The notes under the pieces were generated by a model. That model did no database searches. It was given only the letters and a program-made list of their open reading frames with translations, and had not been told where the DNA came from. A program made the position numbers and the translations under genes. DNA of 64,000 nucleotides from positions 2,294,001 through 2,358,000 of the forward strand of contig NZ_CP096019.1 in NCBI RefSeq assembly GCF_023115355.1, read 5' to 3'. This document shows positions 1 to 64,000 of this stretch, piece by piece. This stretch comes from Halocatena salina (GTDB lineage: Archaea > Halobacteriota > Halobacteria > Halobacteriales > Haloarculaceae). Every line of letters begins with the position of its first letter. Positions within the stretch are counted from its first letter, which is position 1.

Positions 1-402
1 GCGCCGATCCTCGTGTTCGAGCACGTCCAACCGGTGGATTGCTCTGGTTCGGAGCCGACGCTTGACGGCGCTCTTTCGCGGTGGTTTCTGAAGGATCGGG
101 CCTTCAAACGCCGACAGCACGTCAAGATCCTCGGCGTGTCCGTGGAGTTCGAGCACGGCGATGTAGGCTTTGTCGCTCGCGTCAAACACCTGTGCCATCC
201 GCGTCGCATCCCCAGTCAACACCGGCAGACAGCCCGTTACCTTCGGATCGAGCGTCCCCGCGTGAGCGGCTCGGTCGACACCCAGCCGATCGCGGAGCCA
301 CGCCACCACCTGATGGGCGGAGGGACCGGGCGGCTTGTCGAGGTTCACCACTCCGAACGAGAGGAGCTCGTCGACATCACGGTCCGTGGGCGCTGCGCGC
401 AT
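1..402 (-). CDS. cbf5: Cbf5 tRNA/rRNA pseudouridine synthase, N-terminal part
   Basis: Catalytic pseudouridine synthase of the archaeal box H/ACA RNP, which also modifies tRNA U55. Only the first 134 residues lie inside the window. The translation has the TruB-fold opening FGVVNLDKPPGPSAHQV, then the catalytic block HAGTLDPKVTG (the Asp is the nucleophile in this family), then CLPVLTGDATRM. The ATG lies four bases past the cmk stop codon, so it is the last visible gene of the adk-DUF106-cmk-cbf5 run. Such linkage is common in haloarchaea. The 3' end is cut by the window edge. Confidence 0.93.
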   Translation of the reverse strand, partial: MRAAPTDRDVDELLSFGVVNLDKPPGPSAHQVVAWLRDRLGVDRAAHAGTLDPKVTGCLPVLTGDATRMAQVFDASDKAYIAVLELHGHAEDLDVLSAFEGPILQKPPRKSAVKRRLRTRAIHRLDVLEHEDRR

Positions 403-406
403 CGGT

Positions 407-985
407 TCAAAAGTCGTATGTAACGCCCTCGATCGGGGCTTTGCCCTCGTCTCCGTCGGGACTGTACGATTCGATGAACGTCACGATGGTCTCGACGATC
501 CCCGATGGTTCTAGCCGTGCGGTGTTGATCGAGAGATCGTAGATCGAACGATCGTCGATATCGATCCCGTAGATCTCCCGATACCGGAGAGCCTCGCTTT
601 CCGCCCGGGCTTGGGTCTCGGAGCGAGCCTGTTCGACGCTCTTTCCCTCTCGGTCAGCTATCCGGGCCGCACGGATGGCAGAGGGTGCATCAAGCCACAC
701 CCGGAGATCGGCGTGTTCACCCGCCATCCAACCGGCGAGTCGAGATTCGATCACGAGAGCATCGCGGTCGCTAGCGAGTTCACGGAGTCGACGATCGAGA
801 TCCCGATCGATCTGGTCGTCCTCCTCGGCGAGTTGGTTGAATTCGAGCAGACTCATTCCCCGCTCGTCGGCGAGTGAGCGGAAAATATCCCCACCGCTTA
901 CGTGATCGTATTCGAGTGCGTCTGCGAGTGCGGTAGCAGTCGTGCTTTTACCGACACCAGCAGGGCCGGAAACCGTGATCAACAT
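407..985 (-). CDS. cmk: Archaeal (d)CMP kinase
   Basis: Cytidylate kinase, phosphorylating CMP/dCMP to the diphosphate with ATP in the cytosol. The 192-residue protein begins with a P-loop (GPAGVGKST, residues 7-15) followed by the substrate-binding segment VSGGDIFR. This is the short archaeal type that resembles adenylate kinase and is close to the family's usual length. It sits between the DUF106 membrane protein (40 bp upstream) and cbf5 (4 bp downstream), all on the minus strand, so cotranscription is likely. The start is the only early ATG and is directly followed by the P-loop strand. Confidence 0.95.
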   Translation of the reverse strand: MLITVSGPAGVGKSTTATALADALEYDHVSGGDIFRSLADERGMSLLEFNQLAEEDDQIDRDLDRRLRELASDRDALVIESRLAGWMAGEHADLRVWLDAPSAIRAARIADREGKSVEQARSETQARAESEALRYREIYGIDIDDRSIYDLSINTARLEPSGIVETIVTFIESYSPDGDEGKAPIEGVTYDF

Positions 986-1024
986 GCTCTATCTCCGGCA
1001 GTAGACCTAAAAGAGGTTGTCTTA

Positions 1025-1927
1025 TTAGTTCGTGGACGGTGTCATCTGGAGATCGAGACCCTTCATGATGACCTGCGTGGAACCGAACGAACAGATCATA
1101 TACCACATGATCCACGCCGGCATGATGAGCACGGTGTCGTTCCAGCTGACCTCTCCTGCGAACGGCATGATCACGTGGGCCGTACTCGGCAGCGGCCCAG
1201 CTCCGGTCATCCAGCGTAGCCAGAGGAACACGGGAATCGTGAGCAGCATGACCCACACCATCGGTCGGAACTGCTCTTTGAACATTCCCAACTGATCACC
1301 CATGGCTTCCATCTGTTCCTGTTGGAGACGCTGAAGCGCTTCGTCATCACCGCGCTCTCTAGCCTTCTTCTGGCGCTCCTGAAGATCACGCATCTGTTGT
1401 TGATACTTTCCCATCTTCTCGGTGTCGACCAGCTTCGACCGGAGCACCGTCGAGTACAGTCCGGTGAGTACCGCCAAGAGGAGGACTATGATATAAAACG
1501 GGAGGAACTGATAGAGCGGAGCGATCACGGTGTGGAGCGTGGACCCGATCGTGTTGAGGACGGGAGGAAACCAGTAGCCGACCATCAGTCCGAGCGCCCC
1601 GATACCGGCCAGCTTATCATACGTCGTCCAACTGGATTCCTCATCGTCATCGATTTGTCCGGTAGCGGATTTCGACTCCGATTCACCGTTAAGCGCGGCA
1701 CGTACCGTTTCGGGGTTTTGGACGGCGAAGCCGTTCCCGTTGGCGCTTTGTAGCAACCCTTTTTCAATAATGCGCCCCCACTGACCGCTCGTTAACTCCC
1801 CATTGACATCAGACCATTCCACCGTTCCGCCATTCGCATCAGCCTGAGCGAGAACGGTGGAAAGTGCCTCGCCCATGCCGGAATCTTCCGCGAGGAGATC
1901 ATTCACCTTCTGTTCTGCACGTGCCAT
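1025..1927 (-). CDS. DUF106 / EMC3-TMCO1-family membrane insertase-like protein
   Basis: Membrane protein of the DUF106 family, the archaeal relatives of Get1/EMC3/TMCO1 and YidC (Oxa1 superfamily), thought to help insert proteins into the membrane. The 300-residue form has a soluble N-terminal half, then a hydrophobic segment near IGALGLMVGYWF, another near FYIIVLLLAVLTGL, a charged coiled-coil loop (KMGKYQQQMRDLQERQKKARER) and two or three C-terminal membrane helices. I chose the ATG at 1927 (MARAEQKVND) over one ten codons upstream because it matches the usual N-terminus. It lies between adk and cmk. Confidence 0.88.
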   Translation of the reverse strand: MARAEQKVNDLLAEDSGMGEALSTVLAQADANGGTVEWSDVNGELTSGQWGRIIEKGLLQSANGNGFAVQNPETVRAALNGESESKSATGQIDDDEESSWTTYDKLAGIGALGLMVGYWFPPVLNTIGSTLHTVIAPLYQFLPFYIIVLLLAVLTGLYSTVLRSKLVDTEKMGKYQQQMRDLQERQKKARERGDDEALQRLQQEQMEAMGDQLGMFKEQFRPMVWVMLLTIPVFLWLRWMTGAGPLPSTAHVIMPFAGEVSWNDTVLIMPAWIMWYMICSFGSTQVIMKGLDLQMTPSTN

Positions 1928-2029
1928 TACCGGCCTTAGGATATCCCGCATTATCAACCCTGCTTTCTTCGGGTGAGAGTAGCGTACCCGTACGGACGAG
2001 ACTTCGTGTCGATCGACACAGGGAAGCTG

Positions 2030-2671
2030 TCACTCGGTCGTGACCGTTTCGACCTGTCGGTGAAGGCTCTCCCAGACGTCCTCCGGTGACCCTTCGCCAT
2101 CGATCTCGATCAGGTCGCCCCGATCCCGATAGAACTCCACGACCGGTTTCGTGTTCTCCTCGTACACGTCGAGACGTTCGTTCACGACGGCTTCGGTGTC
2201 GTCGTCACGTTGGGTCAACTCGGTTCCACAGGCGTCACACACCCCCTCCGTCTCTGGGGGGTTGAATTCGACGTGGTAGGTCTTATTACATTCCGGACAG
2301 ACGCGCCGCCCCGTCAGCCGACGGAGCAGTTCCTCACGGTCGACGGCGAGAAACAACACGCAGTCGAGATCGGTGATGTCGTCGAGATACTCTGCCTGTG
2401 AGAGGTTTCGGGGATAGCCATCCAGCACGAACCCCTCGGTGTTCGACACCGCTTCGGCAACGATCTCGTTGACGACCGGATCGGGCACGAGCTCGCCCGC
2501 ATCCATGAACTCCCGTGGAGTGCCGTATTCAGTCTCCATATCCTTGTTCGCGCGCAGCGCATCGCCCGTCGTAATATGTTCAATGTCGTAGGCGTCGACG
2601 AGGTTCTCGCTCTGTGTACCTTTGCCGGCTCCCGGCGGACCCAGCAACAGGATTCGAGGACGTTCGTCCAT
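2030..2671 (-). CDS. adk: Adenylate kinase
   Basis: Interconverts ATP+AMP and 2 ADP. The 213-residue protein has the P-loop [12 protein letters not shown] at its start, the AMP-binding region ITTGDALR, the DGYPRN segment, and a LID domain with a four-cysteine zinc-type knuckle (CPEC...CDAC). The frame stays open 47 codons further upstream, but that part is not adenylate-kinase-like, so the ATG at 2671 directly before [11 protein letters not shown] is taken as the start. It is divergent from the methyltransferase at 2744 and heads the adk-DUF106-cmk-cbf5 run. Confidence 0.96.
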
Positions 2672-2743
2672 ACATGCGATGCTGACGCGCGCGCCTAAAA
2701 GCTTGAAGAAACAGCTTTCAAACGTGTGGTACGTTAGTTCGGT

Positions 2744-3328
2744 ATGGACGAGTCCGTCACACCGACGATCGCCACGTACGAGTCCGTTGCCGAGCAGTAC
2801 TGTGAGCGCCATGCCGACCGAACCGTCGTCGAGCCGCTGCTGGATCGGTTTCTAGGAGGAGTTGACGGCGACCGCGTGCTCGATGTCGGCTGTGGTCCGG
2901 GCTGGGAGACCGAGACGTTCGCCCAGCGGGGCTACGATCCGATCGGTGTCGATCTCACACCGGCGTTTCTCCGGCTGGCGAGCGAGCAGACTGCGACCGG
3001 ACGGTTTGTCCGGATGGACATGCGACAGCTGGGTGTCGTGGACGGATCGATCGATGGGCTGTGGGCGTGTGCGTCGTTTCTCCACGTTCCTCGCTCGGAC
3101 GCGCCCGCGACACTCGCGGAGTTCCACCGAGCCCTCCGATCGGGACCGCTCGCGCTCACCGTCAAGCGAGGTGAGGGAACGGTCGCTGGTACCACGTACG
3201 ATGACGACACCAGACGATTCACCCTTTACACGACGGACGAACTCACCGATCACGTGACACAGGCCGGATTCACGGTCGAGCACGTGGCTGTCGAGGACGG
3301 GTGGATCCACTGCATTGGGTGCGCGTGA
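2744..3328 (+). CDS. Class I SAM-dependent methyltransferase
   Basis: Small 194-residue methyltransferase of unknown substrate. It shows the Rossmann-like SAM-binding motif I ([12 protein letters not shown], around residue 45), the acidic end of strand 2 (GVDLTPAFL), and the post-II segment [29 protein letters not shown] typical of UbiE/Methyltransf_11 proteins. It is transcribed away from adk and followed at about 60 bp by a small conserved haloarchaeal protein. Nothing in the sequence shows whether it acts on a small molecule, a quinone or a protein. Confidence 0.85.
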
Positions 3329-3389
3329 CTGCTTGGCCACTCCGGACGGAGGATGCCAGCTTTTCACCGTGGCCCACGTCGTTCACGTC

Positions 3390-3737
3390 ATGTCCCAGGC
3401 ACACACCAAACGCGACCGGCTCGCACTCATCACCGAGACGATCGCGGCCCATCGGAAACACGACCGTGATCGCGTCGTGTTCGAAACCGACACCGCACGA
3501 TTGGAGTACGCCGATCGCACGATCGCCATCGATGTCAGTGATGGGGCACGGGAGCGTCTCGACGCCGTGTTGGCGTCGTTTCCGGTGTTCAAGATCGAAC
3601 AGCCAGCCACCCGGACGGCACCGACAGGAACCGTTCACATCGCTGCAATCGCGGATCCCAAACACACTGCCGATTTTATCGAACGGATCTTTCGAGACGT
3701 GTACCAGCACGGACCGGGGTACGAACTACGAGTGTAG
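3390..3737 (+). CDS. Conserved haloarchaeal protein of unknown function
   Basis: A 115-residue soluble acidic protein. The start at 3390 (MSQAHTKRDRLALI) was chosen because the 25 extra codons upstream are low-quality and overlap the end of the methyltransferase region. The C-terminal half (VFKIEQPATRTAPTGTVHIAAIADPKHTADFIERIF) is the most ordered part and has the look of a conserved haloarchaeal family, but I see no catalytic or metal-binding motif. It lies between the methyltransferase and the TrkA-like regulator and may be cotranscribed with either. Confidence 0.72.
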   Translation: MSQAHTKRDRLALITETIAAHRKHDRDRVVFETDTARLEYADRTIAIDVSDGARERLDAVLASFPVFKIEQPATRTAPTGTVHIAAIADPKHTADFIERIFRDVYQHGPGYELRV

Positions 3738-3775
3738 AGCGACACCTTTTCCTCCGATTTTGTCGTAGTGTTTCC

Positions 3776-4477
3776 ATGTATCTCATCGTCGTTGGTGCAG
3801 GGGACATCGGAACTCAGCTCATCGATATCGCTACCAGCTCCGGTAACGAGGTCGTCGTATTGGAACGCGATCGGGAACGTGCCGAGATCGCCGCCAACGC
3901 CTTCGACTGTCTCGTTCTCAACGACGACGCGACGGTACAGGACACACTGACCGATGCCGGAATCGAGCGCGCAGATGCGATCATTTCGACGACCGACAGG
4001 GACGCGACCAACGTCATGGTCTGTTTGCTCGCCGAGGAGTTCGGCGTACCGAACATCGTTTCGGTCGTCCACGATCCTGATCACATGAACGTTTTCGAGC
4101 GAGTCGGTGCGAACACGCTGCAAAACCCCCAGCGGCTCATCGCCGACCACCTGTTTCGGTCGGTCGAACGTCCGTCCGTGATCGATTACATGCACATCGG
4201 AGAGACCGCTGAAGTGTTCGAGATTCGTGTCGGTGACGAGGCGCCGATCGCTGGCAAAACGTTGTCGACAGCAGCCAGCGAGGGGATCATTCCCGAGGAT
4301 ACGCTCATCGTTGCGATCGACCGGGAAGACAGCGACAATCCCATCACCCCACTCGGAGACACACACATCGAACACGGAGATCTCGTGACCGTCTATTCCG
4401 AACGAGGAGCAACGCCGGAACTCACGGATCTGTTCGGGCATTTTGAGGGTTATGAGCAAATGGTGGATCGATCGTGA
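3776..4477 (+). CDS. trkA: TrkA-type potassium channel/transporter regulatory subunit
   Basis: Cytosolic NAD(H)/nucleotide-binding regulator of the Trk K+ uptake system. The 233 residues contain one RCK_N (Rossmann) domain with GAGDIG at residues 8-13 and the acidic strand end VVLERDRER, and one RCK_C domain from about residue 135 (FEIRVGDEAPIAGKTL ... DTHIEHGDLVTVY). This is half the size of E. coli TrkA, which has two repeats, and is normal for archaea. It lies 100 bp upstream of trkH on the same strand, so the two probably work as a pair. Confidence 0.92.
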   Translation: MYLIVVGAGDIGTQLIDIATSSGNEVVVLERDRERAEIAANAFDCLVLNDDATVQDTLTDAGIERADAIISTTDRDATNVMVCLLAEEFGVPNIVSVVHDPDHMNVFERVGANTLQNPQRLIADHLFRSVERPSVIDYMHIGETAEVFEIRVGDEAPIAGKTLSTAASEGIIPEDTLIVAIDREDSDNPITPLGDTHIEHGDLVTVYSERGATPELTDLFGHFEGYEQMVDRS

Positions 4478-4577
4478 CAGCCCGTGTCACGCCCCAGCGG
4501 TGACGGTTGACCGAACTGACGACTACCAACGGCAGAAACACGAGATATTTGGTACTGTCGGGGATACCGAGGAGTAG

Positions 4578-6113
4578 ATGACTCTACGGTTACGCACCGT
4601 TCTTTCGGATCTAGGCCGCATGTTACAGGCGCTGTCCGGAATGATGTTCCTTTCGCTCATCGTGCCGATCGTCTGGGGTGAGTATTACGCCATCCCCGGG
4701 ATCGTGCTCTCTGGTGGTCTGGCACTCACCATCGGGCTGTCGTTCACTCACAGTGGCGAGCGAACGGAACTGGGAAAGCTCCACGGAATGATGATCGCCG
4801 CGTTGGGATGGATGCTCGTGGCGCTGTTCGGGTCGCTTCCGTTTCTGTTCACAGCGTGGACGGTTCACCTCGCTCCCCCGTGGCTGGGCGTTCCGGCGAG
4901 CGTCGATACACCGACGCTGGCAGCGTTCCGTGGACCGACCAACAGCGTTTTCGAGAGTATGAGTGGATTTACGGGCACCGGACTCACGATGACGGCCCAC
5001 GAGGATCGGCTTCCACACACGCTCCAGTGGTGGCGCTCGTTCACCGAATGGGTCGGTGGCGTCGGCGTGATCGTTCTCACAACCGCGATCCTCGCCCGAC
5101 CGGGCAGCGGATCGCTGACCCTCTACGAGAGTGAAGCACGCTCAAAGAAGATCCATCCGAGCATCGTGTCGACAGTGCGTACCATCTGGTGGATCTTCCT
5201 GTTGTTCACATTCCTTTCGATTTTGCTACTCTGGCTGGCTGGCATGCCCATTTGGGATGCCATCAACCACGCAATGACCGGATTGGCGACCGGTGGATTC
5301 TCAATTACGGACGACAGCATCGCAACTTACCAAAGCCCCATCATCGAATTCGTGCTCATTCCCGTCATGATTCTCGGGAGTATCGCGTTTCCGGTCCATT
5401 ATCTCATGCTGCGGGGGGATCTACACAACGTCTATCGGGATCTCCAAACCCGGTGGGTGTTCATCTATTTCACTGCCGGAAGCGCCGGACTCATCGGACT
5501 GTTACACCAGTACGGCACGTACGACTCCCTCTTTGAGTCGGTTCGGTTCGGCCTGTTCCAGTTCGTTTCCGCGGCCTCTTGTACTGGATTTCAGACCGCC
5601 GGAATCGGTGAGACGTGGTCGCCGCTGTCCCAGATGACCGTCGCCTTCGGGATGTTCGTCGGAGCGTCAGCGGGATCGACGGCTGGCGGAATCAAGCTCA
5701 TCCGACTACTTACCCTCGGAAAGGGGACGGCACACCGGATCAGTGATGTCTTCTATCCGTCGTCTGCGATCCGTCGGTTCGAGATCGACGGCCGGATCCT
5801 CTCGGATATCGAACTCACCCGCGAGTTTGAGGAGGCAGCCATCATCACGCTCCTGTGGTTCGTCCTTCTCGCCGTGGGTGTCGTCTCTCTGTCACTTCTC
5901 ATTCCACCGGGAGAGGGATTTACCCTCGCAAACGTCGTGTTCGAGGTCGTAAGCGCTCAAGGGAACGTCGGACTTTCGACCGGCATCACTGGCTCAACGA
6001 TGCCTTTCCTTGGAAAGATCGTTCTCGTGTTCAATATGTGGGTCGGTCGCCTAGAGATCATCCCAGTGCTCGTGTTGCTCCGCGCCGTTCTCGTGCGAGG
6101 TGACCGACCATGA
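4578..6113 (+). CDS. trkH: TrkH-family potassium uptake protein
   Basis: Polytopic K+ transporter of the TrkH/KtrB family, 511 residues. The protein repeats the M1-P-M2 unit. Pore-loop segments are visible as SMSGFTGTGLTMT, NHAMTGLATGGFSI, FQFVSAASCTGFQTAGIG and FEVVSAQGNVGLSTGI, each with the Gly of the K+ selectivity filter. A GAG-rich RBS-like sequence (CCGAGGAGTAG) lies directly before the ATG. It is preceded by trkA and its stop overlaps the start of a 69-residue membrane protein (ATGA). Confidence 0.95.
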   Translation: MTLRLRTVLSDLGRMLQALSGMMFLSLIVPIVWGEYYAIPGIVLSGGLALTIGLSFTHSGERTELGKLHGMMIAALGWMLVALFGSLPFLFTAWTVHLAPPWLGVPASVDTPTLAAFRGPTNSVFESMSGFTGTGLTMTAHEDRLPHTLQWWRSFTEWVGGVGVIVLTTAILARPGSGSLTLYESEARSKKIHPSIVSTVRTIWWIFLLFTFLSILLLWLAGMPIWDAINHAMTGLATGGFSITDDSIATYQSPIIEFVLIPVMILGSIAFPVHYLMLRGDLHNVYRDLQTRWVFIYFTAGSAGLIGLLHQYGTYDSLFESVRFGLFQFVSAASCTGFQTAGIGETWSPLSQMTVAFGMFVGASAGSTAGGIKLIRLLTLGKGTAHRISDVFYPSSAIRRFEIDGRILSDIELTREFEEAAIITLLWFVLLAVGVVSLSLLIPPGEGFTLANVVFEVVSAQGNVGLSTGITGSTMPFLGKIVLVFNMWVGRLEIIPVLVLLRAVLVRGDRP

Positions 6114-6319
6114 GTCCGATCCCCTCGAACTTCCCTCTCGTCAGGTCGCTGCCGTGGAACGGTGACCATGATCGTGTCTACGAGCTACTCATCCTGTGTG
6201 GTCCGCTGGTGATCGGAGCGATCGCCCTGTTCGGCCGCTCAGTGCTGACGACCGCATTCGCCGCGGGGTATATCGTCGTGTTCGTGCTGTATCTGCTGTG
6301 GATTGGAATCAGCTCCTGA
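6110..6319 (+). CDS. Small two-helix membrane protein linked to TrkH
   Basis: A 69-residue protein with two predicted membrane helices (LLILCGPLVIGAIALFG and TAFAAGYIVVFVLYLLWIG). Its ATG overlaps the trkH stop codon by four bases, a typical translational-coupling arrangement, so it is probably made together with TrkH. I do not recognise a named family. By position it may be an accessory or stabilising subunit of the K+ transporter, but that is inference from context only. Confidence 0.7.
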   Translation: MSPIPSNFPLVRSLPWNGDHDRVYELLILCGPLVIGAIALFGRSVLTTAFAAGYIVVFVLYLLWIGISS

Positions 6320-6424
6320 GTCGAGCTGTCGCGTTCTCGTCTCAACACCGGTGAACAGTTCTGACACGGTGGTAGGCCTCTCCGGTGTCGAAACCCGCAT
6401 AGCCGCGCCTCGACAGGAACGGAT

Positions 6425-7384
6425 ATGGCGACGGTACGAACCGGAGCACGGCTCCATATCGGTTTTCAGAACCTCTCGTTGGCTCATGAACGCCTCTACG
6501 GCGGCGTCGGTGTAGCACTCGAAGAGCCACGTGTCGTCCTTGAAGCCCATCCTGCCGACACCATCGATACTGACCCAGTCGTTCAGACTGCCACGGAGCG
6601 AGCCGTTTCGTTGCTCGGTGTGTCCGGTGCTCGTGTGCGGCTGCGGCGCGCACTGCCGCGCCACGTCGGTCTTGGAAGCGGTACACAACACGCTCTCGCC
6701 ACGTTTGCGGCCATCGCTCGCGCTTACGATATCGATGCTTCCGTCCGGGAGCACGCTCCGGCACTCGGACGGGGCGGACGGAGTGGCGTCGGTGTCGGAA
6801 CGTTCGAGACCGGTGGATTCGTCGTCGACGCTGGTCACCCGACTGAACTGTTCACCACCGCACCGCCCGAGCCGGGGGAGTGGACCGTTCCATCCATCCT
6901 CGCCCGCCATTCGCTACCGGCAGATTGGCGGTTCGTCCTCGTGATTCCGACGGGGATCACCGGCGAACACGGCGAGCGCGAGGATCGACAGATGCGGTCG
7001 GTCGTCGAACGAGCCGATCCTACCATCGGAGAGGAACTTGCCGTCGTCCTCACCCATCAGCTGCTCCCCGCCGTCGCCGACGGAAACATCGAACAGTTCG
7101 GCCACGCGATCGAGGCCGTCGGACGACTCAACGGAGCGTGGTACGCCGACGAACAGGGTGGCGTGTACCGACCACCCGCTGGCGATCTCATCGAACGACT
7201 ACGCGATGAATCTGCCGTTGCTGGCGTCGGACAGTCGTCGTGGGGACCCGTCGTTTATGGACTTGCTGACGTCGATCAGATCGATGCAGCCCGAACGGCA
7301 GCCACCGATGCGCTGGCAGCGATCGACAACGATGGCGAGGTGCTCGTGAGTGAGCCTCGAAACCACGGCGTACGATACGATTGA
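6425..7384 (+). CDS. Beta-ribofuranosylaminobenzene 5'-phosphate synthase-like GHMP protein
   Basis: GHMP-superfamily protein of 319 residues resembling beta-RFAP synthase, which in methanogens condenses 4-aminobenzoate-type precursors with PRPP in the first committed step of tetrahydromethanopterin synthesis. Visible features are the N-terminal RTGARLHIGFQNLS, the glycine-rich block PRHVGLGSGTQHALA, the second block GRGGRSGVGVGTFETGGFVVDAG, and a C-terminal GVGQSSWGPVVYG. Halobacteria are not methanogens and PurU in this window uses folate, so the real product here is uncertain. It stands alone between trkH and tfs. Confidence 0.85.
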   Translation: MATVRTGARLHIGFQNLSLAHERLYGGVGVALEEPRVVLEAHPADTIDTDPVVQTATERAVSLLGVSGARVRLRRALPRHVGLGSGTQHALATFAAIARAYDIDASVREHAPALGRGGRSGVGVGTFETGGFVVDAGHPTELFTTAPPEPGEWTVPSILARHSLPADWRFVLVIPTGITGEHGEREDRQMRSVVERADPTIGEELAVVLTHQLLPAVADGNIEQFGHAIEAVGRLNGAWYADEQGGVYRPPAGDLIERLRDESAVAGVGQSSWGPVVYGLADVDQIDAARTAATDALAAIDNDGEVLVSEPRNHGVRYD

Positions 7385-7425
7385 TCCGACACGCTGTTTT
7401 TAAGTATCGAACGGGTAGTTCCTGT

Positions 7426-7752
7426 ATGCAGTTCTGTGAGGAGTGCGGTTCGTTGATGCACACCGACCCAGAGACCGACGAAATGGTCTGTTCGAACTGC
7501 GGTGTGCGCACCACCAAGGACGAAGAACGCGCAGCCGAATTCGTCAGTACCGAAACCCAGACGTTCGACGACGTGATCGAAACCGAAGAGGGCGACGCCG
7601 ACGAGGGAAAGCCCACCGCTGACGTCATCTGCGAGGAGTGTGACAACGATGAGGCGTGGTACACGATCAAGCAAACCGGCGCGGCCGACGAGCCACCGAC
7701 GCGCTTTTTCAAATGTACCGAGTGTGGCCACCGCTGGCGAGGATACAGTTGA
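7426..7752 (+). CDS. tfs: Transcription factor S (TFIIS/RPB9-like)
   Basis: Archaeal RNA polymerase cleavage factor that rescues arrested elongation complexes. The 108 residues carry an N-terminal zinc ribbon (CEECGSLM ... CSNC) and a C-terminal TFIIS-type ribbon (CEEC ... CTECGHRW) with the acidic tip ADEPPTRFFKC that enters the polymerase active site. The ATG at 7426 was chosen because it starts directly at the first ribbon, leaving out 15 upstream codons. A TATA-like TTTTTAAGT lies about 25 bp upstream. Confidence 0.93.
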   Translation: MQFCEECGSLMHTDPETDEMVCSNCGVRTTKDEERAAEFVSTETQTFDDVIETEEGDADEGKPTADVICEECDNDEAWYTIKQTGAADEPPTRFFKCTECGHRWRGYS

Positions 7753-7810
7753 ATCCGGTCGAACGCGCACGACGAAGAACGTATCCCATCACGAACCCTG
7801 AGTCACTACC

Positions 7811-8317
7811 GTGATCGAACCCACTCGAATCGAAGTCCATCCCGGCTGTGAGGCGGTCGTGGAGTTCGATCCGGATCTCACGTTCGAATGTGTTCCCGAC
7901 TGTACGTGGTGTTGTCACCATGGGGTACTCCTCTATGGGAAAGATCTCCACGAACTCGCACAGCGGGAATCGCTCAATGACCCCGTCAAACAGCTCCGAG
8001 GTCGGGATTTCGTCCGACGCGAGGAGAAAGACCGGGACGACCACGTCGACGTCGACGACCACGCCTGCTATTTCCTCCGCGACGACGGTCTTTGTGCACT
8101 TCACGCCGAACACGAGTGGAAACCGACCCGGTGTTCCGTGTTTCCGCTCGAAGTCCACGTCGAACACGGCGATATCCACGTGAGCATCCGAGAGGAAGCG
8201 CATTCCCACTGTGACGGACTGGACGTCTCCGAACGCCGTCTCATCGATCATCTCGATGCGTTTCTCCCTCGCCTCCTCTGGGAACTCGACGACCCGACGA
8301 CCAAAATCGAACTGTGA
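7811..8317 (+). CDS. YkgJ-family cysteine-cluster protein
   Basis: A 168-residue protein of the YkgJ/CxxCxxCC family of predicted zinc or Fe-S binding proteins. The motif CVPDCTWCCHHG lies near residue 35, and a second cysteine set (CALHAEHEWKPTRCSVFPL) lies mid-protein, in the spacing usual for this family. Function is not known; members have been linked to metal handling. It is the last gene of the plus-strand block; the convergent ZIP metal transporter lies 85 bp away. Confidence 0.85.
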   Translation: MIEPTRIEVHPGCEAVVEFDPDLTFECVPDCTWCCHHGVLLYGKDLHELAQRESLNDPVKQLRGRDFVRREEKDRDDHVDVDDHACYFLRDDGLCALHAEHEWKPTRCSVFPLEVHVEHGDIHVSIREEAHSHCDGLDVSERRLIDHLDAFLPRLLWELDDPTTKIEL

Positions 8318-8401
8318 CCGTGCCTCCCCGGCTGAGGCGAACGTGAGTTGGCTTTCACAAATTGTATGGGCGAACGTCACAGGATTTGATCCCGAGTCGA
8401 G

Positions 8402-9265
8402 TCACAGGGTGAGCACTGCCCACGCGAGTACAACCGCTCCCGAGCCGAGGACGGTACTCACGACGGCGTGGACCCGGAGTCGATCGAGTTCGGCGTGGAC
8501 GGCGTCGCTCTCCTTTTGCCCGACCGCTTGCCCGATCTCGCTGCCAGTATCACACTGGGGAAGAAAGTCCATCGCAATATGGAGGAAAATACCAGTGGCG
8601 ATTCCCGAGATGATAGCGTTTCCTGCCATCGAAACGGGGAGATTCAGCATGGATGCTGGCAGCGCAGCCAACCCGACCGCAGCGGCCGGAACGAGCAGCA
8701 CGGACGTGGCGTTTCCACGGCGAGAGAGGCGGCGAGCAGCGGCATACCCCGCCGGTCCCTTGTGTGAGACGATGCTGAGTCCGAGCAACAGTCCCAGATC
8801 TGGAAGCGTCGCGTACACGAGACCAATGATCGCCCCCCCGGCGAGAGAGTGCGCACTGAGCTGAACGGCGACCGTTCCGAACGATTCGACGTGAGAGAGC
8901 CGGTGACCGATAGTGTGTGCTCCATAGCCCAGAAGAATCCCGACAGCGATCCCAATCCCCCCGACCGTAGCGGAAAACCCGACGGCTTGGGGGACGAGGA
9001 AGATCGAGGCGCTCGCTATCATCGCACCGCTGGCAAGCCCATACCCCCACACCAACTGACCTGCGTTCGTCGTCTCCGTGCGCGACCCCGGAATGGCCGC
9101 CCCCGCCATCGCTATGAACCCGATCCAGGAGATGACGAACACCTTCCACTGATCGTTTGCTATCCCAACTCCAGACAGACAGACGAGTGCAACGACGGCA
9201 ACGATCCCAACCTGTGACGGTCGCCCAAACTGGTTGTCGAACCCCATCGAATCCGTGATTCCCAT
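8402..9265 (-). CDS. ZIP-family divalent metal transporter
   Basis: Membrane transporter of the ZIP family (zinc/iron or manganese uptake), 287 residues with about eight hydrophobic segments. The metal-path motifs are visible: SAHSLAGGAIIGL in helix 4 and SHKGPAGYAA in helix 5, plus HIAMDFLPQC later. The short histidine-poor loop and long N-terminus are as in archaeal members. A perfect inverted repeat and TATA-like sequence lie immediately upstream (9269-9298), suggesting metal-responsive control. The substrate metal cannot be read from the sequence. Confidence 0.88.
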   Translation of the reverse strand: MGITDSMGFDNQFGRPSQVGIVAVVALVCLSGVGIANDQWKVFVISWIGFIAMAGAAIPGSRTETTNAGQLVWGYGLASGAMIASASIFLVPQAVGFSATVGGIGIAVGILLGYGAHTIGHRLSHVESFGTVAVQLSAHSLAGGAIIGLVYATLPDLGLLLGLSIVSHKGPAGYAAARRLSRRGNATSVLLVPAAAVGLAALPASMLNLPVSMAGNAIISGIATGIFLHIAMDFLPQCDTGSEIGQAVGQKESDAVHAELDRLRVHAVVSTVLGSGAVVLAWAVLTL

Positions 9266-9268
9266 CTT

Positions 9269-9298
9269 ATTAATAAAATAAACTCAAATGTTATTAAT
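9269..9298. promoter_or_regulatory. Inverted repeat at the ZIP transporter promoter
   Basis: ATTAATAA (9269-9276) and its exact complement TTATTAAT (9291-9298), separated by 14 bp, giving about two helical turns between arm centres. Relative to the ZIP start codon at 9265 the distal arm lies at the position expected for a TATA box and the proximal arm at the transcription start of a leaderless gene. A dimeric repressor bound here would block transcription. The regulator is unknown. Confidence 0.5.
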
Positions 9299-9366
9299 CT
9301 GGCGCTCCGAACAGCCGATGCCCGATGCTTTGCGGAGAACGAAACGCCGTCGGGAATGGGAGCCGG

Positions 9367-10605
9367 TTACTGGCTATCGAGGATGGTGTCTGCAAGCATC
9401 GGGATGAAGGTGCCGATGTCGGTGACCATCCCGACGGCTTGAGCGCTGCCCCGGTCTAGCAGTTGTGTGACCGTTGCAGGATTGATGTCGACACAGACGA
9501 CGCGCGTCGTCGATGGAAGGCAGTTACCGACGGCAACGGAGTGGAGCAGCGTCGAGAGCATGAGCACCATGTCGGCTTCGTGTGCTTGTTCGCGGATGGC
9601 GTTCTGTGCCTCGATGGTGTCTGTGATCGTGTCGGGCAGTGGTCCGTCGTCTCGGATCGATCCCGCAAGAACGAACGGCACGTCGTTGGCCACGCATTCG
9701 TACATCACGCCGGAAGTGATGAGGTCGTCCTCGACGGCGTTCTCGATGCTTCCTGCTCGGATCACTTCGCTCAACGCGTAGATGTGGTGTTTGTGTCCCC
9801 GACGTGGGTGATCAAGCGTCTCGGTGTTCATGCCCAGCGAGGTCCCGTACAGATCGCGCTCGATGTCGTGAACGGCGAACCCATTGCCAGCCGACAGCAT
9901 GTCGATGTATCCCTTCCGAACGAGCCGGGCGAGATCTTCGCGTGCCCCAGAATGGATGAGTGCCGGGCCACACACCGCGAGTATCGACCCATCTTCGGCT
10001 TTCGTCTGTGTGATCGCCTCTGCGATCTTCTCGATCGTCGATTCGGATGGGCGCTCACTCGAAACCCCTCCTTGCATGAACCCAAACGCTCCAGACCGTT
10101 CCCGAGGGCGCTCGGGCGGACGGACCCGGATGCCGCTCTCACCAGTGACGACGAGATCCCCTTCCTCGATGGCGTTCAACACTTTCGCCCGAGCGCGAGC
10201 TGGCTGGCCGTTACCGTTTCGCTCGACGACGACTGCACAGTCCATTTCGATCCGGTCGACGGCCAACCATTCACCCTCGATCCGGATGTCCGTGGGGTGG
10301 TTGGTCGTCGAATAAAACCCAGGCGGGACGACCTGATCGGCTGGTGCGGGTTCGACCGTTGCGTCCCGTGGATCGATGGGTGTTGCGCCGTTCTGATGGA
10401 GTTCGTGGATGATCGTTTGGAGGTCGTCGTCGGTGTCGGCGCTCACGACTAACCGTGCGTAGGATTTCTCCGTTTTTGACCGGCCGATGTCGAACTCTTC
10501 GACCTCAAACGATCCCCCCATGTCCATGATCACACCGAAACACGACTGTAACGTCCCCGAGTCGATGATGTGACCCGCTAGCTCGACCGAGCGAGAGACT
10601 GTCAT
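9367..10605 (-). CDS. TIGR00300-family protein (LOR/SDH domain, ornithine cyclodeaminase type)
   Basis: A 412-residue member of the archaeal TIGR00300 / LOR-SDH bifunctional-enzyme-like family; members from other archaea and cyanobacteria have ornithine cyclodeaminase activity, making proline from ornithine with NAD. Recognisable are the N-terminal region SRSVELAGHIIDSGTL, the middle segment YSTTNHPTDIRIEGEW and the C-terminal Rossmann-like part with VRKGYIDMLSAGNGFAVHDIE and VVCVDINPATVTQLLDRGS. It is a single gene with no obvious operon partner; activity in this organism is inferred from the family. Confidence 0.88.
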   Translation of the reverse strand: MTVSRSVELAGHIIDSGTLQSCFGVIMDMGGSFEVEEFDIGRSKTEKSYARLVVSADTDDDLQTIIHELHQNGATPIDPRDATVEPAPADQVVPPGFYSTTNHPTDIRIEGEWLAVDRIEMDCAVVVERNGNGQPARARAKVLNAIEEGDLVVTGESGIRVRPPERPRERSGAFGFMQGGVSSERPSESTIEKIAEAITQTKAEDGSILAVCGPALIHSGAREDLARLVRKGYIDMLSAGNGFAVHDIERDLYGTSLGMNTETLDHPRRGHKHHIYALSEVIRAGSIENAVEDDLITSGVMYECVANDVPFVLAGSIRDDGPLPDTITDTIEAQNAIREQAHEADMVLMLSTLLHSVAVGNCLPSTTRVVCVDINPATVTQLLDRGSAQAVGMVTDIGTFIPMLADTILDSQ

Positions 10606-10681
10606 ACCTCCAGATTAACGAGGCGAACAATATCGGTTGTGTCTCGTATCAAGCGTGTTTGTCTCGGCCACGCCGTTGGGA

Positions 10682-11056
10682 TCAGACGTCTACGCGTCGG
10701 TCGACGGTCCACGAACACTCGCTCTTCCGGACGAGCCGATCGTACATCGCCCGGAGTCCGGCCGATGTCGTATCGGGAAGAACATGGAGCGTGACAGTGC
10801 CGTCACGGATCGATACGCGGAACGTGTCGCTGGTCTCCTCATCGTGGACGAGAAACACCGCTATCGGGAGATCGAACCAGTCACCGTACCGATACGGACC
10901 GGTGTCGAGCACGTCGGCGAGCAACGACTCCACTGTCCCGGCCCGTCCGTCCATCGGCGTGAGCGTGAACGCAACGTCTCCTTCGTAGTGGACCGTGCGG
11001 TTAGTGTACCGCCGCTCGGGATGGACCGGAATCTCGAACGTCGGATCGTCAGCCAC
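10682..11056 (-). CDS. Conserved haloarchaeal protein of unknown function
   Basis: A 124-residue acidic soluble protein starting MADDPTFEIPVHPERRYTN. It contains an ordered beta-rich core (FTLTPMDGRAGTVESLLADVLDTGPYRYGDWFDLPIAVFLVHDEETSDTFRVSIRDGTV), but I recognise no catalytic motif. An AT-rich promoter with TTTAAATTATTGTAT lies about 30 bp upstream of the ATG, between this gene and the divergent SRAP gene, which supports it being expressed. No function is proposed. Confidence 0.72.
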   Translation of the reverse strand: MADDPTFEIPVHPERRYTNRTVHYEGDVAFTLTPMDGRAGTVESLLADVLDTGPYRYGDWFDLPIAVFLVHDEETSDTFRVSIRDGTVTLHVLPDTTSAGLRAMYDRLVRKSECSWTVDRRVDV

Positions 11057-11177
11057 GGATAGGCGTTGTTCGCCACTCGATTTAAATTATTGTATATTCA
11101 TCAATGCATTATTTTCTCGGCTAGGGGTGTTCGATATATCGTGGTGTCTTTATGCTGTGCGGCGGTTTATCAGGGGT

Positions 11178-11882
11178 ATGTGTGGTCGATACAGCCTGTT
11201 CGTCGATCCGGAGACGATCGAGGAGCGGTTCGGTGTCCAGATGAGGTTCGATTTCGAGCCGCGATACAACGCGGCGCCCGGACAGCAACTTCCGATCGTA
11301 TGCGATGAGACCCGAACGTCGGTCACGCGAGCACAGTGGGGGCTGGTGCCCTCGTGGGCGGACGAACCGAGTACGAATCTGATCAACGCCCGATCCGAAA
11401 CGGTCGCACAAACGTCGGCGTTTCAGGACGCGTACTGGAACCGTCGGTGTCTCGTGCCAGTCGACGGGTTTTACGAGTGGGTCGACATGAACGGTGAGCA
11501 CAAACGACCCGTCCGGATCACCAGCACAGATGACCAGCCGTTTGCGTTGGCGGGACTCTGGGAGACGTGGACCCCGACTCACACACAAACGGGTTTGAGT
11601 GACTTTTCGAACGGTGATAGGGGGGTGGGTGCTTCCGAGCCGTTGGTGTCGTTCACCGTCTTGACGCGCGAACCGAACGATACTGTGAGTGAGTACCACG
11701 ACCGGATGCCGGTCGTTCTCGCAGAACGCGAAGAGTCGGGGTGGTTAGACGGTGTGGGGATCGATGCGCTTGACCCCACTCCCGAGGACGTGCTCCGTGG
11801 CTACCCGGTGTCGACGGCCGTAAACAATCCTGCCAACGACTCCCCGGCCGTGGTCGAAGAGGTCGATCCGTCCGGCTCGTAG
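11178..11882 (+). CDS. SRAP-domain protein (YedK/HMCES family)
   Basis: SOS-response-associated-peptidase family protein, which forms a thiazolidine cross-link with abasic sites in single-stranded DNA and shields them. The 234-residue protein starts MCGRY, so after Met removal Cys2 is the reactive N-terminal residue. The other active-site blocks are visible: INARSET, CLVPVDGFYEW and SEYHDRMPVVL. The start at 11178 is dictated by the Cys2 rule; the frame continues 61 codons upstream without similarity. It contains a longer acidic insertion around residues 135-150. Confidence 0.93.
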   Translation: MCGRYSLFVDPETIEERFGVQMRFDFEPRYNAAPGQQLPIVCDETRTSVTRAQWGLVPSWADEPSTNLINARSETVAQTSAFQDAYWNRRCLVPVDGFYEWVDMNGEHKRPVRITSTDDQPFALAGLWETWTPTHTQTGLSDFSNGDRGVGASEPLVSFTVLTREPNDTVSEYHDRMPVVLAEREESGWLDGVGIDALDPTPEDVLRGYPVSTAVNNPANDSPAVVEEVDPSGS

Positions 11883-12141
11883 CTATGGCGTTTCGGATGT
11901 GTTTGCCCCATCTCTTCGAAATCGGTTCCACCGTGGACCGAGCCCTGCGTCGCACCCTCGCCTACCGTATCGATTCGAGTCAGTAATTCGTGCCATGCCG
12001 GCGTGAATGACATAGTTGCACGTATTGTACTGATAATATTATTCAGTTAGCATCATGTTTTTATCTGTACTTTTCTAGGTGTATAAAATAAATCGAGTTC
12101 GGATAGCGAACCGTTTTTTCGGTGGGGAGCAACGCTGAGGT

Positions 12142-13413
12142 ATGGACGTTCAGGAGATAGCGGAGCTGTCGCCAGCCGATCGGCGCGCGCTGTTCGATCG
12201 AAGCGGTGGCGTCGACGACGCCCGTGGTACCGCCTGTGAGATCATCGACCGCGTGCGCGAGGAGGGCGATAGCGCGCTCCGTGCGTATGCCACGGAGTTC
12301 GACGGCTGTGAGATCGGCAACATCGAGATCACTGCCGAGGCTGCCCGTGCGGCGGATGAGGTCGATCCGGAGCTGAAAACTCACATCGAGACGGCCGCCG
12401 AAAACATCCGGGCGTTCCACGAGACTCAGCTTCCGGAGGATTGGCGGCGATCGTTCGAGGGGCGGGAGTTGGGCCGACGGTTCCGGCCGATCGAGCGCGT
12501 CGGCGTCTACACGCCCGGCGGAACGGCATCGTACCCTTCCAGTGCACTCATGGGAATCATTCCTGCCAGTGTGGCCGGTGTCGATCACATCGCCGTGGCG
12601 ACCCCCCCGGCTGAAACGCTCGATACGACGACACTCGCGGCCATCCACATCGCTGGTGCGGATTCGGTGTACCAGAGCGGCGGTGCACAGGCCATCGCGG
12701 CGCTTGCCTACGGCACCGAAACGGTGTCGGCGACTGAGAAGATCGTCGGACCCGGAAACCGCTTCGTTACCGCCGCGAAAGCCGAGGTTCGAGGCGACGT
12801 AGAGATCGATGTCCTCGCCGGACCGAGCGAACTCGTGGTGGTGGTAGACGATACAGCCGATCCCGCGCTCGTCGCGGCGGACATGATCGCTCAAGCCGAA
12901 CACGATCCCGATGCAGCCGTCGTCGCCGTGACCGATGACGCGGCGCTCGCAACGGCTATCACCGACGCTATCGACGACCAAGCGAGCAACCGGACGCGCG
13001 AGGAGATCATTCACGAAGCGCTTGGTGGCGACGCGAGCGGGGTATTTCTCACCCGATCGCTTTCCGAGGCGGTGTTGTTCGCCGAAGAGTACGCACCCGA
13101 ACACCTATCGATCCAAGCCGCCGACGAGGAAGCGTTACTCGAACGCATCGACAGCGCAGGAAGCGTCTTTCTCGGTCCGTACACGCCGGTTGCAGCCGGT
13201 GATTACGCCACTGGCACGAACCACGTGCTCCCCACCAACGGCCGCGCGCGGGTGACCGGTGGACTCTCGGTCGAAACGTTTCTCCGGTCGACGACCGTCC
13301 AGCGACTCGACCGGACGGCACTCTCGGAACTCCGATCGACGATCACGGCACTCGCCGAAACCGAAGGACTAGAAGCCCACGCAGCGAGCATCGAGCGACG
13401 GTTTGAGGACTGA
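12142..13413 (+). CDS. hisD: Histidinol dehydrogenase
   Basis: Last enzyme of histidine synthesis, oxidising L-histidinol to L-histidine with 2 NAD+ and zinc. The 423 residues include the family signatures RVGVYTPGGTASYPSSALMG, KIVGPGNRFVTAAKAEV, DVLAGPSELVVV, AQAEHDPDA (zinc-ligand region) and the catalytic segment FAEEYAPEHLSIQ with NHVLPTNGRARVTGGLSVETF at the C-terminal side. A TATA-like TATAAAATAAATC lies about 55 bp upstream. Other his genes are not near it, as usual in haloarchaea. A complete hut degradation operon lies 28 kb away. Confidence 0.96.
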   Translation: MDVQEIAELSPADRRALFDRSGGVDDARGTACEIIDRVREEGDSALRAYATEFDGCEIGNIEITAEAARAADEVDPELKTHIETAAENIRAFHETQLPEDWRRSFEGRELGRRFRPIERVGVYTPGGTASYPSSALMGIIPASVAGVDHIAVATPPAETLDTTTLAAIHIAGADSVYQSGGAQAIAALAYGTETVSATEKIVGPGNRFVTAAKAEVRGDVEIDVLAGPSELVVVVDDTADPALVAADMIAQAEHDPDAAVVAVTDDAALATAITDAIDDQASNRTREEIIHEALGGDASGVFLTRSLSEAVLFAEEYAPEHLSIQAADEEALLERIDSAGSVFLGPYTPVAAGDYATGTNHVLPTNGRARVTGGLSVETFLRSTTVQRLDRTALSELRSTITALAETEGLEAHAASIERRFED

Positions 13414-13579
13414 GCCGACGACGATCCGGATCATGGGGTTATCGTTCCGTTCTATGACCAGTTCCACGTTTATATTCGCCGATCAATGATAATGTATATA
13501 TTCGGTGGCTTTTATGTTGTGGGTAGATCCCAACTTTTCGAGCCATCCACTCTTGGGTATCCGAGGGGGCAGTGAATAT

Positions 13580-15406
13580 ATGGTCAACATATCGTCGTTC
13601 GGACGGGTCGAGATCGTCATCCTGCTCATCATTTCCCTAGCCGCTGGTGGTGTCATCGTTTCGACGGTGATGACCGCTACGGGGGAATCGACTGACACCG
13701 GTGATACGCACTCGCAGGCGACGGAGATAGAGACATCCGGCACAGTTACTGATGAGATTGCTCCTGGTGAGGCCGATTGGTACACTGTCGATCTCACCGC
13801 TGGAGAGGGACTTACCGCACAGATACGCTCTAACTCCCCCGGAAAGGGGGTTGGAGTCGCGTTGTACGATCCGGATGGCGTTCCCATCCAACCCACAGAG
13901 GGAGGAGATGCCAGTGAATCGAATGGGCAGCCGGTCAGCGGCGCGGTCATCGAGCGCTCCGGGACACATTACGTGAAAGTCACAGCGGATTCCTCCCGGT
14001 CCGGACCCGTCTCCTATGAACTGTCGGTGTCCACCACGAAGCTCGACCGACACGATCCAAACGAACACCAGTCACAGGCAGTGTCGATCACTCCGGGATC
14101 GACGGTGTCCGGCGTGATGACCGACTACGATCAGGAGTATTTCGCCGTGGATGCTACCGCCGGTGACGCGCTCTCGCTCGAAACCATCGCCAACGGTGGC
14201 TCCCTCGGACCGGTGACCGTGTTCGGGCCCGACGGCGAGAAGATTCATACGGCGTCGGATGGAACCGTCAACGGCGTTCGACTGCCCGACGACGGCCGAT
14301 ACGTCATCCATCTCGCTGCGGATCTCAAACCAACCGAAACTCTCGATTACAGTTTCAAAGCGACGACGACTGCCGAACAGACGAACACGACAGGCTCACG
14401 TCAGATCACACCGGGGAACCCCATTCGCGGAACGACCGATTCGAAACCGACCACTCACACTATCGATCTCACGAAAGGGCAAGGGCTTAGCGTCGCACTC
14501 ACGCACGAAAACCGAACCGATCACAGTGAGTCGTTGTCGTTTTCCATTTCGGATCCGAGCGGAGCTGAAGTCGGTGCCACGCCTGCTGATTCCCGAGGGG
14601 CCTACAGCACCACTCCGGGGACGACCACCGCCGTCGGTGGCGTCGTCGCCGACCAGACCGGAACGTACACCATCAGCGTGACCGGGGATCCGAACACGAA
14701 CTATTCGCTGTCCGTCGAAACTGATCAGATCGATAAACATGATCCAAACGAACAGCCCGGCACAGCGACTCCCATCGAGGGTAATACGACGATAGCAGGT
14801 GTTATAACCGGGTACGACCGGGACGTGTACGCAACCGAACTTCAGGCAGGGCAAACCATCACGGTCTCTTCAACCGCCCGAGGTGGATTCGAATCGGCGC
14901 TGTGGGTTGGAGGACCCAACGCGACGGCCCAGTCTCACAACAGTCAGGAACATTCGTTCGGTGAGACCACCATCACGGGTGCACCCGGAGGTTCCGATCT
15001 TACATTCACTGCCAACCAGACCGGAACCTACTTTTTCAAAGTCGCTCCCCATCCCACTACGTCGAGCGCTCCGATGTTTCACAAGTCGGTCTCCTATAAA
15101 ATAACGACCGCCGTTTCGAACGACATTAGCACGCTCAACGTCTCCTCTGGCAAACAAACCACCATAACACCGACGACGATCACGGAGACGACGAACTCGA
15201 CGACGGTCACCCCGACCGAGACGCTTACTGCACCGATCACGGCACCGAATCAATCGTCATCGTCGCCACTCAGTGCGGGGGATTCCACGACTGAACGTCC
15301 CATGATCAACGTCGGAACGGGTGCGCTCTTTGCGTTTGGTAGCGTGTTTGCGGCCTTTGCCTGCGTCGGTGCGATCGAGTGGTGGCGACAATCGGGTGGT
15401 CACTGA
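13580..15406 (+). CDS. Membrane-anchored surface protein with PPC-like repeats
   Basis: Large extracellular protein, 608 residues from the chosen start. A hydrophobic N-terminal segment (VEIVILLIISLAAGGVIVSTVM) acts as signal or anchor. It is followed by repeated beta-sandwich modules resembling bacterial pre-peptidase C-terminal (PPC) domains, each with TVSGVM-TDYDQEYFAVDATAGD-like text, and two modules end in the same linker (DRHDPNE, DKHDPNE). A Thr/Ser-rich stretch and a C-terminal membrane helix (ALFAFGSVFAAFACVGAI) follow, as for S-layer-bound glycoproteins. Starts at 13505 (GTG) or 13514 are also possible. The function is unknown and no catalytic domain is seen. Confidence 0.8.
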   Translation: MVNISSFGRVEIVILLIISLAAGGVIVSTVMTATGESTDTGDTHSQATEIETSGTVTDEIAPGEADWYTVDLTAGEGLTAQIRSNSPGKGVGVALYDPDGVPIQPTEGGDASESNGQPVSGAVIERSGTHYVKVTADSSRSGPVSYELSVSTTKLDRHDPNEHQSQAVSITPGSTVSGVMTDYDQEYFAVDATAGDALSLETIANGGSLGPVTVFGPDGEKIHTASDGTVNGVRLPDDGRYVIHLAADLKPTETLDYSFKATTTAEQTNTTGSRQITPGNPIRGTTDSKPTTHTIDLTKGQGLSVALTHENRTDHSESLSFSISDPSGAEVGATPADSRGAYSTTPGTTTAVGGVVADQTGTYTISVTGDPNTNYSLSVETDQIDKHDPNEQPGTATPIEGNTTIAGVITGYDRDVYATELQAGQTITVSSTARGGFESALWVGGPNATAQSHNSQEHSFGETTITGAPGGSDLTFTANQTGTYFFKVAPHPTTSSAPMFHKSVSYKITTAVSNDISTLNVSSGKQTTITPTTITETTNSTTVTPTETLTAPITAPNQSSSSPLSAGDSTTERPMINVGTGALFAFGSVFAAFACVGAIEWWRQSGGH

Positions 15407-15421
15407 TAGCACCAGTATTCA

Positions 15422-16102
15422 TCAATAAATCAATTCGTCGCTGTTCTCGGCCATATAGAGGGTACGCGCGGCGATGTTGACCGCGTGGTCGCCGACCCGT
15501 TCGAGATCACGAATGGTAAGAAGGAGGCGCGAGACAGCCTGCATGAGCTCTTCGACGTCCTCCTCTCGATTCTGCCCGTCGAACTCCGTTTCGATGAGGT
15601 CTCGGACGACGATGCTGCTCGCGCGCTCACACAGCGCATCGAGTTCGTCATCGCGGTCGGCGATGTCGTAACACGCTTCGGTGTCCGTGACGGCATAGGC
15701 CGTCATGGCTTGTTCGACCATCTCAAGCGTGAAATCACCGATGGCCTGAATATCGACCTCGGGATACATGTCGCTTTTTGCCTCAAGGGCATACTCCCCG
15801 AGATTGGTCGCCAGATCCGCGATACGTTCGAGATCAGTGATGATCTTGAACGAGGACGCGATAAATCGGAGATCACCGGCAACCGGCTGTTGAAGCGCGA
15901 ACAGATCGATACAACTCCCTTCGAGTTCGAGGTACATTTCGTTGATCTCGTCGTCACCATCGATGACCTGCCATGCGAGGTCCTCGTCTTTCTGTTCGAG
16001 CGCATCTAACCCCTGACGGAGCGCCTCCGTGACGACCTCACTCATGTACAACACGTCTTCCTGAAGCTGATCGAGTTGCTCTTGATAGCCCTGGCGTGCC
16101 AT
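15422..16102 (-). CDS. phoU: PhoU-type phosphate signalling protein
   Basis: Regulator of phosphate uptake, normally a partner of the PstSCAB transporter. The 226 residues form two three-helix PhoU repeats with the metal-binding-type signatures ASSFKIITDLERIADLATNL and LTIRDLERVGDHAVNIA. I take the ATG at 16102 (MARQGYQEQLDQLQ) because the nine upstream codons are unlike PhoU. It is divergent from a second PhoU-type gene with an AbrB head (16401). No pst genes are within the window on this side. Confidence 0.93.
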   Translation of the reverse strand: MARQGYQEQLDQLQEDVLYMSEVVTEALRQGLDALEQKDEDLAWQVIDGDDEINEMYLELEGSCIDLFALQQPVAGDLRFIASSFKIITDLERIADLATNLGEYALEAKSDMYPEVDIQAIGDFTLEMVEQAMTAYAVTDTEACYDIADRDDELDALCERASSIVVRDLIETEFDGQNREEDVEELMQAVSRLLLTIRDLERVGDHAVNIAARTLYMAENSDELIY

Positions 16103-16400
16103 TAGTGGGTTCACTTCATCGGGAAACATATACTCCCGGGATGCAGCTTACCTCACAAGATCGATATAGATATATTATACATATATAGCACTGTGTGTAT
16201 TACATAGCTATCGGTGTTACTTCGTTTACCACGGCTATCCCCCGTGATTGGAATGAACGTGGACCATTGGATATTGCTTTTGATCCGAAAATAGTGGTGT
16301 CAATCCAGATACATCGGGGGTGATGTGGTAAGATACCGTTTCATGGGATCAAGTATATAGGAATGGTATGATTTATTGTTATTCGCCCATCACTGTCTGT
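16103..16400. promoter_or_regulatory. AT-rich divergent promoter region between two phoU-type genes
   Basis: About 300 bp without a gene. It is strongly AT-rich around 16160-16200, with overlapping TATA-like stretches (GATATATTATACATATATAG) suited to the minus-strand phoU. A further TATA-like AGTATATAG at about 16350 is placed for the plus-strand gene. I see no convincing palindrome for a phosphate regulator. Confidence 0.45.
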
Positions 16401-17396
16401 ATGGAGACGCGAAAGGTTCAGGTCACTGGCGGGTCGACGTACACGGTTTCACTTCCGAAATCGTGGGCTACGGACAACGAGATCGAGGCGGGGAGCGTGG
16501 TGGAGTTCTACCCGGAGGACGACTCGTTGTTGTTGACGCCTCAGGGGGACCAAGAGCGAACCGAGGGCCAACTCGACATCACGGATCTCGAAGAAACGGA
16601 GTTGATGCGGACGGTCGTGACGATGTACGTGAGTGGATTCGATATCATCACACTCACCTCCGCGCGTATCACGGCCGCACAACGGCGGGCGATCAGACAG
16701 GCTGCCCAGCGGCTGGTCGGACTGGAAGTGATCGGTGAGACGAGCGAGAAGGTCTCCTTACAGGATCTGCTCGACTCTTCGGAGCTGTCGGTCACGAACG
16801 CGATCACGCGGATGCGGTTAGTTTCTCTGAGTATGTTGTCGGATGCGGTGACGGCACTGGTCGAAAACGACGACGATCTAGCGACTGACGTCATCGAACG
16901 CGACGACGACGTCGATCGGCTCTGGTATATGGTGTCGCGGGTGTTTCGGTCGGTGCTCCGGAATCCCAACGCCGCAACTGAGGTTGGGTTGCCCCGCGAA
17001 ACGTGTTTCGACTACCATTCGAGCGCCCGACAGCTCGAACGTGTCGGTGATCACGCGACCAAGATCGCAGAGCTCACGCTCGAATTAGACGACATTCCCG
17101 AGGATGCCGCCACCGGAATGCTCGATCTTCGATCGGAAGCGTCTAGCGCCATCGAAATGGCGATGGAAGCGCTGTTAGAAGAAGATGCGACTGCAGCGAC
17201 GGAGTTGGGCAACGAGGCCCGCAAACACGTTCAGGAGATCGATTCACTGGCCCGCCAAGCAGACGTCATCATCCGTGATCTCGATCCCCAGCCCGCCCAA
17301 CTGCTCGGCTTGATCGTCGATTCGCTCTCCCGCAGTGCCGACTACGGAGGGAACATTGCCGAAACGGCGCTACAAAACGCGGCACCGAAGCCGTAG
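16401..17396 (+). CDS. AbrB-headed PhoU-family phosphate regulator
   Basis: A 331-residue protein combining an N-terminal SpoVT/AbrB-like swapped-hairpin DNA-binding domain (METRKVQVTGGSTYTVSLPKSWA, residues 1-45) with PhoU-like helical repeats in the rest (DYHSSARQLERVGDHATKIAEL). This architecture is common in haloarchaea and thought to be a phosphate-responsive transcription regulator. The ATG at 16401 begins exactly at the AbrB domain. It is divergent from a stand-alone phoU, so the two may control each other. Confidence 0.9.
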   Translation: METRKVQVTGGSTYTVSLPKSWATDNEIEAGSVVEFYPEDDSLLLTPQGDQERTEGQLDITDLEETELMRTVVTMYVSGFDIITLTSARITAAQRRAIRQAAQRLVGLEVIGETSEKVSLQDLLDSSELSVTNAITRMRLVSLSMLSDAVTALVENDDDLATDVIERDDDVDRLWYMVSRVFRSVLRNPNAATEVGLPRETCFDYHSSARQLERVGDHATKIAELTLELDDIPEDAATGMLDLRSEASSAIEMAMEALLEEDATAATELGNEARKHVQEIDSLARQADVIIRDLDPQPAQLLGLIVDSLSRSADYGGNIAETALQNAAPKP

Positions 17397-17411
17397 CACA
17401 ACTATTGCGGA

Positions 17412-17786
17412 TTACTCGTCCAGTAGAACGGCGTTGACCTGTCCAGTTTGTCCGGGCCGAGAGGTAACGCGCGCTCGTCCGGCGTCAGTTTCGAGGATCG
17501 CCCCTTTCGTGATGATGTTTCGGCGGACGTAGTTGGGATTGGCGCTGTTTTCTACGACGGTTTCGATCATAGCACTCATGGTTCCGTCGTCGGTCGCGAC
17601 GTTTGCGGTGTCCGTCGAGATAGCACGAACTTTCGTCTCTCCTCCGCGCGCGTCGATCGTCTTGAGCGTCTGGTCACCGACGCGAGTTTCGGTTGGTGAC
17701 CGACCGAGCTGGTGGAGGCGTTTCTTGCGGACGGTTCGTCGACGGCCACCGGTTCGCTTCTTCGGGGAGCGTCCCTGGTCTTTCAT
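17412..17786 (-). CDS. rps8e: 30S ribosomal protein S8e
   Basis: Archaeal/eukaryotic-specific small-subunit ribosomal protein, 124 residues. It starts MKDQGRSPKKRTGGRRR and contains the S8e core NPNYVRRNIITKGAILETDAGRARVTSRPGQTGQVNAVLL. The start at 17786 is set by the conserved MKxxGRS opening; the frame stays open further upstream without similarity. It is convergent with the AbrB-PhoU gene (15 bp) and divergent from the DUF2240 gene. Confidence 0.96.
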   Translation of the reverse strand: MKDQGRSPKKRTGGRRRTVRKKRLHQLGRSPTETRVGDQTLKTIDARGGETKVRAISTDTANVATDDGTMSAMIETVVENSANPNYVRRNIITKGAILETDAGRARVTSRPGQTGQVNAVLLDE

Positions 17787-17881
17787 ACCGCTATCCAGCC
17801 CGGAGACACACTTGAAACCCTCGGTCCGACCCGAAGAGACGATCGACAGCGTTAGGCTCCCGGCGGCCGGGCACACGAGCG

Positions 17882-18337
17882 ATGAGCTTGAAGGTCGCCG
17901 TGGGTGCGCCGTTTCGAACGACCGGTCGATCGCGTCTCGAGGAAAGCGAGTTCGTCGTCGCGCTGTCACTCGACCGTGACTGGTTCTCACCGGATCAAGC
18001 CAAGCGACTCGTCGACGTCGCCGTCGTTGAGGGACTCCTCCGGCGAGACGAGGGCGAGTTAGTGGCAGAATTCTCGCCGGAGTCGATCACGATCCCCGAT
18101 GGATTCTCGCCCGACGAGTCGATCCTCCGCGAACGAACGACGTTCGAGCGGATTCTCGACTCGCTCGAAACTGTCGATGAATCCAAACAGGACTCCGTCG
18201 CCGCGATCAACGGGCTACAGGCGTCTCTGGGGATCAGTACGGACGCCGCCGCCGTGCTGTACGCTCACCGAAACGGGATCGACGTGAGCGACGTGGCTCG
18301 GCAAGTGCGCGCGGAGCTGTCCGAGTCAGCGGAGTGA
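17882..18337 (+). CDS. DUF2240-family protein
   Basis: A 151-residue archaeal protein of the DUF2240 family, usually found near the S8e gene as here. The N-terminal part (LKVAVGAPFRTTGRSRLEESEFVVALSLDRDWFSPDQAKRLVDVAVVEGLLRR) reads like a winged-helix module; the C-terminal region is helical. No enzymatic motif is visible. Its 3' end overlaps the convergent P450 gene by 12 bp. Confidence 0.85.
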   Translation: MSLKVAVGAPFRTTGRSRLEESEFVVALSLDRDWFSPDQAKRLVDVAVVEGLLRRDEGELVAEFSPESITIPDGFSPDESILRERTTFERILDSLETVDESKQDSVAAINGLQASLGISTDAAAVLYAHRNGIDVSDVARQVRAELSESAE

Positions 18338-19714
18338 CGATATCGTTCGGACGCGGGTACGAACGTCTTCGGCGGGTTGCAGCGTTGCCTGTGGTGCGAG
18401 TTCCGGATCGGAATCGCTCAGCAGCTCGAACTCCACGCGACGAAGCACCGTTGGAAGGACCAGCTTCAGCTCCATCATCGCAAACCTCATCCCGATGCAG
18501 TGGCGTGGTCCACCACCGAAGGGGAAGTAGGCGTACTCCGGCCGTTCGGGTGGATCCGTCCACCGGTCGGGATCAAACGCCTCCGGATCGTCGTAGAATC
18601 GTGGATTCCGGTGAAGGCGGAACTGCGGGATCGTGATGTTCGTTCCGTCCGGGATCACGTAGTTACCGAGGCCAATGTCCTCGGTCGCCGTGCGGAAGAC
18701 GGCGAACGCGGGAGGGTACAGCCGGAGCGATTCGCGTACAACGTGGTCGGTGTAGGTGAGATTTGGAACGTCGCTGGGTATCGGATCGCTGTCACCCAGC
18801 ACGTCGTCCCATTCCTCGCGGAGTCGCTTTTTTACCGCTGGATGCTGGGTCACCAACAGCACCGTGTACGTCAGCGCCAGCGACGTGGCTTCATGGCCAG
18901 CGAACAGGAATGTCAGCAACTGGTCCCGTAGCTCCCTCTCTGAATGACGGTAGCCGTTCGGGGTTTCCGTCGTGAGCAACAACGAAAGCAGGTCGTCCCT
19001 GTCCGATAACGGTCGTGCGTCCTCCGATCGACGCTCCTCGATCACCGCGTCAATGGTCGTTTCGAATTCTGACATAGCCCGGTCGTAGCGGCGTTGTGCC
19101 GGGGTCGGAATCCATGCGGGGAGGTACGTCGAAAGGGAACTCGAGTCTGCCTGTTCGTTGAGCGCGCTGGCGACTTCAGTGATCCCCGATCCCCGATCCT
19201 CGATAGTGAGATCGAACAGCGTTTTTGCGAGGATCACAAGCGTCAGCTCCGAAAACTGGCGGTTGATCGCCAGCTCCTCGTCATCGTCCCACGATTCGGC
19301 ATGGCAGGCGGCCACGTCGGTCATGGTGGTGCCGTAGCGCTCGATCCGATCTGGTGTGAACACGTTTTGGAGCATGATCCGCTGGTTGCGCCACTGCTCG
19401 CCCTCGGTGAACAGCACGCCCTCGGGGGCGAACTCGTTGCTGGCACCGTTGACCTCACCGAGTCGGAGTTTCCGAACCGATTCCGACTCCGTGACCAGCA
19501 ACTGTTCGACGTACTCGGGATGGAGCACTATCGTGAAATCCGATCCGCCGATTTCATACCGGACGACGTCGCCGTGCTCGGCCACGTGATCGAAAAAGCC
19601 GATCGGATCACGAGCGAGATCGAGCGTGCTGCCGATCACTGGCAGACCGTCCAGTTGGGGAGGTAGTTCGTCGCTCTGTTCATCTTCAGGTCCTTCGGCT
19701 GTGGAGGGCCCCAT
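18326..19714 (-). CDS. Cytochrome P450
   Basis: Heme-thiolate monooxygenase, 462 residues, soluble type without a membrane anchor. All core motifs are present: I-helix FAGHEATS (271-278), K-helix ESLR (328-331), PERW-like FDPDRW (380-385) and the heme loop FPFGGGPRHCIG (397-408) with Cys406 as axial ligand. It resembles CYP102/CYP4-like class II P450s more than short bacterial class I ones. No ferredoxin or reductase gene is adjacent; the J-domain ferredoxin in this window is 43 kb away. Substrate unknown. The adjacent HTH regulator at 19824 is divergently oriented. Confidence 0.94.
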   Translation of the reverse strand: MGPSTAEGPEDEQSDELPPQLDGLPVIGSTLDLARDPIGFFDHVAEHGDVVRYEIGGSDFTIVLHPEYVEQLLVTESESVRKLRLGEVNGASNEFAPEGVLFTEGEQWRNQRIMLQNVFTPDRIERYGTTMTDVAACHAESWDDDEELAINRQFSELTLVILAKTLFDLTIEDRGSGITEVASALNEQADSSSLSTYLPAWIPTPAQRRYDRAMSEFETTIDAVIEERRSEDARPLSDRDDLLSLLLTTETPNGYRHSERELRDQLLTFLFAGHEATSLALTYTVLLVTQHPAVKKRLREEWDDVLGDSDPIPSDVPNLTYTDHVVRESLRLYPPAFAVFRTATEDIGLGNYVIPDGTNITIPQFRLHRNPRFYDDPEAFDPDRWTDPPERPEYAYFPFGGGPRHCIGMRFAMMELKLVLPTVLRRVEFELLSDSDPELAPQATLQPAEDVRTRVRTISSLR

Positions 19715-19823
19715 GCTCGCGCTTTGATCCGTCGGGAGAAACGCGTTCGGCCGAACTGGCTAGGGAGTTCATCCGATCGAATGAATGTAGTTCCATCAGC
19801 ACGTTTATTGAACTGGTTCGAGA

Positions 19824-20498
19824 GTGAAATACTGTGATTTACGACTTTACCAACCCGATTGGATGCTCCATCCGATGCAGCAGTTCATCCGTGAGAATAC
19901 CGTCGTTCAGTACGAGGAGGTGGTGACGTGGAACGTTCAACCGAACGCGTCCCTAGAGTACGAACTGTTCTACGCGGAGGTGACCGATGTCGACCGATAT
20001 GTGGCGGCGATCGAGCGGGTGGACTCGACCCGGTGGCACCGTATCACTCGGATCGACGGCAAATCGGTGTACGTGTTCGCTTGTCAGGAGACCCGCAAAG
20101 AAGAGGTGGTACTCCGGCGTGCGTTCGCTCGCCTCGAACTCGTCGTCGTGCCGCCGATCGTCTACGATCATGAAGCCGCGATGGAGATGACTATCATCGG
20201 CGAAGGGGACGCACTCAGGGCGCTCGTGAACAGTATCCCGGGCCAGATCGATGTCACGATCAAGGAGATCGGCGAGTACGACCGGCCGAACGCGCGAGCC
20301 ACGGGCGCACTGACTGACCGTCAGTTCGAGGTGCTCCGGACGGCGCTTGATCTGGGCTACTTCGAGGTGCCACGGGAGGCGTCACTCGCCGAGCTGGCCA
20401 CAGAACTCGGCTGTGCGGAAAGCACGGTGTCGGTCACGCTCCGGAAGGCGGAAGCCGCGATCGTCTCCCGGGCCGCTAGTAGAGACCGGCGGAGATGA
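19824..20498 (+). CDS. HTH-10 (bacterio-opsin activator-type) transcription regulator
   Basis: A 224-residue regulator with the C-terminal HTH_10 domain of haloarchaeal Bat-like proteins: LTDRQFEVLRTALDLGYFEVPREASLAELATELGCAESTVSVTLRKAEAAIV (about residues 165-215). The N-terminal portion is an all-beta/alpha sensing region without a recognised PAS or GAF motif. It is transcribed divergently from the P450 gene with 109 bp between start codons, so control of the P450 is a reasonable guess. Its last 39 codons lie antisense to a small minus-strand ORF. Confidence 0.87.
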   Translation: MKYCDLRLYQPDWMLHPMQQFIRENTVVQYEEVVTWNVQPNASLEYELFYAEVTDVDRYVAAIERVDSTRWHRITRIDGKSVYVFACQETRKEEVVLRRAFARLELVVVPPIVYDHEAAMEMTIIGEGDALRALVNSIPGQIDVTIKEIGEYDRPNARATGALTDRQFEVLRTALDLGYFEVPREASLAELATELGCAESTVSVTLRKAEAAIVSRAASRDRRR

Positions 20499-20777
20499 GC
20501 GTGGTTCGTTCGTCCGGGTAGAACCGAGGGTGAGAGGCCTACGGCCCAAGGATCGACCGGAACGTCCGATACGCCGTCCATCAACGTCGAGCAAGCGTTT
20601 TCGGACGAAATGCTCTTTGGCACAGCGTTTGATCTCGACGCTGCCATCCTCCTCTTTGCTGATCCGGGTGTTCACTGCCGCCTCACACCACGGCTTGATG
20701 CACGTCTCCCGAGCCGGTGGCTCGTCGTTCTGGTCACAACCGATACTTTTCTCTATGTCGGTGTCGTTAGGATCCAT
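20382..20777 (-). CDS. Possible small Cys-containing protein, C-terminus doubtful
   Basis: A 131-codon ORF whose first 65 residues look real: acidic N-terminus, then CIKPWCEAAVNTRI, SVEIKRCAKEHFVRKRLLDVDG, which is like small haloarchaeal zinc-finger proteins (two Cys, then Cys and His). A purine-rich GGAAGGTGA lies just before the ATG. After about residue 65 the composition becomes Arg/Pro-rich and it overlaps the 3' end of the HTH gene antisense. In a different frame the text DVPVDPWAVGLSPSVLPG appears, so a frameshift has possibly extended or altered the end. Confidence 0.42.
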   Translation of the reverse strand: MDPNDTDIEKSIGCDQNDEPPARETCIKPWCEAAVNTRISKEEDGSVEIKRCAKEHFVRKRLLDVDGRRIGRSGRSLGRRPLTLGSTRTNEPRSSPPVSTSGPGDDRGFRLPERDRHRAFRTAEFCGQLGE

Positions 20778-21068
20778 TGGTGTTCACCTTCCGCGTAATG
20801 CGGCCTTCGAACACCGCCGTTCGGGTGTGTCTGCACCCGGACACTTTTCGCGTGCCAAGCGGCGTTCGTGCTTCTCATCGTAATGCGTGAGTAAAAAGCT
20901 ATCGAACAGGAAAGAAAACTGTCAATACTACTGATCGTCGACCCCGGTGAATGATCGCGCGCCACGTGAGCGCGGTCGCCTCGTGGGAGATGAATGGAAG
21001 CGGTATGACGGACGACGGGTAGTTCTCGAACGAACGCGTTAATATCGACCACACAACATATACGGGCT
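20778..21068. other. Intergenic region upstream of the M24 peptidase
   Basis: About 290 bp with no gene that I can support. A TATA-like TTAATATC at about 21040 lies 25-30 bp before the ATG at 21069, fitting a leaderless transcript for the M24 peptidase. TTTTTACTCACGCATTACG near 20880 could be the promoter of the minus-strand small ORF. Confidence 0.4.
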
Positions 21069-22244
21069 ATGCCGCCAACCTATCCGCGATTGTCGTCCCA
21101 TCTCGAGCAGACGAACACCGATGGATATCTGATCGAGGCTGACGGCGACGACAGCAATCAGTACTACCTGTCGGGATACCACGCACCGGACGACTTCGTT
21201 ACGCTGTACGCCGACGGCGACGTTTCGCTGCTCGTTTCGGGACTCGAATACACGCGAGCGAAGGCAGACAGCGACACCGACGCGGTCAGACAGCTTTCTG
21301 AATTCGACTACTGGGAAAAAGCCGAGAAGATGGATCCGCGAAACGCCAGAAAGCTCGTGACGGCAGACTTTCTCGCGGACGCCGGCATCGAGTCGGTTAC
21401 TGTTCCCGCCTCGTTTCCAACCAGCACCGCCGACGTGCTGCGCGATCAGGGCATTGACGTCGTATGGGACGAGGAGTACGTCCTTACGGCGGTCCGTGCA
21501 GTCAAAAGCGAACGCGAGATAGCACACATCGAGGAGACACAACGAGCCAACGAGGAGGCGATGGCCGTCGCCGAGGATCTTCTTGAGCGCGCAGCGGTCG
21601 AAGACGGCGTGTTACACCTCGACAACGAGGTGCTCACGAGCGAGGCGGTGCGCGAACGGATCGAAATCGCACTACTGGAGCAGGAGTGTGGGATGAGCGA
21701 CTGCATCGTCGCATCCGGAGCAGCGGCGGCTCGGGGCCACGATTCGGGGTCCGGACCGCTGGAAGCGAACGCGCCGATCATCATCGACATCTTCCCTCGA
21801 CACAAACGGACGAGATACTTCGCGGATATGACGCGGACGTTCGTGAAGGGCGAACCCAGCGATCGCATCGAGGAGTGGTACGAACTCGCTCACGAGGCGT
21901 ACGAGGCGGCGCTTGCCACCCTGCAAGCGGGTGTCTCTGGAGAGGCGGTTGACGACGCCGTGTGTGACGTGTTCGAAGCAGAGGGCTATCCGACGCTTCG
22001 AACCGATAGGTCCACTACGGACGGCTTCAACCACAGCACCGGCCACGGCGTCGGACTTGACGTGCACGAAGCGCCCCATCTCGCACAGCAAGGTGAGGAA
22101 CTCGAAGCCGGGCACGTCGTCACGGTCGAGCCGGGACTGTACGAGCAAGGAACGGGCGGTGTCCGAATCGAGGATCTCCTCGTCGTGACCGACGACGGGT
22201 ATGAGAATCTGACGGAGTATCCGACGGATCTGCGGGTCGTGTAG
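21069..22244 (+). CDS. pepQ: M24-family metallopeptidase (Xaa-Pro dipeptidase/aminopeptidase-like)
   Basis: Creatinase-fold peptidase of 391 residues, expected to cleave X-Pro peptides with two metal ions. The N-terminal creatinase domain is followed by the pita-bread domain with metal ligands in IIIDIFPRHKRTRYFADMTRTF (two Asp), HSTGHGVGLDVHEAPHL (His), VVTVEPGLYEQGTGGVRIEDLLVV (two Glu). The first Asp motif is DIF rather than the usual DxG, seen in some archaeal members. It probably has its own leaderless promoter and no operon partners. Confidence 0.9.
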   Translation: MPPTYPRLSSHLEQTNTDGYLIEADGDDSNQYYLSGYHAPDDFVTLYADGDVSLLVSGLEYTRAKADSDTDAVRQLSEFDYWEKAEKMDPRNARKLVTADFLADAGIESVTVPASFPTSTADVLRDQGIDVVWDEEYVLTAVRAVKSEREIAHIEETQRANEEAMAVAEDLLERAAVEDGVLHLDNEVLTSEAVRERIEIALLEQECGMSDCIVASGAAAARGHDSGSGPLEANAPIIIDIFPRHKRTRYFADMTRTFVKGEPSDRIEEWYELAHEAYEAALATLQAGVSGEAVDDAVCDVFEAEGYPTLRTDRSTTDGFNHSTGHGVGLDVHEAPHLAQQGEELEAGHVVTVEPGLYEQGTGGVRIEDLLVVTDDGYENLTEYPTDLRVV

Positions 22245-22312
22245 CTGTCGATTGAACTGTTTACTCGACCGTTCGTGCACTATGTATTACGAGTAAGCTT
22301 GTACTGTCGAGT

Positions 22313-22567
22313 ATGTCAACCGAAGAAACGACGGTCAGCGATCGTAGGATGGTTACGATCCCGGCGTCATTCTGTCAACGGCTCGACATCGAGCCCGGCG
22401 ATAAGCTTCGTTGGGACATCGATGAGGAGGGATCCCTGAAGGTCGCAGTCGTCAAGCAGCGGTACGGTGCGTTCGACGACTTCGAGCCGGTTCCGATGGG
22501 TGGCGGCGGTGGTGAGACCCACGATCTCGCTGGTTACGAGGAGACGGCGTTTTCGGAGGATGCGTGA
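22313..22567 (+). CDS. AbrB/SpoVT-type antitoxin (VapB-like)
   Basis: An 84-residue protein with an N-terminal AbrB swapped-hairpin domain (TTVSDRRMVTIPASFCQRLDIEPGDKLRWDIDEEGSLKVAVV) and a C-terminal flexible part with a glycine run (GGGGG) and acidic tail suited to neutralising a PIN toxin. Its stop codon overlaps the start of the PIN-domain gene, the classic vapBC arrangement. The antitoxin probably binds its own promoter. Confidence 0.88.
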   Translation: MSTEETTVSDRRMVTIPASFCQRLDIEPGDKLRWDIDEEGSLKVAVVKQRYGAFDDFEPVPMGGGGGETHDLAGYEETAFSEDA

Positions 22568-22992
22568 TGGTAGTTGCAGCCGTGGATACCGGCGTTCTCA
22601 TCGGAATGGCCGATTCCGACGACCACCGCCACGACGTTGCACGGGAGATCACCCGCGGGATTGACCACGGCGACCTCCCGACCGGGCGGGTGACGAACTA
22701 TGTCGTTCTCGAAACCTTGAACTGGATACACGCCCGCCAGCACCACGAGACGGCCGTCGAGACGTACGAACGGCTCCATGAGTCCGCTGGATTCGAGATC
22801 GTCCACGCGGCACAGAAGGATTTTACCCGGGCCGTCGAACTGTTCGAGACCTACGATAGCCTTGCGTTCGGGGACGCGACGATCACGGCGTACATGGAGC
22901 GTGAAGAGATCGAATATCTCTACTCGTTCGACGACGATTTCGACGCGATTGAGGATCTTACCCGTCTCGAGACGCCCGGCGATCCCCTCTGA
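22567..22992 (+). CDS. PIN-domain toxin (VapC-like ribonuclease)
   Basis: A 141-residue PIN-domain protein, probably an Mg-dependent endoribonuclease toxin. The four acidic residues are in the expected places: AAVDTGVLIG (Asp7), VVLETLNW (Glu49), LAFGDATITAYM and YSFDDDFDAI. The ATG at 22567 shares its A with the antitoxin stop TGA; a GTG one codon earlier is also possible. It forms an intact toxin-antitoxin pair with the preceding gene, unlike the decayed pair at 41.2-41.8 kb. Confidence 0.88.
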   Translation: MVVAAVDTGVLIGMADSDDHRHDVAREITRGIDHGDLPTGRVTNYVVLETLNWIHARQHHETAVETYERLHESAGFEIVHAAQKDFTRAVELFETYDSLAFGDATITAYMEREEIEYLYSFDDDFDAIEDLTRLETPGDPL

Positions 22993-23134
22993 GACCCCTT
23001 CTGTACGATATAATCGCTGTTAACCGATTACCGCATCGGACTCTTTCCTCCTGATAATCATGATTGTCTATATAGAAATCTTCATACCTTATATTTGGAA
23101 GTTTATGTCATAACGGGGTAATGGTCGGATCGGC

Positions 23135-23293
23135 CTAGGAACCGCCTCGGATCAATCCGTTGTGGTAGTCGGCTATGAGCTGCGTGAGGAGGGTGGGTCG
23201 GGGATCGTCGGAGAGATCGACGCCGATCTCGGATAGGGAACAATGGATCTCTATCGTACGCAACAGAAGTGCAGTGATGAATTTGAAATGCAT
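23135..23293 (-). CDS. Possible 52-residue ORF in a gene-poor gap
   Basis: The gap 22993-23462 holds no clear gene. Its first 120 bp are AT-rich (TATA-like GTCTATATAGAAA and CTTATATTTGG near 23070-23100). On the minus strand a 52-codon ORF starts MHFKFITALLLRTIEI and ends DYHNGLIRGGS. Its second half (VDLSDDPRPTLLTQLIADYHNGL) has a coding look with haloarchaeal codons. It may be a small gene or the tail of a lost one; no family is recognised. Confidence 0.28.
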   Translation of the reverse strand: MHFKFITALLLRTIEIHCSLSEIGVDLSDDPRPTLLTQLIADYHNGLIRGGS

Positions 23294-23462
23294 CACTTTT
23301 GACTACCGTGAGCGTGCCATTTCCGTTACGGTACGCTCATCGACTGAAGCAGCCACGAGACGTTGACCGTGGATCGGCAACCGTACTGAGAATAGGACCG
23401 CTTAGCCACACTCTTCACAACACCACACCGTTCTCGTGAACCGAAATCAAAACGACCGACAG

Positions 23463-24059
23463 ATGCTGTTCCCCGAAACGATCGAGACCGAGCGGCTCCG
23501 CCTCGACCGGCTTTCCCACGCTGTCGACGTGATCGAGTATTACGAGTGCTGTTCACACCACGAGCCGGGGATCGAGGAGATCACGCGGTATCTGCCGTGG
23601 AATCCCCATGAGACGGTGAAAGACACCCACGACTACCTCGCTTCCATGGAAGAAGAATGGAACGAAGGGACCCGTGCAGAGTACGTAATTCGTCCGAAAG
23701 ACGGCGAGGATGGAGCAGGTCAGATCGCGGGGAGTGCGGGCCTGTTGTGCCGGTGGGAGCAGGATCTCGGACTGCCGGCGATCTGGCTCCGGAAACGATT
23801 CTGGGGACGTGGCTACTCCGGCGAGCGCGCCGACGCCCTCCTCGAACTCGCCTTTGACCGGCTAGATCTCGGCGTGGTGGCGATCCCACTGCACAGTGAT
23901 AACGAGAACTCCTACCGAGCCGTCGAGAAATACGTCAACCGACATGGCGGCCGGTACGAAGGGCTGTTGCGCAACCACGCCAGCCGGTACGACGAACCTG
24001 CCGATCACCACCGGTTTTCGATCAGTCAGACGGAATACGAAGCTCACCACGACGGCTGA
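23463..24059 (+). CDS. GNAT-family N-acetyltransferase (RimJ/RimL type)
   Basis: A 198-residue acetyltransferase starting MLFPETIETERLRLDRLSH, the usual RimJ-like opening. The acetyl-CoA loop is recognisable but modified: AIWLRKRFWGRGYSGERADALLELAF (R/Q-x-x-G-x-G/A region), followed by LGVVAIPLHSDNENSYRAVEKYVNRHGG. A GTG nine codons upstream is an alternative start. Substrate unknown; members acetylate ribosomal protein N-termini, amino acids or antibiotics. Confidence 0.85.
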   Translation: MLFPETIETERLRLDRLSHAVDVIEYYECCSHHEPGIEEITRYLPWNPHETVKDTHDYLASMEEEWNEGTRAEYVIRPKDGEDGAGQIAGSAGLLCRWEQDLGLPAIWLRKRFWGRGYSGERADALLELAFDRLDLGVVAIPLHSDNENSYRAVEKYVNRHGGRYEGLLRNHASRYDEPADHHRFSISQTEYEAHHDG

Positions 24060-24068
24060 GATCGGCGT

Positions 24069-25004
24069 TCACTCGTTCACGTAGTGGAACCACTCGTCGT
24101 GGTCGTCCACACGGCGTTCGACCAGATCGAAAAACGCCGACTGGAGATCCTCGGTGACCGGTCCACGCGTTCCCGTACCGATCTGTGTGTCGTCGACCGT
24201 CCGGATCGGTGTGACCTCCGCGGCGCTCCCGGTGAAAAACAGCTCATCAGCGGTGTACAGCTCGCCCCGGCTGATCGCCGCGTTGTGGTGGACCGTGTAC
24301 CCGCGCTCGCGTGCGAGCGTGATAACCGTCTGTCGGGTGATCCCATCGAGAATGCTTTCGGCCAGCCCCGGCGTGTAGATCTCACCGTCCCGAACGAGAA
24401 AGACGTTCTCGCCCGGTCCTTCCGCGACGTTGCCCTCCTTGTTGAGGACGATCGCTTCGACGTAGCCGTTGCGTCGGGCCTCCTCACCAGCGAGCATGCT
24501 GTTCACGTACAGGCCGGTCGTTTTGGCGTTCGTCGGGATCTGGCTGGAGGCGTGCTTTCGCCACGAGGAGATCATCACGTCCACGCCCTCTTCGAGAGCC
24601 TCCTCACCGAGATACGTCCCCCACGGCCAACAGGCGATTGCGACTTGGGTCGGACAGCCAGCTGGACTCACGCCGAGGCTGTCATACCCATAGAAGGCGA
24701 TCGGTCGCACGTAACACGATTCCAATCCTTGGCGGCGGATGAGTTCCGTCGTCGCGGTCGTCAGTTCCTTGCGGCTGTAGTCGATGTCGAGATCGTACGG
24801 TTTTGCGGACGCGTACAATCGATCGAGGTGTTCGTCCCACCGGAAGATTGCAGGACCGTTCTCGGTGTCATAACATCGGATGCCCTCGAACACACCGCTT
24901 CCGTAGTGTAATCCATGGGTCAGGACGTGGATCTGGGCGTCGTTCCAATCGACGAACTCCCCGTCCATCCAGATCGTGTCGACATCCATCTCAGCGAAAC
25001 TCAT
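24069..25004 (-). CDS. ilvE: Branched-chain amino acid aminotransferase
   Basis: Fold-type IV PLP aminotransferase, last step of Val/Leu/Ile synthesis with 2-oxoglutarate/glutamate. The 311 residues show HGLHYGSGVFEGIRCY, the PLP-lysine region SQIPTNAKTTGLYVNSMLA, and the conserved AIVLNKEGNVAEGPGENVFLV and GITRQTVITLARERG. Length and motifs are normal. It is convergent with the acetyltransferase gene (9 bp between stops) and monocistronic. Confidence 0.95.
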   Translation of the reverse strand: MSFAEMDVDTIWMDGEFVDWNDAQIHVLTHGLHYGSGVFEGIRCYDTENGPAIFRWDEHLDRLYASAKPYDLDIDYSRKELTTATTELIRRQGLESCYVRPIAFYGYDSLGVSPAGCPTQVAIACWPWGTYLGEEALEEGVDVMISSWRKHASSQIPTNAKTTGLYVNSMLAGEEARRNGYVEAIVLNKEGNVAEGPGENVFLVRDGEIYTPGLAESILDGITRQTVITLARERGYTVHHNAAISRGELYTADELFFTGSAAEVTPIRTVDDTQIGTGTRGPVTEDLQSAFFDLVERRVDDHDEWFHYVNE

Positions 25005-25130
25005 GCCGTACTCTCAGTCTGGGGGGGTAATGAGTGTTGGCGGTTTTTGCCACGTCCCGATATGCTAGTTCATACCGTATTACAGCACCCAAACCGTCGA
25101 TCACCGTTCGCTGTGTCACAACAGTCCCAA

Positions 25131-25532
25131 CTACGATTTGTCCGCTGGGGCCACGAGCACCATCAGTTTGACACGGCCCACCGCGTCGAAATCCCTGAGG
25201 GCGTAAACGAGTTCACGGACCCGCCGGGCCTCTCCCCGACAGAACACCGCCTCCAGACACCACTCGCCCTGATGAGCATGGCTCGTCGCGCTGATAACGT
25301 CTTGAAACTCGTGCTGAACGGTGTGAAGCGGCTCGATGACGCGCTGGTGTTCGTAATCGAACGCGAGTAGCGCAACGACGGTGCCCGTCGTCGCTTCCAA
25401 GCGCTCGTGGCTTTCGGTGTACTCTCGTATGGCCTCCCGAACCGCCCGCGAGCGGGAGTCGTACCCCTCCGATCGCCACACCGCATCGAATGCTGCGAGA
25501 TCCTCTTCCGGAATGTTCAGGCTCGTGCGCAT
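25131..25532 (-). CDS. nikR: NikR-type nickel-responsive regulator
   Basis: A 133-residue ribbon-helix-helix regulator with a C-terminal ACT-like NikR domain. The N-terminus (RTSLNIPEEDLAAFDAVWRSEGYDSRSRAVREAIREY) is the DNA-binding part. The nickel ligands of E. coli NikR (His76, His87, His89, Cys95) have matching residues His74, His85, His87 and Cys92 (HTVQHE, SHAHQGEWC). It is divergent from a nickel/cobalt transporter with 100 bp between, which contains a NikR-like palindrome. It should repress uptake when nickel is sufficient. Confidence 0.92.
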   Translation of the reverse strand: MRTSLNIPEEDLAAFDAVWRSEGYDSRSRAVREAIREYTESHERLEATTGTVVALLAFDYEHQRVIEPLHTVQHEFQDVISATSHAHQGEWCLEAVFCRGEARRVRELVYALRDFDAVGRVKLMVLVAPADKS

Positions 25533-25567
25533 AAACGATCATTGGAGGTCTAGGCAAAGGAAGCCCC

Positions 25568-25598
25568 GTTATTACGAGATCATCATCACCATCATAAC
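25568..25598. promoter_or_regulatory. Candidate NikR operator
   Basis: GTTATTA (25568-25574) and TCATAAC (25592-25598), an inverted pair matching at 6 of 7 positions with a 17-bp spacer. The layout is close to the classical GTATGA-N16-TCATAC operator of NikR. It lies between nikR and the transporter, just before an AT-rich TATA-like stretch (CATTATTATG). Assignment is by motif geometry and position. Confidence 0.5.
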
Positions 25599-25632
25599 AA
25601 CATTATTATGGGTAACACTGTGATCGTGATTC

Positions 25633-26301
25633 ATGCTCGGGGGGTCACTGTCGATAGTTGTGAGCACTATGGTGTTAGGATTTATTCATGGAGCTGAGCC
25701 CGGTCATGGCTGGCCCATCGCCGCAGTGTACGCGCTTGATCGTTCCAACCGTTGGCTCTCCGGTCTCGTTGCGGGTCTTCTCATCGGTGTCGGCCACCTC
25801 GTCAGTTCTATCGCCGTCGTCGGACTTTTCTTCTTGTTGAAGACGTACAGTGGTGTCTCCCAGTTCGGTTGGCTGCAGTACGTCGCCGGCGTGCTTCTCA
25901 TCCTGCTCGGCGTTCACGAGTACCGGGCTGGTCACACGCACGATCATAGTCACGACCACGCGGGTGACACCGACCACGATCACCAACACGACACAGGTGG
26001 CTTGTCGGGTGAGGATCCGAGAGGGCTGTGGGGGATCACGAGCGCGGCGTTCGTGCTCGGGTTCGCTCACGAAGAGGAGTTCCAGATCATCGCTCTGTGT
26101 ACGGGTTCTACGTACTGTCTCGAACTGATGATGGTGTACGCGGTGGCCGTGATCGTCGCGCTTCTCACGCTGACGCTGCTGTTGATCGGGGGGTTCGAGC
26201 GGTACGAGGAGCGGATCGAACGATACGCCGAGTATCTCCCGACGATGTCGGCGGCCGTGTTGATCCTCATGGGCTGTGGGTTCGTTGCCGGCGTGTTGTG
26301 A
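25633..26301 (+). CDS. NicO/HupE-like nickel-cobalt transporter
   Basis: A 222-residue membrane protein with about six helices. Helix 1 contains GFIHGAEPGHGWPIAA, the HxxxPGH-type metal motif of NiCoT/RcnA/NicO carriers. A cytosolic or external loop (about residues 96-118) is a run of His and Asp residues, and a later helix has VLGFAHEEEFQIIALCTG. It is divergent from nikR, which supports nickel as substrate, although cobalt or export cannot be excluded. Confidence 0.85.
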   Translation: MLGGSLSIVVSTMVLGFIHGAEPGHGWPIAAVYALDRSNRWLSGLVAGLLIGVGHLVSSIAVVGLFFLLKTYSGVSQFGWLQYVAGVLLILLGVHEYRAGHTHDHSHDHAGDTDHDHQHDTGGLSGEDPRGLWGITSAAFVLGFAHEEEFQIIALCTGSTYCLELMMVYAVAVIVALLTLTLLLIGGFERYEERIERYAEYLPTMSAAVLILMGCGFVAGVL

Positions 26302-26389
26302 GCGATCGCGTACCGAGCTGTGCCGGTCGATACGAACACCGCTTGCCACAGATGCAACGCATAAATGGCGGGGGTCCAATATCCGGACA

Positions 26390-27553
26390 ATGAACGGAAA
26401 CGAGTTCGGTCGGCTTTTTCGGGTGACGACCCACGGCGAAAGCCACGGGCCGGCGATGGGTGTGACAGTGTCGGGCTGTCCGGCAGGGCTTGCCCTCTCG
26501 GCAGAAGACGTACAACGCGAACTCGATCGGCGAAAGCCCGGCCAGTCGATGATCACCACGAGCCGCGATGAACCGGACGCTGTCGAGATTCACAGCGGTC
26601 TCCAGGACGGCTACACGACGGGAACACCGATCGGGATGACGATCCAGAACAAAGATTCCAGATCCGGAAAGTACGAGCCGTTCGTCACTGCACCGCGGCC
26701 CAGTCACGGGGATTTCACCTATTCGGCGAAGTTCGGCACGCGCAACTGGGGGGGTGGCGGGCGCTCGTCAGCCCGGGAAACCGTTAACTGGGTCGCTGCT
26801 GGCGCGATCGCCGGGAAGATCCTCGAACGTGAGGGAATCGAGGTGAAAGCCCACGTCAACCAGATCGGTGAGATCCGAGCGCCAGACGTGTCGTTCGAGC
26901 AACTGCTCGAACACACAGAAGAGAATCCGGTGCGGTGTGCCCATCCCGAAACTGCCGAACGGATGCGCGAGCGCATCGAGGAGTACCAAGAGGCAGGTGA
27001 CTCCATCGGTGGCTCGATCTACTTCGAGACCCGCGGCGTTCCGCGGGGATTGGGCGCGCCCCGGTTCGATTCGGTACCGGCGCGGCTGGGGCGAGCGCTG
27101 ATGGCGGTCCCCGCTGCCACGGGCTTCGAGTTCGGATTGGGACGGTCGGCGCGCGAACGGACCGGCAGCGAACGCAACGAGGACTGGACCACCGACGAAG
27201 CAGGCGATCCCGTTCCGGTCGGCAACGACCATGGAGGCATCCAAGGCGGAATCACGACCGGTCAACCCATCTACGGCGAAGTGACCTTGCACGCTCCGAC
27301 ATCGATTCCCAAGCCCCAGACCACCGTCGACTGGGAAACCGGCGAACAAAAGGAGATTCAGGTGATCGGCCGCCACGATCCCGTCCTCCCACCCCGAGGG
27401 GTGCCCGTCGTCGAGGCGATGGTGAATCTCACGCTGGTTGATTTCCTGCTGTTGGGTGGTCGCCTCAATCCGGATCGACTCGACGACCAACCGGGCGAAT
27501 ACGACACCGCATATCACCCTCAGAGTCCCGAAAACAAGAAGGAAAACGAGTAG
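26390..27553 (+). CDS. aroC: Chorismate synthase
   Basis: Seventh enzyme of the shikimate pathway, converting EPSP to chorismate with reduced FMN. The 387-residue protein starts MNGNEFGRLFRVTTHGESHGPAMG (first signature). It contains RPSHGDFTYSAKFGTRNWGGGGRSSARETV (second), and ends with the FMN/substrate region GIQGGITTGQPI and HDPVLPPRGVPVVEAM. The start at 26390 is fixed by the conserved N-terminus; upstream in-frame codons run into the nickel transporter. It is monocistronic. Confidence 0.96.
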   Translation: MNGNEFGRLFRVTTHGESHGPAMGVTVSGCPAGLALSAEDVQRELDRRKPGQSMITTSRDEPDAVEIHSGLQDGYTTGTPIGMTIQNKDSRSGKYEPFVTAPRPSHGDFTYSAKFGTRNWGGGGRSSARETVNWVAAGAIAGKILEREGIEVKAHVNQIGEIRAPDVSFEQLLEHTEENPVRCAHPETAERMRERIEEYQEAGDSIGGSIYFETRGVPRGLGAPRFDSVPARLGRALMAVPAATGFEFGLGRSARERTGSERNEDWTTDEAGDPVPVGNDHGGIQGGITTGQPIYGEVTLHAPTSIPKPQTTVDWETGEQKEIQVIGRHDPVLPPRGVPVVEAMVNLTLVDFLLLGGRLNPDRLDDQPGEYDTAYHPQSPENKKENE

Positions 27554-27559
27554 GGCAGC

Positions 27560-27772
27560 TCACCAGTAGGGGTTCGAGAGGAACCGACTCGACCGCACGC
27601 CCAACCCGATCAATCCGAGAACGATCGCGGCAACGAGTATCGTTGTGAGCGTCGTCGGTCCGGTGTACTGTCCGGTTTGGAGTCCGGTCTCGCCGAGCGT
27701 GAGCAGCGATCCGATCGTGGTGATCCCAATCACGAGTACGACGACCGCTCCGAGCAATCGTGTCCAGTTCAT
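27560..27772 (-). CDS. Small two-helix membrane protein
   Basis: A 70-residue protein with two membrane helices (LLGAVVVLVIGITTIGSLLTL and TTILVAAIVLGLIGLGVRS) joined by a short polar loop. It is convergent with aroC and separated by 58 bp from the plus-strand DUF2064-like gene on the other side. Many haloarchaea have such small membrane proteins; I do not recognise a named family. Confidence 0.62.
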   Translation of the reverse strand: MNWTRLLGAVVVLVIGITTIGSLLTLGETGLQTGQYTGPTTLTTILVAAIVLGLIGLGVRSSRFLSNPYW

Positions 27773-27830
27773 GTATTGGCGTTCGAAGCCGGGAGTATAA
27801 AGGTCTCGTCACACGCAGTATCTCTATAAG

Positions 27831-28592
27831 ATGACCACGATTGCTGTTCTGTGTGATCCTCCCCGAGACGATCTCGTGTTGCCGGAGCTGCCGGCAACGT
27901 CACCGCTTTCTGCGAGTGAGGCGACAACGCTCTACACGGCGATGCTGAAAGACGTTTGCGTTGCTGTCGAAGCCAGCGGCGGCGACCTACTCGTCAACTA
28001 CCGCCCGGAAGACGCTCTTCCCGACCACGGATCGGGAGCGGCGGACGGTGACGACGCCAAAGATGAGATCAAAGCGGCCATAGCGGGTTCCCTCTCAGAA
28101 CCGGAGTCTGTCCGCTTTGAACGGCAGGTCGGTCAGACGTTTTCCGGACGGGCCGGAAACACGGCCACCCACCTCTTGGAACGAGAAGAAGCAGACTCGG
28201 TCGCCATCACCACGCCAACAGCGCCGTTTCTCTTCCGACAGCTGATCGACACCGCCGCGATGAAGCTGCGTCGGTCCTCGGTAGTGCTCGGTCCTGCGCC
28301 CGGTGGTCGGGTGTACTACGCTGGGTTCACCGAAACGATCGACTTCGCCGACGCCTACGACGCTCCCGCCCTTGAGACGGTAACCGACCGCGCGATCGAC
28401 GCCGGCAACGAAGTGGATTTCCTCGATATGAACCCGCTCCTCGAAACCGGTTCCGATCTCCTCGACGTCGTGGCGCTGCTTCGCGCTCGACAGCGCGCCG
28501 GCCGGATCATTCCAGAACACACGACAACAGCGATCGAAGCCTTCGGGCTGTCCACCGACGGGACCGACCTACAGCGGTCCGACGACCGTTAG
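27831..28592 (+). CDS. DUF2064-like (GT-A fold) protein
   Basis: A 253-residue protein resembling the DUF2064 group of nucleotide-diphospho-sugar-transferase-like proteins. The clearest match is SSVVLGPAPGGRVYYAGFTETIDFADAY, like the family's GPAxDGGYYLIG block, preceded by DSVAITTPTAPFLFRQLIDTA. The Asp of the DGG metal-binding site is replaced by Pro-Gly here, so catalysis is doubtful. It lies upstream of tRNA-Ser on the same strand. Family assignment is tentative. Confidence 0.7.
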   Translation: MTTIAVLCDPPRDDLVLPELPATSPLSASEATTLYTAMLKDVCVAVEASGGDLLVNYRPEDALPDHGSGAADGDDAKDEIKAAIAGSLSEPESVRFERQVGQTFSGRAGNTATHLLEREEADSVAITTPTAPFLFRQLIDTAAMKLRRSSVVLGPAPGGRVYYAGFTETIDFADAYDAPALETVTDRAIDAGNEVDFLDMNPLLETGSDLLDVVALLRARQRAGRIIPEHTTTAIEAFGLSTDGTDLQRSDDR

Positions 28593-28634
28593 TATTTAAT
28601 CACCGGCGGCGGTAGGAGGGAGTGAAGCAATCGT

Positions 28635-28718
28635 GGTGGGGTGGCGGAGTGGACTAACGCGCCTGTCTTGAAAACAGGTGGCCTCACGGCCTCATGGGTT
28701 CGAATCCCATCCCCACCG
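28635..28718 (+). tRNA. tRNA-Ser (anticodon TGA)
   Basis: An 84-nt class II tRNA. The acceptor arms GGTGGGG (28635-28641) and CCCCACC (28711-28717) pair perfectly. The anticodon stem CCTGT/ACAGG encloses the loop CTTGAAA, giving anticodon TGA (reads UCN serine codons). A long variable arm (GGCCTCACGGCC) marks it as serine. The T-arm is ATGGG-TTCGAAT-CCCAT. CCA is not encoded and there is no intron. Confidence 0.97.
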
Positions 28719-28810
28719 TGGTCGGATCGAAGCCATAAGACGCTCGTGTTCGTCGTCTACCATGTTGTAGGAGGGGTATGTATGAGCACTGATCCGTTTC
28801 GCCCACTCAT

Positions 28811-29461
28811 ATGGTTCTCATCGTCGAGTTCGAGTTGAGTTCGGATCGATTGCCGCTGACAGACGTCGCAGCGGCTGCTCCAAGCGTCGTTCTCCGGGTC
28901 GATGACATTCTCGTTTCTGAACGCAATCGTCCGGTCCTCGTTTTATGGGCCGAGAGCGAGACGTTCGAATCGCTCGAAACGGCACTCGAAGCTTCCGAGC
29001 GAACTACCCACAGCGTGCTCGGAACGACCGAGCAGCGTCGTCTTTACCGCGTGGAGCTAGCCGAACGAACGCCACCCATCTATACGGAGTTCATTCGGTT
29101 GGATACTGCTCCGGTCGACGCGAGGATTACGCCAAGCGGCTGGCAGGCCCGAACACGATTTTCCGACCGGCAAGCGCTCGCCCAGTTTTACGAATCGTGT
29201 ACGGAACACGATATTTCATTCCGTCTCGACCGAGTCTTCGAAGCAACACCGGACACCGACGACGAGTACGGACTCACGCAGAAACAGCGCGAGACGTTGA
29301 TCGCTGCGCACGAGGCGGGTTATTTCGCGGTTCCCCGAACCTGTTCGCTCGCGGAGATCGGCGAACAGCTCGACGTCTCCGCACCCTCGGTTTCCGAACG
29401 GCTGCGCCGGGCATTGGACCGACTCGTCCGCCACACCGTCCGTCTCGATGAGCACGGATAA
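28811..29461 (+). CDS. HTH-10 (bacterio-opsin activator-type) transcription regulator
   Basis: A 216-residue regulator with a C-terminal HTH_10 domain (YGLTQKQRETLIAAHEAGYFAVPRTCSLAEIGEQLDVSAPSVSERLRRALDRLV, residues 155-207) and an N-terminal sensing region of unknown ligand. It is followed 58 bp later by the R2-like oxidase on the same strand and preceded by tRNA-Ser. Control of the R2-like gene is possible but unsupported beyond position. Confidence 0.88.
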   Translation: MVLIVEFELSSDRLPLTDVAAAAPSVVLRVDDILVSERNRPVLVLWAESETFESLETALEASERTTHSVLGTTEQRRLYRVELAERTPPIYTEFIRLDTAPVDARITPSGWQARTRFSDRQALAQFYESCTEHDISFRLDRVFEATPDTDDEYGLTQKQRETLIAAHEAGYFAVPRTCSLAEIGEQLDVSAPSVSERLRRALDRLVRHTVRLDEHG

Positions 29462-29519
29462 ACACCACAACGTGTTAGGCCGGGCGCTCGTCCGCTCTCG
29501 GATCGTACTCGTGGTTGTG

Positions 29520-30407
29520 ATGTCGGACATACCACCGATGCAGATCGATACCGACGCACGGCCGTTCAGATACTACCGTCACGCCGTCGAGAAACACTGG
29601 GACCCTCACGAGATCGATCTCACCGTGGATCGAGACGGTATTGCCGAACTCGATGATGCAGCGTTCGAGGGGCTCAAACGCGCACTCGCGTTGTTCGGCG
29701 CGGGTGAAGACGCCGTCACGACGGATCTCGCCCCGCTGGCGGTCGTGCTCGAAGAGTTCGAGGATCAGCTGTTTCTCACGACGCAGCTGTATGAGGAGGC
29801 CAAACATTCGGACTTCTTCGACCGATACTGGCGTGAAGTGATCCATCCGGCTGAAGACGCTCGCGGGCACGCCCACTCTTCCCCGACCGATGAACGATGG
29901 TTCACCGAGGAGTACGACGAGCTGTTTGCGCGTAATGAGCGCGCAATGCGTCGGCTGCTTGAGGCGGACACCGCCGAGAACCGTGCGAAAGCGTACTCAC
30001 ACTACCACCTGACCGTCGAGGGGATCCTCGCACAAACCGGATACTACGGTTTGACACGCGAGTTCGACGCGGAGACACATCCAACGCTACCGCACTTGCC
30101 GGGGTTGATCGGCGGACTCACCCAGATCCGGAGCGATGAGGGCCGCCACGTCGGCTTTGGGATGGCGAAACTCACAGAGCTCATTCAAACCGGACGCGTG
30201 CAACCGGACGTGATAGAGTCGACCATTGGCGATCTCCTGCCATTGGTGGCAGCAGCGATTCCGAGTCAGGAACGCGACGGACCCGGGATCTCGTCGACTG
30301 ACCTCATCGAGTACGCGCGAAACAAACACGACCAGCGCATGACCCAGATCACGACCGCGAGCCAGCAGCTCCCGACCGTCGAGGAGCTGACTACGCTCAC
30401 GGACTGA
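29520..30407 (+). CDS. R2-like (R2lox-type) ferritin-fold oxidase
   Basis: A 295-residue four-helix-bundle dimetal protein, often labelled ribonucleotide reductase beta in haloarchaea. Metal-ligand blocks are GAGEDAVTTDL (residues 60-70), YEEAKHSDFF (91-100), HYHLTVEGILAQTGYY (161-176) and SDEGRHVGFG (205-214). The Tyr162-Glu167 spacing and the Val in GEDAV match the Mn/Fe R2-like ligand-binding oxidases with a Tyr-Val cross-link, not a radical-generating R2. No large NrdA/NrdE subunit is nearby. The ATG at 29538 is an alternative start. Confidence 0.82.
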   Translation: MSDIPPMQIDTDARPFRYYRHAVEKHWDPHEIDLTVDRDGIAELDDAAFEGLKRALALFGAGEDAVTTDLAPLAVVLEEFEDQLFLTTQLYEEAKHSDFFDRYWREVIHPAEDARGHAHSSPTDERWFTEEYDELFARNERAMRRLLEADTAENRAKAYSHYHLTVEGILAQTGYYGLTREFDAETHPTLPHLPGLIGGLTQIRSDEGRHVGFGMAKLTELIQTGRVQPDVIESTIGDLLPLVAAAIPSQERDGPGISSTDLIEYARNKHDQRMTQITTASQQLPTVEELTTLTD

Positions 30408-30437
30408 ATCGAGACGAGTGACGATTTCGTACACACG

Positions 30438-30533
30438 ATGACGACGATTACAGCCTTCGATGCGACCAATCCCGATGGGGCCCCCAGCGAACAGGCGTTC
30501 AAACGACTACTCGAAAGGAGGAGGCGTCGATGA
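30438..30533 (+). CDS. 31-residue leader-like ORF overlapping phaC
   Basis: A short ORF (MTTITAFDATNPDGAPSEQ...) ending in a run of arginines. Its stop overlaps the phaC ATG (ATGA), and its 3' end provides the purine-rich GAAAGGAGGAGG that would serve as the phaC ribosome-binding site. In haloarchaea the gene in this position is normally phaE; this ORF is far too short to be PhaE. It could be a coupling leader peptide or a remnant of phaE. Confidence 0.4.
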   Translation: MTTITAFDATNPDGAPSEQAFKRLLERRRRR

Positions 30534-31618
30534 ACGACCGTTCCTCACATTCCAATCCGCTCGCGCTGGCGCTCGATGCCCAGCGCCAGCGTCTCACAAC
30601 CGCCATCGAAGCAGTCGAAACCCTGGATGTGGGACCGCTCACTCGAGACATTGCGACTGATGTGGGTCGGACTCCGAGCGAGGTGATTTACAGCGATCAC
30701 CTCTTCGAACTCCACCACTACGAACCCCGCGAGAGCTGCCACGATATTCCGATCCTGTTCGTCTACTCGCTGATCAACAAGCCGTTCATCCTCGATCTTC
30801 AGCCGGATCGATCGGTGGTTCAGCGGCTCCTAGAGGCGGGCTTTCACGTTTACATGATCGGCTGGAACGAGCCGCCGCGCGAACGACGGCTCACGCTCGA
30901 TGAGTACGTGAATGAGTGCATAGGAAACTGTGTGGATGTGGTCCGTGAGCGTTCGGGACAGGAGTCGATCAACATGATGGGATACTGCATAGGGGGCACG
31001 ATGGCAGCGATCTACGCCGCGCTTCACCCTGACTCCGTCCTGAATCTGGGATTGATAGCCGCTGGCTTGTGCTTCGAAACCGACGATCCCGGTGGCGTGT
31101 TTGAACGCTGGAACGAGAAAGCGTGGGTTTCACCGCGTGAAATCACGGAGGCCTACGAAAACGTACCGTCAGAACTGCTCGCGCTCGCGCTGAGTGATCC
31201 GAATTCGGATTACGTCTCGAAGTTCGCTCGACTGTACGACAACCGCAACGACGACGCGTTCGTGGCGACGTTCGCCCGGATAGAACGCTGGCTGGCCGAC
31301 GGTGTTGATGTCGCAGCCGAACCGTTCAGTCAGTTCATCGAAGATATCTGTCGGAAGAACAAGATCTGTCGGAACGAGCTGTCGATCGGTGATGAGCACG
31401 TGGAGTTCTCGCACATCGATATGCCGGTTTTGCAACTCACCGCCCGCGACGACCACCTCTTTCCACCGGAGACGAGCAAGCCATTTACTGACGTCATTGC
31501 CAGCACTGATACGCGTGTCGTCGAATTTCCAACCGGTCATATCGGCCTGTTAGTTTCGGAACGCTCTCACGAAAGTGTTTGGCCGGAGGTTTGTGCGTGG
31601 TTCGGACAGCGATCATGA
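30530..31618 (+). CDS. phaC: Class III-type poly(3-hydroxyalkanoate) synthase subunit PhaC
   Basis: Alpha/beta-hydrolase-fold polymerase of hydroxyacyl-CoA into PHA granules, 362 residues. The catalytic triad is visible: Cys153 in the lipase-like box GYCIGG, Asp307/308 in LTARDDHLFPP and His337 in PTGHIGLL. The conserved Trp region IGWNEPPRERRLTLDEYV is present. Haloarchaeal PhaC proteins usually carry a further C-terminal extension of roughly 100 residues, absent here, and no full phaE is adjacent. An excellent RBS precedes the ATG. Confidence 0.9.
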   Translation: MNDRSSHSNPLALALDAQRQRLTTAIEAVETLDVGPLTRDIATDVGRTPSEVIYSDHLFELHHYEPRESCHDIPILFVYSLINKPFILDLQPDRSVVQRLLEAGFHVYMIGWNEPPRERRLTLDEYVNECIGNCVDVVRERSGQESINMMGYCIGGTMAAIYAALHPDSVLNLGLIAAGLCFETDDPGGVFERWNEKAWVSPREITEAYENVPSELLALALSDPNSDYVSKFARLYDNRNDDAFVATFARIERWLADGVDVAAEPFSQFIEDICRKNKICRNELSIGDEHVEFSHIDMPVLQLTARDDHLFPPETSKPFTDVIASTDTRVVEFPTGHIGLLVSERSHESVWPEVCAWFGQRS

Positions 31619-31639
31619 ATCGATCGCGTTCGTGCTGTC

Positions 31640-32848
31640 TCAGTCTGGACGTGCGACCCTTGAGGCGGTAGTGATCCCTTCGAAAACGCGATCGGCGTTC
31701 TGGATGAGTAGCGTGCCAACGACGCTCATGACGAGCACGTAGCCGACGGCGAACACAGGAATCTCCCCGCCGAGTGCGCCGGTCCCGACACTCGCCGCAA
31801 GGGTGGCGATTACGAGGGAGAACTCCCCACGAGGCACTAACCCGACGCCGACGCGCATCGAGCGTCGCCGATCGAGGCGATAGATCCGTCCCGACAGCGA
31901 TCCACTGATCACTTTCCCCACAGTCGTAACGAGCACTGCTGCGAGCAGCAACCAGATGAGATCGGTGAGAAGAGTTATTTCGGTTGTCAGCCCGATCGAG
32001 AAGAAAAAGACGGCAGCAAAGAAGTCGCGTGTGGGTGTGACGACAGATTCGATGCGTTCGATGTGGTCGGTCTCGCTGAACGCGGTGCCGACGAAGAAGG
32101 CTGCGACCGCCTCACTCAGTCCGAGCGTGAGCGCGAATCCAGCGATGAGCGTCGTAATCCCGAGTATGCGCAACAAAAACAACTCGTCCGAATCGGTATC
32201 GAACACCTGCTCGACGATCGAGGAGCCGTACCACGCGATGAGTGTAAGTCCTCCGAGAAACACGAACGCTCCCCCGATCGCAACAGCGGCGTCCATCACC
32301 GTCCCGCCCCCACCCGCAACCGCGGTCAACAATGCGAGATAAACCGCGATCAGGATGTCCTCGAACACGAGCGTTCCCAAAATAGGGCCGCTTTCTGCGT
32401 TCGCGACCCATCCACTCTCGATGAGCGATTTCGAAATCACGGCGCTTGAAGAGATGTAGACGATACCGGCGAGAAAGAACGTTTCGAGGAGCGAGTAGCC
32501 AAACGCTAGTCCGAGACCGATCCCGAGACTGAAGTTGACGAGGAAGTCGATGCTGCCGATCTTTGCGATCCGTCGTCGGTCGTTCAGCAGTTGCGAAATA
32601 CTGAACTCGACGCCGAGAAAGAACAGTAAAAACACGATCCCGAGTTCTGCAACGACATCGATGAACTCCCGTTGATCGACGAGCGTTAACGATATGCCCG
32701 CGATCGTTGATGGCTCGTTCGGACCGATAAGGATGCCCATAGCGATGTACGCCGGGATAACCGAGAGACTGATGCGGTTGGCAACGGTGCCAGCGACCGC
32801 GATACCTGTCAGTGCGATTCCGATTTCGAAGAGCAACGTATCTGACAT
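31640..32848 (-). CDS. CPA2-family K+(Na+)/H+ antiporter, KhtU/KefB-like
   Basis: A 402-residue membrane antiporter with about 12 helices. Typical CPA2 text includes FLLFFLGVEFSISQLLNDRR, the helix-5 type SSSAVISKSLIESG and GPILGTLVFEDILIAVYLALL (with the ion-binding Asp), then FFSIGLTTEITLL and LVPRGEFSLVIATLA. It follows by 10 bp an RCK_C-domain protein (32859-33353) in the same transcription unit, the pattern of the KhtTU K+/H+ antiporter. It probably expels K+ under alkaline or high-K+ conditions. Confidence 0.9.
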   Translation of the reverse strand: MSDTLLFEIGIALTGIAVAGTVANRISLSVIPAYIAMGILIGPNEPSTIAGISLTLVDQREFIDVVAELGIVFLLFFLGVEFSISQLLNDRRRIAKIGSIDFLVNFSLGIGLGLAFGYSLLETFFLAGIVYISSSAVISKSLIESGWVANAESGPILGTLVFEDILIAVYLALLTAVAGGGGTVMDAAVAIGGAFVFLGGLTLIAWYGSSIVEQVFDTDSDELFLLRILGITTLIAGFALTLGLSEAVAAFFVGTAFSETDHIERIESVVTPTRDFFAAVFFFSIGLTTEITLLTDLIWLLLAAVLVTTVGKVISGSLSGRIYRLDRRRSMRVGVGLVPRGEFSLVIATLAASVGTGALGGEIPVFAVGYVLVMSVVGTLLIQNADRVFEGITTASRVARPD

Positions 32849-32858
32849 TGATAGTGTA

Positions 32859-33353
32859 TTAAGTACCGTCAGATCCGCTGTCGACTAACTCCGCGAACTG
32901 TTGCTGTTCGTCGCGGGTCCCGAGACTCACGAGGACATCGTTGGCTTTGATCGTGGTATCGGGTTGTGGATTTGCGATCGTTTCCTCACCCCTCTGAATG
33001 GCCATGATGGAGACGCCCGTTCGTTCGCGGATGGTGGCCTCTTGGAGGGACTGGCCAATCAACGGTGCCGACGGATCAACGTCGGTCCATTCGATGATGG
33101 CTTCTCCCAGCGGAACCTGTATATCGTCCATCTCGACCGGTTGGAAGTAGGCACCCTCGAGAATGGAACCGAGTTGCCGGGCCAGTTTCCCTGTCAGACT
33201 GAACAGTTTCTCGCTGTCTTGGTTCTTACCGGGGCGAAGATAGATCTCTCGTTTCCCATCGTGGTGGATGATGACGATGAGCCGCTCCTCATCGCCAAGC
33301 TCGAGTTCAAATTTGTGACCAACCCCTGGTACCTCTGCCTCATACACCGTCAT
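32859..33353 (-). CDS. RCK_C (TrkA-C) regulatory subunit, KhtT-like
   Basis: A 164-residue cytosolic protein with an N-terminal alpha/beta part (MTVYEAEVPGVGHKFELELGDEERLIVIIHHDGKREIYLRPG) and a C-terminal RCK_C domain (APLIGQSLQEATIRERTGVSIMAIQRGEETIANPQPDTTIKANDVLVSLG). This two-part layout matches KhtT/YhaT regulators that bind nucleotides or K+. It is the promoter-proximal gene of an antiporter operon. Confidence 0.9.
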   Translation of the reverse strand: MTVYEAEVPGVGHKFELELGDEERLIVIIHHDGKREIYLRPGKNQDSEKLFSLTGKLARQLGSILEGAYFQPVEMDDIQVPLGEAIIEWTDVDPSAPLIGQSLQEATIRERTGVSIMAIQRGEETIANPQPDTTIKANDVLVSLGTRDEQQQFAELVDSGSDGT

Positions 33354-33501
33354 ACTTCTTTCAGTATCCGTAGTCCGATAAACAGTACGTTCTTTGGGCT
33401 CTCCCTGATGTACGAAGACGACAGTCCGTCCCGAAATAGGACCTGCCGATCATCCGACCCATCACCCACAAGGTACCGTCGATCGACTGTTACATGGTAC
33501 A

Positions 33502-33915
33502 TCAAATCCCTTGTAGTTCTTCTCGGATCTCCTTCGTTCGTTGCGACTGAAACCGGTCATCGACGAAAATCCGGTCATCCTGAGCGCCCTCCCGTGGTAG
33601 CTCGGTTTGAACCGTTTCCTGATTCGGTGTCACAGTGACATCATCTCTAACCGCTACGTTCGAATCGATCACGTCGGTTACATCAGCGAATACGTAATCC
33701 AACCCGTTGTCAGTCCGGTTTATGATCGTCTTCGTTATTTCGATATGACAGAGGCAAGGCAGCTGTGAGGAGGTGATATCCACATTCGATGTATCGATCA
33801 TCTGTGTACACGATCGCGGAACGAACAGCCCTCTCGCTATCGACAGCTCGCCGGGTGGTTCCTCATCGAGAACGACGATCTGTTCGTCGTCTTTAATACT
33901 GTACAGATATGACAT
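33502..33915 (-). CDS. Orphan hypothetical protein in an AT-rich patch
   Basis: A 137-residue protein beginning MSYLYSIKDDEQIVVLDEEPPGEL, with two cysteines in PCLCHIEITKTIINRTD and an acidic, likely soluble fold. Codon use is less GC-rich than neighbouring genes (several ATA, AAT, TTA codons), suggesting recent acquisition. A TATA-like TATTTAAAT lies about 27 bp upstream of the ATG, a good leaderless promoter, which supports it being a real gene. No family recognised. Confidence 0.6.
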   Translation of the reverse strand: MSYLYSIKDDEQIVVLDEEPPGELSIARGLFVPRSCTQMIDTSNVDITSSQLPCLCHIEITKTIINRTDNGLDYVFADVTDVIDSNVAVRDDVTVTPNQETVQTELPREGAQDDRIFVDDRFQSQRTKEIREELQGI

Positions 33916-34082
33916 AATATATTATACAACATTCTAATTTAAATATTTTTCTCCCCCCATACTATTATTTTATACTAAAATATGAGATTACTGTCTCTAT
34001 GGATGTGAACGATGTTCTGGGGACAGGACACCGGATCGGTTCGATTACGTGGATTTTTGCGGCCCGCGACCAACGTTCGACT

Positions 34083-34901
34083 ATGCAGATCGGTATTGTT
34101 GGGCAACAAGACAATCCACGGGCGGCGTCACTAGCGGGAGATATTCGGGATGCCGTGGACGTTTCTGTCGTCGTCGATGAGACGACGGGCGAAACGCTCG
34201 GTACGACCGGTATCTCCGTCGATGAAATGTCCCAGTGTGATCTCGTCGTGAGCATCGGGGGCGACGGCACGTTTCTCTACGCCGCACGCTGGATCGGTTC
34301 GACCCCCATCATGGGTGTGAATCTCGGTGAAGTGGGATTTCTCAACGCCACCGCACCCGAAAACGCCGTGCCGACTGTGCAAGAGATGATCGAAGATCAC
34401 GAATCCGGCGATAGCACCGTTCGGACCCTCGATATTCCTCGACTGAGCGCGACGGGGGACGGATGGACGCTCCCGCCCGCGCTCAACGAGATCGCGGTCA
34501 TGGGTCCTAATCGCGGTCCCAACGGCGGACTCACGACAGAAGTCCGGGTCGATGGATCATTGTACACTGGTGGCCACGCCGATGGTGTGCTCGTTGCTAC
34601 CCCAGCTGGCAGCACCGCGTACAACCTCAGTGAGAGCGGACCGTTGGTGCATCCGAACGTGTCGGGTATGATACTCAACGAGATGTGTGCCAGAGACGGG
34701 ATGCCCCCGTTGGTTGTCGATCCCGACGCCGTGGTATCGATCCGAGCTGACGATGCCCCCGCTGCGATCGCCGTCAGCGACGGTCGGATCCACAAGGAAG
34801 TCGATCCGCCGGTCGTGATTACCGTCTCGGCGGACGCGCCACCGGTACGGATCGCTGGTCCCGAGATCGATTTCTTCACAGCACTCGGGAAACTCGACTG
34901 A
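34083..34901 (+). CDS. nadK: NAD kinase
   Basis: Phosphorylates NAD to NADP. The 272-residue form begins [18 protein letters not shown] and shows the NAD-kinase signature [14 protein letters not shown], the NLGEVGFL block and the substrate-binding [28 protein letters not shown] start at 33999 with a nearby TATA box is possible, adding 28 residues (MDVNDVLGTGHRIG...) without family resemblance; the later ATG fits homologues. It precedes mptA by 70 bp on the same strand, possibly cotranscribed. Confidence 0.93.
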
Positions 34902-34971
34902 GTGGGATCACTGGGCAGCCACGATGTTGCTTTCGCAACCCCTATTCGGTCCAAACCCATCAGATGAGATA

Positions 34972-35907
34972 ATGAGCCAGCAGCTGCCGGACGTGCAGGC
35001 GTCGAGTCCAACGGTGAGTATCGGACTCAATCGCGTCGGCGTGACCGGTGTCGAAAAGCTCGTCGAAATCGATCGTAACGGTGATCGGCCGATCGTGTTG
35101 ATGGCCGAGTTCGAGGTGTTCGTCGACCTTCCCAAATGGCGGAAAGGTGCCGATATGAGCCGCAACATGGAGGTCATCGATGAAACACTTGAGATCGCTG
35201 TTGATGACACCGCCTCCGGTGTCGAGGACGTCTGTGGGACTGCGGCTGAGCGACTCCTCGAAAAGCACGACTACACCACACAGGCGGAAGTACGGATGGA
35301 AGCCCGATATGTGGTTCACGATCAGACGCCGGAATCTGATCGGCTCACCCAATCTACGGCTGACATCATCGCCAGTGCCACCGCGACTGACGAGGAGACG
35401 CGTGAAGAGATCGGTGCGCGCGTTACCGGGATGACCGTCTGTCCCTGTTCACAGGGCATGTCTGCCGCACGCGCACGAGAGACGCTGCTTGATCTCGGCG
35501 TCGACGATGAGACGATCGAGCAGTTCCTTGATGCGGTCCCGCAACCCGGCCACTCCCAGCGCGGACACGCGACGCTCACCGTCGAATCGTCAGGAGCACC
35601 CGATCTCGACGTTATCGACATCATCGACGTGGCCCGCGATTCGATGAGCGCACGGATCTACAACCTCGCAAAACGCCCGGACGAAGACCACATGACCTAC
35701 GACGCCCACGCGGATGCGAAATTCGTCGAGGACTGCGTCCGATCGATGGCGGAAGGCGTTACCGAACGGTTCTCTCACCTCTCGGACGACGCCGTTATCA
35801 CGATGAAGCAGTCCAACGACGAATCTATCCATCAACACAACGCCCACGCCGAACGTGTCGCGGACATGGCCGAACTGCGCGCAGAACTGAACGGGACTCA
35901 GGACTGA
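34972..35907 (+). CDS. mptA: GTP cyclohydrolase MptA (FolE2/type IV)
   Basis: Fe(II)-dependent GTP cyclohydrolase giving 7,8-dihydroneopterin 2',3'-cyclic phosphate, first step of archaeal pterin (folate or methanopterin) synthesis. The 311 residues show [40 protein letters not shown] with the metal-ligand Cys, [16 protein letters not shown], and [15 protein letters not shown] near the end. The start at 34972 (MSQQLPDVQ) was chosen over 34924 because the intervening residues are not conserved. Confidence 0.93.
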
Positions 35908-35959
35908 GGACCGAACGGGAAGCCCGGTATCGATTGCTACCGGATTGTGCCGGTGCTAC

Positions 35960-36763
35960 TCAGAACGTGAGCGGTTCTGCTTCCTCCCAGCGGGGTTCGA
36001 ACTCCGCACGAACGTCACTGGCAAAGCTCCGGTCTTTGAGATTGATCATCGCAAACCGATCGGAGCCTCGGAGTGGGTGTGGAACCTCGATACAGACTTC
36101 GGTGTCGTCCACGATGGTGAACGTGCCGCTGACGTCGTCACTGGTCCGACAGTCGAAGTTCCGATGAGGTGATAAGCTGGTGCGATAGCGTTTCCCCACC
36201 GACGATGGAAGGTCATCGACGAGCGCCGGACGCATGAGCAACGACACCTCGATATCCCGGTCGAGCGCTTCTTCGAGCGCGGCAGCGACTCGTTCGCCGA
36301 TCGAATCGATGTCGAACCGCTCGGAGACGGTCGAGGCAACCATCACGACCCGATCGTCAGCGGCAGCGATCCGCTCGACTAGCAGATCGTCAACCTCTTC
36401 GGGACCGACCGCGGCCGTCCAGAACGTCTCTTCGTGTGGCTCGTTGCTGTCGAGGGTCGCGGTGAGTTCGTCGACGATTTCCTCATACTGGTTTTCCTTT
36501 TCGGCAAGTTCGCGCTTTTTGTCTTCCAATAACCGATCGAGCGCGGTCGACGGTTCGACAGCGACGTACTTTTTCGGCCGAGAAGCCGTCTGTGAGCGGA
36601 CGAGATTGTACTGCTCGATACTGTTTAACACATCGTAGATGCGCCCCATCGGAACTTCGCTAACTTGTGACAACTCCTTTGCCGTTGTCGGTCCGGTTTG
36701 CAAGAGCGCTCTATAGGCACGAGCCTCGTATTCTGAGAGGCCCAAATCTCTAAGGTTTGCCAT
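35960..36763 (-). CDS. TrmB-family transcription regulator
   Basis: A 267-residue regulator. The N-terminal winged helix (LRDLGLSEYEARAYRALLQTGPTTAKELSQVSEVPMGRIYDVLNSIEQYNLV) is the archetypal TrmB start, followed by a coiled coil (ALDRLLEDKKRELAEKENQYEEIVDEL) and a PLD-like sensor region (VERIAAADDRVVMVASTVSERFD). TrmB proteins respond to sugars or other metabolites; no target is obvious here. It is convergent with mptA, and its promoter lies beside the DUF255 gene's 3' end. Confidence 0.9.
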   Translation of the reverse strand: MANLRDLGLSEYEARAYRALLQTGPTTAKELSQVSEVPMGRIYDVLNSIEQYNLVRSQTASRPKKYVAVEPSTALDRLLEDKKRELAEKENQYEEIVDELTATLDSNEPHEETFWTAAVGPEEVDDLLVERIAAADDRVVMVASTVSERFDIDSIGERVAAALEEALDRDIEVSLLMRPALVDDLPSSVGKRYRTSLSPHRNFDCRTSDDVSGTFTIVDDTEVCIEVPHPLRGSDRFAMINLKDRSFASDVRAEFEPRWEEAEPLTF

Positions 36764-36807
36764 TACGTAGTTCCATCTTCCCGCTTCGATAAAAACACAT
36801 CGGGAGT

Positions 36808-38400
36808 TTACTCCTCTTCAATGAGCGAAACGAGTGCTTCGGGAGACGTTACAGGATCGGATCGCTCCCCATCGGTGATGATAGTCGCCGTTTCGTCCGA
36901 TGGATCGTCGAGGTACACGACCTTCTCGTGGTCGGCGACACGGAGTGCCGCTCGGTGAAGATCACTGCCGGGATCGTCTGCGACCTCGATCACGAGCGGC
37001 GGCGTGATGAGTCTGCTGACAGCAGTTGCGTATCCTGCCACTTCCACCCCCATCCGGTCGTGTGCACCGGCGACAGCAGACAGCGCCGTTCGGGCGACAT
37101 TGCGGTACGCCTCGGTTTCGGTGAGGACGGCGAGATCGACGAGCGCATCGGCGAGTTCGGCGGTCGCATCGAGCGGACGAAGCGGTCGATCGAGCAGTGC
37201 TGGTCCCTCCTGTGGCCCATCAAGAAAACGACCGTCCGAATCTCGACGCTGTTCGATCGTCCAGTCGGCAATGGCTTTTGCCGGCTCGATGTAGCTGGGA
37301 TCGAGCGTCTGGGCGGCGGTCGTCAGCGCACCCAACAGTCGGGCTTGATCGGCGAGCAGACCTTTCGTTCCATCTTCGTAGTGACGAACCGCCCCCGATT
37401 CGAAGAGTTCCTCAAGCACGTACGAGAGCGTCCGCTCGGCGTAGCGTTGTGCCCCCTCGTCGTCGGTGACGGCGTAGAACTGACACAACGCATCGATCGC
37501 CAGTGCGTTGCGGCCTGCAAACACTGTTTCGTCGATAGAGGGCTGCTGTCGTGCTTCCCGATCGGTCGGATCGAGGGTGTAGTAGTCGCTCGCGGTTTGG
37601 CTGCCCGCGAACGCGGCTCCCGTGTGGAGCGTCGTCGTGAGATAATCGATCGTTCCCCGTGCCGGGTTGCGGTACTGTTCATCACCGGTGTACAGATACG
37701 CGGTCGTAAACGCCCGACAGACGGCTGCATTGGTATCGAGCATCTTCTCCCGATGGAGATCGCTCCAGTCCCGGCTTTCGGCGTAGCGGTAAAAGCCCCC
37801 GTCGTAGGTGTCGTACAGGTGCGTGGCAATCGCCTCGAGCGTCCGTAGCGCACGCTGGCGGTCGCGTTTGAGCGCGAATTCCACCGTTCGTGGGAGCGGA
37901 AACTTCGCGCTATCACCCCAGCCACCGAACTCCTCGTCGTAGGCCGCCTCTAGCTGTCCGTTCATCCGCTCTTCGATACGCTCATCGAGTTCTCCGTGGG
38001 GGGGTTCTGTGTCCCGGAGCGCCCGTGGAATCCGGCCTGCGTCGTCGGTCCACGATTCGCGGACGCGTTCGAGCACCGATCGGAGAGTTTCGGTGTCTAG
38101 GTACGTCGCACCGGTGATCACCTCACCCGCCGGCGTGAGAAACACCGTCGAGGGGAATCCGCCCATCGTGTAGCGGTCGCGCACCCGGGGATGGCGATCC
38201 GCATCGACACGGATCGGTACGAAATCGTCGTGAACGTTCGCCGCAACTGCCGGGTTGGAGAACGCTCCTTCGTCCATCGTTTCACACCACTCACACCACG
38301 GCGCGGAGATAGAGAGCAACACCGGACGATCGGCGGCGCGGGCCTCCTCGAACGGCGCCGGTCCCCACTCGTGCCATTCGATGAGCGTATCGGTTTCCAT
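36808..38400 (-). CDS. DUF255 thioredoxin-domain protein (YyaL/SSP411 family)
   Basis: A 530-residue protein: an N-terminal thioredoxin-like domain with CEWC (ISAPWCEWCETMDEGAF, residues 30-46) and GGFPSTVFLTPAGEVI, followed by an (alpha/alpha)6-type helical domain with YDGGFYRYAESRDWSDLHREKMLDTNA. This is the YyaL/spermatogenesis-associated protein 20 family; biochemical role unsettled. The ATG at 38400 is chosen since the further 56 upstream codons are non-homologous. Confidence 0.9.
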   Translation of the reverse strand: METDTLIEWHEWGPAPFEEARAADRPVLLSISAPWCEWCETMDEGAFSNPAVAANVHDDFVPIRVDADRHPRVRDRYTMGGFPSTVFLTPAGEVITGATYLDTETLRSVLERVRESWTDDAGRIPRALRDTEPPHGELDERIEERMNGQLEAAYDEEFGGWGDSAKFPLPRTVEFALKRDRQRALRTLEAIATHLYDTYDGGFYRYAESRDWSDLHREKMLDTNAAVCRAFTTAYLYTGDEQYRNPARGTIDYLTTTLHTGAAFAGSQTASDYYTLDPTDREARQQPSIDETVFAGRNALAIDALCQFYAVTDDEGAQRYAERTLSYVLEELFESGAVRHYEDGTKGLLADQARLLGALTTAAQTLDPSYIEPAKAIADWTIEQRRDSDGRFLDGPQEGPALLDRPLRPLDATAELADALVDLAVLTETEAYRNVARTALSAVAGAHDRMGVEVAGYATAVSRLITPPLVIEVADDPGSDLHRAALRVADHEKVVYLDDPSDETATIITDGERSDPVTSPEALVSLIEEE

Positions 38401-38662
38401 GTCAAGTAGTCCACCTTCGGCAGGAATGGGTGTTACGTTCCACGGGAGAGTGCTGTCCAACCCCCCGTTCCCGTTTCTCATCCGGGCAGACATACACATC
38501 CCATCCTCGTCGCCCTCCGCGTATCTACTGGCGGAGCCGGCGGCAGTTCGTCGACGGCCCGACAACATCGCGCTCGCAGTCGAGACTCTCGATCAAACGA
38601 TACGATTCACCAGCGAGAGACAGAGCGCACGAGTGAAGTCGTGGTGGTGTGAAGCGGAAGAT

Positions 38663-39088
38663 ATGAGCGCTACGAAAGGCGACGTTCTCGGTCGGATCGA
38701 GCGATCGTCGACGACCTTCGCCATAGCGGTCGGTGACGTCGTGTTGATCGGACTGTTCGTTCTCGCGGGTGAACTCAGCCACTACACCATCGCTTTCCTG
38801 CTGGCCAATCCGGGCCGAATCACTGGCACCGCACTCCCCTTTTACATCGGATGGGTGATCGCGGCGCCCGTGCTCGGAGCATACAGCAAGAGTGCTCGTG
38901 AGACGCCGCTTCGAGCTGCACTCATCGGTGGCGGCGCGTGGATCGTCGCCGCGCTGATCGGGCAAGGACTCCGCTCGACTGCCATCTTCCACGGAAACTT
39001 CGCCATCACGTTCATGTTCGTCTCGATCGGTGTGGGGCTCGTGTTGTTGGTCCCATGGCGGACGGTGCTCGCTGTTCGTCTTTCATGA
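38663..39088 (+). CDS. DUF3054-family membrane protein
   Basis: A 141-residue protein with four membrane helices (FAIAVGDVVLIGLFVLAGEL, LPFYIGWVIAAPVLGAYS, AALIGGGAWIVAALIGQGL, FAITFMFVSIGVGLVLLVPWR), the pattern of DUF3054. Function unknown. The ATG at 38663 starts MSATKGDVLGRIERSSTTF; the upstream in-frame region overlaps the divergent DUF255 gene and is not part of it. The 260 bp between the two genes hold no further gene that I can support. Confidence 0.85.
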   Translation: MSATKGDVLGRIERSSTTFAIAVGDVVLIGLFVLAGELSHYTIAFLLANPGRITGTALPFYIGWVIAAPVLGAYSKSARETPLRAALIGGGAWIVAALIGQGLRSTAIFHGNFAITFMFVSIGVGLVLLVPWRTVLAVRLS

Positions 39089-39163
39089 CTGTTGAAAATT
39101 CATAGAACTAGTGGGTGAGATAAAACCACCTCTGCTCAACTGCAACCGATAGATGTACTTTCA

Positions 39164-39481
39164 CTACTCGTCGGCCATAATGGCCTTGAGTTCTTTACGA
39201 GATTTTGGCGGGTCACTGTCGTTGTCGCTTTCGTCGACATACGCGCGGGCGCGTGCTTCGACATCGATGTCGTACATCTCGATAAAGTCGATGACGCCAT
39301 CAAATTGTGCCAGCGATCCTCGGTGGTAACCTCGGGATTCGGCTTCTTCCAACTCGTTGGTGTCTCGGTCGGCCAGTGATTTGGCCGCTGTTTCCTCCGG
39401 CGGGACAAATCGCTCCCGGCTGTCACAGAGGTACCAGCACAGGTGGTCGAACATGTCAATGATGTCTATGTCTTGTGCCAT
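39164..39481 (-). CDS. Hypothetical acidic protein
   Basis: A 105-residue soluble protein from the ATG at 39481 (MAQDIDIIDMFDHLCWYLCDSRERF) ending KSRKELKAIMADE. The middle (LADRDTNELEEAESRGYHRGSLAQFDGVIDFIEMYDID) is helix-rich. I recognise no family. A 9-bp inverted repeat with a 39-nt gap lies immediately upstream (39504-39560). A longer start at 39538 would include part of that repeat and is less likely. Confidence 0.6.
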   Translation of the reverse strand: MAQDIDIIDMFDHLCWYLCDSRERFVPPEETAAKSLADRDTNELEEAESRGYHRGSLAQFDGVIDFIEMYDIDVEARARAYVDESDNDSDPPKSRKELKAIMADE

Positions 39482-39503
39482 AGGTTGATCACGGCGTTGC
39501 AGC

Positions 39504-39560
39504 CGCGTGGTTCGGTTTATCCGCGATAGCAGATACATTGTGGGTTCGTCAAACCACGCG
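39504..39560. repeat. Inverted repeat upstream of a hypothetical gene
   Basis: CGCGTGGTT (39504-39512) and its exact complement AACCACGCG (39552-39560), separated by 39 bp. It lies just before the small gene at 39164-39481. It could be a pair of operator half-sites or a stem-loop in a 5' leader. No transposase or target duplication is seen next to it. Confidence 0.4.
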
Positions 39561-39668
39561 ACTGAACGTTTGGTCTGTCTCTCCGTTTCGAAATAGATGG
39601 CAGTCCAGCTGTCAGTCGAACCAACTGCTCACAGACGTATATCTTTCATACGAGCACTGTTCGGCAGA

Positions 39669-40964
39669 TCACCCGTTTCGTCGGTAGAGAAACAGCCCGA
39701 GTCCGCTGGCGACCACGGCGATTCCAGCGAGGATGACGAACAGCGCCCACGGGGGGAAATACGTGAGCGCGACACCAGCGAGGGGGGTCCCGAGTGCGCC
39801 GACGCCAAACACGCCGAGATACGTGTATCCATACGATAGCCCGCGCAAGGACGCCGGGGTGTACTTTGCGACGGTCGCTTGGTAGAACGGCTGGACGAAA
39901 AAGAGACAGAATCCGAGCGCTGCCAACAACACCAGTATCGGAGCGATCCCGATCGCCACGACGGGACGGAAGAGGAGCGCGAGCAGTACGAGCGCCCCGT
40001 ATCCGCCGACCAATCCGAGTTCGAGTGGCATCCGATCGGTGAGTTTCCCCCCCACGTACTGCCCGCCGACGCCTGCTGTGAGTAGGCCCGTATACAGGTA
40101 GTTCGACGGCTCGATCGTTCGTCCGTAGAACTTGACCGGTGCGATGGTGTCGATCTCCCCGAGCACTGCCGGGAGGAAGGTGAGTATCCCCCGGTAGTAC
40201 AACCCCGACAGCATCATGAGACAGAACACGACGAGAAACGCACCCACGAGTAGCGCTCTCGATTGGGTCACAAACTCCGAGAATGAAGCGATCCCGGGCG
40301 TCTTCTCAGGGTTCGTACCCCCATCGGTGGCCGGTGAGACGGCAGCCATCTCGTTTACGTCGATGCGGAGCGCGACGGCCACGCCAACCAGCGCGGGCAG
40401 GGCTAAAATCAGTGCGACGACGCGCCACTCGTCTCCGAGGAAAAACAGCAGGACTGTGGCGAGAAACGGACCGACGGCCGTTCCCACATTGCCCGCCGTC
40501 CCATGATACGCAAAGGCGGTCCCGCGCTCGTGAACCCCGCGCGTGATGAGCGACAACCCCGCAGGATGGTAGAGACTCGCCGCGATCCCCCACACGACGA
40601 GCGCGATCGTCACGACGAGGATCTCCGCCGACATCTGACTGCCGAACGCCGTGATCTGGCCGAGACCGACGAGACCGGTGATCGTTCCAGACAGACCCAA
40701 CAGCACGAACGACCCACCCATCCCGAACAGGGACGCGAGGATGAGCGGTTTCGAACCGCGACGATCGGTCAACACGCCGGCGAGCGGCGCACCGATACCG
40801 AACAGCGCCGTCCCGATCCCGACGACAGTTCCCACGATCGCCTCCGTCGTCCCGAACTGCACCAGCCAGATCGGAATGAACACCGGCAACACGAACTCGT
40901 AGATGTGGACCATCGAATGCCCCAACATTACCAACCCAGTGATCGCCCGATCGTTGTGATTCAC
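39669..40964 (-). CDS. MFS transporter
   Basis: Major facilitator superfamily carrier of 431 residues with 12 hydrophobic segments. The MFS loop 2-3 motif is visible as GAPLAGVLTDRRGSKPLI and its repeat in the second half as GGQYVGGKLTDRMPLELG. It starts MNHNDRAITGLVMLGHSMVHIYEFVLPVF. Substrate cannot be told; its early HSMVHxYEFxLP motif resembles fosmidomycin-resistance/Fsr-like MFS proteins. No linked enzyme genes suggest a substrate. Confidence 0.9.
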   Translation of the reverse strand: MNHNDRAITGLVMLGHSMVHIYEFVLPVFIPIWLVQFGTTEAIVGTVVGIGTALFGIGAPLAGVLTDRRGSKPLILASLFGMGGSFVLLGLSGTITGLVGLGQITAFGSQMSAEILVVTIALVVWGIAASLYHPAGLSLITRGVHERGTAFAYHGTAGNVGTAVGPFLATVLLFFLGDEWRVVALILALPALVGVAVALRIDVNEMAAVSPATDGGTNPEKTPGIASFSEFVTQSRALLVGAFLVVFCLMMLSGLYYRGILTFLPAVLGEIDTIAPVKFYGRTIEPSNYLYTGLLTAGVGGQYVGGKLTDRMPLELGLVGGYGALVLLALLFRPVVAIGIAPILVLLAALGFCLFFVQPFYQATVAKYTPASLRGLSYGYTYLGVFGVGALGTPLAGVALTYFPPWALFVILAGIAVVASGLGLFLYRRNG

Positions 40965-41219
40965 GCGTGAATCTCCGTACGGAACCGTTTTAACGTTTCT
41001 ACAATCGTGGTTAACGCCCTAAAACAGTATTATCGAGATTATTGCCGTTTTCGGTGCGAGAAACGACGGATACGTTTCACAACTGTAGTACAACCGTCAT
41101 TCCGACGCCCGACAGCAGCGTTCCCATGACGAACAATCCGATCGACTACACCATAGATCAACCACACAGTAGCCTGACACCTCACACGCTCATCGGCGTT
41201 CACTGTGTACACACAATGT
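40965..41219. other. Intergenic region before the decayed vapBC pair
   Basis: About 255 bp without an intact gene. AT-rich promoter-like text lies near 41000-41040. On the minus strand near 41080-41150 a hydrophobic peptide reads IGLFVMGTLLSGVGMTVVLQL followed by a stop, but it is interrupted upstream by a stop and a frame change, so it may be the remnant of a tiny membrane-protein gene. Confidence 0.3.
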
Positions 41220-41384
41220 ATGAGTAGTAAGAACGTCAGTCTGAAGTCGTATGTATGCGATCGGCTGCGGACGTACAAACGTCCAGATGAGCGTTTCAGT
41301 GACGCGATCGATCGGATATTGGATGATACACAGCCGGACTGGCGGTCGTTCGTGGGAACGTTCACGAAAGCAAAGATTTCGTGA
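41220..41384 (+). CDS. vapB: VapB-type antitoxin, short
   Basis: A 54-residue protein: MSSKNVSLKSYVCDRLRTYKRPDERFSDAIDRILDD..., the typical N-terminal ribbon-helix-helix text of haloarchaeal VapB antitoxins (SLK..VyerLr..Kr..esFSdaI.rll). It ends at 41384, shorter than usual, and is separated by 79 bp from the toxin remnant instead of overlapping it. It may be truncated by the same event that damaged the toxin. Confidence 0.72.
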   Translation: MSSKNVSLKSYVCDRLRTYKRPDERFSDAIDRILDDTQPDWRSFVGTFTKAKIS

Positions 41385-41391
41385 GCCTGAT

Positions 41392-41408
41392 AGAAATCTT
41401 CGATTTCT
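41392..41408. repeat. Small perfect hairpin between vapB and the toxin remnant
   Basis: AGAAATC and GATTTCT form a 7-bp stem with a TTC loop, 8 bp after the vapB stop. It could end the vapB transcript or mark a deletion scar. A normal vapBC operon would have no room for it. Confidence 0.4.
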
Positions 41409-41463
41409 GGTGACGTTATCCACGAGAACGCCGAGTAGGCGGGTGAACTGATCGAGCAGCGTC

Positions 41464-41814
41464 GTGATCGACGTTCTCAACGACCGTGGTGACGTACCAA
41501 CCCAGCTTGAGGCGTACGCCGATCCGTTTCATGCACTGGCGATACTGTTCTCAGAAGTCCTCGAAGGACTGTACGCGAGTGGGAAGTCGGAAGCAGTTGC
41601 GGCCAAACATCTCTCGTGGCTTTCACTGCTTGCGTTCACATTCGAAGCGGCCCGCGAGGCAGCACGGGTTCGTCAGGAACTGCGCCGACGAGGTGAGGTG
41701 ATTCCGGATGCAGACACGTTCATCGCAGGAACGGTTCGCGCTGAATCGGGAACCCTCATCACCACCGATCAACGTTTCGAATCAGTGCCCGATCTGGACT
41801 GCGACGTCCTGTGA
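41464..41814 (+). pseudogene. PIN-domain toxin (VapC) lacking its catalytic N-terminus
   Basis: In-frame text SSSVVIDVLNDRG follows a TGA stop at 41449; in intact VapC the first Ser position is the catalytic Asp of the LDSSVLIDVL motif. A GAT triplet exists at 41450 but in another frame, suggesting a small indel. From the GTG at 41464, 116 residues remain, including PDADTFIAGTVRAESGTLITTDQRFESVPDLD with the later acidic residues. The protein would therefore lack the first strand and one active-site Asp, and is probably inactive. Confidence 0.72.
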
Positions 41815-41825
41815 GCGAGCCGTTC

Positions 41826-43385
41826 TCACTCCTCGTGGAGATGTTCGGCGACAGTCGCAGTGAGCGCTCCCGAGCGGACCAACTGTTCGATCGTCTCGAT
41901 TTCCCCTGAGAGCGGACGGTCGTTAGTGAGTGGATCCACTCGCTCCCGGACGTGGTCGTACGCCCGTTGTGTGCCGTCACCGGGTGAGAGATCCTCGACG
42001 AATTCGAGTGCTTGGGTGCCACACAGCAACTCCACTGCGACTACGCGAGCCGTGTTTTCGAGTACACGACGGGCGTTGAGCGCGGCCTGTGCGCTCATGC
42101 TCACGTGATCCTCTTGACCGCCGCTGACGGGCGTGTTGTCGGTCGAGGCCGCGCCCAACGACCGGTTCTCGTTCAACAGAGCGGCGGCGGTGTACTGGGC
42201 GATCATACAGCCCGACTGCAGTCCGCTGTTCTCGGTAAGAAACGGAGGTAGATACTCAGCTTGGATGTTCGGATTGAGAATCCGATCGACGCGGCGTTCA
42301 CAGATGGCAGCGAGATCCGTCAGCGCGGTCCGGACGTAATCCAGACGCAAAGCGAGGGGCTCGCCGTGGAAATTGCCCCCCGAGATGACGCCAACCGACT
42401 CGGTGCCACTGGCCCGGTCGTCGGTGTCGGCGGCCGAGAAGATCAGCGGATTGTCCGTCGCGCTGTTGAGTTCCACTTCCACCGCGTCTCGGAGATGATC
42501 GATGGCGTCACGGACCGCGCCGTGGACCTGGGGCAGACACCGGATGGAGTAGGCGTCTTGCACACGGTCACAGTTGCGGTGGGACTCGACGATCTCCGAA
42601 CCGGCGGTGAGGGCACGGACGTTCGCCGCGCTGACCGACTGGCCAGCATGGGGGCGCACGTTCTGGATCGCGGGATCACACGACGCCGTCGTCCCCATTG
42701 TCACCTCCGTCGTGAGTGCACCAGCAACGTCAGCGCTGTCGATCGTCCGTTCGGCATCCACGACGGCTAGTGCCCCAAGACCGACGGTGAGCTGTGTCCC
42801 GTTGATGAGCGCCAACCCCTCCTTGGCGCGGAGCGACAGTGGTTCGAGATCGACTTCTGCCAGTGCTCGTGTTCCGGAGAGACGATCCCCATCAACGACG
42901 GCGTGACCCTCACCGATGAGCACGAGCGCCATGTGTGCGAGCGGGGCGAGATCACCGCTCGCGCCGAGACTACCGCGGGATTTGACGACCGGATGGATCT
43001 CCTCGTTCAACAGCGTCACGAGATACGCAATGACGCGCTCGCGGACACCGGAATAGCCTTTCACCAGCGCGTTGAGCCGTGTCACCATCAGCGCACGGAT
43101 CTCCTCTCGTGTCAGCTCCCGGCCGCTTCCGGAAGCGTGGCTCCGAAGCAAGTTCATCTGGAGGTGGGAAAGGTCCTCTGCGGGGATCCGTTCGGTGACA
43201 AGCTGTCCGAACCCCGTGTTCAACCCGTACACCGGCTCTTCTTCCGTGACGACGGTCTCGACGCGGGCGCGCGACGTGCGAACTGCCTCCCACGCATCCT
43301 CAGCGACGGCCACCGGTTCGTCGTCGCGGGCAACGGACACGACATCCTCAGGTGTTAGTGAATTACCATCTAGTTCAATGACCAT
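41826..43385 (-). CDS. hutH: Histidine ammonia-lyase
   Basis: First step of histidine degradation: L-histidine to urocanate plus ammonia. The 519 residues include the MIO-forming Ala-Ser-Gly in GSLGASGDLAPLAHMALVLIG, the substrate region YGLNTGFGQLVTERIP and a C-terminal SGGQEDHVSMSAQAAL. It is the last gene of the hutU-G-I-H operon on the minus strand; its start overlaps the end of hutI by 11 bp. Confidence 0.97.
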   Translation of the reverse strand: MVIELDGNSLTPEDVVSVARDDEPVAVAEDAWEAVRTSRARVETVVTEEEPVYGLNTGFGQLVTERIPAEDLSHLQMNLLRSHASGSGRELTREEIRALMVTRLNALVKGYSGVRERVIAYLVTLLNEEIHPVVKSRGSLGASGDLAPLAHMALVLIGEGHAVVDGDRLSGTRALAEVDLEPLSLRAKEGLALINGTQLTVGLGALAVVDAERTIDSADVAGALTTEVTMGTTASCDPAIQNVRPHAGQSVSAANVRALTAGSEIVESHRNCDRVQDAYSIRCLPQVHGAVRDAIDHLRDAVEVELNSATDNPLIFSAADTDDRASGTESVGVISGGNFHGEPLALRLDYVRTALTDLAAICERRVDRILNPNIQAEYLPPFLTENSGLQSGCMIAQYTAAALLNENRSLGAASTDNTPVSGGQEDHVSMSAQAALNARRVLENTARVVAVELLCGTQALEFVEDLSPGDGTQRAYDHVRERVDPLTNDRPLSGEIETIEQLVRSGALTATVAEHLHEE

Positions 43386-44598
43386 CGATCACCACCTCCC
43401 CAGCTTTCAGTACGGTTTCGACGAGGTTGATACCGAACGTGTAGGGAATATGAACGTGGCTCGGAGCGTCGATCAGACAGAGATCGGCCGGTGCACTCGG
43501 ACCGAGCGTCCCCAGACCGCTGTCAGCCCGGTCGAGCGCGCGTGCACCACCGTGTGTGGCAGCCCCGAGCGCCTCAGCTGGCGTCATCTCCATGCCGAGA
43601 CAGCCGAGTGCCACGGCAAACCCCATGCTCGGTGAATGACAGTTGGGATTGAAATCCGAAGCGAGCGCGACGGACGCGCCCCGATCTATAAACGCGTGTG
43701 CATCAGCGTACTCGGCACCGAGTGAAAACGCGGTTCCCGGCAGTAAAACGGGTGTCACCCCCGACGCTTCGAGCGCGTCGATGTCCGCTTGCTCGGCGTG
43801 TAGGAGATGGTCCGCACTCGTCGCACTGAGTTCGGCGGCCAGCTGTGCACCGCCCAGTCGAACGAACTCTTCGGCGTGAACTTTCGGCGTGAGTCCGTGG
43901 TCCATCCCAGCGGTGAGCACCCGACGCGACTGTTCGACGTCGAACACGTCCGCTTCACAGAACACGTCGCAGAATTCGGCAATGCCCTGACGCTCGATAG
44001 CTGGCAGCTGTTCGGTGATGATCGATTCGACGTAGTCGTCTGCGGTCCAGCTCTCGGGCACTGCGTGGGCACCCATGTACGTCGGTACTACGTCGATCGG
44101 ATGGGTATCGTCGGCACGCTCGATCACCGAGAGCATCCGGAGTTCCGTCTCCGAATCCAATCCGTAGCCGGATTTTATCTCCACCGTGGTGGTGCCATGG
44201 GTGAGCATTACGTCGAGATACCCTAACAGTCGATCGAGCAGTTCCTCTTCGCTCGCGTTTCTGGTCGCCCGGACCGTTCTGAGGATGCCTCCGCCCTCTT
44301 CAAGGATCTCCTGATAGGACGCACCGCGGAGCTTCGCTTCGAACTCATCCGAGCGATCGCCAGCGAACAGCGCGTGGGTGTGTGAATCCACGAAGCCCGG
44401 AATCACCGTTTGCCCGCTCGCGTCGATGGCTCGCACGGCGTTTTCCGGCGGATACGCCCGCGTTATTTCCTCGGTCGGTCCAACCGCGACGATCGTCCCG
44501 TCTTCCATTGCGATCGCACCGTCTTCTACCCGGTCGAGACCGTTCTCTCCCGGTCCGATGACGATTTCGCTCGCCTCGTGAATGATGGTTTGTGTCAT
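43375..44598 (-). CDS. hutI: Imidazolonepropionase
   Basis: Third step of histidine degradation: hydrolyses 4-imidazolone-5-propionate to N-formimino-glutamate. Amidohydrolase fold, 407 residues, with the metal-binding VIPGFVDSHTHALFAGDRSDEF, later HAEEF and HLLHAEQAD, and VALASDFNPNCHSPSMGFAVALGC. The ATG at 44598 overlaps the hutG stop (ATGA), which decides the start. Downstream it overlaps hutH by 11 bp. Confidence 0.96.
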   Translation of the reverse strand: MTQTIIHEASEIVIGPGENGLDRVEDGAIAMEDGTIVAVGPTEEITRAYPPENAVRAIDASGQTVIPGFVDSHTHALFAGDRSDEFEAKLRGASYQEILEEGGGILRTVRATRNASEEELLDRLLGYLDVMLTHGTTTVEIKSGYGLDSETELRMLSVIERADDTHPIDVVPTYMGAHAVPESWTADDYVESIITEQLPAIERQGIAEFCDVFCEADVFDVEQSRRVLTAGMDHGLTPKVHAEEFVRLGGAQLAAELSATSADHLLHAEQADIDALEASGVTPVLLPGTAFSLGAEYADAHAFIDRGASVALASDFNPNCHSPSMGFAVALGCLGMEMTPAEALGAATHGGARALDRADSGLGTLGPSAPADLCLIDAPSHVHIPYTFGINLVETVLKAGEVVIDGH

Positions 44599-45524
44599 GT
44601 CGTGTCCTCCGTGGTCCATGCGCTCAAAACGTGAGCGATCGCGCGCGCGCCAGCAACAGCCGTTCGATCGCCCCGATCGAGCGGCGGCGCGCACTCGACG
44701 ACTTCGAATCCCGCGACGCGGTCGTCGTTTGCGATCGTTCCGAGCAGCCGGTACAGTTCGCGGGTCGTGAGTCCACCGGGTGTTGGCGCGCTCACCCCCG
44801 GAGCGGCCGTGACATCTAACACGTCGAGATCGAGGCTGACGTACAGTTGCTCTACGTCAGCCACCGCATCGATGGCAGTTCGTGCGGCCGCCCGTAGGTC
44901 CTGACCGACCTCCTCGGCGGTCACGACGGTGCCTCGTCCGTCGAGATATTCGGCGTAGGTGGTGGTGTTCTCGAAGTGACGCGCACCCACAACAGCAAAC
45001 GCGTCGAGTCCGTCGTCGAACAGCTGACGGTACGGCGTGCCACTCGACGGTGCGCCGGAACGACAGTCGAAATGGGCGTCGAAACTCACGATCCCGAGCG
45101 ATCCAGACGCCAGTAGCGGGCGCGCGTTGGGATACGTGAGCGAGTTATCGCCACCGAGAAACACCGGGCGCGCGTCGAGCGCGTGAACGTCTTCCGTGAT
45201 CGTCGCGACGGTTTGCTGTCTGGCCGGTACGTCCGCCGACTCGGAGAACCGAACGTCTCCGAGATCACCGACCGGACCGACGGTCCCACGGGTGAGATGA
45301 TGGGTTTTCGTTCCGTTCAGTGCCGAACGGAGGTGAGAGGGACCTTCTTGGGCACCCTGTCGGCCGATGACGGCCCGGTCCGTCGGTTCACCGAGTACCA
45401 CAGCCTCGTAAGTGGCTGCCTCGGTCAGCGTCGTCGCTTCGGTAACGTCTCCGAACTGTTCGTCGTTCGGATCCGTCGAAGGACCGTGCCAGTCGAACTG
45501 GGTAGTAAGATCAGTCCCTGTCAT
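44595..45524 (-). CDS. hutG: Formimidoylglutamase (arginase family)
   Basis: Fourth step of histidine degradation, splitting N-formimino-L-glutamate into glutamate and formamide. Ureohydrolase fold, 309 residues, with the Mn-binding motifs DAHFDCR and [22 protein letters not shown]. The first motif is GGDNSLTYP, i.e. Asn where arginases have the metal-ligand His (GGDHS). It overlaps hutU and hutI by four bases on each side. Confidence 0.95.
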
Positions 45525-47287
45525 CGCTCAGTCTCCATTGGGATGTGAACGTCCGATCGAGTCGCTTCCTCAACCGCCGTTTCATAGCCCGCGTCGGCGT
45601 GTCTGATGACCCCCATACCGGGATCGGTCGTGAACACGCGTCGGGCGGTTTCTGCCGCGCGGTCGGTGCCGTCAAGTACCACGTGATTGTTGGCGTGGAC
45701 GGCGTTTCCGATGCCAACGCCCCCACCGTCGTGAACGCTCACGATGTCCGCACCCGCAGCGCAGTTACACAGCGCGTTCAGTATCGGCCAGTCGGCGACC
45801 GCATCGCTGCCATCACGCATGGCTTCGGTTTCGCGGTTCGGGCTGGCAACGCTGCCCGCATCCAGATGATCCCGGGTCACGACGATCGGTGCCTCGATCT
45901 CGCCGTCGGCCACGAGTTCGTTGATCCGCAGTGCGAACCGCGCGCGTTCGGTGCGTCCGTCCTCATCCGTCTGGTAGCCGAGCCAACACACCCGACTCGG
46001 CAGTCCTTGGAACTCGACCTGATCGGCTGCGAGATCGATCCACCGGTGAAGGTGTTCTTTGTCCGGGAACAGATCGAGCACCGCCTCATCCGTTCTGTGG
46101 ATATCTTCGGGATCTCCCGACAGCGCTATCCACCGGAATGGTCCTTTTCCCTGACAGAACAGCGGACGGATGTAGGCTGGAACGAACCCGGGAAAATCGA
46201 ACGGTGTCGGTGGCGTCTCTGTTTCAGTGGCCCATTCGAATGCTCCGTCTTGCCATCGGTGTTCGTCGACCTGTCCACGGATGTTGTTGCCGTACTCGAA
46301 GGCGATGGCACCCTCCGACTGGAGTCTGAGGATGGCAGTGACGTGTCGTTCCATCGTGTCGAGCGCCGCCTCGACGTACGCCTCGGGGGTTTCCGATCGG
46401 AGTGTATCGGCCTCCTCGACGGTGTATCCACTGGGGTAGTAGCCGTTCAATTCGTCGTGAGCACTCGTTTGATCAGTGACGACATCGGGAACGAATCCCC
46501 GATCGTCCATCGCTTCGAGCATGTCCGCGGCGTTCATGTGGACACCGACGCTGTACGGTTCGTCCGCATCGGCGGCGCGTCGTGCCCGTTCGATCGCGGT
46601 GTCGAGATCATCGGTTTTCTCCATGCAGTAGCCGGTGTCGATCCGTCGATCGATACGGTTTTCATCGACTTCGGCTGCGATGCAGACCCCGTTGTTCATG
46701 GTCACGGCAAGCGGCTGTGCGCCACCCATCCCGCCGAGTCCACCTGTCGCTACGATTCGTCCCCGGAGATCGCCGTCGTACTGCTGACGGGCCAACTCCG
46801 CGAGCGTCTCGTAGGTGCCTTGGATGATCCCTTGGGTTCCGATGTACGCCCACGATCCGGCCGTCATCTGCCCGTACATGATCAATCCATCGGCCTCTAG
46901 CTCGTGGAACTGCTCCCACGTGTCCCATTTTCCTACGAGATTCGAGTTGGCGATCAACACGCGGGGGGCTCGTTCGTGCGTTCGAAACCGTCCGACGGGT
47001 TTGCCTGATTGGACCAACAGCGTCTCCGAATCGCCGAGTTCCCGGAGTTCGTCTACGAGCGCATCGTAGGCGTCCCAGCTCCGAGCAGCCCGCCCGGTCC
47101 CGCCGTACACCACGAGATCCTCCGGTCGCTCTGCGACTGCCGGGTCGAGATTGTTGTTCAACAACCGCAACGCAGCCTCCTGTCGCCATCCGTTACATTC
47201 GATCTCCGTTCCTGTCGGTGCGCCCCGGTACTCTTGCCACTGTTCGCTTGGCTCTCCGATCGAACCATCGGTCGGGTCGTCTCCCAT
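45521..47287 (-). CDS. hutU: Urocanate hydratase
   Basis: Second step of histidine degradation, converting urocanate to imidazolonepropionate with tightly bound NAD+. The 588-residue protein shows [62 protein letters not shown] (NAD-binding), GYYPSGYT and a C-terminal [34 protein letters not shown] with the family's conserved segments. It is the first gene of the hut operon, facing the HTH regulator across the palindromic promoter. Confidence 0.97.
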
Positions 47288-47324
47288 GTGTTGGTTGTAG
47301 GGTTCTGAGACATACGAGTATCAA

Positions 47325-47340
47325 CCCTCCATATGGAGGG
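47325..47340. promoter_or_regulatory. Perfect 16-bp palindrome in the hut divergent promoter
   Basis: CCCTCCATATGGAGGG, fully self-complementary, in the 84-bp gap between hutU (start 47287) and the HTH-10 regulator (start 47372). It is immediately followed on the plus strand by the TATA-like GGATTTTTAGTA. A dimeric regulator bound here could control both genes. The most likely protein is the adjacent HTH-10 regulator. Confidence 0.6.
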
Positions 47341-47371
47341 GGATTTTTAGTAGAGGCGCCGTATCGTAGAT

Positions 47372-48013
47372 ATGCACGAGGCGATCATCAGCGTCGACGG
47401 AGACGGCGCGTACGCGGATGCGACGGCTGGGACGGATGCACGGATCGAACTCTGGTGTACCGAACAGCGCGATCTACTGTCGGTCGTCGGTCCTTCCGAG
47501 CCGGTGTTGCGTCGGATTGAGTCGGCAGTTGGGATCAGCGACTCCATCGCACACGACACGGCAGCGGTCATCGTCACCGAAAGCTGTCTAACCGAACACG
47601 GAACGGAGACGATCGATCCGTATTTTGATCGCCACAACTGCTTGTTGTTGCCACCGTTGCGGTACGAAGGGGGGATGAAACAGTGTCGCGTGCTCGCGCT
47701 TGATCCGAGTTCACTCACCGCGTGCTATCGAGATCTCACGACCGATAACGTGTCGGTGACCGTCGAATCCAAACGCGCTGTCGAGATCGTCTCGCCATCG
47801 CCATCGCCGACGCTTGAGCGAATCGTTCCCGAACTCACGGAGCGACAGCGAGATACGCTTTCGATAGCCTACGAACACGGCTACTACCGAATTCCGCGCG
47901 AGACGACAACCCAAGCGATCGCAGACCGCGTCGGTGTTGACCGACGAACTGCAGAGGAACATCTTCGGCGAGCCGAGAATAAACTGATAGATTCAATTAT
48001 ACAATATATTTAA
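47372..48013 (+). CDS. HTH-10 regulator, probable control of the hut operon
   Basis: A 213-residue Bat-type regulator. N-terminal sensor region without a known motif, followed by the HTH_10 domain LTERQRDTLSIAYEHGYYRIPRETTTQAIADRVGVDRRTAEEHLRRAENKLI (residues 155-206). It is divergent from hutU with only 84 bp between the starts, which include a 16-bp palindrome, so histidine- or urocanate-responsive control of hutUGIH is the natural inference. Confidence 0.88.
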   Translation: MHEAIISVDGDGAYADATAGTDARIELWCTEQRDLLSVVGPSEPVLRRIESAVGISDSIAHDTAAVIVTESCLTEHGTETIDPYFDRHNCLLLPPLRYEGGMKQCRVLALDPSSLTACYRDLTTDNVSVTVESKRAVEIVSPSPSPTLERIVPELTERQRDTLSIAYEHGYYRIPRETTTQAIADRVGVDRRTAEEHLRRAENKLIDSIIQYI

Positions 48014-48357
48014 CTAATGGACTAAACACCATGTTGGATAATGGTGTACACACCGCCATCGCACAATACTAATAATACTAATTTGGTTATTTTGGAATCA
48101 ACCCACTAGATTTTCATATCAAGATCAGCAAAGTCTAAATGAATATCTTAGTATTGGCCGATTCAGCAGCTATTCGTGGGTACTGCCATATTATAGCCTA
48201 TAATACATATATTACTATACTATTAATAATATAATACTATTTATAATAGATATAACGCAGTAGATATAGTATGGGCGGCCTCTCTATCGTGTTACAAACT
48301 CGCACGGTCATTAAGTGACATATGAGAACTAATTCAGTGATGACGCACGATATTCTC
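48014..48357. other. Strongly AT-rich gene-free stretch
   Basis: First part of an 890-bp gene-free region. From about 48050 to 48270 the sequence is mostly A and T (runs such as ATACTATTAATAATATAATACT), unlike the GC-rich coding DNA around it. I see no gene and no tRNA here. Confidence 0.5.
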
Positions 48358-48548
48358 CTACCGATGAAAGCCATCTCCATGCCGTTCGTCCTCTAGCTGT
48401 TTTTCGGTCGCATTCGAGCCGTAGAGCGCTGGTTTACGGCTCGCTAACACTGGATCGACGATCGGCGTTCCATAACTGGATCCGAGATCAAGCCAGTGTG
48501 TATCCGATTTAATGTCGATGTGGCACAAACGAACGGGTCCGTTACAGC
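48358..48548 (-). pseudogene. C-terminal fragment of an unidentified gene
   Basis: On the minus strand an open frame without a start codon begins after TAA near 48549 and ends at TAG (48358-48360). Its text CHIDIKSDTHWLDLGSSYG, TPIVDPVLASRKPALYG, SNATEKQLEDERHGDGFHR has normal protein composition and haloarchaeal codon use, quite unlike chance ORFs. It reads as the last 60 residues of a lost protein. I do not recognise the family. The 10-bp-stem hairpin at 48537-48566 lies exactly at its broken end. Confidence 0.5.
48415..48443. repeat. 9-bp stem hairpin inside the gene fragment
   Basis: CGAGCCGTA (48415-48423) and TACGGCTCG (48435-48443) are exact complements around an 11-nt loop. Lying within the fragment reading frame, it may be chance or part of an RNA structure. 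Confidence 0.4.
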
Positions 48549-48566
48549 ATTATTATTGTAACGGAC
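48537..48566. repeat. 10-bp stem inverted repeat
   Basis: GTCCGTTACA (48537-48546) and TGTAACGGAC (48557-48566), exact complements separated by the AT-only-like loop GCATTATTAT. It sits at the truncated 5' end of the gene fragment and could be the end of an excised or degraded mobile element, or an intrinsic hairpin. No second copy was noticed in the window. Confidence 0.5.
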
Positions 48567-48632
48567 ATGCGGATTCAAACACGGAAGCGACTCTTTGAGT
48601 GGGTCAGTGCGACACTAGTATGATGAGATATA

Positions 48633-48647
48633 TCCGGTATTACCGGA
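48633..48647. promoter_or_regulatory. TCCGGTnnnACCGGA palindrome, left copy
   Basis: TCCGGTATTACCGGA is symmetric around its centre base. The same pattern occurs at 56972-56986 just upstream of the IclR gene at the other end of the sugar-catabolism island. The rhaM start at 49208 overlaps a half-site TCCGGT. IclR-type regulators bind such short palindromes, so this is a candidate binding site. The sequence 48567-48905 around it shows no gene I can support. Confidence 0.45.
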
Positions 48648-48905
48648 CGGGTTGTGGGGTCAGTCGGTTTCATGGGAAGCCAACGCGCGATCGAGAGGGA
48701 AACAAGACGGTCGGGAAACACGGATGACACCGAATGACCCGCTGATATCGGAGACGCAGACGTCAGTACCGGGTTCGGACAACCCCACTTTTCACGCGGT
48801 AGAACGTCATTGGGATCTACTCGGATCCCAAGGGCTGCTGTTCTAGGGCTACATCTCGTTCACTGAGACAGCATCCGCCATCATCGGAAACGTACTTTTG
48901 GTCGA

Positions 48906-49208
48906 TCACACCATCCGATACACTTCCTCCATCCACGGGTCGGACTCCTCGATGAGGATTGACGCCATCACCTCGTCCCAATCGGCCTGTGCTTTGCTCT
49001 CTGCCATGACCGTCCGAATCGCCTCGGGATCCTCGACTTCCAGGTAGCCGAACACGTGCCCTTCCTTCTCGAAGACGCTGTACGTTTCCACCCCGGCCGC
49101 CGAGTCGAGATACGCCGATTCGAGTTCGGTCGGCACGTCCTCGTGTTCGGTTCGATACGCCGCTCGCTGCCCCTCTTCGATGCGGTAGTGAAACGCGATT
49201 CGCTCCAT
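48906..49208 (-). CDS. rhaM: L-rhamnose mutarotase-like protein
   Basis: A 100-residue RhaM/YiiL-family protein, interconverting the alpha and beta anomers of L-rhamnose (or L-fucose). Typical text: MERIAFHYRIEEGQRAAYRTEHEDVPTELESAYLDSAAGVETYSVFEKEGHVFGYLEVED, with the conserved Tyr/His positions of the family and the C-terminal DPWMEEVYRMV. It is divergent from the lactonase gene 92 bp away, supporting a role in the same deoxy-sugar pathway. Confidence 0.9.
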   Translation of the reverse strand: MERIAFHYRIEEGQRAAYRTEHEDVPTELESAYLDSAAGVETYSVFEKEGHVFGYLEVEDPEAIRTVMAESKAQADWDEVMASILIEESDPWMEEVYRMV

Positions 49209-49300
49209 CCGGTTCTCGATTCGACAGCGCTGTTCTTAGTTCTTCGGGGGAATTTCCTCTGTAGATAAGGTTTAGTACGAGGACGTTCCACGTCTCTTGC

Positions 49301-50170
49301 ATGTTCGACACACATACACATGCATGGGGTCCGGCGAGTGCGGAGCATCCATGGGTGAACGGCCCGCTCTTGGATCGCGTCGATAGCTTCGCTGTCCACA
49401 CCGTCTACACCGCTGATCGGCTTTTGGCTGACATGGATCGAACCGGCGTCGAGCACGCCGTCGTCGTCGGCTATCCCATCTGTGAGTGGGTGGACAACTG
49501 GTACACGATACAGGCCACGACGGAACACGACCGGCTGTACGGCGTCGTGATGCTCGATCCGTTCGCCGCCGGCGCCGCCGACCGTCTTCGTCGGTGTATG
49601 GCAGTCGACGGCGTTCTTGGGTTCCGACTCGGCGGGGCCTGTCCGTACGATCGGATGTGGGAGACGTTCGATCCGAGCGTAACGTGGCTCAGAGACGCGA
49701 TCGAGGAGACGGCATTTTGGGAGGCAGCCCTCGAGACGGACGCGATCGTACAGATACTCTGTGACCACCGCCAGTTGGATCAGGCCATAGCACTCGTCGA
49801 GTCGTATCCCGAACTCACGTATCTGTTCGATCACTTCGCACACGCGGGTCCGAAGACACCCCTTGAAGACGGAACGTTCGCCCGATTCGCCGAACTGGCG
49901 GCGTACGACAACGTGGCAGTGAAGGTTTCTGAGATCCCGCACCTCTCGGAGACGACGTTTCCGTACGAGGATATGCACGATCACGTGCGATGGCTCCTTG
50001 AGACGTTCGGCCGCGAGCGCGTCGTCTGGGGATCCGACTATCCCAACGTCAGCGACGTCGCAAGCTACGACCAATCGCACGAGTGGCTTCGATCGGTCGA
50101 AACCCTCTCGCCGACGGATCGGAAATGGATGACCGAAACCGCCTTTCGTCGGCTCGTCGATCTGAACTGA
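49301..50170 (+). CDS. Amidohydrolase-family sugar lactonase (rhamnono-/fucono-lactonase-like)
   Basis: A 289-residue TIM-barrel amidohydrolase_2 protein, probably hydrolysing the sugar 1,4- or 1,5-lactone. Starts MFDTHTHAWGP (metal HxH), with DHFAHAGPKTP mid-barrel and the late Asp in VVWGSDYPNVSDV. This is the lactonase type found next to enolase-superfamily dehydratases in rhamnose and fucose clusters. It is first in a plus-strand operon with the dehydratase (90 bp) and LLM oxidoreductase. Confidence 0.85.
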   Translation: MFDTHTHAWGPASAEHPWVNGPLLDRVDSFAVHTVYTADRLLADMDRTGVEHAVVVGYPICEWVDNWYTIQATTEHDRLYGVVMLDPFAAGAADRLRRCMAVDGVLGFRLGGACPYDRMWETFDPSVTWLRDAIEETAFWEAALETDAIVQILCDHRQLDQAIALVESYPELTYLFDHFAHAGPKTPLEDGTFARFAELAAYDNVAVKVSEIPHLSETTFPYEDMHDHVRWLLETFGRERVVWGSDYPNVSDVASYDQSHEWLRSVETLSPTDRKWMTETAFRRLVDLN

Positions 50171-50260
50171 GATACGATCGGTGCTGCTTCACCCTCCGCT
50201 GAAAGTTTTCATCGACGAAAGATTTTAGCCCTACCGACTGAACGATACTGGTAGCGCACA

Positions 50261-51466
50261 ATGGAAATCACAGATGTCTCCGCGACAGCCGTCAGTACAG
50301 AATCGTGGGGTGAGTTCGTCGAATTCCCACTCGTTACGGTAATGAGTGGCTATGAGGAGTACAACAACGCCGAAGGCGACAATCCACAGGCCCGCCGGAA
50401 GTGGATGGGTCCGGTCGGCGACGTCGTCGTCGAGGTGGAAACCGATGCAGGCATCACCGGCGTCGGTCACGGCAACTGGGCGACCGGTGCCATCGCCACG
50501 ATCGTCGAGGAAACGCTATCGAAACTCGTCGTCGGGGAAGATCCAAACGAACGAGAAAAGCTCTGGGACGTGATGTATCGTGCGACGATCCCGTTCGGTC
50601 GGAAAGGTGCTGCCATCGAAGCGATCAGTGCCGTCGATCTCGCGCTGTGGGACATCGCTGGGAAAGCAGCTGACAAACCCGTCTACGAGTTGCTCGGTGG
50701 GCCCGTGACAGAAGAGATCCCTTGTTATGCGAGCAATCTCCACCCGGTGGATCTCGACACGCTCGAACGGGAGGCTGTCGACTACGTCGAACAGGGATTC
50801 GACGCGATGAAGATGCGCTTTCAGTACGGTCCCGAAGCCGGACGGCGCGGTATGGAGAAAAACGAGGAGATCGTCGCAACAGTCCGAGACGCCGTCGGTG
50901 ACGACATCAAACTCGCGGCCGACGCCTACATGGGATGGAACGTCAGATACGCCAAGAAGATGCTCAAGCGCCTCGAGAAATACGACTTGGCGTGGGTCGA
51001 GGAGCCGGTCATTCCCGACGACATCGACGGCTACGCGGAGGTCCGGGCGTCGACCGACATCCCGATATCGGGCGGTGAACACGAGTTCACCCGATGGGGC
51101 CACAAGGAACTTCTCGAACGCGATGCGGTCGATATCCTCCAACCGGACGTCCATCGATGTGGCGGACTGACTGAACTCCGTCGCATCGACGCCCTGGCCA
51201 GCGCCCACGACGTGCCGGTCATCCCACATTCCGGAACGAACCCTCACCTCCACTTCATCGCAGCGTCGAGCAACGCCCCGATGGCCGAGTATTTCCCCAT
51301 TCCAGAGTGGTACAAAGAACAGCAAGAGGAGAAGGACTCGACGTACGCCGACGCCATCTACCGGGATCCTCCCGCTGCGGAGGCTGGCGTGATCGAGTTG
51401 CCCGACGGTGTGGGGCTGAGCACCGCGCTTAACCACGAAGCGCTCGAACGGTTCGCCGTGGAATAA
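50261..51466 (+). CDS. Mandelate-racemase-family sugar-acid dehydratase (L-rhamnonate/L-fuconate type)
   Basis: Enolase-superfamily dehydratase of 401 residues making the 2-keto-3-deoxy acid. Metal ligands and catalytic parts are visible: KLAADAYMGWN (Asp), LAWVEEPVIPDD (Glu), ISGGEHEFTRWG (Glu) and the His base/acid region VPVIPHSGTNPHLHFIAASSNAPMAEYFP, the last closely resembling L-rhamnonate dehydratases. The next gene starts 2 bp after its stop. The choice of rhamnonate over fuconate is supported by rhaM but not certain. Confidence 0.88.
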   Translation: MEITDVSATAVSTESWGEFVEFPLVTVMSGYEEYNNAEGDNPQARRKWMGPVGDVVVEVETDAGITGVGHGNWATGAIATIVEETLSKLVVGEDPNEREKLWDVMYRATIPFGRKGAAIEAISAVDLALWDIAGKAADKPVYELLGGPVTEEIPCYASNLHPVDLDTLEREAVDYVEQGFDAMKMRFQYGPEAGRRGMEKNEEIVATVRDAVGDDIKLAADAYMGWNVRYAKKMLKRLEKYDLAWVEEPVIPDDIDGYAEVRASTDIPISGGEHEFTRWGHKELLERDAVDILQPDVHRCGGLTELRRIDALASAHDVPVIPHSGTNPHLHFIAASSNAPMAEYFPIPEWYKEQQEEKDSTYADAIYRDPPAAEAGVIELPDGVGLSTALNHEALERFAVE

Positions 51467-51468
51467 CC

Positions 51469-52494
51469 ATGTCCGACATCAGCTTCGAGTACAACGTGCC
51501 CGTGTTCGCCGGTGCGCCGGTCGATGGGACAGAACCGACCCACCGTGACACACCGGCGTATGAGTCACTCGACTGGGCAACGACGCGGGAGGGAATCGAG
51601 ACGGCAGAAACGCTGGGTTTCGACGCGGCGTGGGCTCCCGACCACCTCATGCTCGGTCGAAATCACGCCGAGTATGAGTGTTGGACGCTGTTATCGGCGA
51701 TGGCTGGCTTCACCACGGACATCAACATCGGTTCGCTCGTCCTCTGTAACGACTACCGCAACCCCGCGCTGGTCGGGAAGATGGCGGCAACGCTCGACGT
51801 CATCTCGGAGGGCCGACTCGAACTCGGACTCGGTGCTGGGTGGCACGAACGCGAGTACGATGCCTACGGCTGGGAGTACCGCGACGGTTTCGAGCGATTG
51901 TTGCGTCTTGACGAATCGATTCGGTTGATCAAGCAGCTGTGGGACGCCGGTAAGGAGGGGGCACGTTTCGACGGCGACCACTACTGTATCGAGGACGCCT
52001 ACTGTGCCCCGGGACCCGTACAGGATCCACATCCACCGATCCTCGTCGGTGGTCAGGGTGAAGACGTGACGCTCAAGCTCGTCGCCAAACACGCCGATAT
52101 CTGGAACACGGACGTGTTCAACGGCGATGTCGACACCCTCGAACGCAAGATCGACGTCATCGAACAACACTGTGAGACGGTCGATCGGGATCCCGATGAG
52201 ATCGTATACTCTTGGGACGGCCACATCCTCTGTACCCGTGATGAGGAGAAGCTGGATCGGCTGCTCGATCTGATGACGCCGATCCAGTTCGAAGAATCGT
52301 ACACCGACCAGCCCGACATCACGCGCGAAAACGCAGACGAGTATTTCATCGTCGGCACGCCCGAGGAGTGTGCAACGGCCATCGAACGGCGAATCAACGC
52401 TGGCGTGGAGAAGTTCATGGGGTGGTTCGTCGACGCTCCCGACACCAGCGGGATGGAACTGTTCGCGGATGAGGTCATTCCCGAGTTTCAATAG
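51469..52494 (+). CDS. LLM-class flavin/F420-dependent oxidoreductase in the sugar operon
   Basis: A 341-residue luciferase-like (LLM) TIM-barrel oxidoreductase resembling F420-dependent members: GFDAAWAPDHLMLGRNHAEYECWTLLSAMAGFTTDINIGSLVLCNDYRNPALVGKMAATLDVISEGRLELGLGAGWHEREYDAYG, then PPILVGGQGEDVTLKLVAKHADIWN. It starts 2 bp after the dehydratase stop, so it is almost surely cotranscribed. The pathway needs two dehydrogenase steps whose usual short-chain enzymes are missing here; this protein could perform one with F420 (CofH is in the same window). Confidence 0.85.
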   Translation: MSDISFEYNVPVFAGAPVDGTEPTHRDTPAYESLDWATTREGIETAETLGFDAAWAPDHLMLGRNHAEYECWTLLSAMAGFTTDINIGSLVLCNDYRNPALVGKMAATLDVISEGRLELGLGAGWHEREYDAYGWEYRDGFERLLRLDESIRLIKQLWDAGKEGARFDGDHYCIEDAYCAPGPVQDPHPPILVGGQGEDVTLKLVAKHADIWNTDVFNGDVDTLERKIDVIEQHCETVDRDPDEIVYSWDGHILCTRDEEKLDRLLDLMTPIQFEESYTDQPDITRENADEYFIVGTPEECATAIERRINAGVEKFMGWFVDAPDTSGMELFADEVIPEFQ

Positions 52495-52519
52495 CTCCGA
52501 CTCCGACTCCGACCCCGAC

Positions 52520-54715
52520 TCATTCGGTCGGTGATCGATCAACGAGCAGTTCGATCGGGTGGGTCGGTCGGCGTTCGAGGAGCGAATCCAACTGTTCGAG
52601 ACAGGAGGTTCCGCTCGCGACGACCGTTCGCTCGCGGGTCTCTGGAGCGGTGAACTGATCGCGCAACTCGTCGCCGACGGCCATGCTCACGTCGAAGTAC
52701 TCCGATTTGTACCCGAAGCTACCCGCCATGCCACAGCATTCGACGTCGGAGGTCAGAACGTCGAAACCACACCGTTCGAGCACGGCGACGGTGTGGGCTT
52801 CGACGTCGAGAGTCCGTTGCTGACAGTGGCTGTGGTAGGCGACTTCTGTCCCGTCGCCGTCTCGTAACGGCGCGTCGTCGGCTCCGTTTTCCAGCAGGCC
52901 GAAGACGTATTCCATGATCTCGTAGCTGTTGGTCGCAAGTCGCTCGTGGGCTGCCGGATCGAGCAATCGCTCGTACTCCCGCTCAAACATTGCCAGATCG
53001 CTCGGTTCGATGACGACCACGTCGCGCCCATCGGCGATGTAAGGTGCGAGGGTATCGCTGATGCGTTCGGCGTGGCTGCGTGCTGTCGTGATCATGCCCT
53101 GTGACAGAGGCGCGCGTCCACTCGATGGCACTGACGGGACGGCCACGTCGACGCCCAGCGCTTCGAGGACGCGCACCGCTGTGGCTCCGCGCTCGATCTG
53201 GACGTGGTTCGTATAGAGGTCCGGATACAACACGGCTCGTCGCCGAGGGGTGTCGACCGTCGTTTCACGATCCTGAAACCGATCGATCAACGTCCGTCGG
53301 TGGAACGTTGGGAGGTCACGCCGGGGATCGATGCCGAGCAATCGGTGTAACAGTTGGCGCGAAACAGTCGTCTCGGCCAACCAATTCGAGACCGGTGCCA
53401 GTGTGGAGCCGAGCCGTGCGACCGTCTCGAAATTGCCGAAAAACCGCTTCTGGAGCGGCGGGCTCCCCGCTTCGTTATCGGGCGTGAGTCCGTCGACCAG
53501 AAAGTCGAAGTTCTCTTCGTGGCCCTGATTGATCCGGTCTCGCACCACGGTGTTGATCCACGGAATGTCGATGTTCACTGGACAAGCGTCGACACAGCGG
53601 CTACAGCCGGTACAGAGATCATTGAACTCCCCAGCGACGTCGAGTCCCTCGATACCGGCCTCCCAGCCGGTTGCGATCCCGCCGGAGTACGTCTCACCAC
53701 CGAACGCGTGTCCACCGACCTGCTGGAAGTTGGCACAGACGTTCGAACAGGCCGAACACCGAATGCAGTACAGCGTCTCTCGCAGGTCGTCATCCTCACG
53801 CATCGCCATCCGACCGTTGTCGATCAACACCACGTGAAACTCCCGGTCGTCGTCGATCTCCGACAACGGCGTCTCCTCGTCGGTGTCGTCGATCACCGGC
53901 GTCTCGACTGGCGGCGTCAACAACGACACGTAGGAGGTGATGTCTTGACCGGTTCCCGAACGACCGATCAACTCCACGAACGGCTGTAGATCCTCGACCG
54001 TCGGAACGATCTTCTCGACACCCGCGACCGCGATGTGGGTGTCCGTCCCAGCGACGGTTTTGCGCGCGTTCCCTTCACTCGTGACGAGCGCGATGGTTCC
54101 GGTGTCGGCAGCGATGAAGTTGGCTCCCGTCATACCCACGTCGGCCTCCTGAATCCACTCACCGAGCTTCTCTCGTGCAAAGACAGTGAGCTCTTCGGCC
54201 GTTTCGAGCGGTTCTGTGGGTGAAAACACCTCCTCGAACAGTTCGGCGATGGCGGCGCGGGATTTGTGGATGGCAGGAGCGACGATGTGTGACGGCGTCT
54301 CCTCGGCCACCTGCAGCACCCACTCGCCGAGATCCGTTTCGATGACGTCGTGTCCGTCGGCTTCGAGCGCCTCGTTGACGTTTAGCTCCTCCGATGTCAT
54401 CGACTTGCTCTTGACAACTGTCTTCTCGGAGCCATCGCCGACAACCGTTCGAACGTACCGATTCGCATCTGCGGCGTCGTCCGCGAGATACAGCGTTCCA
54501 CCGTTGTTCTCGACGGTCGAACGGAGCTGATCGATCAGTTCGGGCAGCCGATCGATGGCGTCCTCTTTTATCGTCCGGGCCTCGTCTTTCACCGTTTCGT
54601 ACTCGTCAAGATCGGCGACGGACTCGTATCGACCTTGATTGAATCCCTGTGTGTTCGTCCGGACGGCGTCGCCCTCCGTGGCCATGATCTCCCGGAGACG
54701 GTCTGTGTCCGACAC
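52520..54715 (-). CDS. LutB-LutA fusion lactate oxidation protein
   Basis: A 731-residue iron-sulfur protein of L-lactate oxidation. The N-terminal part is LUD/LutB-like (KSKSMTSEELNVNEALEADGHDVIETDLGEWVLQ and ADTGTIALVTSEGN). Next come two 4Fe-4S clusters (CIRCSACSNVCANF, CTGCSRCVDACPVN). The C-terminal part is a CCG-domain LutA-like region (AYHSHCQQRTLDVE ... SDVECCGMAGSFGYKSEYF). In bacteria LutA and LutB are separate. LutC precedes it by 3 bp, and the hydrolase that would release lactate precedes that. Confidence 0.9.
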   Translation of the reverse strand: MSDTDRLREIMATEGDAVRTNTQGFNQGRYESVADLDEYETVKDEARTIKEDAIDRLPELIDQLRSTVENNGGTLYLADDAADANRYVRTVVGDGSEKTVVKSKSMTSEELNVNEALEADGHDVIETDLGEWVLQVAEETPSHIVAPAIHKSRAAIAELFEEVFSPTEPLETAEELTVFAREKLGEWIQEADVGMTGANFIAADTGTIALVTSEGNARKTVAGTDTHIAVAGVEKIVPTVEDLQPFVELIGRSGTGQDITSYVSLLTPPVETPVIDDTDEETPLSEIDDDREFHVVLIDNGRMAMREDDDLRETLYCIRCSACSNVCANFQQVGGHAFGGETYSGGIATGWEAGIEGLDVAGEFNDLCTGCSRCVDACPVNIDIPWINTVVRDRINQGHEENFDFLVDGLTPDNEAGSPPLQKRFFGNFETVARLGSTLAPVSNWLAETTVSRQLLHRLLGIDPRRDLPTFHRRTLIDRFQDRETTVDTPRRRAVLYPDLYTNHVQIERGATAVRVLEALGVDVAVPSVPSSGRAPLSQGMITTARSHAERISDTLAPYIADGRDVVVIEPSDLAMFEREYERLLDPAAHERLATNSYEIMEYVFGLLENGADDAPLRDGDGTEVAYHSHCQQRTLDVEAHTVAVLERCGFDVLTSDVECCGMAGSFGYKSEYFDVSMAVGDELRDQFTAPETRERTVVASGTSCLEQLDSLLERRPTHPIELLVDRSPTE

Positions 54716-54718
54716 TGA

Positions 54719-55219
54719 TCAGCCCTCCACGACGACGACGCCGACGGTGCTCGGTCCGTGAGCGCCCGTCACCAGCGAACCCATGTCTGCCGTCGCGCTC
54801 GGTCCCGTAGCGACGATCGCGCTGCCGTACGCGTCCGGCATCTCTCGGTCGAATCGGTCGAAGGCGTGTTCCATGTCCGCTACGATGTCCTGCTCGTCGA
54901 CGATCGCAATGTGGTGATCCACGTACAAACTCACCAGTTCGCTTCCAACTGCCGTCGATGGAAGGACGATCGATCCGTAGTCAGCGATGGCGAACGCTGC
55001 GGGTGTCACACCCGTCTGTGCGGCGTGAAGTTCGGCTGGCGTCGGATCGACGGTGACGGCGTCCGGGATGGAAACGTCGTCGCGGTCAAGCGCAACCGCG
55101 ACGGTATCACCGACGAGCAACTCCGCGATCGCGTCCGTCACGCCCGCCGGTGGAACGCGCCTCGTTTCGACGCCGACGCTCTCCAGAGACTCCGCGAATA
55201 GCTGCTGTTCGGTCGACAT
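54719..55219 (-). CDS. lutC: LutC-type LUD-domain protein
   Basis: A 166-residue LUD-domain protein, partner of LutA/LutB in lactate oxidation. The text VTPAAFAIADYGSIVLPSTAVGSELVSLYVDHHIAIVDEQDIVADME and SAIVATGPSATADMGSLVTGAHGPSTVGVVVVEG carries the LutC signature (GPSxTADI...GxHGP). Three bases separate it from the downstream LutB-A gene; the FAH-family hydrolase lies 27 bp upstream, so all three form one operon. Confidence 0.92.
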   Translation of the reverse strand: MSTEQQLFAESLESVGVETRRVPPAGVTDAIAELLVGDTVAVALDRDDVSIPDAVTVDPTPAELHAAQTGVTPAAFAIADYGSIVLPSTAVGSELVSLYVDHHIAIVDEQDIVADMEHAFDRFDREMPDAYGSAIVATGPSATADMGSLVTGAHGPSTVGVVVVEG

Positions 55220-55246
55220 GGAGGGAAAATGGAACTGCGCGAGTAT

Positions 55247-56101
55247 TTAGTTTTGGGACTGTTGGGCCACGACGGGGTTCGTGAGCGTTCCAATGCCGTC
55301 GATCTCGATGTCCACTACGTCACCGGGTTCGAGTAGCTCCGGTGGTTCGCGGAAGATCCCGACGCCACCGGGGGTCCCTGTCGAGATGACGTCCCCGGGT
55401 CGCAGCGTCATCGCGGCGCTGATGTATTCGATGAGTTCATCGACGTCGAAGATGAACTGCTCCGTGTTTGATTCTTGTCTTGTTTCGCCGTTGACGCGAC
55501 AGGAGATATCTACGGCGTTCGGCTCGAAAAACGCGTCTGGAACGAGCGTCGGTCCCATCGGGGCGAACGTGTCGTAGCTCTTCCCCCGCAGGAACTGCTC
55601 GTCTTCGAACTGCGCGTCGCGCGCGCTCACGTCGTTGACCGCAGTGTAGCCGGCGACGTACTCCCGAGCATTGGCAGCGTCGACGTCCTTGGCTGTTTTC
55701 CCAATGACGACGCCGAGTTCGACCTCGTAGTCGACCTCCTTGATCCCTGATGGGTGGACGATGGGATCACCGGGGTTCGTAACGGCGGTCGGAGCCTTTC
55801 CGAACAGCAGTGGTCGCTCGGGAACGTCCTCGTCCTGTTCGTCGGCGTGGTCGTGGTAGTTGAGTCCCACACAGACGATCTTGCCCGGACGGGCGATCGG
55901 AGCGAGTCTCGTGACGTTGTTGAGGGGGATTGCACGGTCGTTGGCTGCGTCGAGGCCCTCCGTGACGACACGATGAAACCCCGGGTTGCCGAATTGGGAA
56001 ATCGAAACGTCTTCACGGAGTCCTGTAAGTGGAACGACGGTGTCGTCCTGCTGGACGCCCCACTGAGGAGACCCGTCGACGACGTATCTCGTGAATCGCA
56101 T
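55247..56101 (-). CDS. FAH-family hydrolase, probable 2,4-diketo-3-deoxy-L-rhamnonate/fuconate hydrolase
   Basis: A 284-residue fumarylacetoacetate-hydrolase-fold enzyme. Metal site text: KEVDYEVELGVVIGKTAKDV (E..E pattern), GYTAVNDVSARDAQFEDEQFLRGKSYDTFAPMGPTLV (Asp) and LRPGDVISTGTPGGVGIFREPPELLEPGD. In a mutarotase-lactonase-dehydratase context, this family hydrolyses 2,4-diketo-3-deoxy-L-rhamnonate or -fuconate to pyruvate and L-lactate. Its downstream partners are lactate oxidation genes. The start at 56101 (MRFTRYVVDG) is preferred to an ATG seven codons earlier. Confidence 0.88.
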   Translation of the reverse strand: MRFTRYVVDGSPQWGVQQDDTVVPLTGLREDVSISQFGNPGFHRVVTEGLDAANDRAIPLNNVTRLAPIARPGKIVCVGLNYHDHADEQDEDVPERPLLFGKAPTAVTNPGDPIVHPSGIKEVDYEVELGVVIGKTAKDVDAANAREYVAGYTAVNDVSARDAQFEDEQFLRGKSYDTFAPMGPTLVPDAFFEPNAVDISCRVNGETRQESNTEQFIFDVDELIEYISAAMTLRPGDVISTGTPGGVGIFREPPELLEPGDVVDIEIDGIGTLTNPVVAQQSQN

Positions 56102-56175
56102 CGGGCTCCTGTACAAGGACATGAAAATTAACAGTTTCGCTGTCGGAATCCGGACGGAAGGTTGCTGGTGTACGA

Positions 56176-56937
56176 TTAAGAATAGGTGAGGTTGACTTCG
56201 ATGACGTTGGCGCTCCGCCGGACCAAGTTCGGCAGCTCCTCGGTGAACGTTTCGCCCATCATCCGACTCTTCGGACCGGAGACGCTGATAGCCGCGATGG
56301 CACGACCATCGCTGTCAGTGATCGGAGCCGCGACACACCGCATCCCTTCGACACGTTCCTCGTCGTCGAACGCGTAGCCCCGCTCTCGAACGTCCTCCAG
56401 CGTGTCGAACAGGCTGTCTCTGTCCGTGATCGTGTTCTCAGTGACCGCCACGAGACCCTGTCGGTCGAGAATGTCCTCTACTTCCTCTCTGGATCGATGG
56501 GCGAGGATCGTCTTTCCGAGTGCTGTCGTCTGCAATGGAACACGCATCCCGGCGTACGTGTCTAGTTGTACCGCGTCGGCCCCACGGTCTTTGTAGAGGA
56601 ACACACCCCAATCGTGCTCCTCGATCATGAGGTTCGCGTGTTCGTTCGTCTTCGAAGCGAGATCTTCGACTTGTGGCCGGGCGACGTTGTACACTTTCAT
56701 CCGGGTGCGTGACTTCTCACCGAGATGAAGAAACCGGGCACCCACGTGATACGTTCCGTCGTCGTTGAGAAGGTACTCCATCTCGGTGAGCGTCTGTAAG
56801 TGATCGTGTATCGTACTGGTCGGCATACCCAACTCACCGGCAAGCTCAGACACCCCGGCACCGTTCAGTTCGTGAAGCGTCTCGATGATCTCGAACGTGG
56901 TTTTCGTCGCCTGTACTGATGTATCATTCGTGGCCAT
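56176..56937 (-). CDS. IclR-family regulator of the sugar cluster
   Basis: A 253-residue IclR-type regulator. N-terminal winged helix (TTFEIIETLHELNGAGVSELAGELGMPTSTIHDHLQTLTEMEYLLNDDGTYHVGARFLHLG) is followed by an effector-binding domain (VNVARPQVEDLASKTNEHANLM ... GKTILAH ... GYAFDDEERVEGMRCVAAPI). Starts at 56952 or 56958 are possible, but a palindrome at 56972-56986 argues that DNA above 56970 is promoter. Head-to-tail with the hydrolase-lut operon, it probably controls the island. Confidence 0.9.
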   Translation of the reverse strand: MATNDTSVQATKTTFEIIETLHELNGAGVSELAGELGMPTSTIHDHLQTLTEMEYLLNDDGTYHVGARFLHLGEKSRTRMKVYNVARPQVEDLASKTNEHANLMIEEHDWGVFLYKDRGADAVQLDTYAGMRVPLQTTALGKTILAHRSREEVEDILDRQGLVAVTENTITDRDSLFDTLEDVRERGYAFDDEERVEGMRCVAAPITDSDGRAIAAISVSGPKSRMMGETFTEELPNLVRRSANVIEVNLTYS

Positions 56938-56971
56938 GAACGTCGTGTTCATAGTCATACATGATAATTGT

Positions 56972-56986
56972 TCCGGTGACACCGGA
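56972..56986. promoter_or_regulatory. TCCGGTnnnACCGGA palindrome, right copy
   Basis: TCCGGTGACACCGGA, symmetric around its central base, 35 bp upstream of the IclR start. It matches the copy at 48633-48647 in 12 of 15 positions, including both 6-bp arms. It is a candidate autoregulatory site of the IclR protein. Confidence 0.5.
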
Positions 56987-57250
56987 GGCGATCGATGAGA
57001 CACCCTATATCTGGGACATCACTGTGATATACATATACATATACATATTCTATGTCCTCTCCTGGGATATTACATCAACATTATTATAATAGGTCAAGTT
57101 GAATGGTAGTATGGCTGGTCGTTACGATAATGGTTGTTATCGCACGTACCCCGAATCTCCTATCATCTCATTTCTAACCATTCATATGATCTATATATTT
57201 GTAGTCATATTATCGCTGCTGTCGGTACGTCCAGTTGTTTTGACAGACCG
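56987..57250. other. AT-rich intergenic region
   Basis: About 260 bp without a gene. Contains an ATATAC-type microrepeat (57027-57048) and several TATA-like stretches, one probably the IclR promoter. ATCACTGTGAT at 57019-57029 is a short palindrome. No gene supported. Confidence 0.4.
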
Positions 57251-57742
57251 TTACAGCTCTCGGACCAGTATCCGGTCTTCGATTTCATGGCCAACGTGTT
57301 CGATCGTTCGTTGTTGATAGATCTCGAACCCGTGTTTCTCATAGAACCCGTGAGCAACGTCGTTTTCGGCCATGACGGCGAGCCACACCGAATCATAGTT
57401 CCGTGCCCGGAGATCCGCGAACAGTCGGCTTAACAGTTCGGTACCGATACCGGCTCGCCACCGGTCGGGATGGACGTACAGTCGCCCCACGACTGCATCG
57501 GCTGGACCGTCTTCACTGGGACCACCCTCAGCGAACCCGATCACCTCCTCCTCAACCGCCAGAATCATCGTGGCGTCGTCGTCTCGAATGGCCGTTTCGA
57601 GATCGTCTCGGTCGTACCATTCTGTGAGCATGTCTTCGACGGCGTCCACACCGATGATGGGTGCGTGAACTGCGTGCCACGCTTCCCGTGCGACGCGTTG
57701 AACCGCCACGGCGTCCGCGGGCGTCGCCGTTCGAAATTCCAT
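57251..57742 (-). CDS. GNAT-family N-acetyltransferase
   Basis: A 163-residue acetyltransferase with the acetyl-CoA binding motif VVGRLYVHPDRWRAGIGTELLSRLFADLRARN (R/Q-x-x-G-x-G) around residue 95, and NDVAHGFYEKHGFEIYQQRTIE. Starts MEFRTATPADAVAVQRVAREAWHAVH. A TATA-like CTTTAAAACG lies about 25 bp upstream of the ATG, indicating its own leaderless promoter. Substrate unknown. Confidence 0.9.
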   Translation of the reverse strand: MEFRTATPADAVAVQRVAREAWHAVHAPIIGVDAVEDMLTEWYDRDDLETAIRDDDATMILAVEEEVIGFAEGGPSEDGPADAVVGRLYVHPDRWRAGIGTELLSRLFADLRARNYDSVWLAVMAENDVAHGFYEKHGFEIYQQRTIEHVGHEIEDRILVREL

Positions 57743-57864
57743 TTTTGTAATGGATGTCGATCGTCGTTTTAAAGATACCGATGGATGATTCTCATTCTGG
57801 CTCGAAGACGATCTTTCTGAAACGTTCGGAGGCCGCCTGTGTGAGCGGATCGACGCCAGCGTGC

Positions 57865-58749
57865 TCAGTCATCGTCTCGCCCGAGCACGAACGCCGTGAG
57901 CGCAACGAGTGCAACGATCGCAGGACCAACACCGAATCCCACTCCGGTGACGCCGCTACCCCCGGTAGCATCGGGTGATGAGCGATGTGTCGGTGGATGG
58001 GAGTTGACTAGGGGAGTGTTCTCATCGGGTGTTTCGGTCGTCGGTTCGGTCTGGCCACCGGATTCCACACTGATCTCGACTGGTTCGTCCATATCGATCT
58101 CGGTCGTCTCGCCGGTACCCGAACGGACGAGCCAGCGCTCGATCTCGTTCTGTTCGGGCGGACCTTCCCATTCTTCGAACGGATAGTTCTCGGTGTCCTC
58201 GTTGAATCTCATATCGACCGTGATGGTGTTGTTCGCCCGTTCCAGACCCCGGAACGCCGCTCCGTCGGTTCGGTATCCGTTCGTGAACCACTCGATGTGG
58301 CTCGACTGACGGCTGTGTCGAAACACGTCGTCGCGGTTGTCGTACGTGTCGTCTTCGACGACCCACTCGCCGTTCTCGGGCAGATCGGAGAGATCGGCCG
58401 TGATGACCGCTCCCCCGCCGTCGGTATCACTGAGTTTGTCGTGAAGAAACACGAGGCTCAGCCCCTCGATCCCGTCGTAGACGAACAGTTGACTGACCTG
58501 ATTCATCTGGATGTCGTCCGTTCCGTAGGAACTGTACTGACCCTCCGGGTCGGTGGCTGGTGAGCGATAATCGTAGAACGCCTCGACCGAACGGGTGCCG
58601 TCGCCGAGTGGCGTGACCCGTATCGAGTCGTTGTCCTGTGTGAAAACGATCACCGGAGTCCCTGTTTGACTCACCGCTGGCGTCCCCACCACCGCCACAA
58701 CGACCACCAGCCCGATGACTGAGCCGACCACGGTCCGTGGCGTGTTCAT
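57865..58749 (-). CDS. Secreted surface protein with C-terminal anchor
   Basis: A 294-residue exported protein: signal peptide MNTPRTVVGSVIGLVVVVAVVGTPAVSQTG, a beta-rich extracellular part (VIVFTQDNDSIRVTPLGDGTRSVEAFYDYRSPATDPEGQYSSYG ...), a Thr/Glu/Pro-rich linker and a C-terminal hydrophobic tail GVGFGVGPAIVALVALTAFVLGRDDD. The tail resembles the PGF-CTERM archaeosortase signal, but has VGF in place of PGF, so processing is uncertain. The start at 58749 is chosen from the signal peptide. Confidence 0.78.
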   Translation of the reverse strand: MNTPRTVVGSVIGLVVVVAVVGTPAVSQTGTPVIVFTQDNDSIRVTPLGDGTRSVEAFYDYRSPATDPEGQYSSYGTDDIQMNQVSQLFVYDGIEGLSLVFLHDKLSDTDGGGAVITADLSDLPENGEWVVEDDTYDNRDDVFRHSRQSSHIEWFTNGYRTDGAAFRGLERANNTITVDMRFNEDTENYPFEEWEGPPEQNEIERWLVRSGTGETTEIDMDEPVEISVESGGQTEPTTETPDENTPLVNSHPPTHRSSPDATGGSGVTGVGFGVGPAIVALVALTAFVLGRDDD

Positions 58750-58951
58750 CTGTCGCCCCGTCGCTGGATCAAGCGGCGTCCACGTCGACCACGTCGTAAA
58801 CTGTCGTGGTCCATTGCTACGCTGTCGACGGCAGATGACCGTGTAACGACAACACGACACATGTAACGAACCACGGCAGCCGATGCAAAAACAGATGCGC
58901 TTGTTGACAACGAACGGTACTGACCCTGTCGACATAGAAATCAGTTCGATG

Positions 58952-59372
58952 TTAAGTCAATCGAGGGATAACCGAACGTCCGAGATATGTTCGGACTCTT
59001 CTTTCGTTACGGGAAGGGGTCTCATACCATCCGAGTTCAAACGGGTTGTCCGCACACAACCCGTCAATTGTCGATTTTGAGGGGGCTGATCCGATGAAAA
59101 CGTCGTGGTACGTGGTCGATACCGGTGTGTTCTCACCGTCGATCCCGTCGATCGAGACATCGATCCCTGTCGCTCTTTCGACCTACTCGCGGCCAACAGT
59201 TGTCCAATCCTCGCCGGTCGTGACTGTGTCGTTGGGTGGTATCCCGACTGACCGGTTTCGGTTCACTACCAATAGAAGCCGAGCGACCTTAGCGCCTCAA
59301 TTCAGGTAAAACATCATCATCAATATCTCTTTGCTGCCGTTCCGTTATCTCCGTCTTCAATATTTTTGTCAT
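58952..59372 (-). pseudogene. Decayed Nudix hydrolase gene
   Basis: In the 740-bp gap between two genes the minus strand carries broken Nudix coding text. It opens at ATG 59372 (MTKILKTEITERQQRDIDDDV), changes frame near 59300, continues RLLLVVNRNRSVGIPPNDTVTTGEDWTTVGRE, meets an in-frame TAG at 59183-59185, then runs VERATGIDVSIDGIDG ... NPFELGWYETPSRNERRVRTYLG to TAA at 58952. The segment RE-stop-VERATGID corresponds to the Nudix box REVxEETGxD, so the stop lies in the active site. Confidence 0.65.
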
Positions 59373-59488
59373 TTCCTTGGATACTGACGTGCGATTCCAC
59401 TGACTGAACCGTTCCAGTCGTTGTTCCGTGGCAAGGTACATCTCTTGTAACCGTCAGTGGTAATACAATTCAGCCCCGAATAGAGCGT

Positions 59489-60085
59489 GTGACACACAGC
59501 CCGACCCTGAAAACCCTTCAGATCCTGACCGGGGTGTTTCTCGTTCAAATCCTCGCCGGATTTTTCCATGTAGGATACGGTCTGTTCGCGCTTTCGCTGC
59601 CGCTTTCGGTTGCGCCGTGGACCATCGTGGTGAGCGTCTACGCTCACGCCGGTATCGTTCATCTGGTCGGGAACGCGCTCGCACTCGCCCTCTTTGGACT
59701 CGCTGTCGAACGAATAACCACACCAGTACGCTTTCACCTGTACTTTCTCGTTTCTGGCGCGCTCGCTGGCATCACCCAAGTGACTGTGTCGGGGCTGTTC
59801 GGGCCATCGGTTTCCGTGATCGGAGCCAGCGGTGCGGTGTTCGCGCTGCTGGGATACGCACTCACGGGGAACGCACTGGCCATCGGCGTCCTCTCACGGC
59901 TGAGCCAGCGCGTTCAAGCAGGTGTGTTTGTCCTCATCGCCGTCGTGGTCACGTTCCTCACTGCTGGTCCCGGTGTGGCGCTGTTGGCACATTTCACGGG
60001 ACTCGTCATCGGTCTCCTCGCTGGGCGCGTGCGGCTGCTCCACACAGACGAGAACACGGACCCGACGACCGCAACGAAGTTGTAG
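59489..60085 (+). CDS. Rhomboid-family intramembrane serine protease
   Basis: A 198-residue six-helix membrane protease. Catalytic parts are visible: HAGIVHLVGNALALALFG (HxxxN type), VIGASGAVFALLGY with the nucleophile Ser in GASG, and the His of LLAHFTGLVIGLLAG. It starts with GTG at 59489. No partner genes; convergent with cofH. Substrates in haloarchaea are unknown but surface glycoproteins are likely. Confidence 0.88.
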   Translation: MTHSPTLKTLQILTGVFLVQILAGFFHVGYGLFALSLPLSVAPWTIVVSVYAHAGIVHLVGNALALALFGLAVERITTPVRFHLYFLVSGALAGITQVTVSGLFGPSVSVIGASGAVFALLGYALTGNALAIGVLSRLSQRVQAGVFVLIAVVVTFLTAGPGVALLAHFTGLVIGLLAGRVRLLHTDENTDPTTATKL

Positions 60086-60134
60086 CAACAGTTGATCCTC
60101 ACTGCGGTCGGAGGCACGGGAGCGTTCCGTCGAC

Positions 60135-61499
60135 CTACTGGGAATGTTCGACGAGGGGTGTTCCGTCGGCACGCGGACCGAGCTGTGGACCAAACGGTGG
60201 AGCTGTCGGATTGATCCGCCGTCGTTCGGTGTAGTCGGTCGATCGTTCGACGGGCACGCGTCCGATGGAAGTGATCATCTCGACGTACTTTTGGAACGAG
60301 CGGGCCTCCCCATAGCCGCCGCCAGCGCGCTTTGTGATCTCTTCGGAGAGGATGGTTCCCATGAAGTCATCAGCACCACACGAGAGCATCTTCAGTCCCA
60401 GCTCATCGCCGTATTTGACCCACGAAGACTGAATGTGATCGATGTTGTCGAGAAACAGGCGAGCAACAGCGATCATCAGTTCGTCTTCCTCGGTGGTCGC
60501 TCCGGCGTCGATCATTCCCTCCTCGTACAGGGGGGTGTTGGGGTGGATGAACGAGAGGGGAACGAACTCCGTGATGACGCCGGTTCGGTCTTGAAGGTTC
60601 CTGACGCGTTCGAGGTGCATAATCCGGTGCATCTCGTTTTCGACGTGTCCGTACATGATGGTCGCCGTCGTCGACAGCCCCACATCGGCAGCGGCTTCCA
60701 TCGCGTCCATCCACTCGTCGGTACGCATCTTGCCGGGACAGATGACATCGCGTACTTCGTCGACGAGGATCTCCGCGGCTGTCCCCGGTACACTGTCAAG
60801 CCCGGCCGCTTTCAGCCGGCCGTACACCTCCTCGTAGTTCCACTCCGTTCCACGACGAGCGTGGTAGGCCTCTTCGGGTGTCATCGAGTGGAGGTGTACA
60901 TCGCCGACAGACATCGCTGCCATCTGTGCCGTGTACGTGCCCGGGTTCTTCTCATAGCGCTCAGGGGATTTGTAGTTGAGATCTCCGCGGTCGTTGCCCT
61001 CGAGTATTTCGCGGTGCTCTTCGTCCAGCGCGAACGCTGGGTGCAGCCCCGAGACGGAGGTGACTTCGTAGATCCCTGTATCGAGCGCGTCAGCGACGAT
61101 GGCGCGCGATTCTGCCGGTGTCTTGGTGAATCCGTCGTGTGCGGCGTCGTTGTCCCGCAGAAACTGCTTCGACCGATCCTTGAAATTGCAGAACAGACAG
61201 CCCGTGTTACAGGCCGTCGTGACGTTGTTGTTGAGATTGGCGACGAACGTGACCTCGTTGCCGACGATCTCCTCGCGCCGCCGATCGGCGATTTCGAGGA
61301 CCACCTCCTTCCGACGGGGATCGATCCCATCTTGCTCCGTTCCTGTCGTGAGAAGCTCGACGCCGTCGGCGACCGTGAGCCGATCGCCTGCACGGGCTTT
61401 CGCTACCGCGTTCTCGAAACTTTGATCGGTTTCCGGTCGATGGGTAAAGCCAAACCGATTCCGTGGAACGTTCGCCCGAATCGGTGAAACGCTCGTCAT
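60135..61499 (-). CDS. cofH: FO synthase subunit 2 (CofH)
   Basis: Radical SAM enzyme that, with CofG, makes 7,8-didemethyl-8-hydroxy-5-deazariboflavin, the chromophore of coenzyme F420. The 454 residues have the CX3CX2C cluster CNTGCLFCNFKD (about residue 97), and EVYGRLKAAGLDSVPGTAAEILVDEVRDVICPGKMRTDEW. CofG is not in the window. Its presence shows that F420 is probably made, relevant to the LLM oxidoreductase at 51469. Confidence 0.94.
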   Translation of the reverse strand: MTSVSPIRANVPRNRFGFTHRPETDQSFENAVAKARAGDRLTVADGVELLTTGTEQDGIDPRRKEVVLEIADRRREEIVGNEVTFVANLNNNVTTACNTGCLFCNFKDRSKQFLRDNDAAHDGFTKTPAESRAIVADALDTGIYEVTSVSGLHPAFALDEEHREILEGNDRGDLNYKSPERYEKNPGTYTAQMAAMSVGDVHLHSMTPEEAYHARRGTEWNYEEVYGRLKAAGLDSVPGTAAEILVDEVRDVICPGKMRTDEWMDAMEAAADVGLSTTATIMYGHVENEMHRIMHLERVRNLQDRTGVITEFVPLSFIHPNTPLYEEGMIDAGATTEEDELMIAVARLFLDNIDHIQSSWVKYGDELGLKMLSCGADDFMGTILSEEITKRAGGGYGEARSFQKYVEMITSIGRVPVERSTDYTERRRINPTAPPFGPQLGPRADGTPLVEHSQ

Positions 61500-61601
61500 A
61501 TTTTTGGATCAGATGGACCTACAAAGTATCTTTCGTTCCAGCCAGTAATGACAACATACGGGCCTGCAGTCAACGCCCCCTACCCAGCAGGGAAGCGCAC
61601 G

Positions 61602-62576
61602 TCACCCCATCTCGGCTTCGACGTTTTGCTCCATCCGATCATCGGGATCATCGATCGGTCCACTCGGATTGACGTTGTGCAGTTCCTCGGGCGTTCCGAG
61701 CTGCACCGACTCGTTATCGACGCCGTTCCGGAGGTGGGTCGTTCCGCGATGCACGTAGATGGAATCGGAGAGGTGGAGTTTGATCGCCTCCAAGAGGGCG
61801 TCGGCTTCAAGGGGCTGTCCTCGGCGTTGGAGATCGGTCTCTGTAGCGCCGTCGGGAACGTCGAACACCCGTTGTGTAATGATCGGTCCTTGATCGAGAT
61901 CGGTCGTTGCGTAGTGTGCAGTGACGCCAGCGATTCTGACTCCCGCGTCGATTGCCTGTCTGTACGGTTCCGCACCGGGGAAGGCTGGGAGTAACGACGG
62001 ATGGATGTTGATGATCTGTCGCTCGTAGCGAAACACGACCTCGGGACCGAGGATCCGCATGTACCGCGCTAGAACCACGAGATCGACGTCGTACTCCGAG
62101 AGCAACGTTAACAGCCGTTCCTCGTCGGGCGTGCCGCTTTCATCACCGATGTCATAAAAGGGGACGTCGTACGCTGTGGCGATGTGTTCGAGATCGGAAT
62201 GGTTTCCGATGACGACCCCGATCTCAGCGTCAAGCTCGCCGTCTCGTTTCGCCTCCAAGATCGCCTCCAAACAGTGGGATTCTTTGGTGACGAGTATTCC
62301 GAGCCGTTTGGCCGTCGACTCCGTAGGAAACCGGATCTGTACGCTTACGCCCAGATCATCCCCGAGTTCGTGGAGATCCTCGCGGAGCGTTTCCGGCCGA
62401 CAGACCATCCCGGTGGTGTCGACGTGCATCGTCATCCGGAACAGACCGTCTTGAACGGCTTGATCTAAGTTCTCGATGTTGATACCGCGTTCGAAGAGGA
62501 GATTCGTGATATTCGCTATCAGCCCCGTGTCGTCGGTGCCAACGATGGTTATCTCTGTGTACTCTTGTGCTTTCAT
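61602..62576 (-). CDS. purU: Formyltetrahydrofolate deformylase
   Basis: Hydrolyses 10-formyl-THF to formate and THF. The 324 residues contain an N-terminal ACT domain (EITIVGTDDTGLIANITNLLFERGINIENLDQAV, 8-80) and a formyltransferase-fold domain with LARYMRILGPEVVFRYERQIINIHPSLLPAFPGAEPY and GVTAHYATTDLDQGPII (Asn/His/Asp catalytic set). A 45-residue acidic C-terminal tail is longer than in bacteria. It indicates folate-based one-carbon metabolism. Confidence 0.94.
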   Translation of the reverse strand: MKAQEYTEITIVGTDDTGLIANITNLLFERGINIENLDQAVQDGLFRMTMHVDTTGMVCRPETLREDLHELGDDLGVSVQIRFPTESTAKRLGILVTKESHCLEAILEAKRDGELDAEIGVVIGNHSDLEHIATAYDVPFYDIGDESGTPDEERLLTLLSEYDVDLVVLARYMRILGPEVVFRYERQIINIHPSLLPAFPGAEPYRQAIDAGVRIAGVTAHYATTDLDQGPIITQRVFDVPDGATETDLQRRGQPLEADALLEAIKLHLSDSIYVHRGTTHLRNGVDNESVQLGTPEELHNVNPSGPIDDPDDRMEQNVEAEMG

Positions 62577-62707
62577 GGAGAATATACCTCGTATCGTCCG
62601 GTGCTATTATATTAGGGGCGGCTGTCGATATAAAAATCCATCGTCTCGGGTCGAGTACGCCCACTGTGTAGTGGTATCGAACGACAGCCGGTCCACCAAT
62701 GAGAAGA

Positions 62708-62893
62708 TCAGGTCGTCTCCGTTTTCATTCCCTTTTTCAGTACTATTGGAGTGATGATAGCATCAATAACTCCGATAGCGAGCACCAGCCACCGCATCGT
62801 TCCATCGAGGAAGGTGAACGCGATGAACGCCAAAACCACAAACCCACCGATACCTGCCGCGTACGGAAGGATCGTCTCTAACTGATCACTCAT
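62708..62893 (-). CDS. Small two-helix membrane protein
   Basis: A 61-residue protein (MSDQLETILPYAAGIGGFVVLAFIAFTFLDGTMRWLVLAIGVIDAIITPIVLKKGMKTETT split into two hydrophobic segments). The composition and layout are like many conserved haloarchaeal mini membrane proteins. Function unknown; it has a separate AT-rich promoter upstream (62894-62930). Confidence 0.65.
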   Translation of the reverse strand: MSDQLETILPYAAGIGGFVVLAFIAFTFLDGTMRWLVLAIGVIDAIITPIVLKKGMKTETT

Positions 62894-63041
62894 AATTCTA
62901 ATATCTTCGAATAGAACTTTATGTGTTTCTATCTATCCGAATGCATTATCGTATCTACTGCTGTGTTCGGTGGTTCTCGTGGCGGAATGGGGGCAGTTCG
63001 TTCGATCGAGGCTTTTTCCCTATCGGTTCGCTACAACCCGT

Positions 63042-63668
63042 ATGGTCTCCCCGTTCGAGGTACTACAGATCGACGCGGACGCCGACGATGCCGAGGTCGA
63101 ACGTGCGTATCGGCAGCGGGTGAAGGAGACCCATCCGGATCAGGGTGGATCGATCAGCGAATTTCAGCAGGTACAATCAGCATATACAATGCTCACCGGT
63201 GAGGACGTCGAGGACGGTCATCCCGATGACAACGCTGGACGAACGGATACATCTCGGGTGGAATATCTCAACTACGAAGTTCTCGACGATCACGGGTGGA
63301 ACTTCGACGACGAAAACCTGTTCGAGAAAGCAACCGCTGTGGATCTACCACCGGCTGACCACGGGCAGTTTCTGGTCCACCCCCACGAATCACTACTCGA
63401 AGCGGCCGAGAACCGCGGCTTCGTGTGGCCGTACGCCTGCCGCGGCGGGGCGTGTGCCAACTGCGCGGTCGGCGTCCTCGAAGGGGAACTGGAGATGCCG
63501 GTCAACACCATTCTGCCCTCGGAGATGCTCGAGTGTGGAATCCGTCTTTCGTGCAATGGATTCCCGATCACCGAGACGATGAAGGTCGTCTATAACATCA
63601 AACACCTCCCACGTCTCGACGACCTCCGGTTGCCGCCTCGTCCGTTCGAAGACGCCTATGACGACTGA
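63042..63668 (+). CDS. J-domain / 2Fe-2S ferredoxin fusion protein
   Basis: A 208-residue protein. Residues 1-60 form a DnaJ-type J-domain with the HPD motif at 31-33 (VKETHPDQGGSISEFQQVQSAYTML). Residues 71-200 are a haloarchaeal plant-type [2Fe-2S] ferredoxin with cluster ligands Cys133, Cys138, Cys141 and Cys171 (YACRGGACANCAVG ... LSCNGFP), including the VEYLNYEVLDDHGWNFDD acidic segment typical of halophilic ferredoxins. The J-domain may recruit DnaK for cluster assembly or target the protein to a chaperone. Start at 63042 from J-domain alignment. Confidence 0.88.
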   Translation: MVSPFEVLQIDADADDAEVERAYRQRVKETHPDQGGSISEFQQVQSAYTMLTGEDVEDGHPDDNAGRTDTSRVEYLNYEVLDDHGWNFDDENLFEKATAVDLPPADHGQFLVHPHESLLEAAENRGFVWPYACRGGACANCAVGVLEGELEMPVNTILPSEMLECGIRLSCNGFPITETMKVVYNIKHLPRLDDLRLPPRPFEDAYDD

Positions 63669-63720
63669 CGTTCCCGTACAGACGCGGCTCCTGCTGATAG
63701 CGGGAGCGAGCCGATCCGGA

Positions 63721-63743
63721 GCAGACCTCTCGGAGAGGTCTGC
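63721..63743. terminator. Strong hairpin between convergent genes
   Basis: GCAGACCTCT (63721-63730), loop CGG, AGAGGTCTGC (63734-63743): a perfect 10-bp stem between the convergent stop codons of the ferredoxin fusion and the winged-helix regulator. No T-tract follows on either strand, so it is a hairpin-type bidirectional transcript end or 3' stabiliser rather than a proven terminator. Confidence 0.5.
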
Positions 63744-63744
63744 G

Positions 63745-63999
63745 CTACGCGAGGTTTTCGGCTTCGATCGTCTCCCAAATATCCGTTCCCTGTTCGGTGA
63801 TCCCATACACCCGGCCTTTCTTCCGGTCATCCGAGACGAGCAACTCGACAAGCGTTTGTTCGCGCAACTCGCCGAGTGCTCGTGAGATGTGCGACATGGA
63901 CAGCTCCGTGTCTTCGGCAAGCTGTGACGGCGTTGCTGGTCGGTTCACCAGATACTCTAGGACGGTCACACGATACGTCGAGGCGAGGACGAAGCTCAC
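63745..63999 (-). CDS. Winged-helix transcription regulator, possibly 5'-truncated by the window
   Basis: An 84-codon open frame with an MarR/ArsR-type winged helix: TYRVTVLEYLVNRPATPSQLAEDTELSMSHISRALGELREQTLVELLVSDDRKKGRVYGITEQG. The first possible start (GTG at 63999) lies one base from the window end, so the real start may be outside. It is convergent with the ferredoxin fusion, sharing the hairpin. Confidence 0.78.
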   Translation of the reverse strand: MSFVLASTYRVTVLEYLVNRPATPSQLAEDTELSMSHISRALGELREQTLVELLVSDDRKKGRVYGITEQGTDIWETIEAENLA

Positions 64000-64000
64000 C

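Follow-up and report, generated by a model that had tools for sequence, protein, structure and literature searches.

An LLM-class oxidoreductase gene is the obligate partner of rhcD, the L-rhamnonate dehydratase gene, in haloarchaea. The association, of which we are nearly certain, was seen at every haloarchaeal rhcD locus that we examined, and its best explanation is that the LLM belongs to the core enzymes of L-rhamnose breakdown in haloarchaea. As for its role, we propose, with a probability of about 45%, that it acts as an F420-dependent L-rhamnose 1-dehydrogenase, where cofactor, substrate and reaction are all predicted. The gene was studied in a stretch of 64,000 nucleotides from Halocatena salina (contig C1, 2294001-2358000), hereafter the window.

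The LLM gene and its rhamnose cluster

As listed in Table 1, the LLM gene is part of an L-rhamnose (rhc) cluster of the haloarchaeal kind: an rhcD-type dehydratase, a mutarotase, a lactonase, an FAH hydrolase and an IclR regulator are all present. The earlier note had described a deoxy-sugar operon here, and this description holds. Because most of the window proteins score below the NCBIfam equivalog cut-offs, the gene names rest also on RefSeq orthologues. In orthologous clusters, RefSeq names rhcC, rhcD, rhcE and rhcF in Haloarcula pelagica, rhcD in Halopiger xanaduensis, and rhcD and rhcF in Halocatena marina; one orthologue of the window lactonase carries the name rhcC, L-rhamnono-1,4-lactonase, in H. 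pelagica. The IclR neighbour is recurrent in rhc loci, and the ludB-type gene is convergent with the LLM gene.

Table 1. Features of the rhamnose cluster and its surroundings in the window.
Feature	Position	Strand	Evidence
L-rhamnose mutarotase (rhaM)	48906-49208	-	PF05336 54.5 bits, cut-off 23.4
Amidohydro_2 lactonase, RhcC-type	49301-50170	+	PF04909 113 bits
rhcD-like L-rhamnonate dehydratase, enolase superfamily	50261-51466	+	PRK15440 261 bits, best NCBIfam match, below cut-off 393
LLM-class oxidoreductase (P0001)	51469-52494	+	341 aa, ATG start; PF00296
ludB-type Fe-S L-lactate dehydrogenase subunit	52520-54715	-	LdhH 443 bits (NCBIfam), below cut-off 800; LUD domain
ludC-type LUD-domain protein	54719-55219	-	PF02589 58.8 bits
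rhcF-like 2,4-diketo-3-deoxy-L-rhamnonate hydrolase, FAH family	55247-56122	-	NF053535 213.9 bits, best match, below cut-off 500; PF01557 253 bits
IclR-family regulator, RhcR-like	56176-57003	-	IclR_C PF01614 148 bits
cofH, F420 (FO) biosynthesis, outside the operon	60135-61499	-	PRK07360 CofH 535 bits, cut-off 426 (NCBIfam)

The rhaM-type mutarotase, the L-rhamnonate dehydratase, the diketo hydrolase and the RefSeq rhc names favour L-rhamnose over L-fucose as the sugar. L-fucose as the main substrate is disfavoured by the same RefSeq names and by the Halopiger locus, where rhamnogalacturonan-lyase and GH78 genes lie nearby. Immediately ahead of the rhamnose genes, those at 41826-47287 (minus strand) resemble by eye a histidine-utilisation (hut) operon.

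The LLM open reading frame is a real gene. It starts 2 bp past the dehydratase stop, as had been noted, and its assignment to the LLM proteins is supported by a PF00296 score of 172.5 bits, where the cut-off is 27.9. The AlphaFold model (pLDDT 80.5) has the TIM-barrel LLM fold, and about 300 of its residues align to LLM structures with Z scores of 27-33. Comparison with the nearest relative, from Halocatena pleomorpha, over 341 codons gave a dN of 0.046 and a dS of 0.541 (dN/dS about 0.09), and the gene is under purifying selection. With the position of the reading frame, the PF00296 match, the neighbours and the absence of short-chain dehydrogenases (SDRs) from the window, the observation made in the earlier note stands.

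Association of the LLM with rhcD

LLM and rhcD orthologues were identified in the same 49 of 391 Halobacteria genomes, which are an even draw from a larger group, at limits of E≤1e-130 for LLM and E≤1e-150 for rhcD; none of the genomes held one alone. The two genes were adjacent and on one strand in all 49, which are related by descent and transfer and do not amount to 49 independent events. At the named haloarchaeal loci the LLM gene followed rhcD in every case (37/37), with a start that lies between -4 and +13 bp relative to the stop of rhcD, most commonly at 2 bp. Plasmid records gave the same picture: 19 of them contained an rhcD at 71% identity or higher, and it was these 19 that contained the LLM at 74% or higher. 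These 37 haloarchaeal loci belong to a set of 80 dehydratase loci, the other 43 being bacterial, and the two sets were examined separately. LLM was found at none of the 43 bacterial loci, several of which are on short contigs, and we therefore rejected the idea that bacterial L-rhamnonate dehydratases generally have this partner. In the LLM tree, from which rows with stops or shorter than 250 aa were dropped, the 38 rows from the window and the 37 loci were all placed on one side of a branch with support of 100/99.

The earlier note had thought of an undescribed variant. The arrangement is not peculiar to the window, however, as the LLM stands beside every haloarchaeal rhcD examined, including those of Haloferax and Haloarcula clusters that hold both an SDR and RhcE. 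A window-specific replacement for a lost dehydrogenase was rejected, since the LLM is present in all 49 rhcD genomes.

Several further features of the pair were observed. A decayed extra rhcD-LLM copy is found in one related genome at G040:C3:319800-339700 (L078), where rhcD is a short piece and the LLM contains stops, and in a second relative an extra LLM copy is split at G017:C2:265900-284400 (L046). Across the 49 genomes, the rhcD orthologues form two groups by identity to the window, one at about 73-78% and one at 80-96%, and the adjacent LLM has 77-92%, hinting that rhcD alone may have been exchanged within the pair. On pHTUR01 of Haloterrigena turkmenica (L081:18293-21029), a cluster for mycofactocin biosynthesis (mftA, B, C, E, F) begins at a distance of about 7 kb from rhcD and the LLM gene.

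Enzymes for each pathway step

The coverage of each step depends on the E-value limits chosen, which in addition to those for LLM and rhcD were 1e-90 for the lactonase, 1e-130 for RhcE (2-keto-3-deoxy-L-rhamnonate dehydrogenase) and 1e-60 for the SDR of the Haloferax cluster. With these limits, the RhcC-type lactonase was present in all 49 rhcD/LLM genomes and RhcE in 48, none being detected in G328. No RhcE-type zinc dehydrogenase was found in the window; the RhcE homologue of this genome is encoded on replicon C2 (G000:C2:428514-429536) and matches the protein of Haloarcula pelagica at 69% identity. The Haloferax-cluster SDR was detected in 19 of the 49 genomes, in none of the others among the 391, and gave no match in the genome of the window. 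The LLM was kept in all 19 SDR-positive genomes.

As had been stated before, the window contains no SDR: 27 PF00106 matches were obtained genome-wide (E≤1e-20), none of them inside. Local counts with nine SDR seeds (E≤1e-8) showed that 25 of the 30 SDR-negative rhcD-LLM loci are without any SDR in a 20-kb stretch (64 kb for the window, by the PF00106 matches). Some SDR was present within 20 kb at the other five (G062, G340, G231, G196 and G444), and a further stretch of G360 contained one. In Haloarcula japonica and H. mannanilytica (L112/L113; G014/G018), the transporter, mutarotase, lactonase, RhcE, rhcD, LLM, IclR, FAH and LudBC genes occur together, and no SDR was found in 20 kb near these clusters.

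Because RhcE is present in 48 of the 49 genomes, that of the window included, the keto-acid step does not need the LLM. The SDR is present in only 19, and therefore the first step is without a conserved NAD enzyme in 30 genomes, again including that of the window. Thus it is the first oxidation, from L-rhamnose to the lactone, that has no conserved enzyme, and the LLM, a conserved oxidoreductase, has no step assigned to it. The earlier note had suggested that the LLM may replace one of the usual NAD-dependent dehydrogenases; for the keto-acid dehydrogenase the RhcE counts and the homologue on C2 speak against this, while for the sugar 1-dehydrogenase the suggestion is our leading reading.

Two other regions of this genome were observed. 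Near the RhcE homologue (G000:C2:419000-458800; L188, L189) lie an ABC transporter, a further LLM of the L007 type and, by eye, likely glycoside hydrolases. A cluster at G000:C4:190000-209900 (L191), with an ABC transporter, an SDR, an enolase-family dehydratase, two zinc dehydrogenases and genes that by eye resemble a kinase of the rhamnulokinase type and a class II aldolase, is a possible second deoxy-sugar route.

Cofactor of the LLM

The LLM is probably F420-dependent. The four NCBIfam models that best match it are all of F420 families, and the best of them is TIGR03560 (F420_Rv1855c), at 224.2 bits, 7 under the cut-off of 231.4. Six orthologues scored 228.2, 235.3, 236.2, 222.8, 225.4 and 233.4 bits, so that three of the six pass. 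Among 72,556 plasmid records, the matches at E≤1e-30 were 25 haloarchaeal and 12 actinobacterial, with no other phylum. F420 is known in both haloarchaeal and actinobacterial lineages. The presence of cofH in the window, which had been pointed out earlier, was confirmed, and the F420 genes of the genome comprise CofH, CofD and NpdG (F420H2:NADP oxidoreductase). These genes and the taxonomic distribution of the matches bear on F420 binding indirectly.

Using VIA-align, the five best structures were F420-dependent Mer proteins (Z 31.5-32.7), followed by FMN-dependent SfnG (31.3) and F420-dependent Adf (30.9), whereas 3rao and SfnG lead in the Foldseek E-value order. Since F420 and FMN enzymes are within about 2 Z units of each other, the fold does not settle the cofactor, and it was set aside as a means of deciding between the two.

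Comparison with known enzymes and clusters

The comparison with FGD (F420-dependent glucose-6-phosphate dehydrogenase) that the earlier note had called for revealed the same fold (3b4y, Z 29.8; 5lxe, Z 29.6), but FGD was not the closest match. This was Mer, the F420-dependent methylene-tetrahydromethanopterin reductase (Z 32.7, rmsd 2.4 Å over 299 residues), a reductase of C1 metabolism, to which the LLM has 24% identity and a TIGR03555 score of 67.7 against a cut-off of 348.7. TIGR03560, of the Rv1855c type, is the best model for the LLM, and its family name gives no substrate. FGD and FSD (the sugar-6-phosphate dehydrogenase) are like the LLM in fold and in the proposed C1 oxidation chemistry. 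They differ from it in sequence (about 20% identity; TIGR03554 51.3 bits against a cut-off of 420), and the substrate of the LLM would be unphosphorylated.

We aligned the window protein with 34 of the 37 named orthologues, omitting the near-copies L107, L108 and L150, and with four distant LLMs. The catalytic residues of FGD, which we take to be His40, Trp44 and Glu109, correspond in the alignment with Rv0132c to His59, Gly63 and Trp125 of the LLM, and these three were found in 35 of 35 aligned rows. His59 was also invariant in the four distant LLMs. With only the His kept and the presumed Trp and Glu absent, the LLM cannot be classed as an FGD, and as a sugar dehydrogenase it would have a different catalytic apparatus. 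Residues that are invariant in the clade and different in the four distant LLMs include Arg64, Glu70, Asn94, Asp95, Arg97, Asn98, Asn213, Thr214, Asp215, Asp250 and Asp322. Such clade-specific polar residues would suit a hydroxyl-rich substrate, which is only suggestive.

The window shares the mutarotase, lactonase, rhcD, FAH hydrolase, IclR regulator and LudBC with the Haloferax volcanii rhc cluster, and differs from it in having no adjacent transporter, RhcE or SDR, RhcE being on another replicon. Seven other Haloferax records contained the rhc cluster whole or in part, with the LLM beside rhcD in all of them. The H. volcanii cluster and its diketo-hydrolase L-rhamnose pathway were reportedly described by Reinhardt, Johnsen and Schoenheit in 2019, who may have assigned the first step to the SDR. 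No paper linking an LLM or an F420 enzyme to L-rhamnose was found among open-licence PMC papers. In one of them, HVO_B0113 of H. volcanii is an open F420-oxidoreductase annotation with 27% identity to Rv0132c, too distant for an assignment (PMC8305020). Judging from this identity and from the LLM in Haloferax rhc loci, HVO_B0113 may be the LLM orthologue.

Discussion

Considering the complete clusters without an SDR and the coverage of RhcE and the lactonase, the simplest reading is that the LLM does the first oxidation. RhaM would set the anomer of L-rhamnose, and the LLM would pass the C1 hydride of L-rhamnopyranose on to F420, so that L-rhamnono-lactone and F420H2 are formed. The RhcC-type lactonase would open the lactone and RhcD would then dehydrate the acid. 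RhcE, encoded on another replicon here, would oxidise the RhcD product, RhcF would split the resulting compound into pyruvate and L-lactate, and LudBC would oxidise the L-lactate; F420H2 would be reoxidised by NpdG. Related chemistry is known from F420-dependent dehydrogenases of the LLM fold, which oxidise sugar 6-phosphates (PMC6279831).

Some of the observations tell against a role in the first step. Retention of the LLM in all 19 SDR-positive genomes is odd if LLM and SDR are interchangeable, an unlinked SDR among the 27 PF00106 matches could do the first oxidation, and the gene to which the LLM is linked is rhcD rather than that of the mutarotase or the lactonase. The missing FGD-type Trp and Glu, the TIGR03560 score below the cut-off and the closeness of FMN enzymes in fold also tell against an F420-dependent sugar dehydrogenase. 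The retention, the unlinked SDRs, the linkage to rhcD and the missing Trp and Glu count in favour of another reading, namely that the LLM is F420-dependent and acts on the RhcD product, on a side product or in an undescribed step that every rhc strain requires, with SDRs in the cluster or unlinked to it performing the first one. We regard this as rather unlikely, because the first step is the only step of the known diketo-hydrolase pathway left open, and we know of no such side reaction of L-rhamnonate dehydratase. Replacement or duplication of RhcE by the LLM, through F420-dependent C4 oxidation of 2-keto-3-deoxy-L-rhamnonate, would fit its place directly after the dehydratase that makes this substrate and the lack of RhcE in the window. 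The RhcE homologues of all rhcD/LLM genomes other than G328 make such a replacement very improbable.

The cofactor might instead be FMN, in which case the LLM would use FMNH2, as a monooxygenase or reductase, on a compound derived from the sugar or imported along with it. Among solved structures, 3rao, a putative LLM monooxygenase, is nearest in sequence, SfnG ranks high among the fold matches, and a GW motif at 124-125 resembles RutA in the alignment. We nevertheless consider FMN dependence improbable, given that the best curated models are of F420 families, that the plasmid-record matches are confined to haloarchaea and Actinobacteria, and that no FMN reductase partner was recognised among the cluster genes scanned. 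That the LLM plays no part in the use of rhamnose, being a mere passenger that is redundant or moonlights elsewhere, is hardly credible in view of its occurrence in the same genomes as rhcD across families, the near-constant spacing and the low dN/dS.

If the LLM is indeed an F420-dependent L-rhamnose 1-dehydrogenase, F420-dependent sugar oxidation would extend from bacterial sugar phosphates to archaeal free deoxy sugars. The LLM would then fill a step for which the usual SDR of the cluster is missing from 30 of the 49 rhc genomes, and F420 would gain a defined catabolic role in halophiles. If its role is in another step, an obligate enzyme is absent from the usual scheme of the L-rhamnose pathway. 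According to a 2021 review of open annotations, only one F420-dependent reaction has been reported in halophilic archaea and the importance of F420 there is enigmatic (PMC8305020). The invariable link between the LLM and one sugar dehydratase offers a concrete substrate for testing, in the genetically tractable Haloferax.

A sister clade of the LLM

The nearest rows outside the LLM clade, 19 in number, join it with support of 99/95 and have about 45% identity. At 23 loci of this sister clade (at least 40% identity), the neighbours included a rhaM-type mutarotase at 12, an SMP-30 lactonase at 10, a mannonate-dehydratase-like gene at 10 and an SDR at 11. Examples are L193:11358-12359 (Haloarcula pelagica), L198:18656-19657 and loci L039-L057, and two of the proteins carry the RefSeq label 'TIGR03560 family F420-dependent'. 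This second sugar cluster was also seen with an aldo/keto reductase and a sugar ABC transporter. The recurrence of mutarotase and lactonase, despite the different lactonase families, points to C1 oxidation as the shared step, although this argument is weakened by the SDR, which may be the sugar dehydrogenase there.

With two sister clades in two sugar clusters, we tentatively suggest that the first enzyme of L-rhamnose catabolism in haloarchaea may be an aldose 1-dehydrogenase of the LLM type that depends on F420 and is part of a wider haloarchaeal LLM family oxidising unphosphorylated sugars. Sister-clade members in G089, G090, G091, G092, G093 and G094 had no mutarotase or lactonase nearby and were each near a Gfo6-like gene, and the more distant members L195 and L196 were among peptidase and acyl-CoA genes. 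Considering these contexts, the wider LLM family is not tied to sugars. A third LLM type, with about 29% identity to the window protein, was present within about 10 kb of rhcD at 6 of the 37 named loci (L087:6185-7129, L088:20239-21180, L094:13001-13822, L096:1186-2127, L097:921-1862 and L118:6307-7251), where ABC transporter ATPase matches share the stretch with it.
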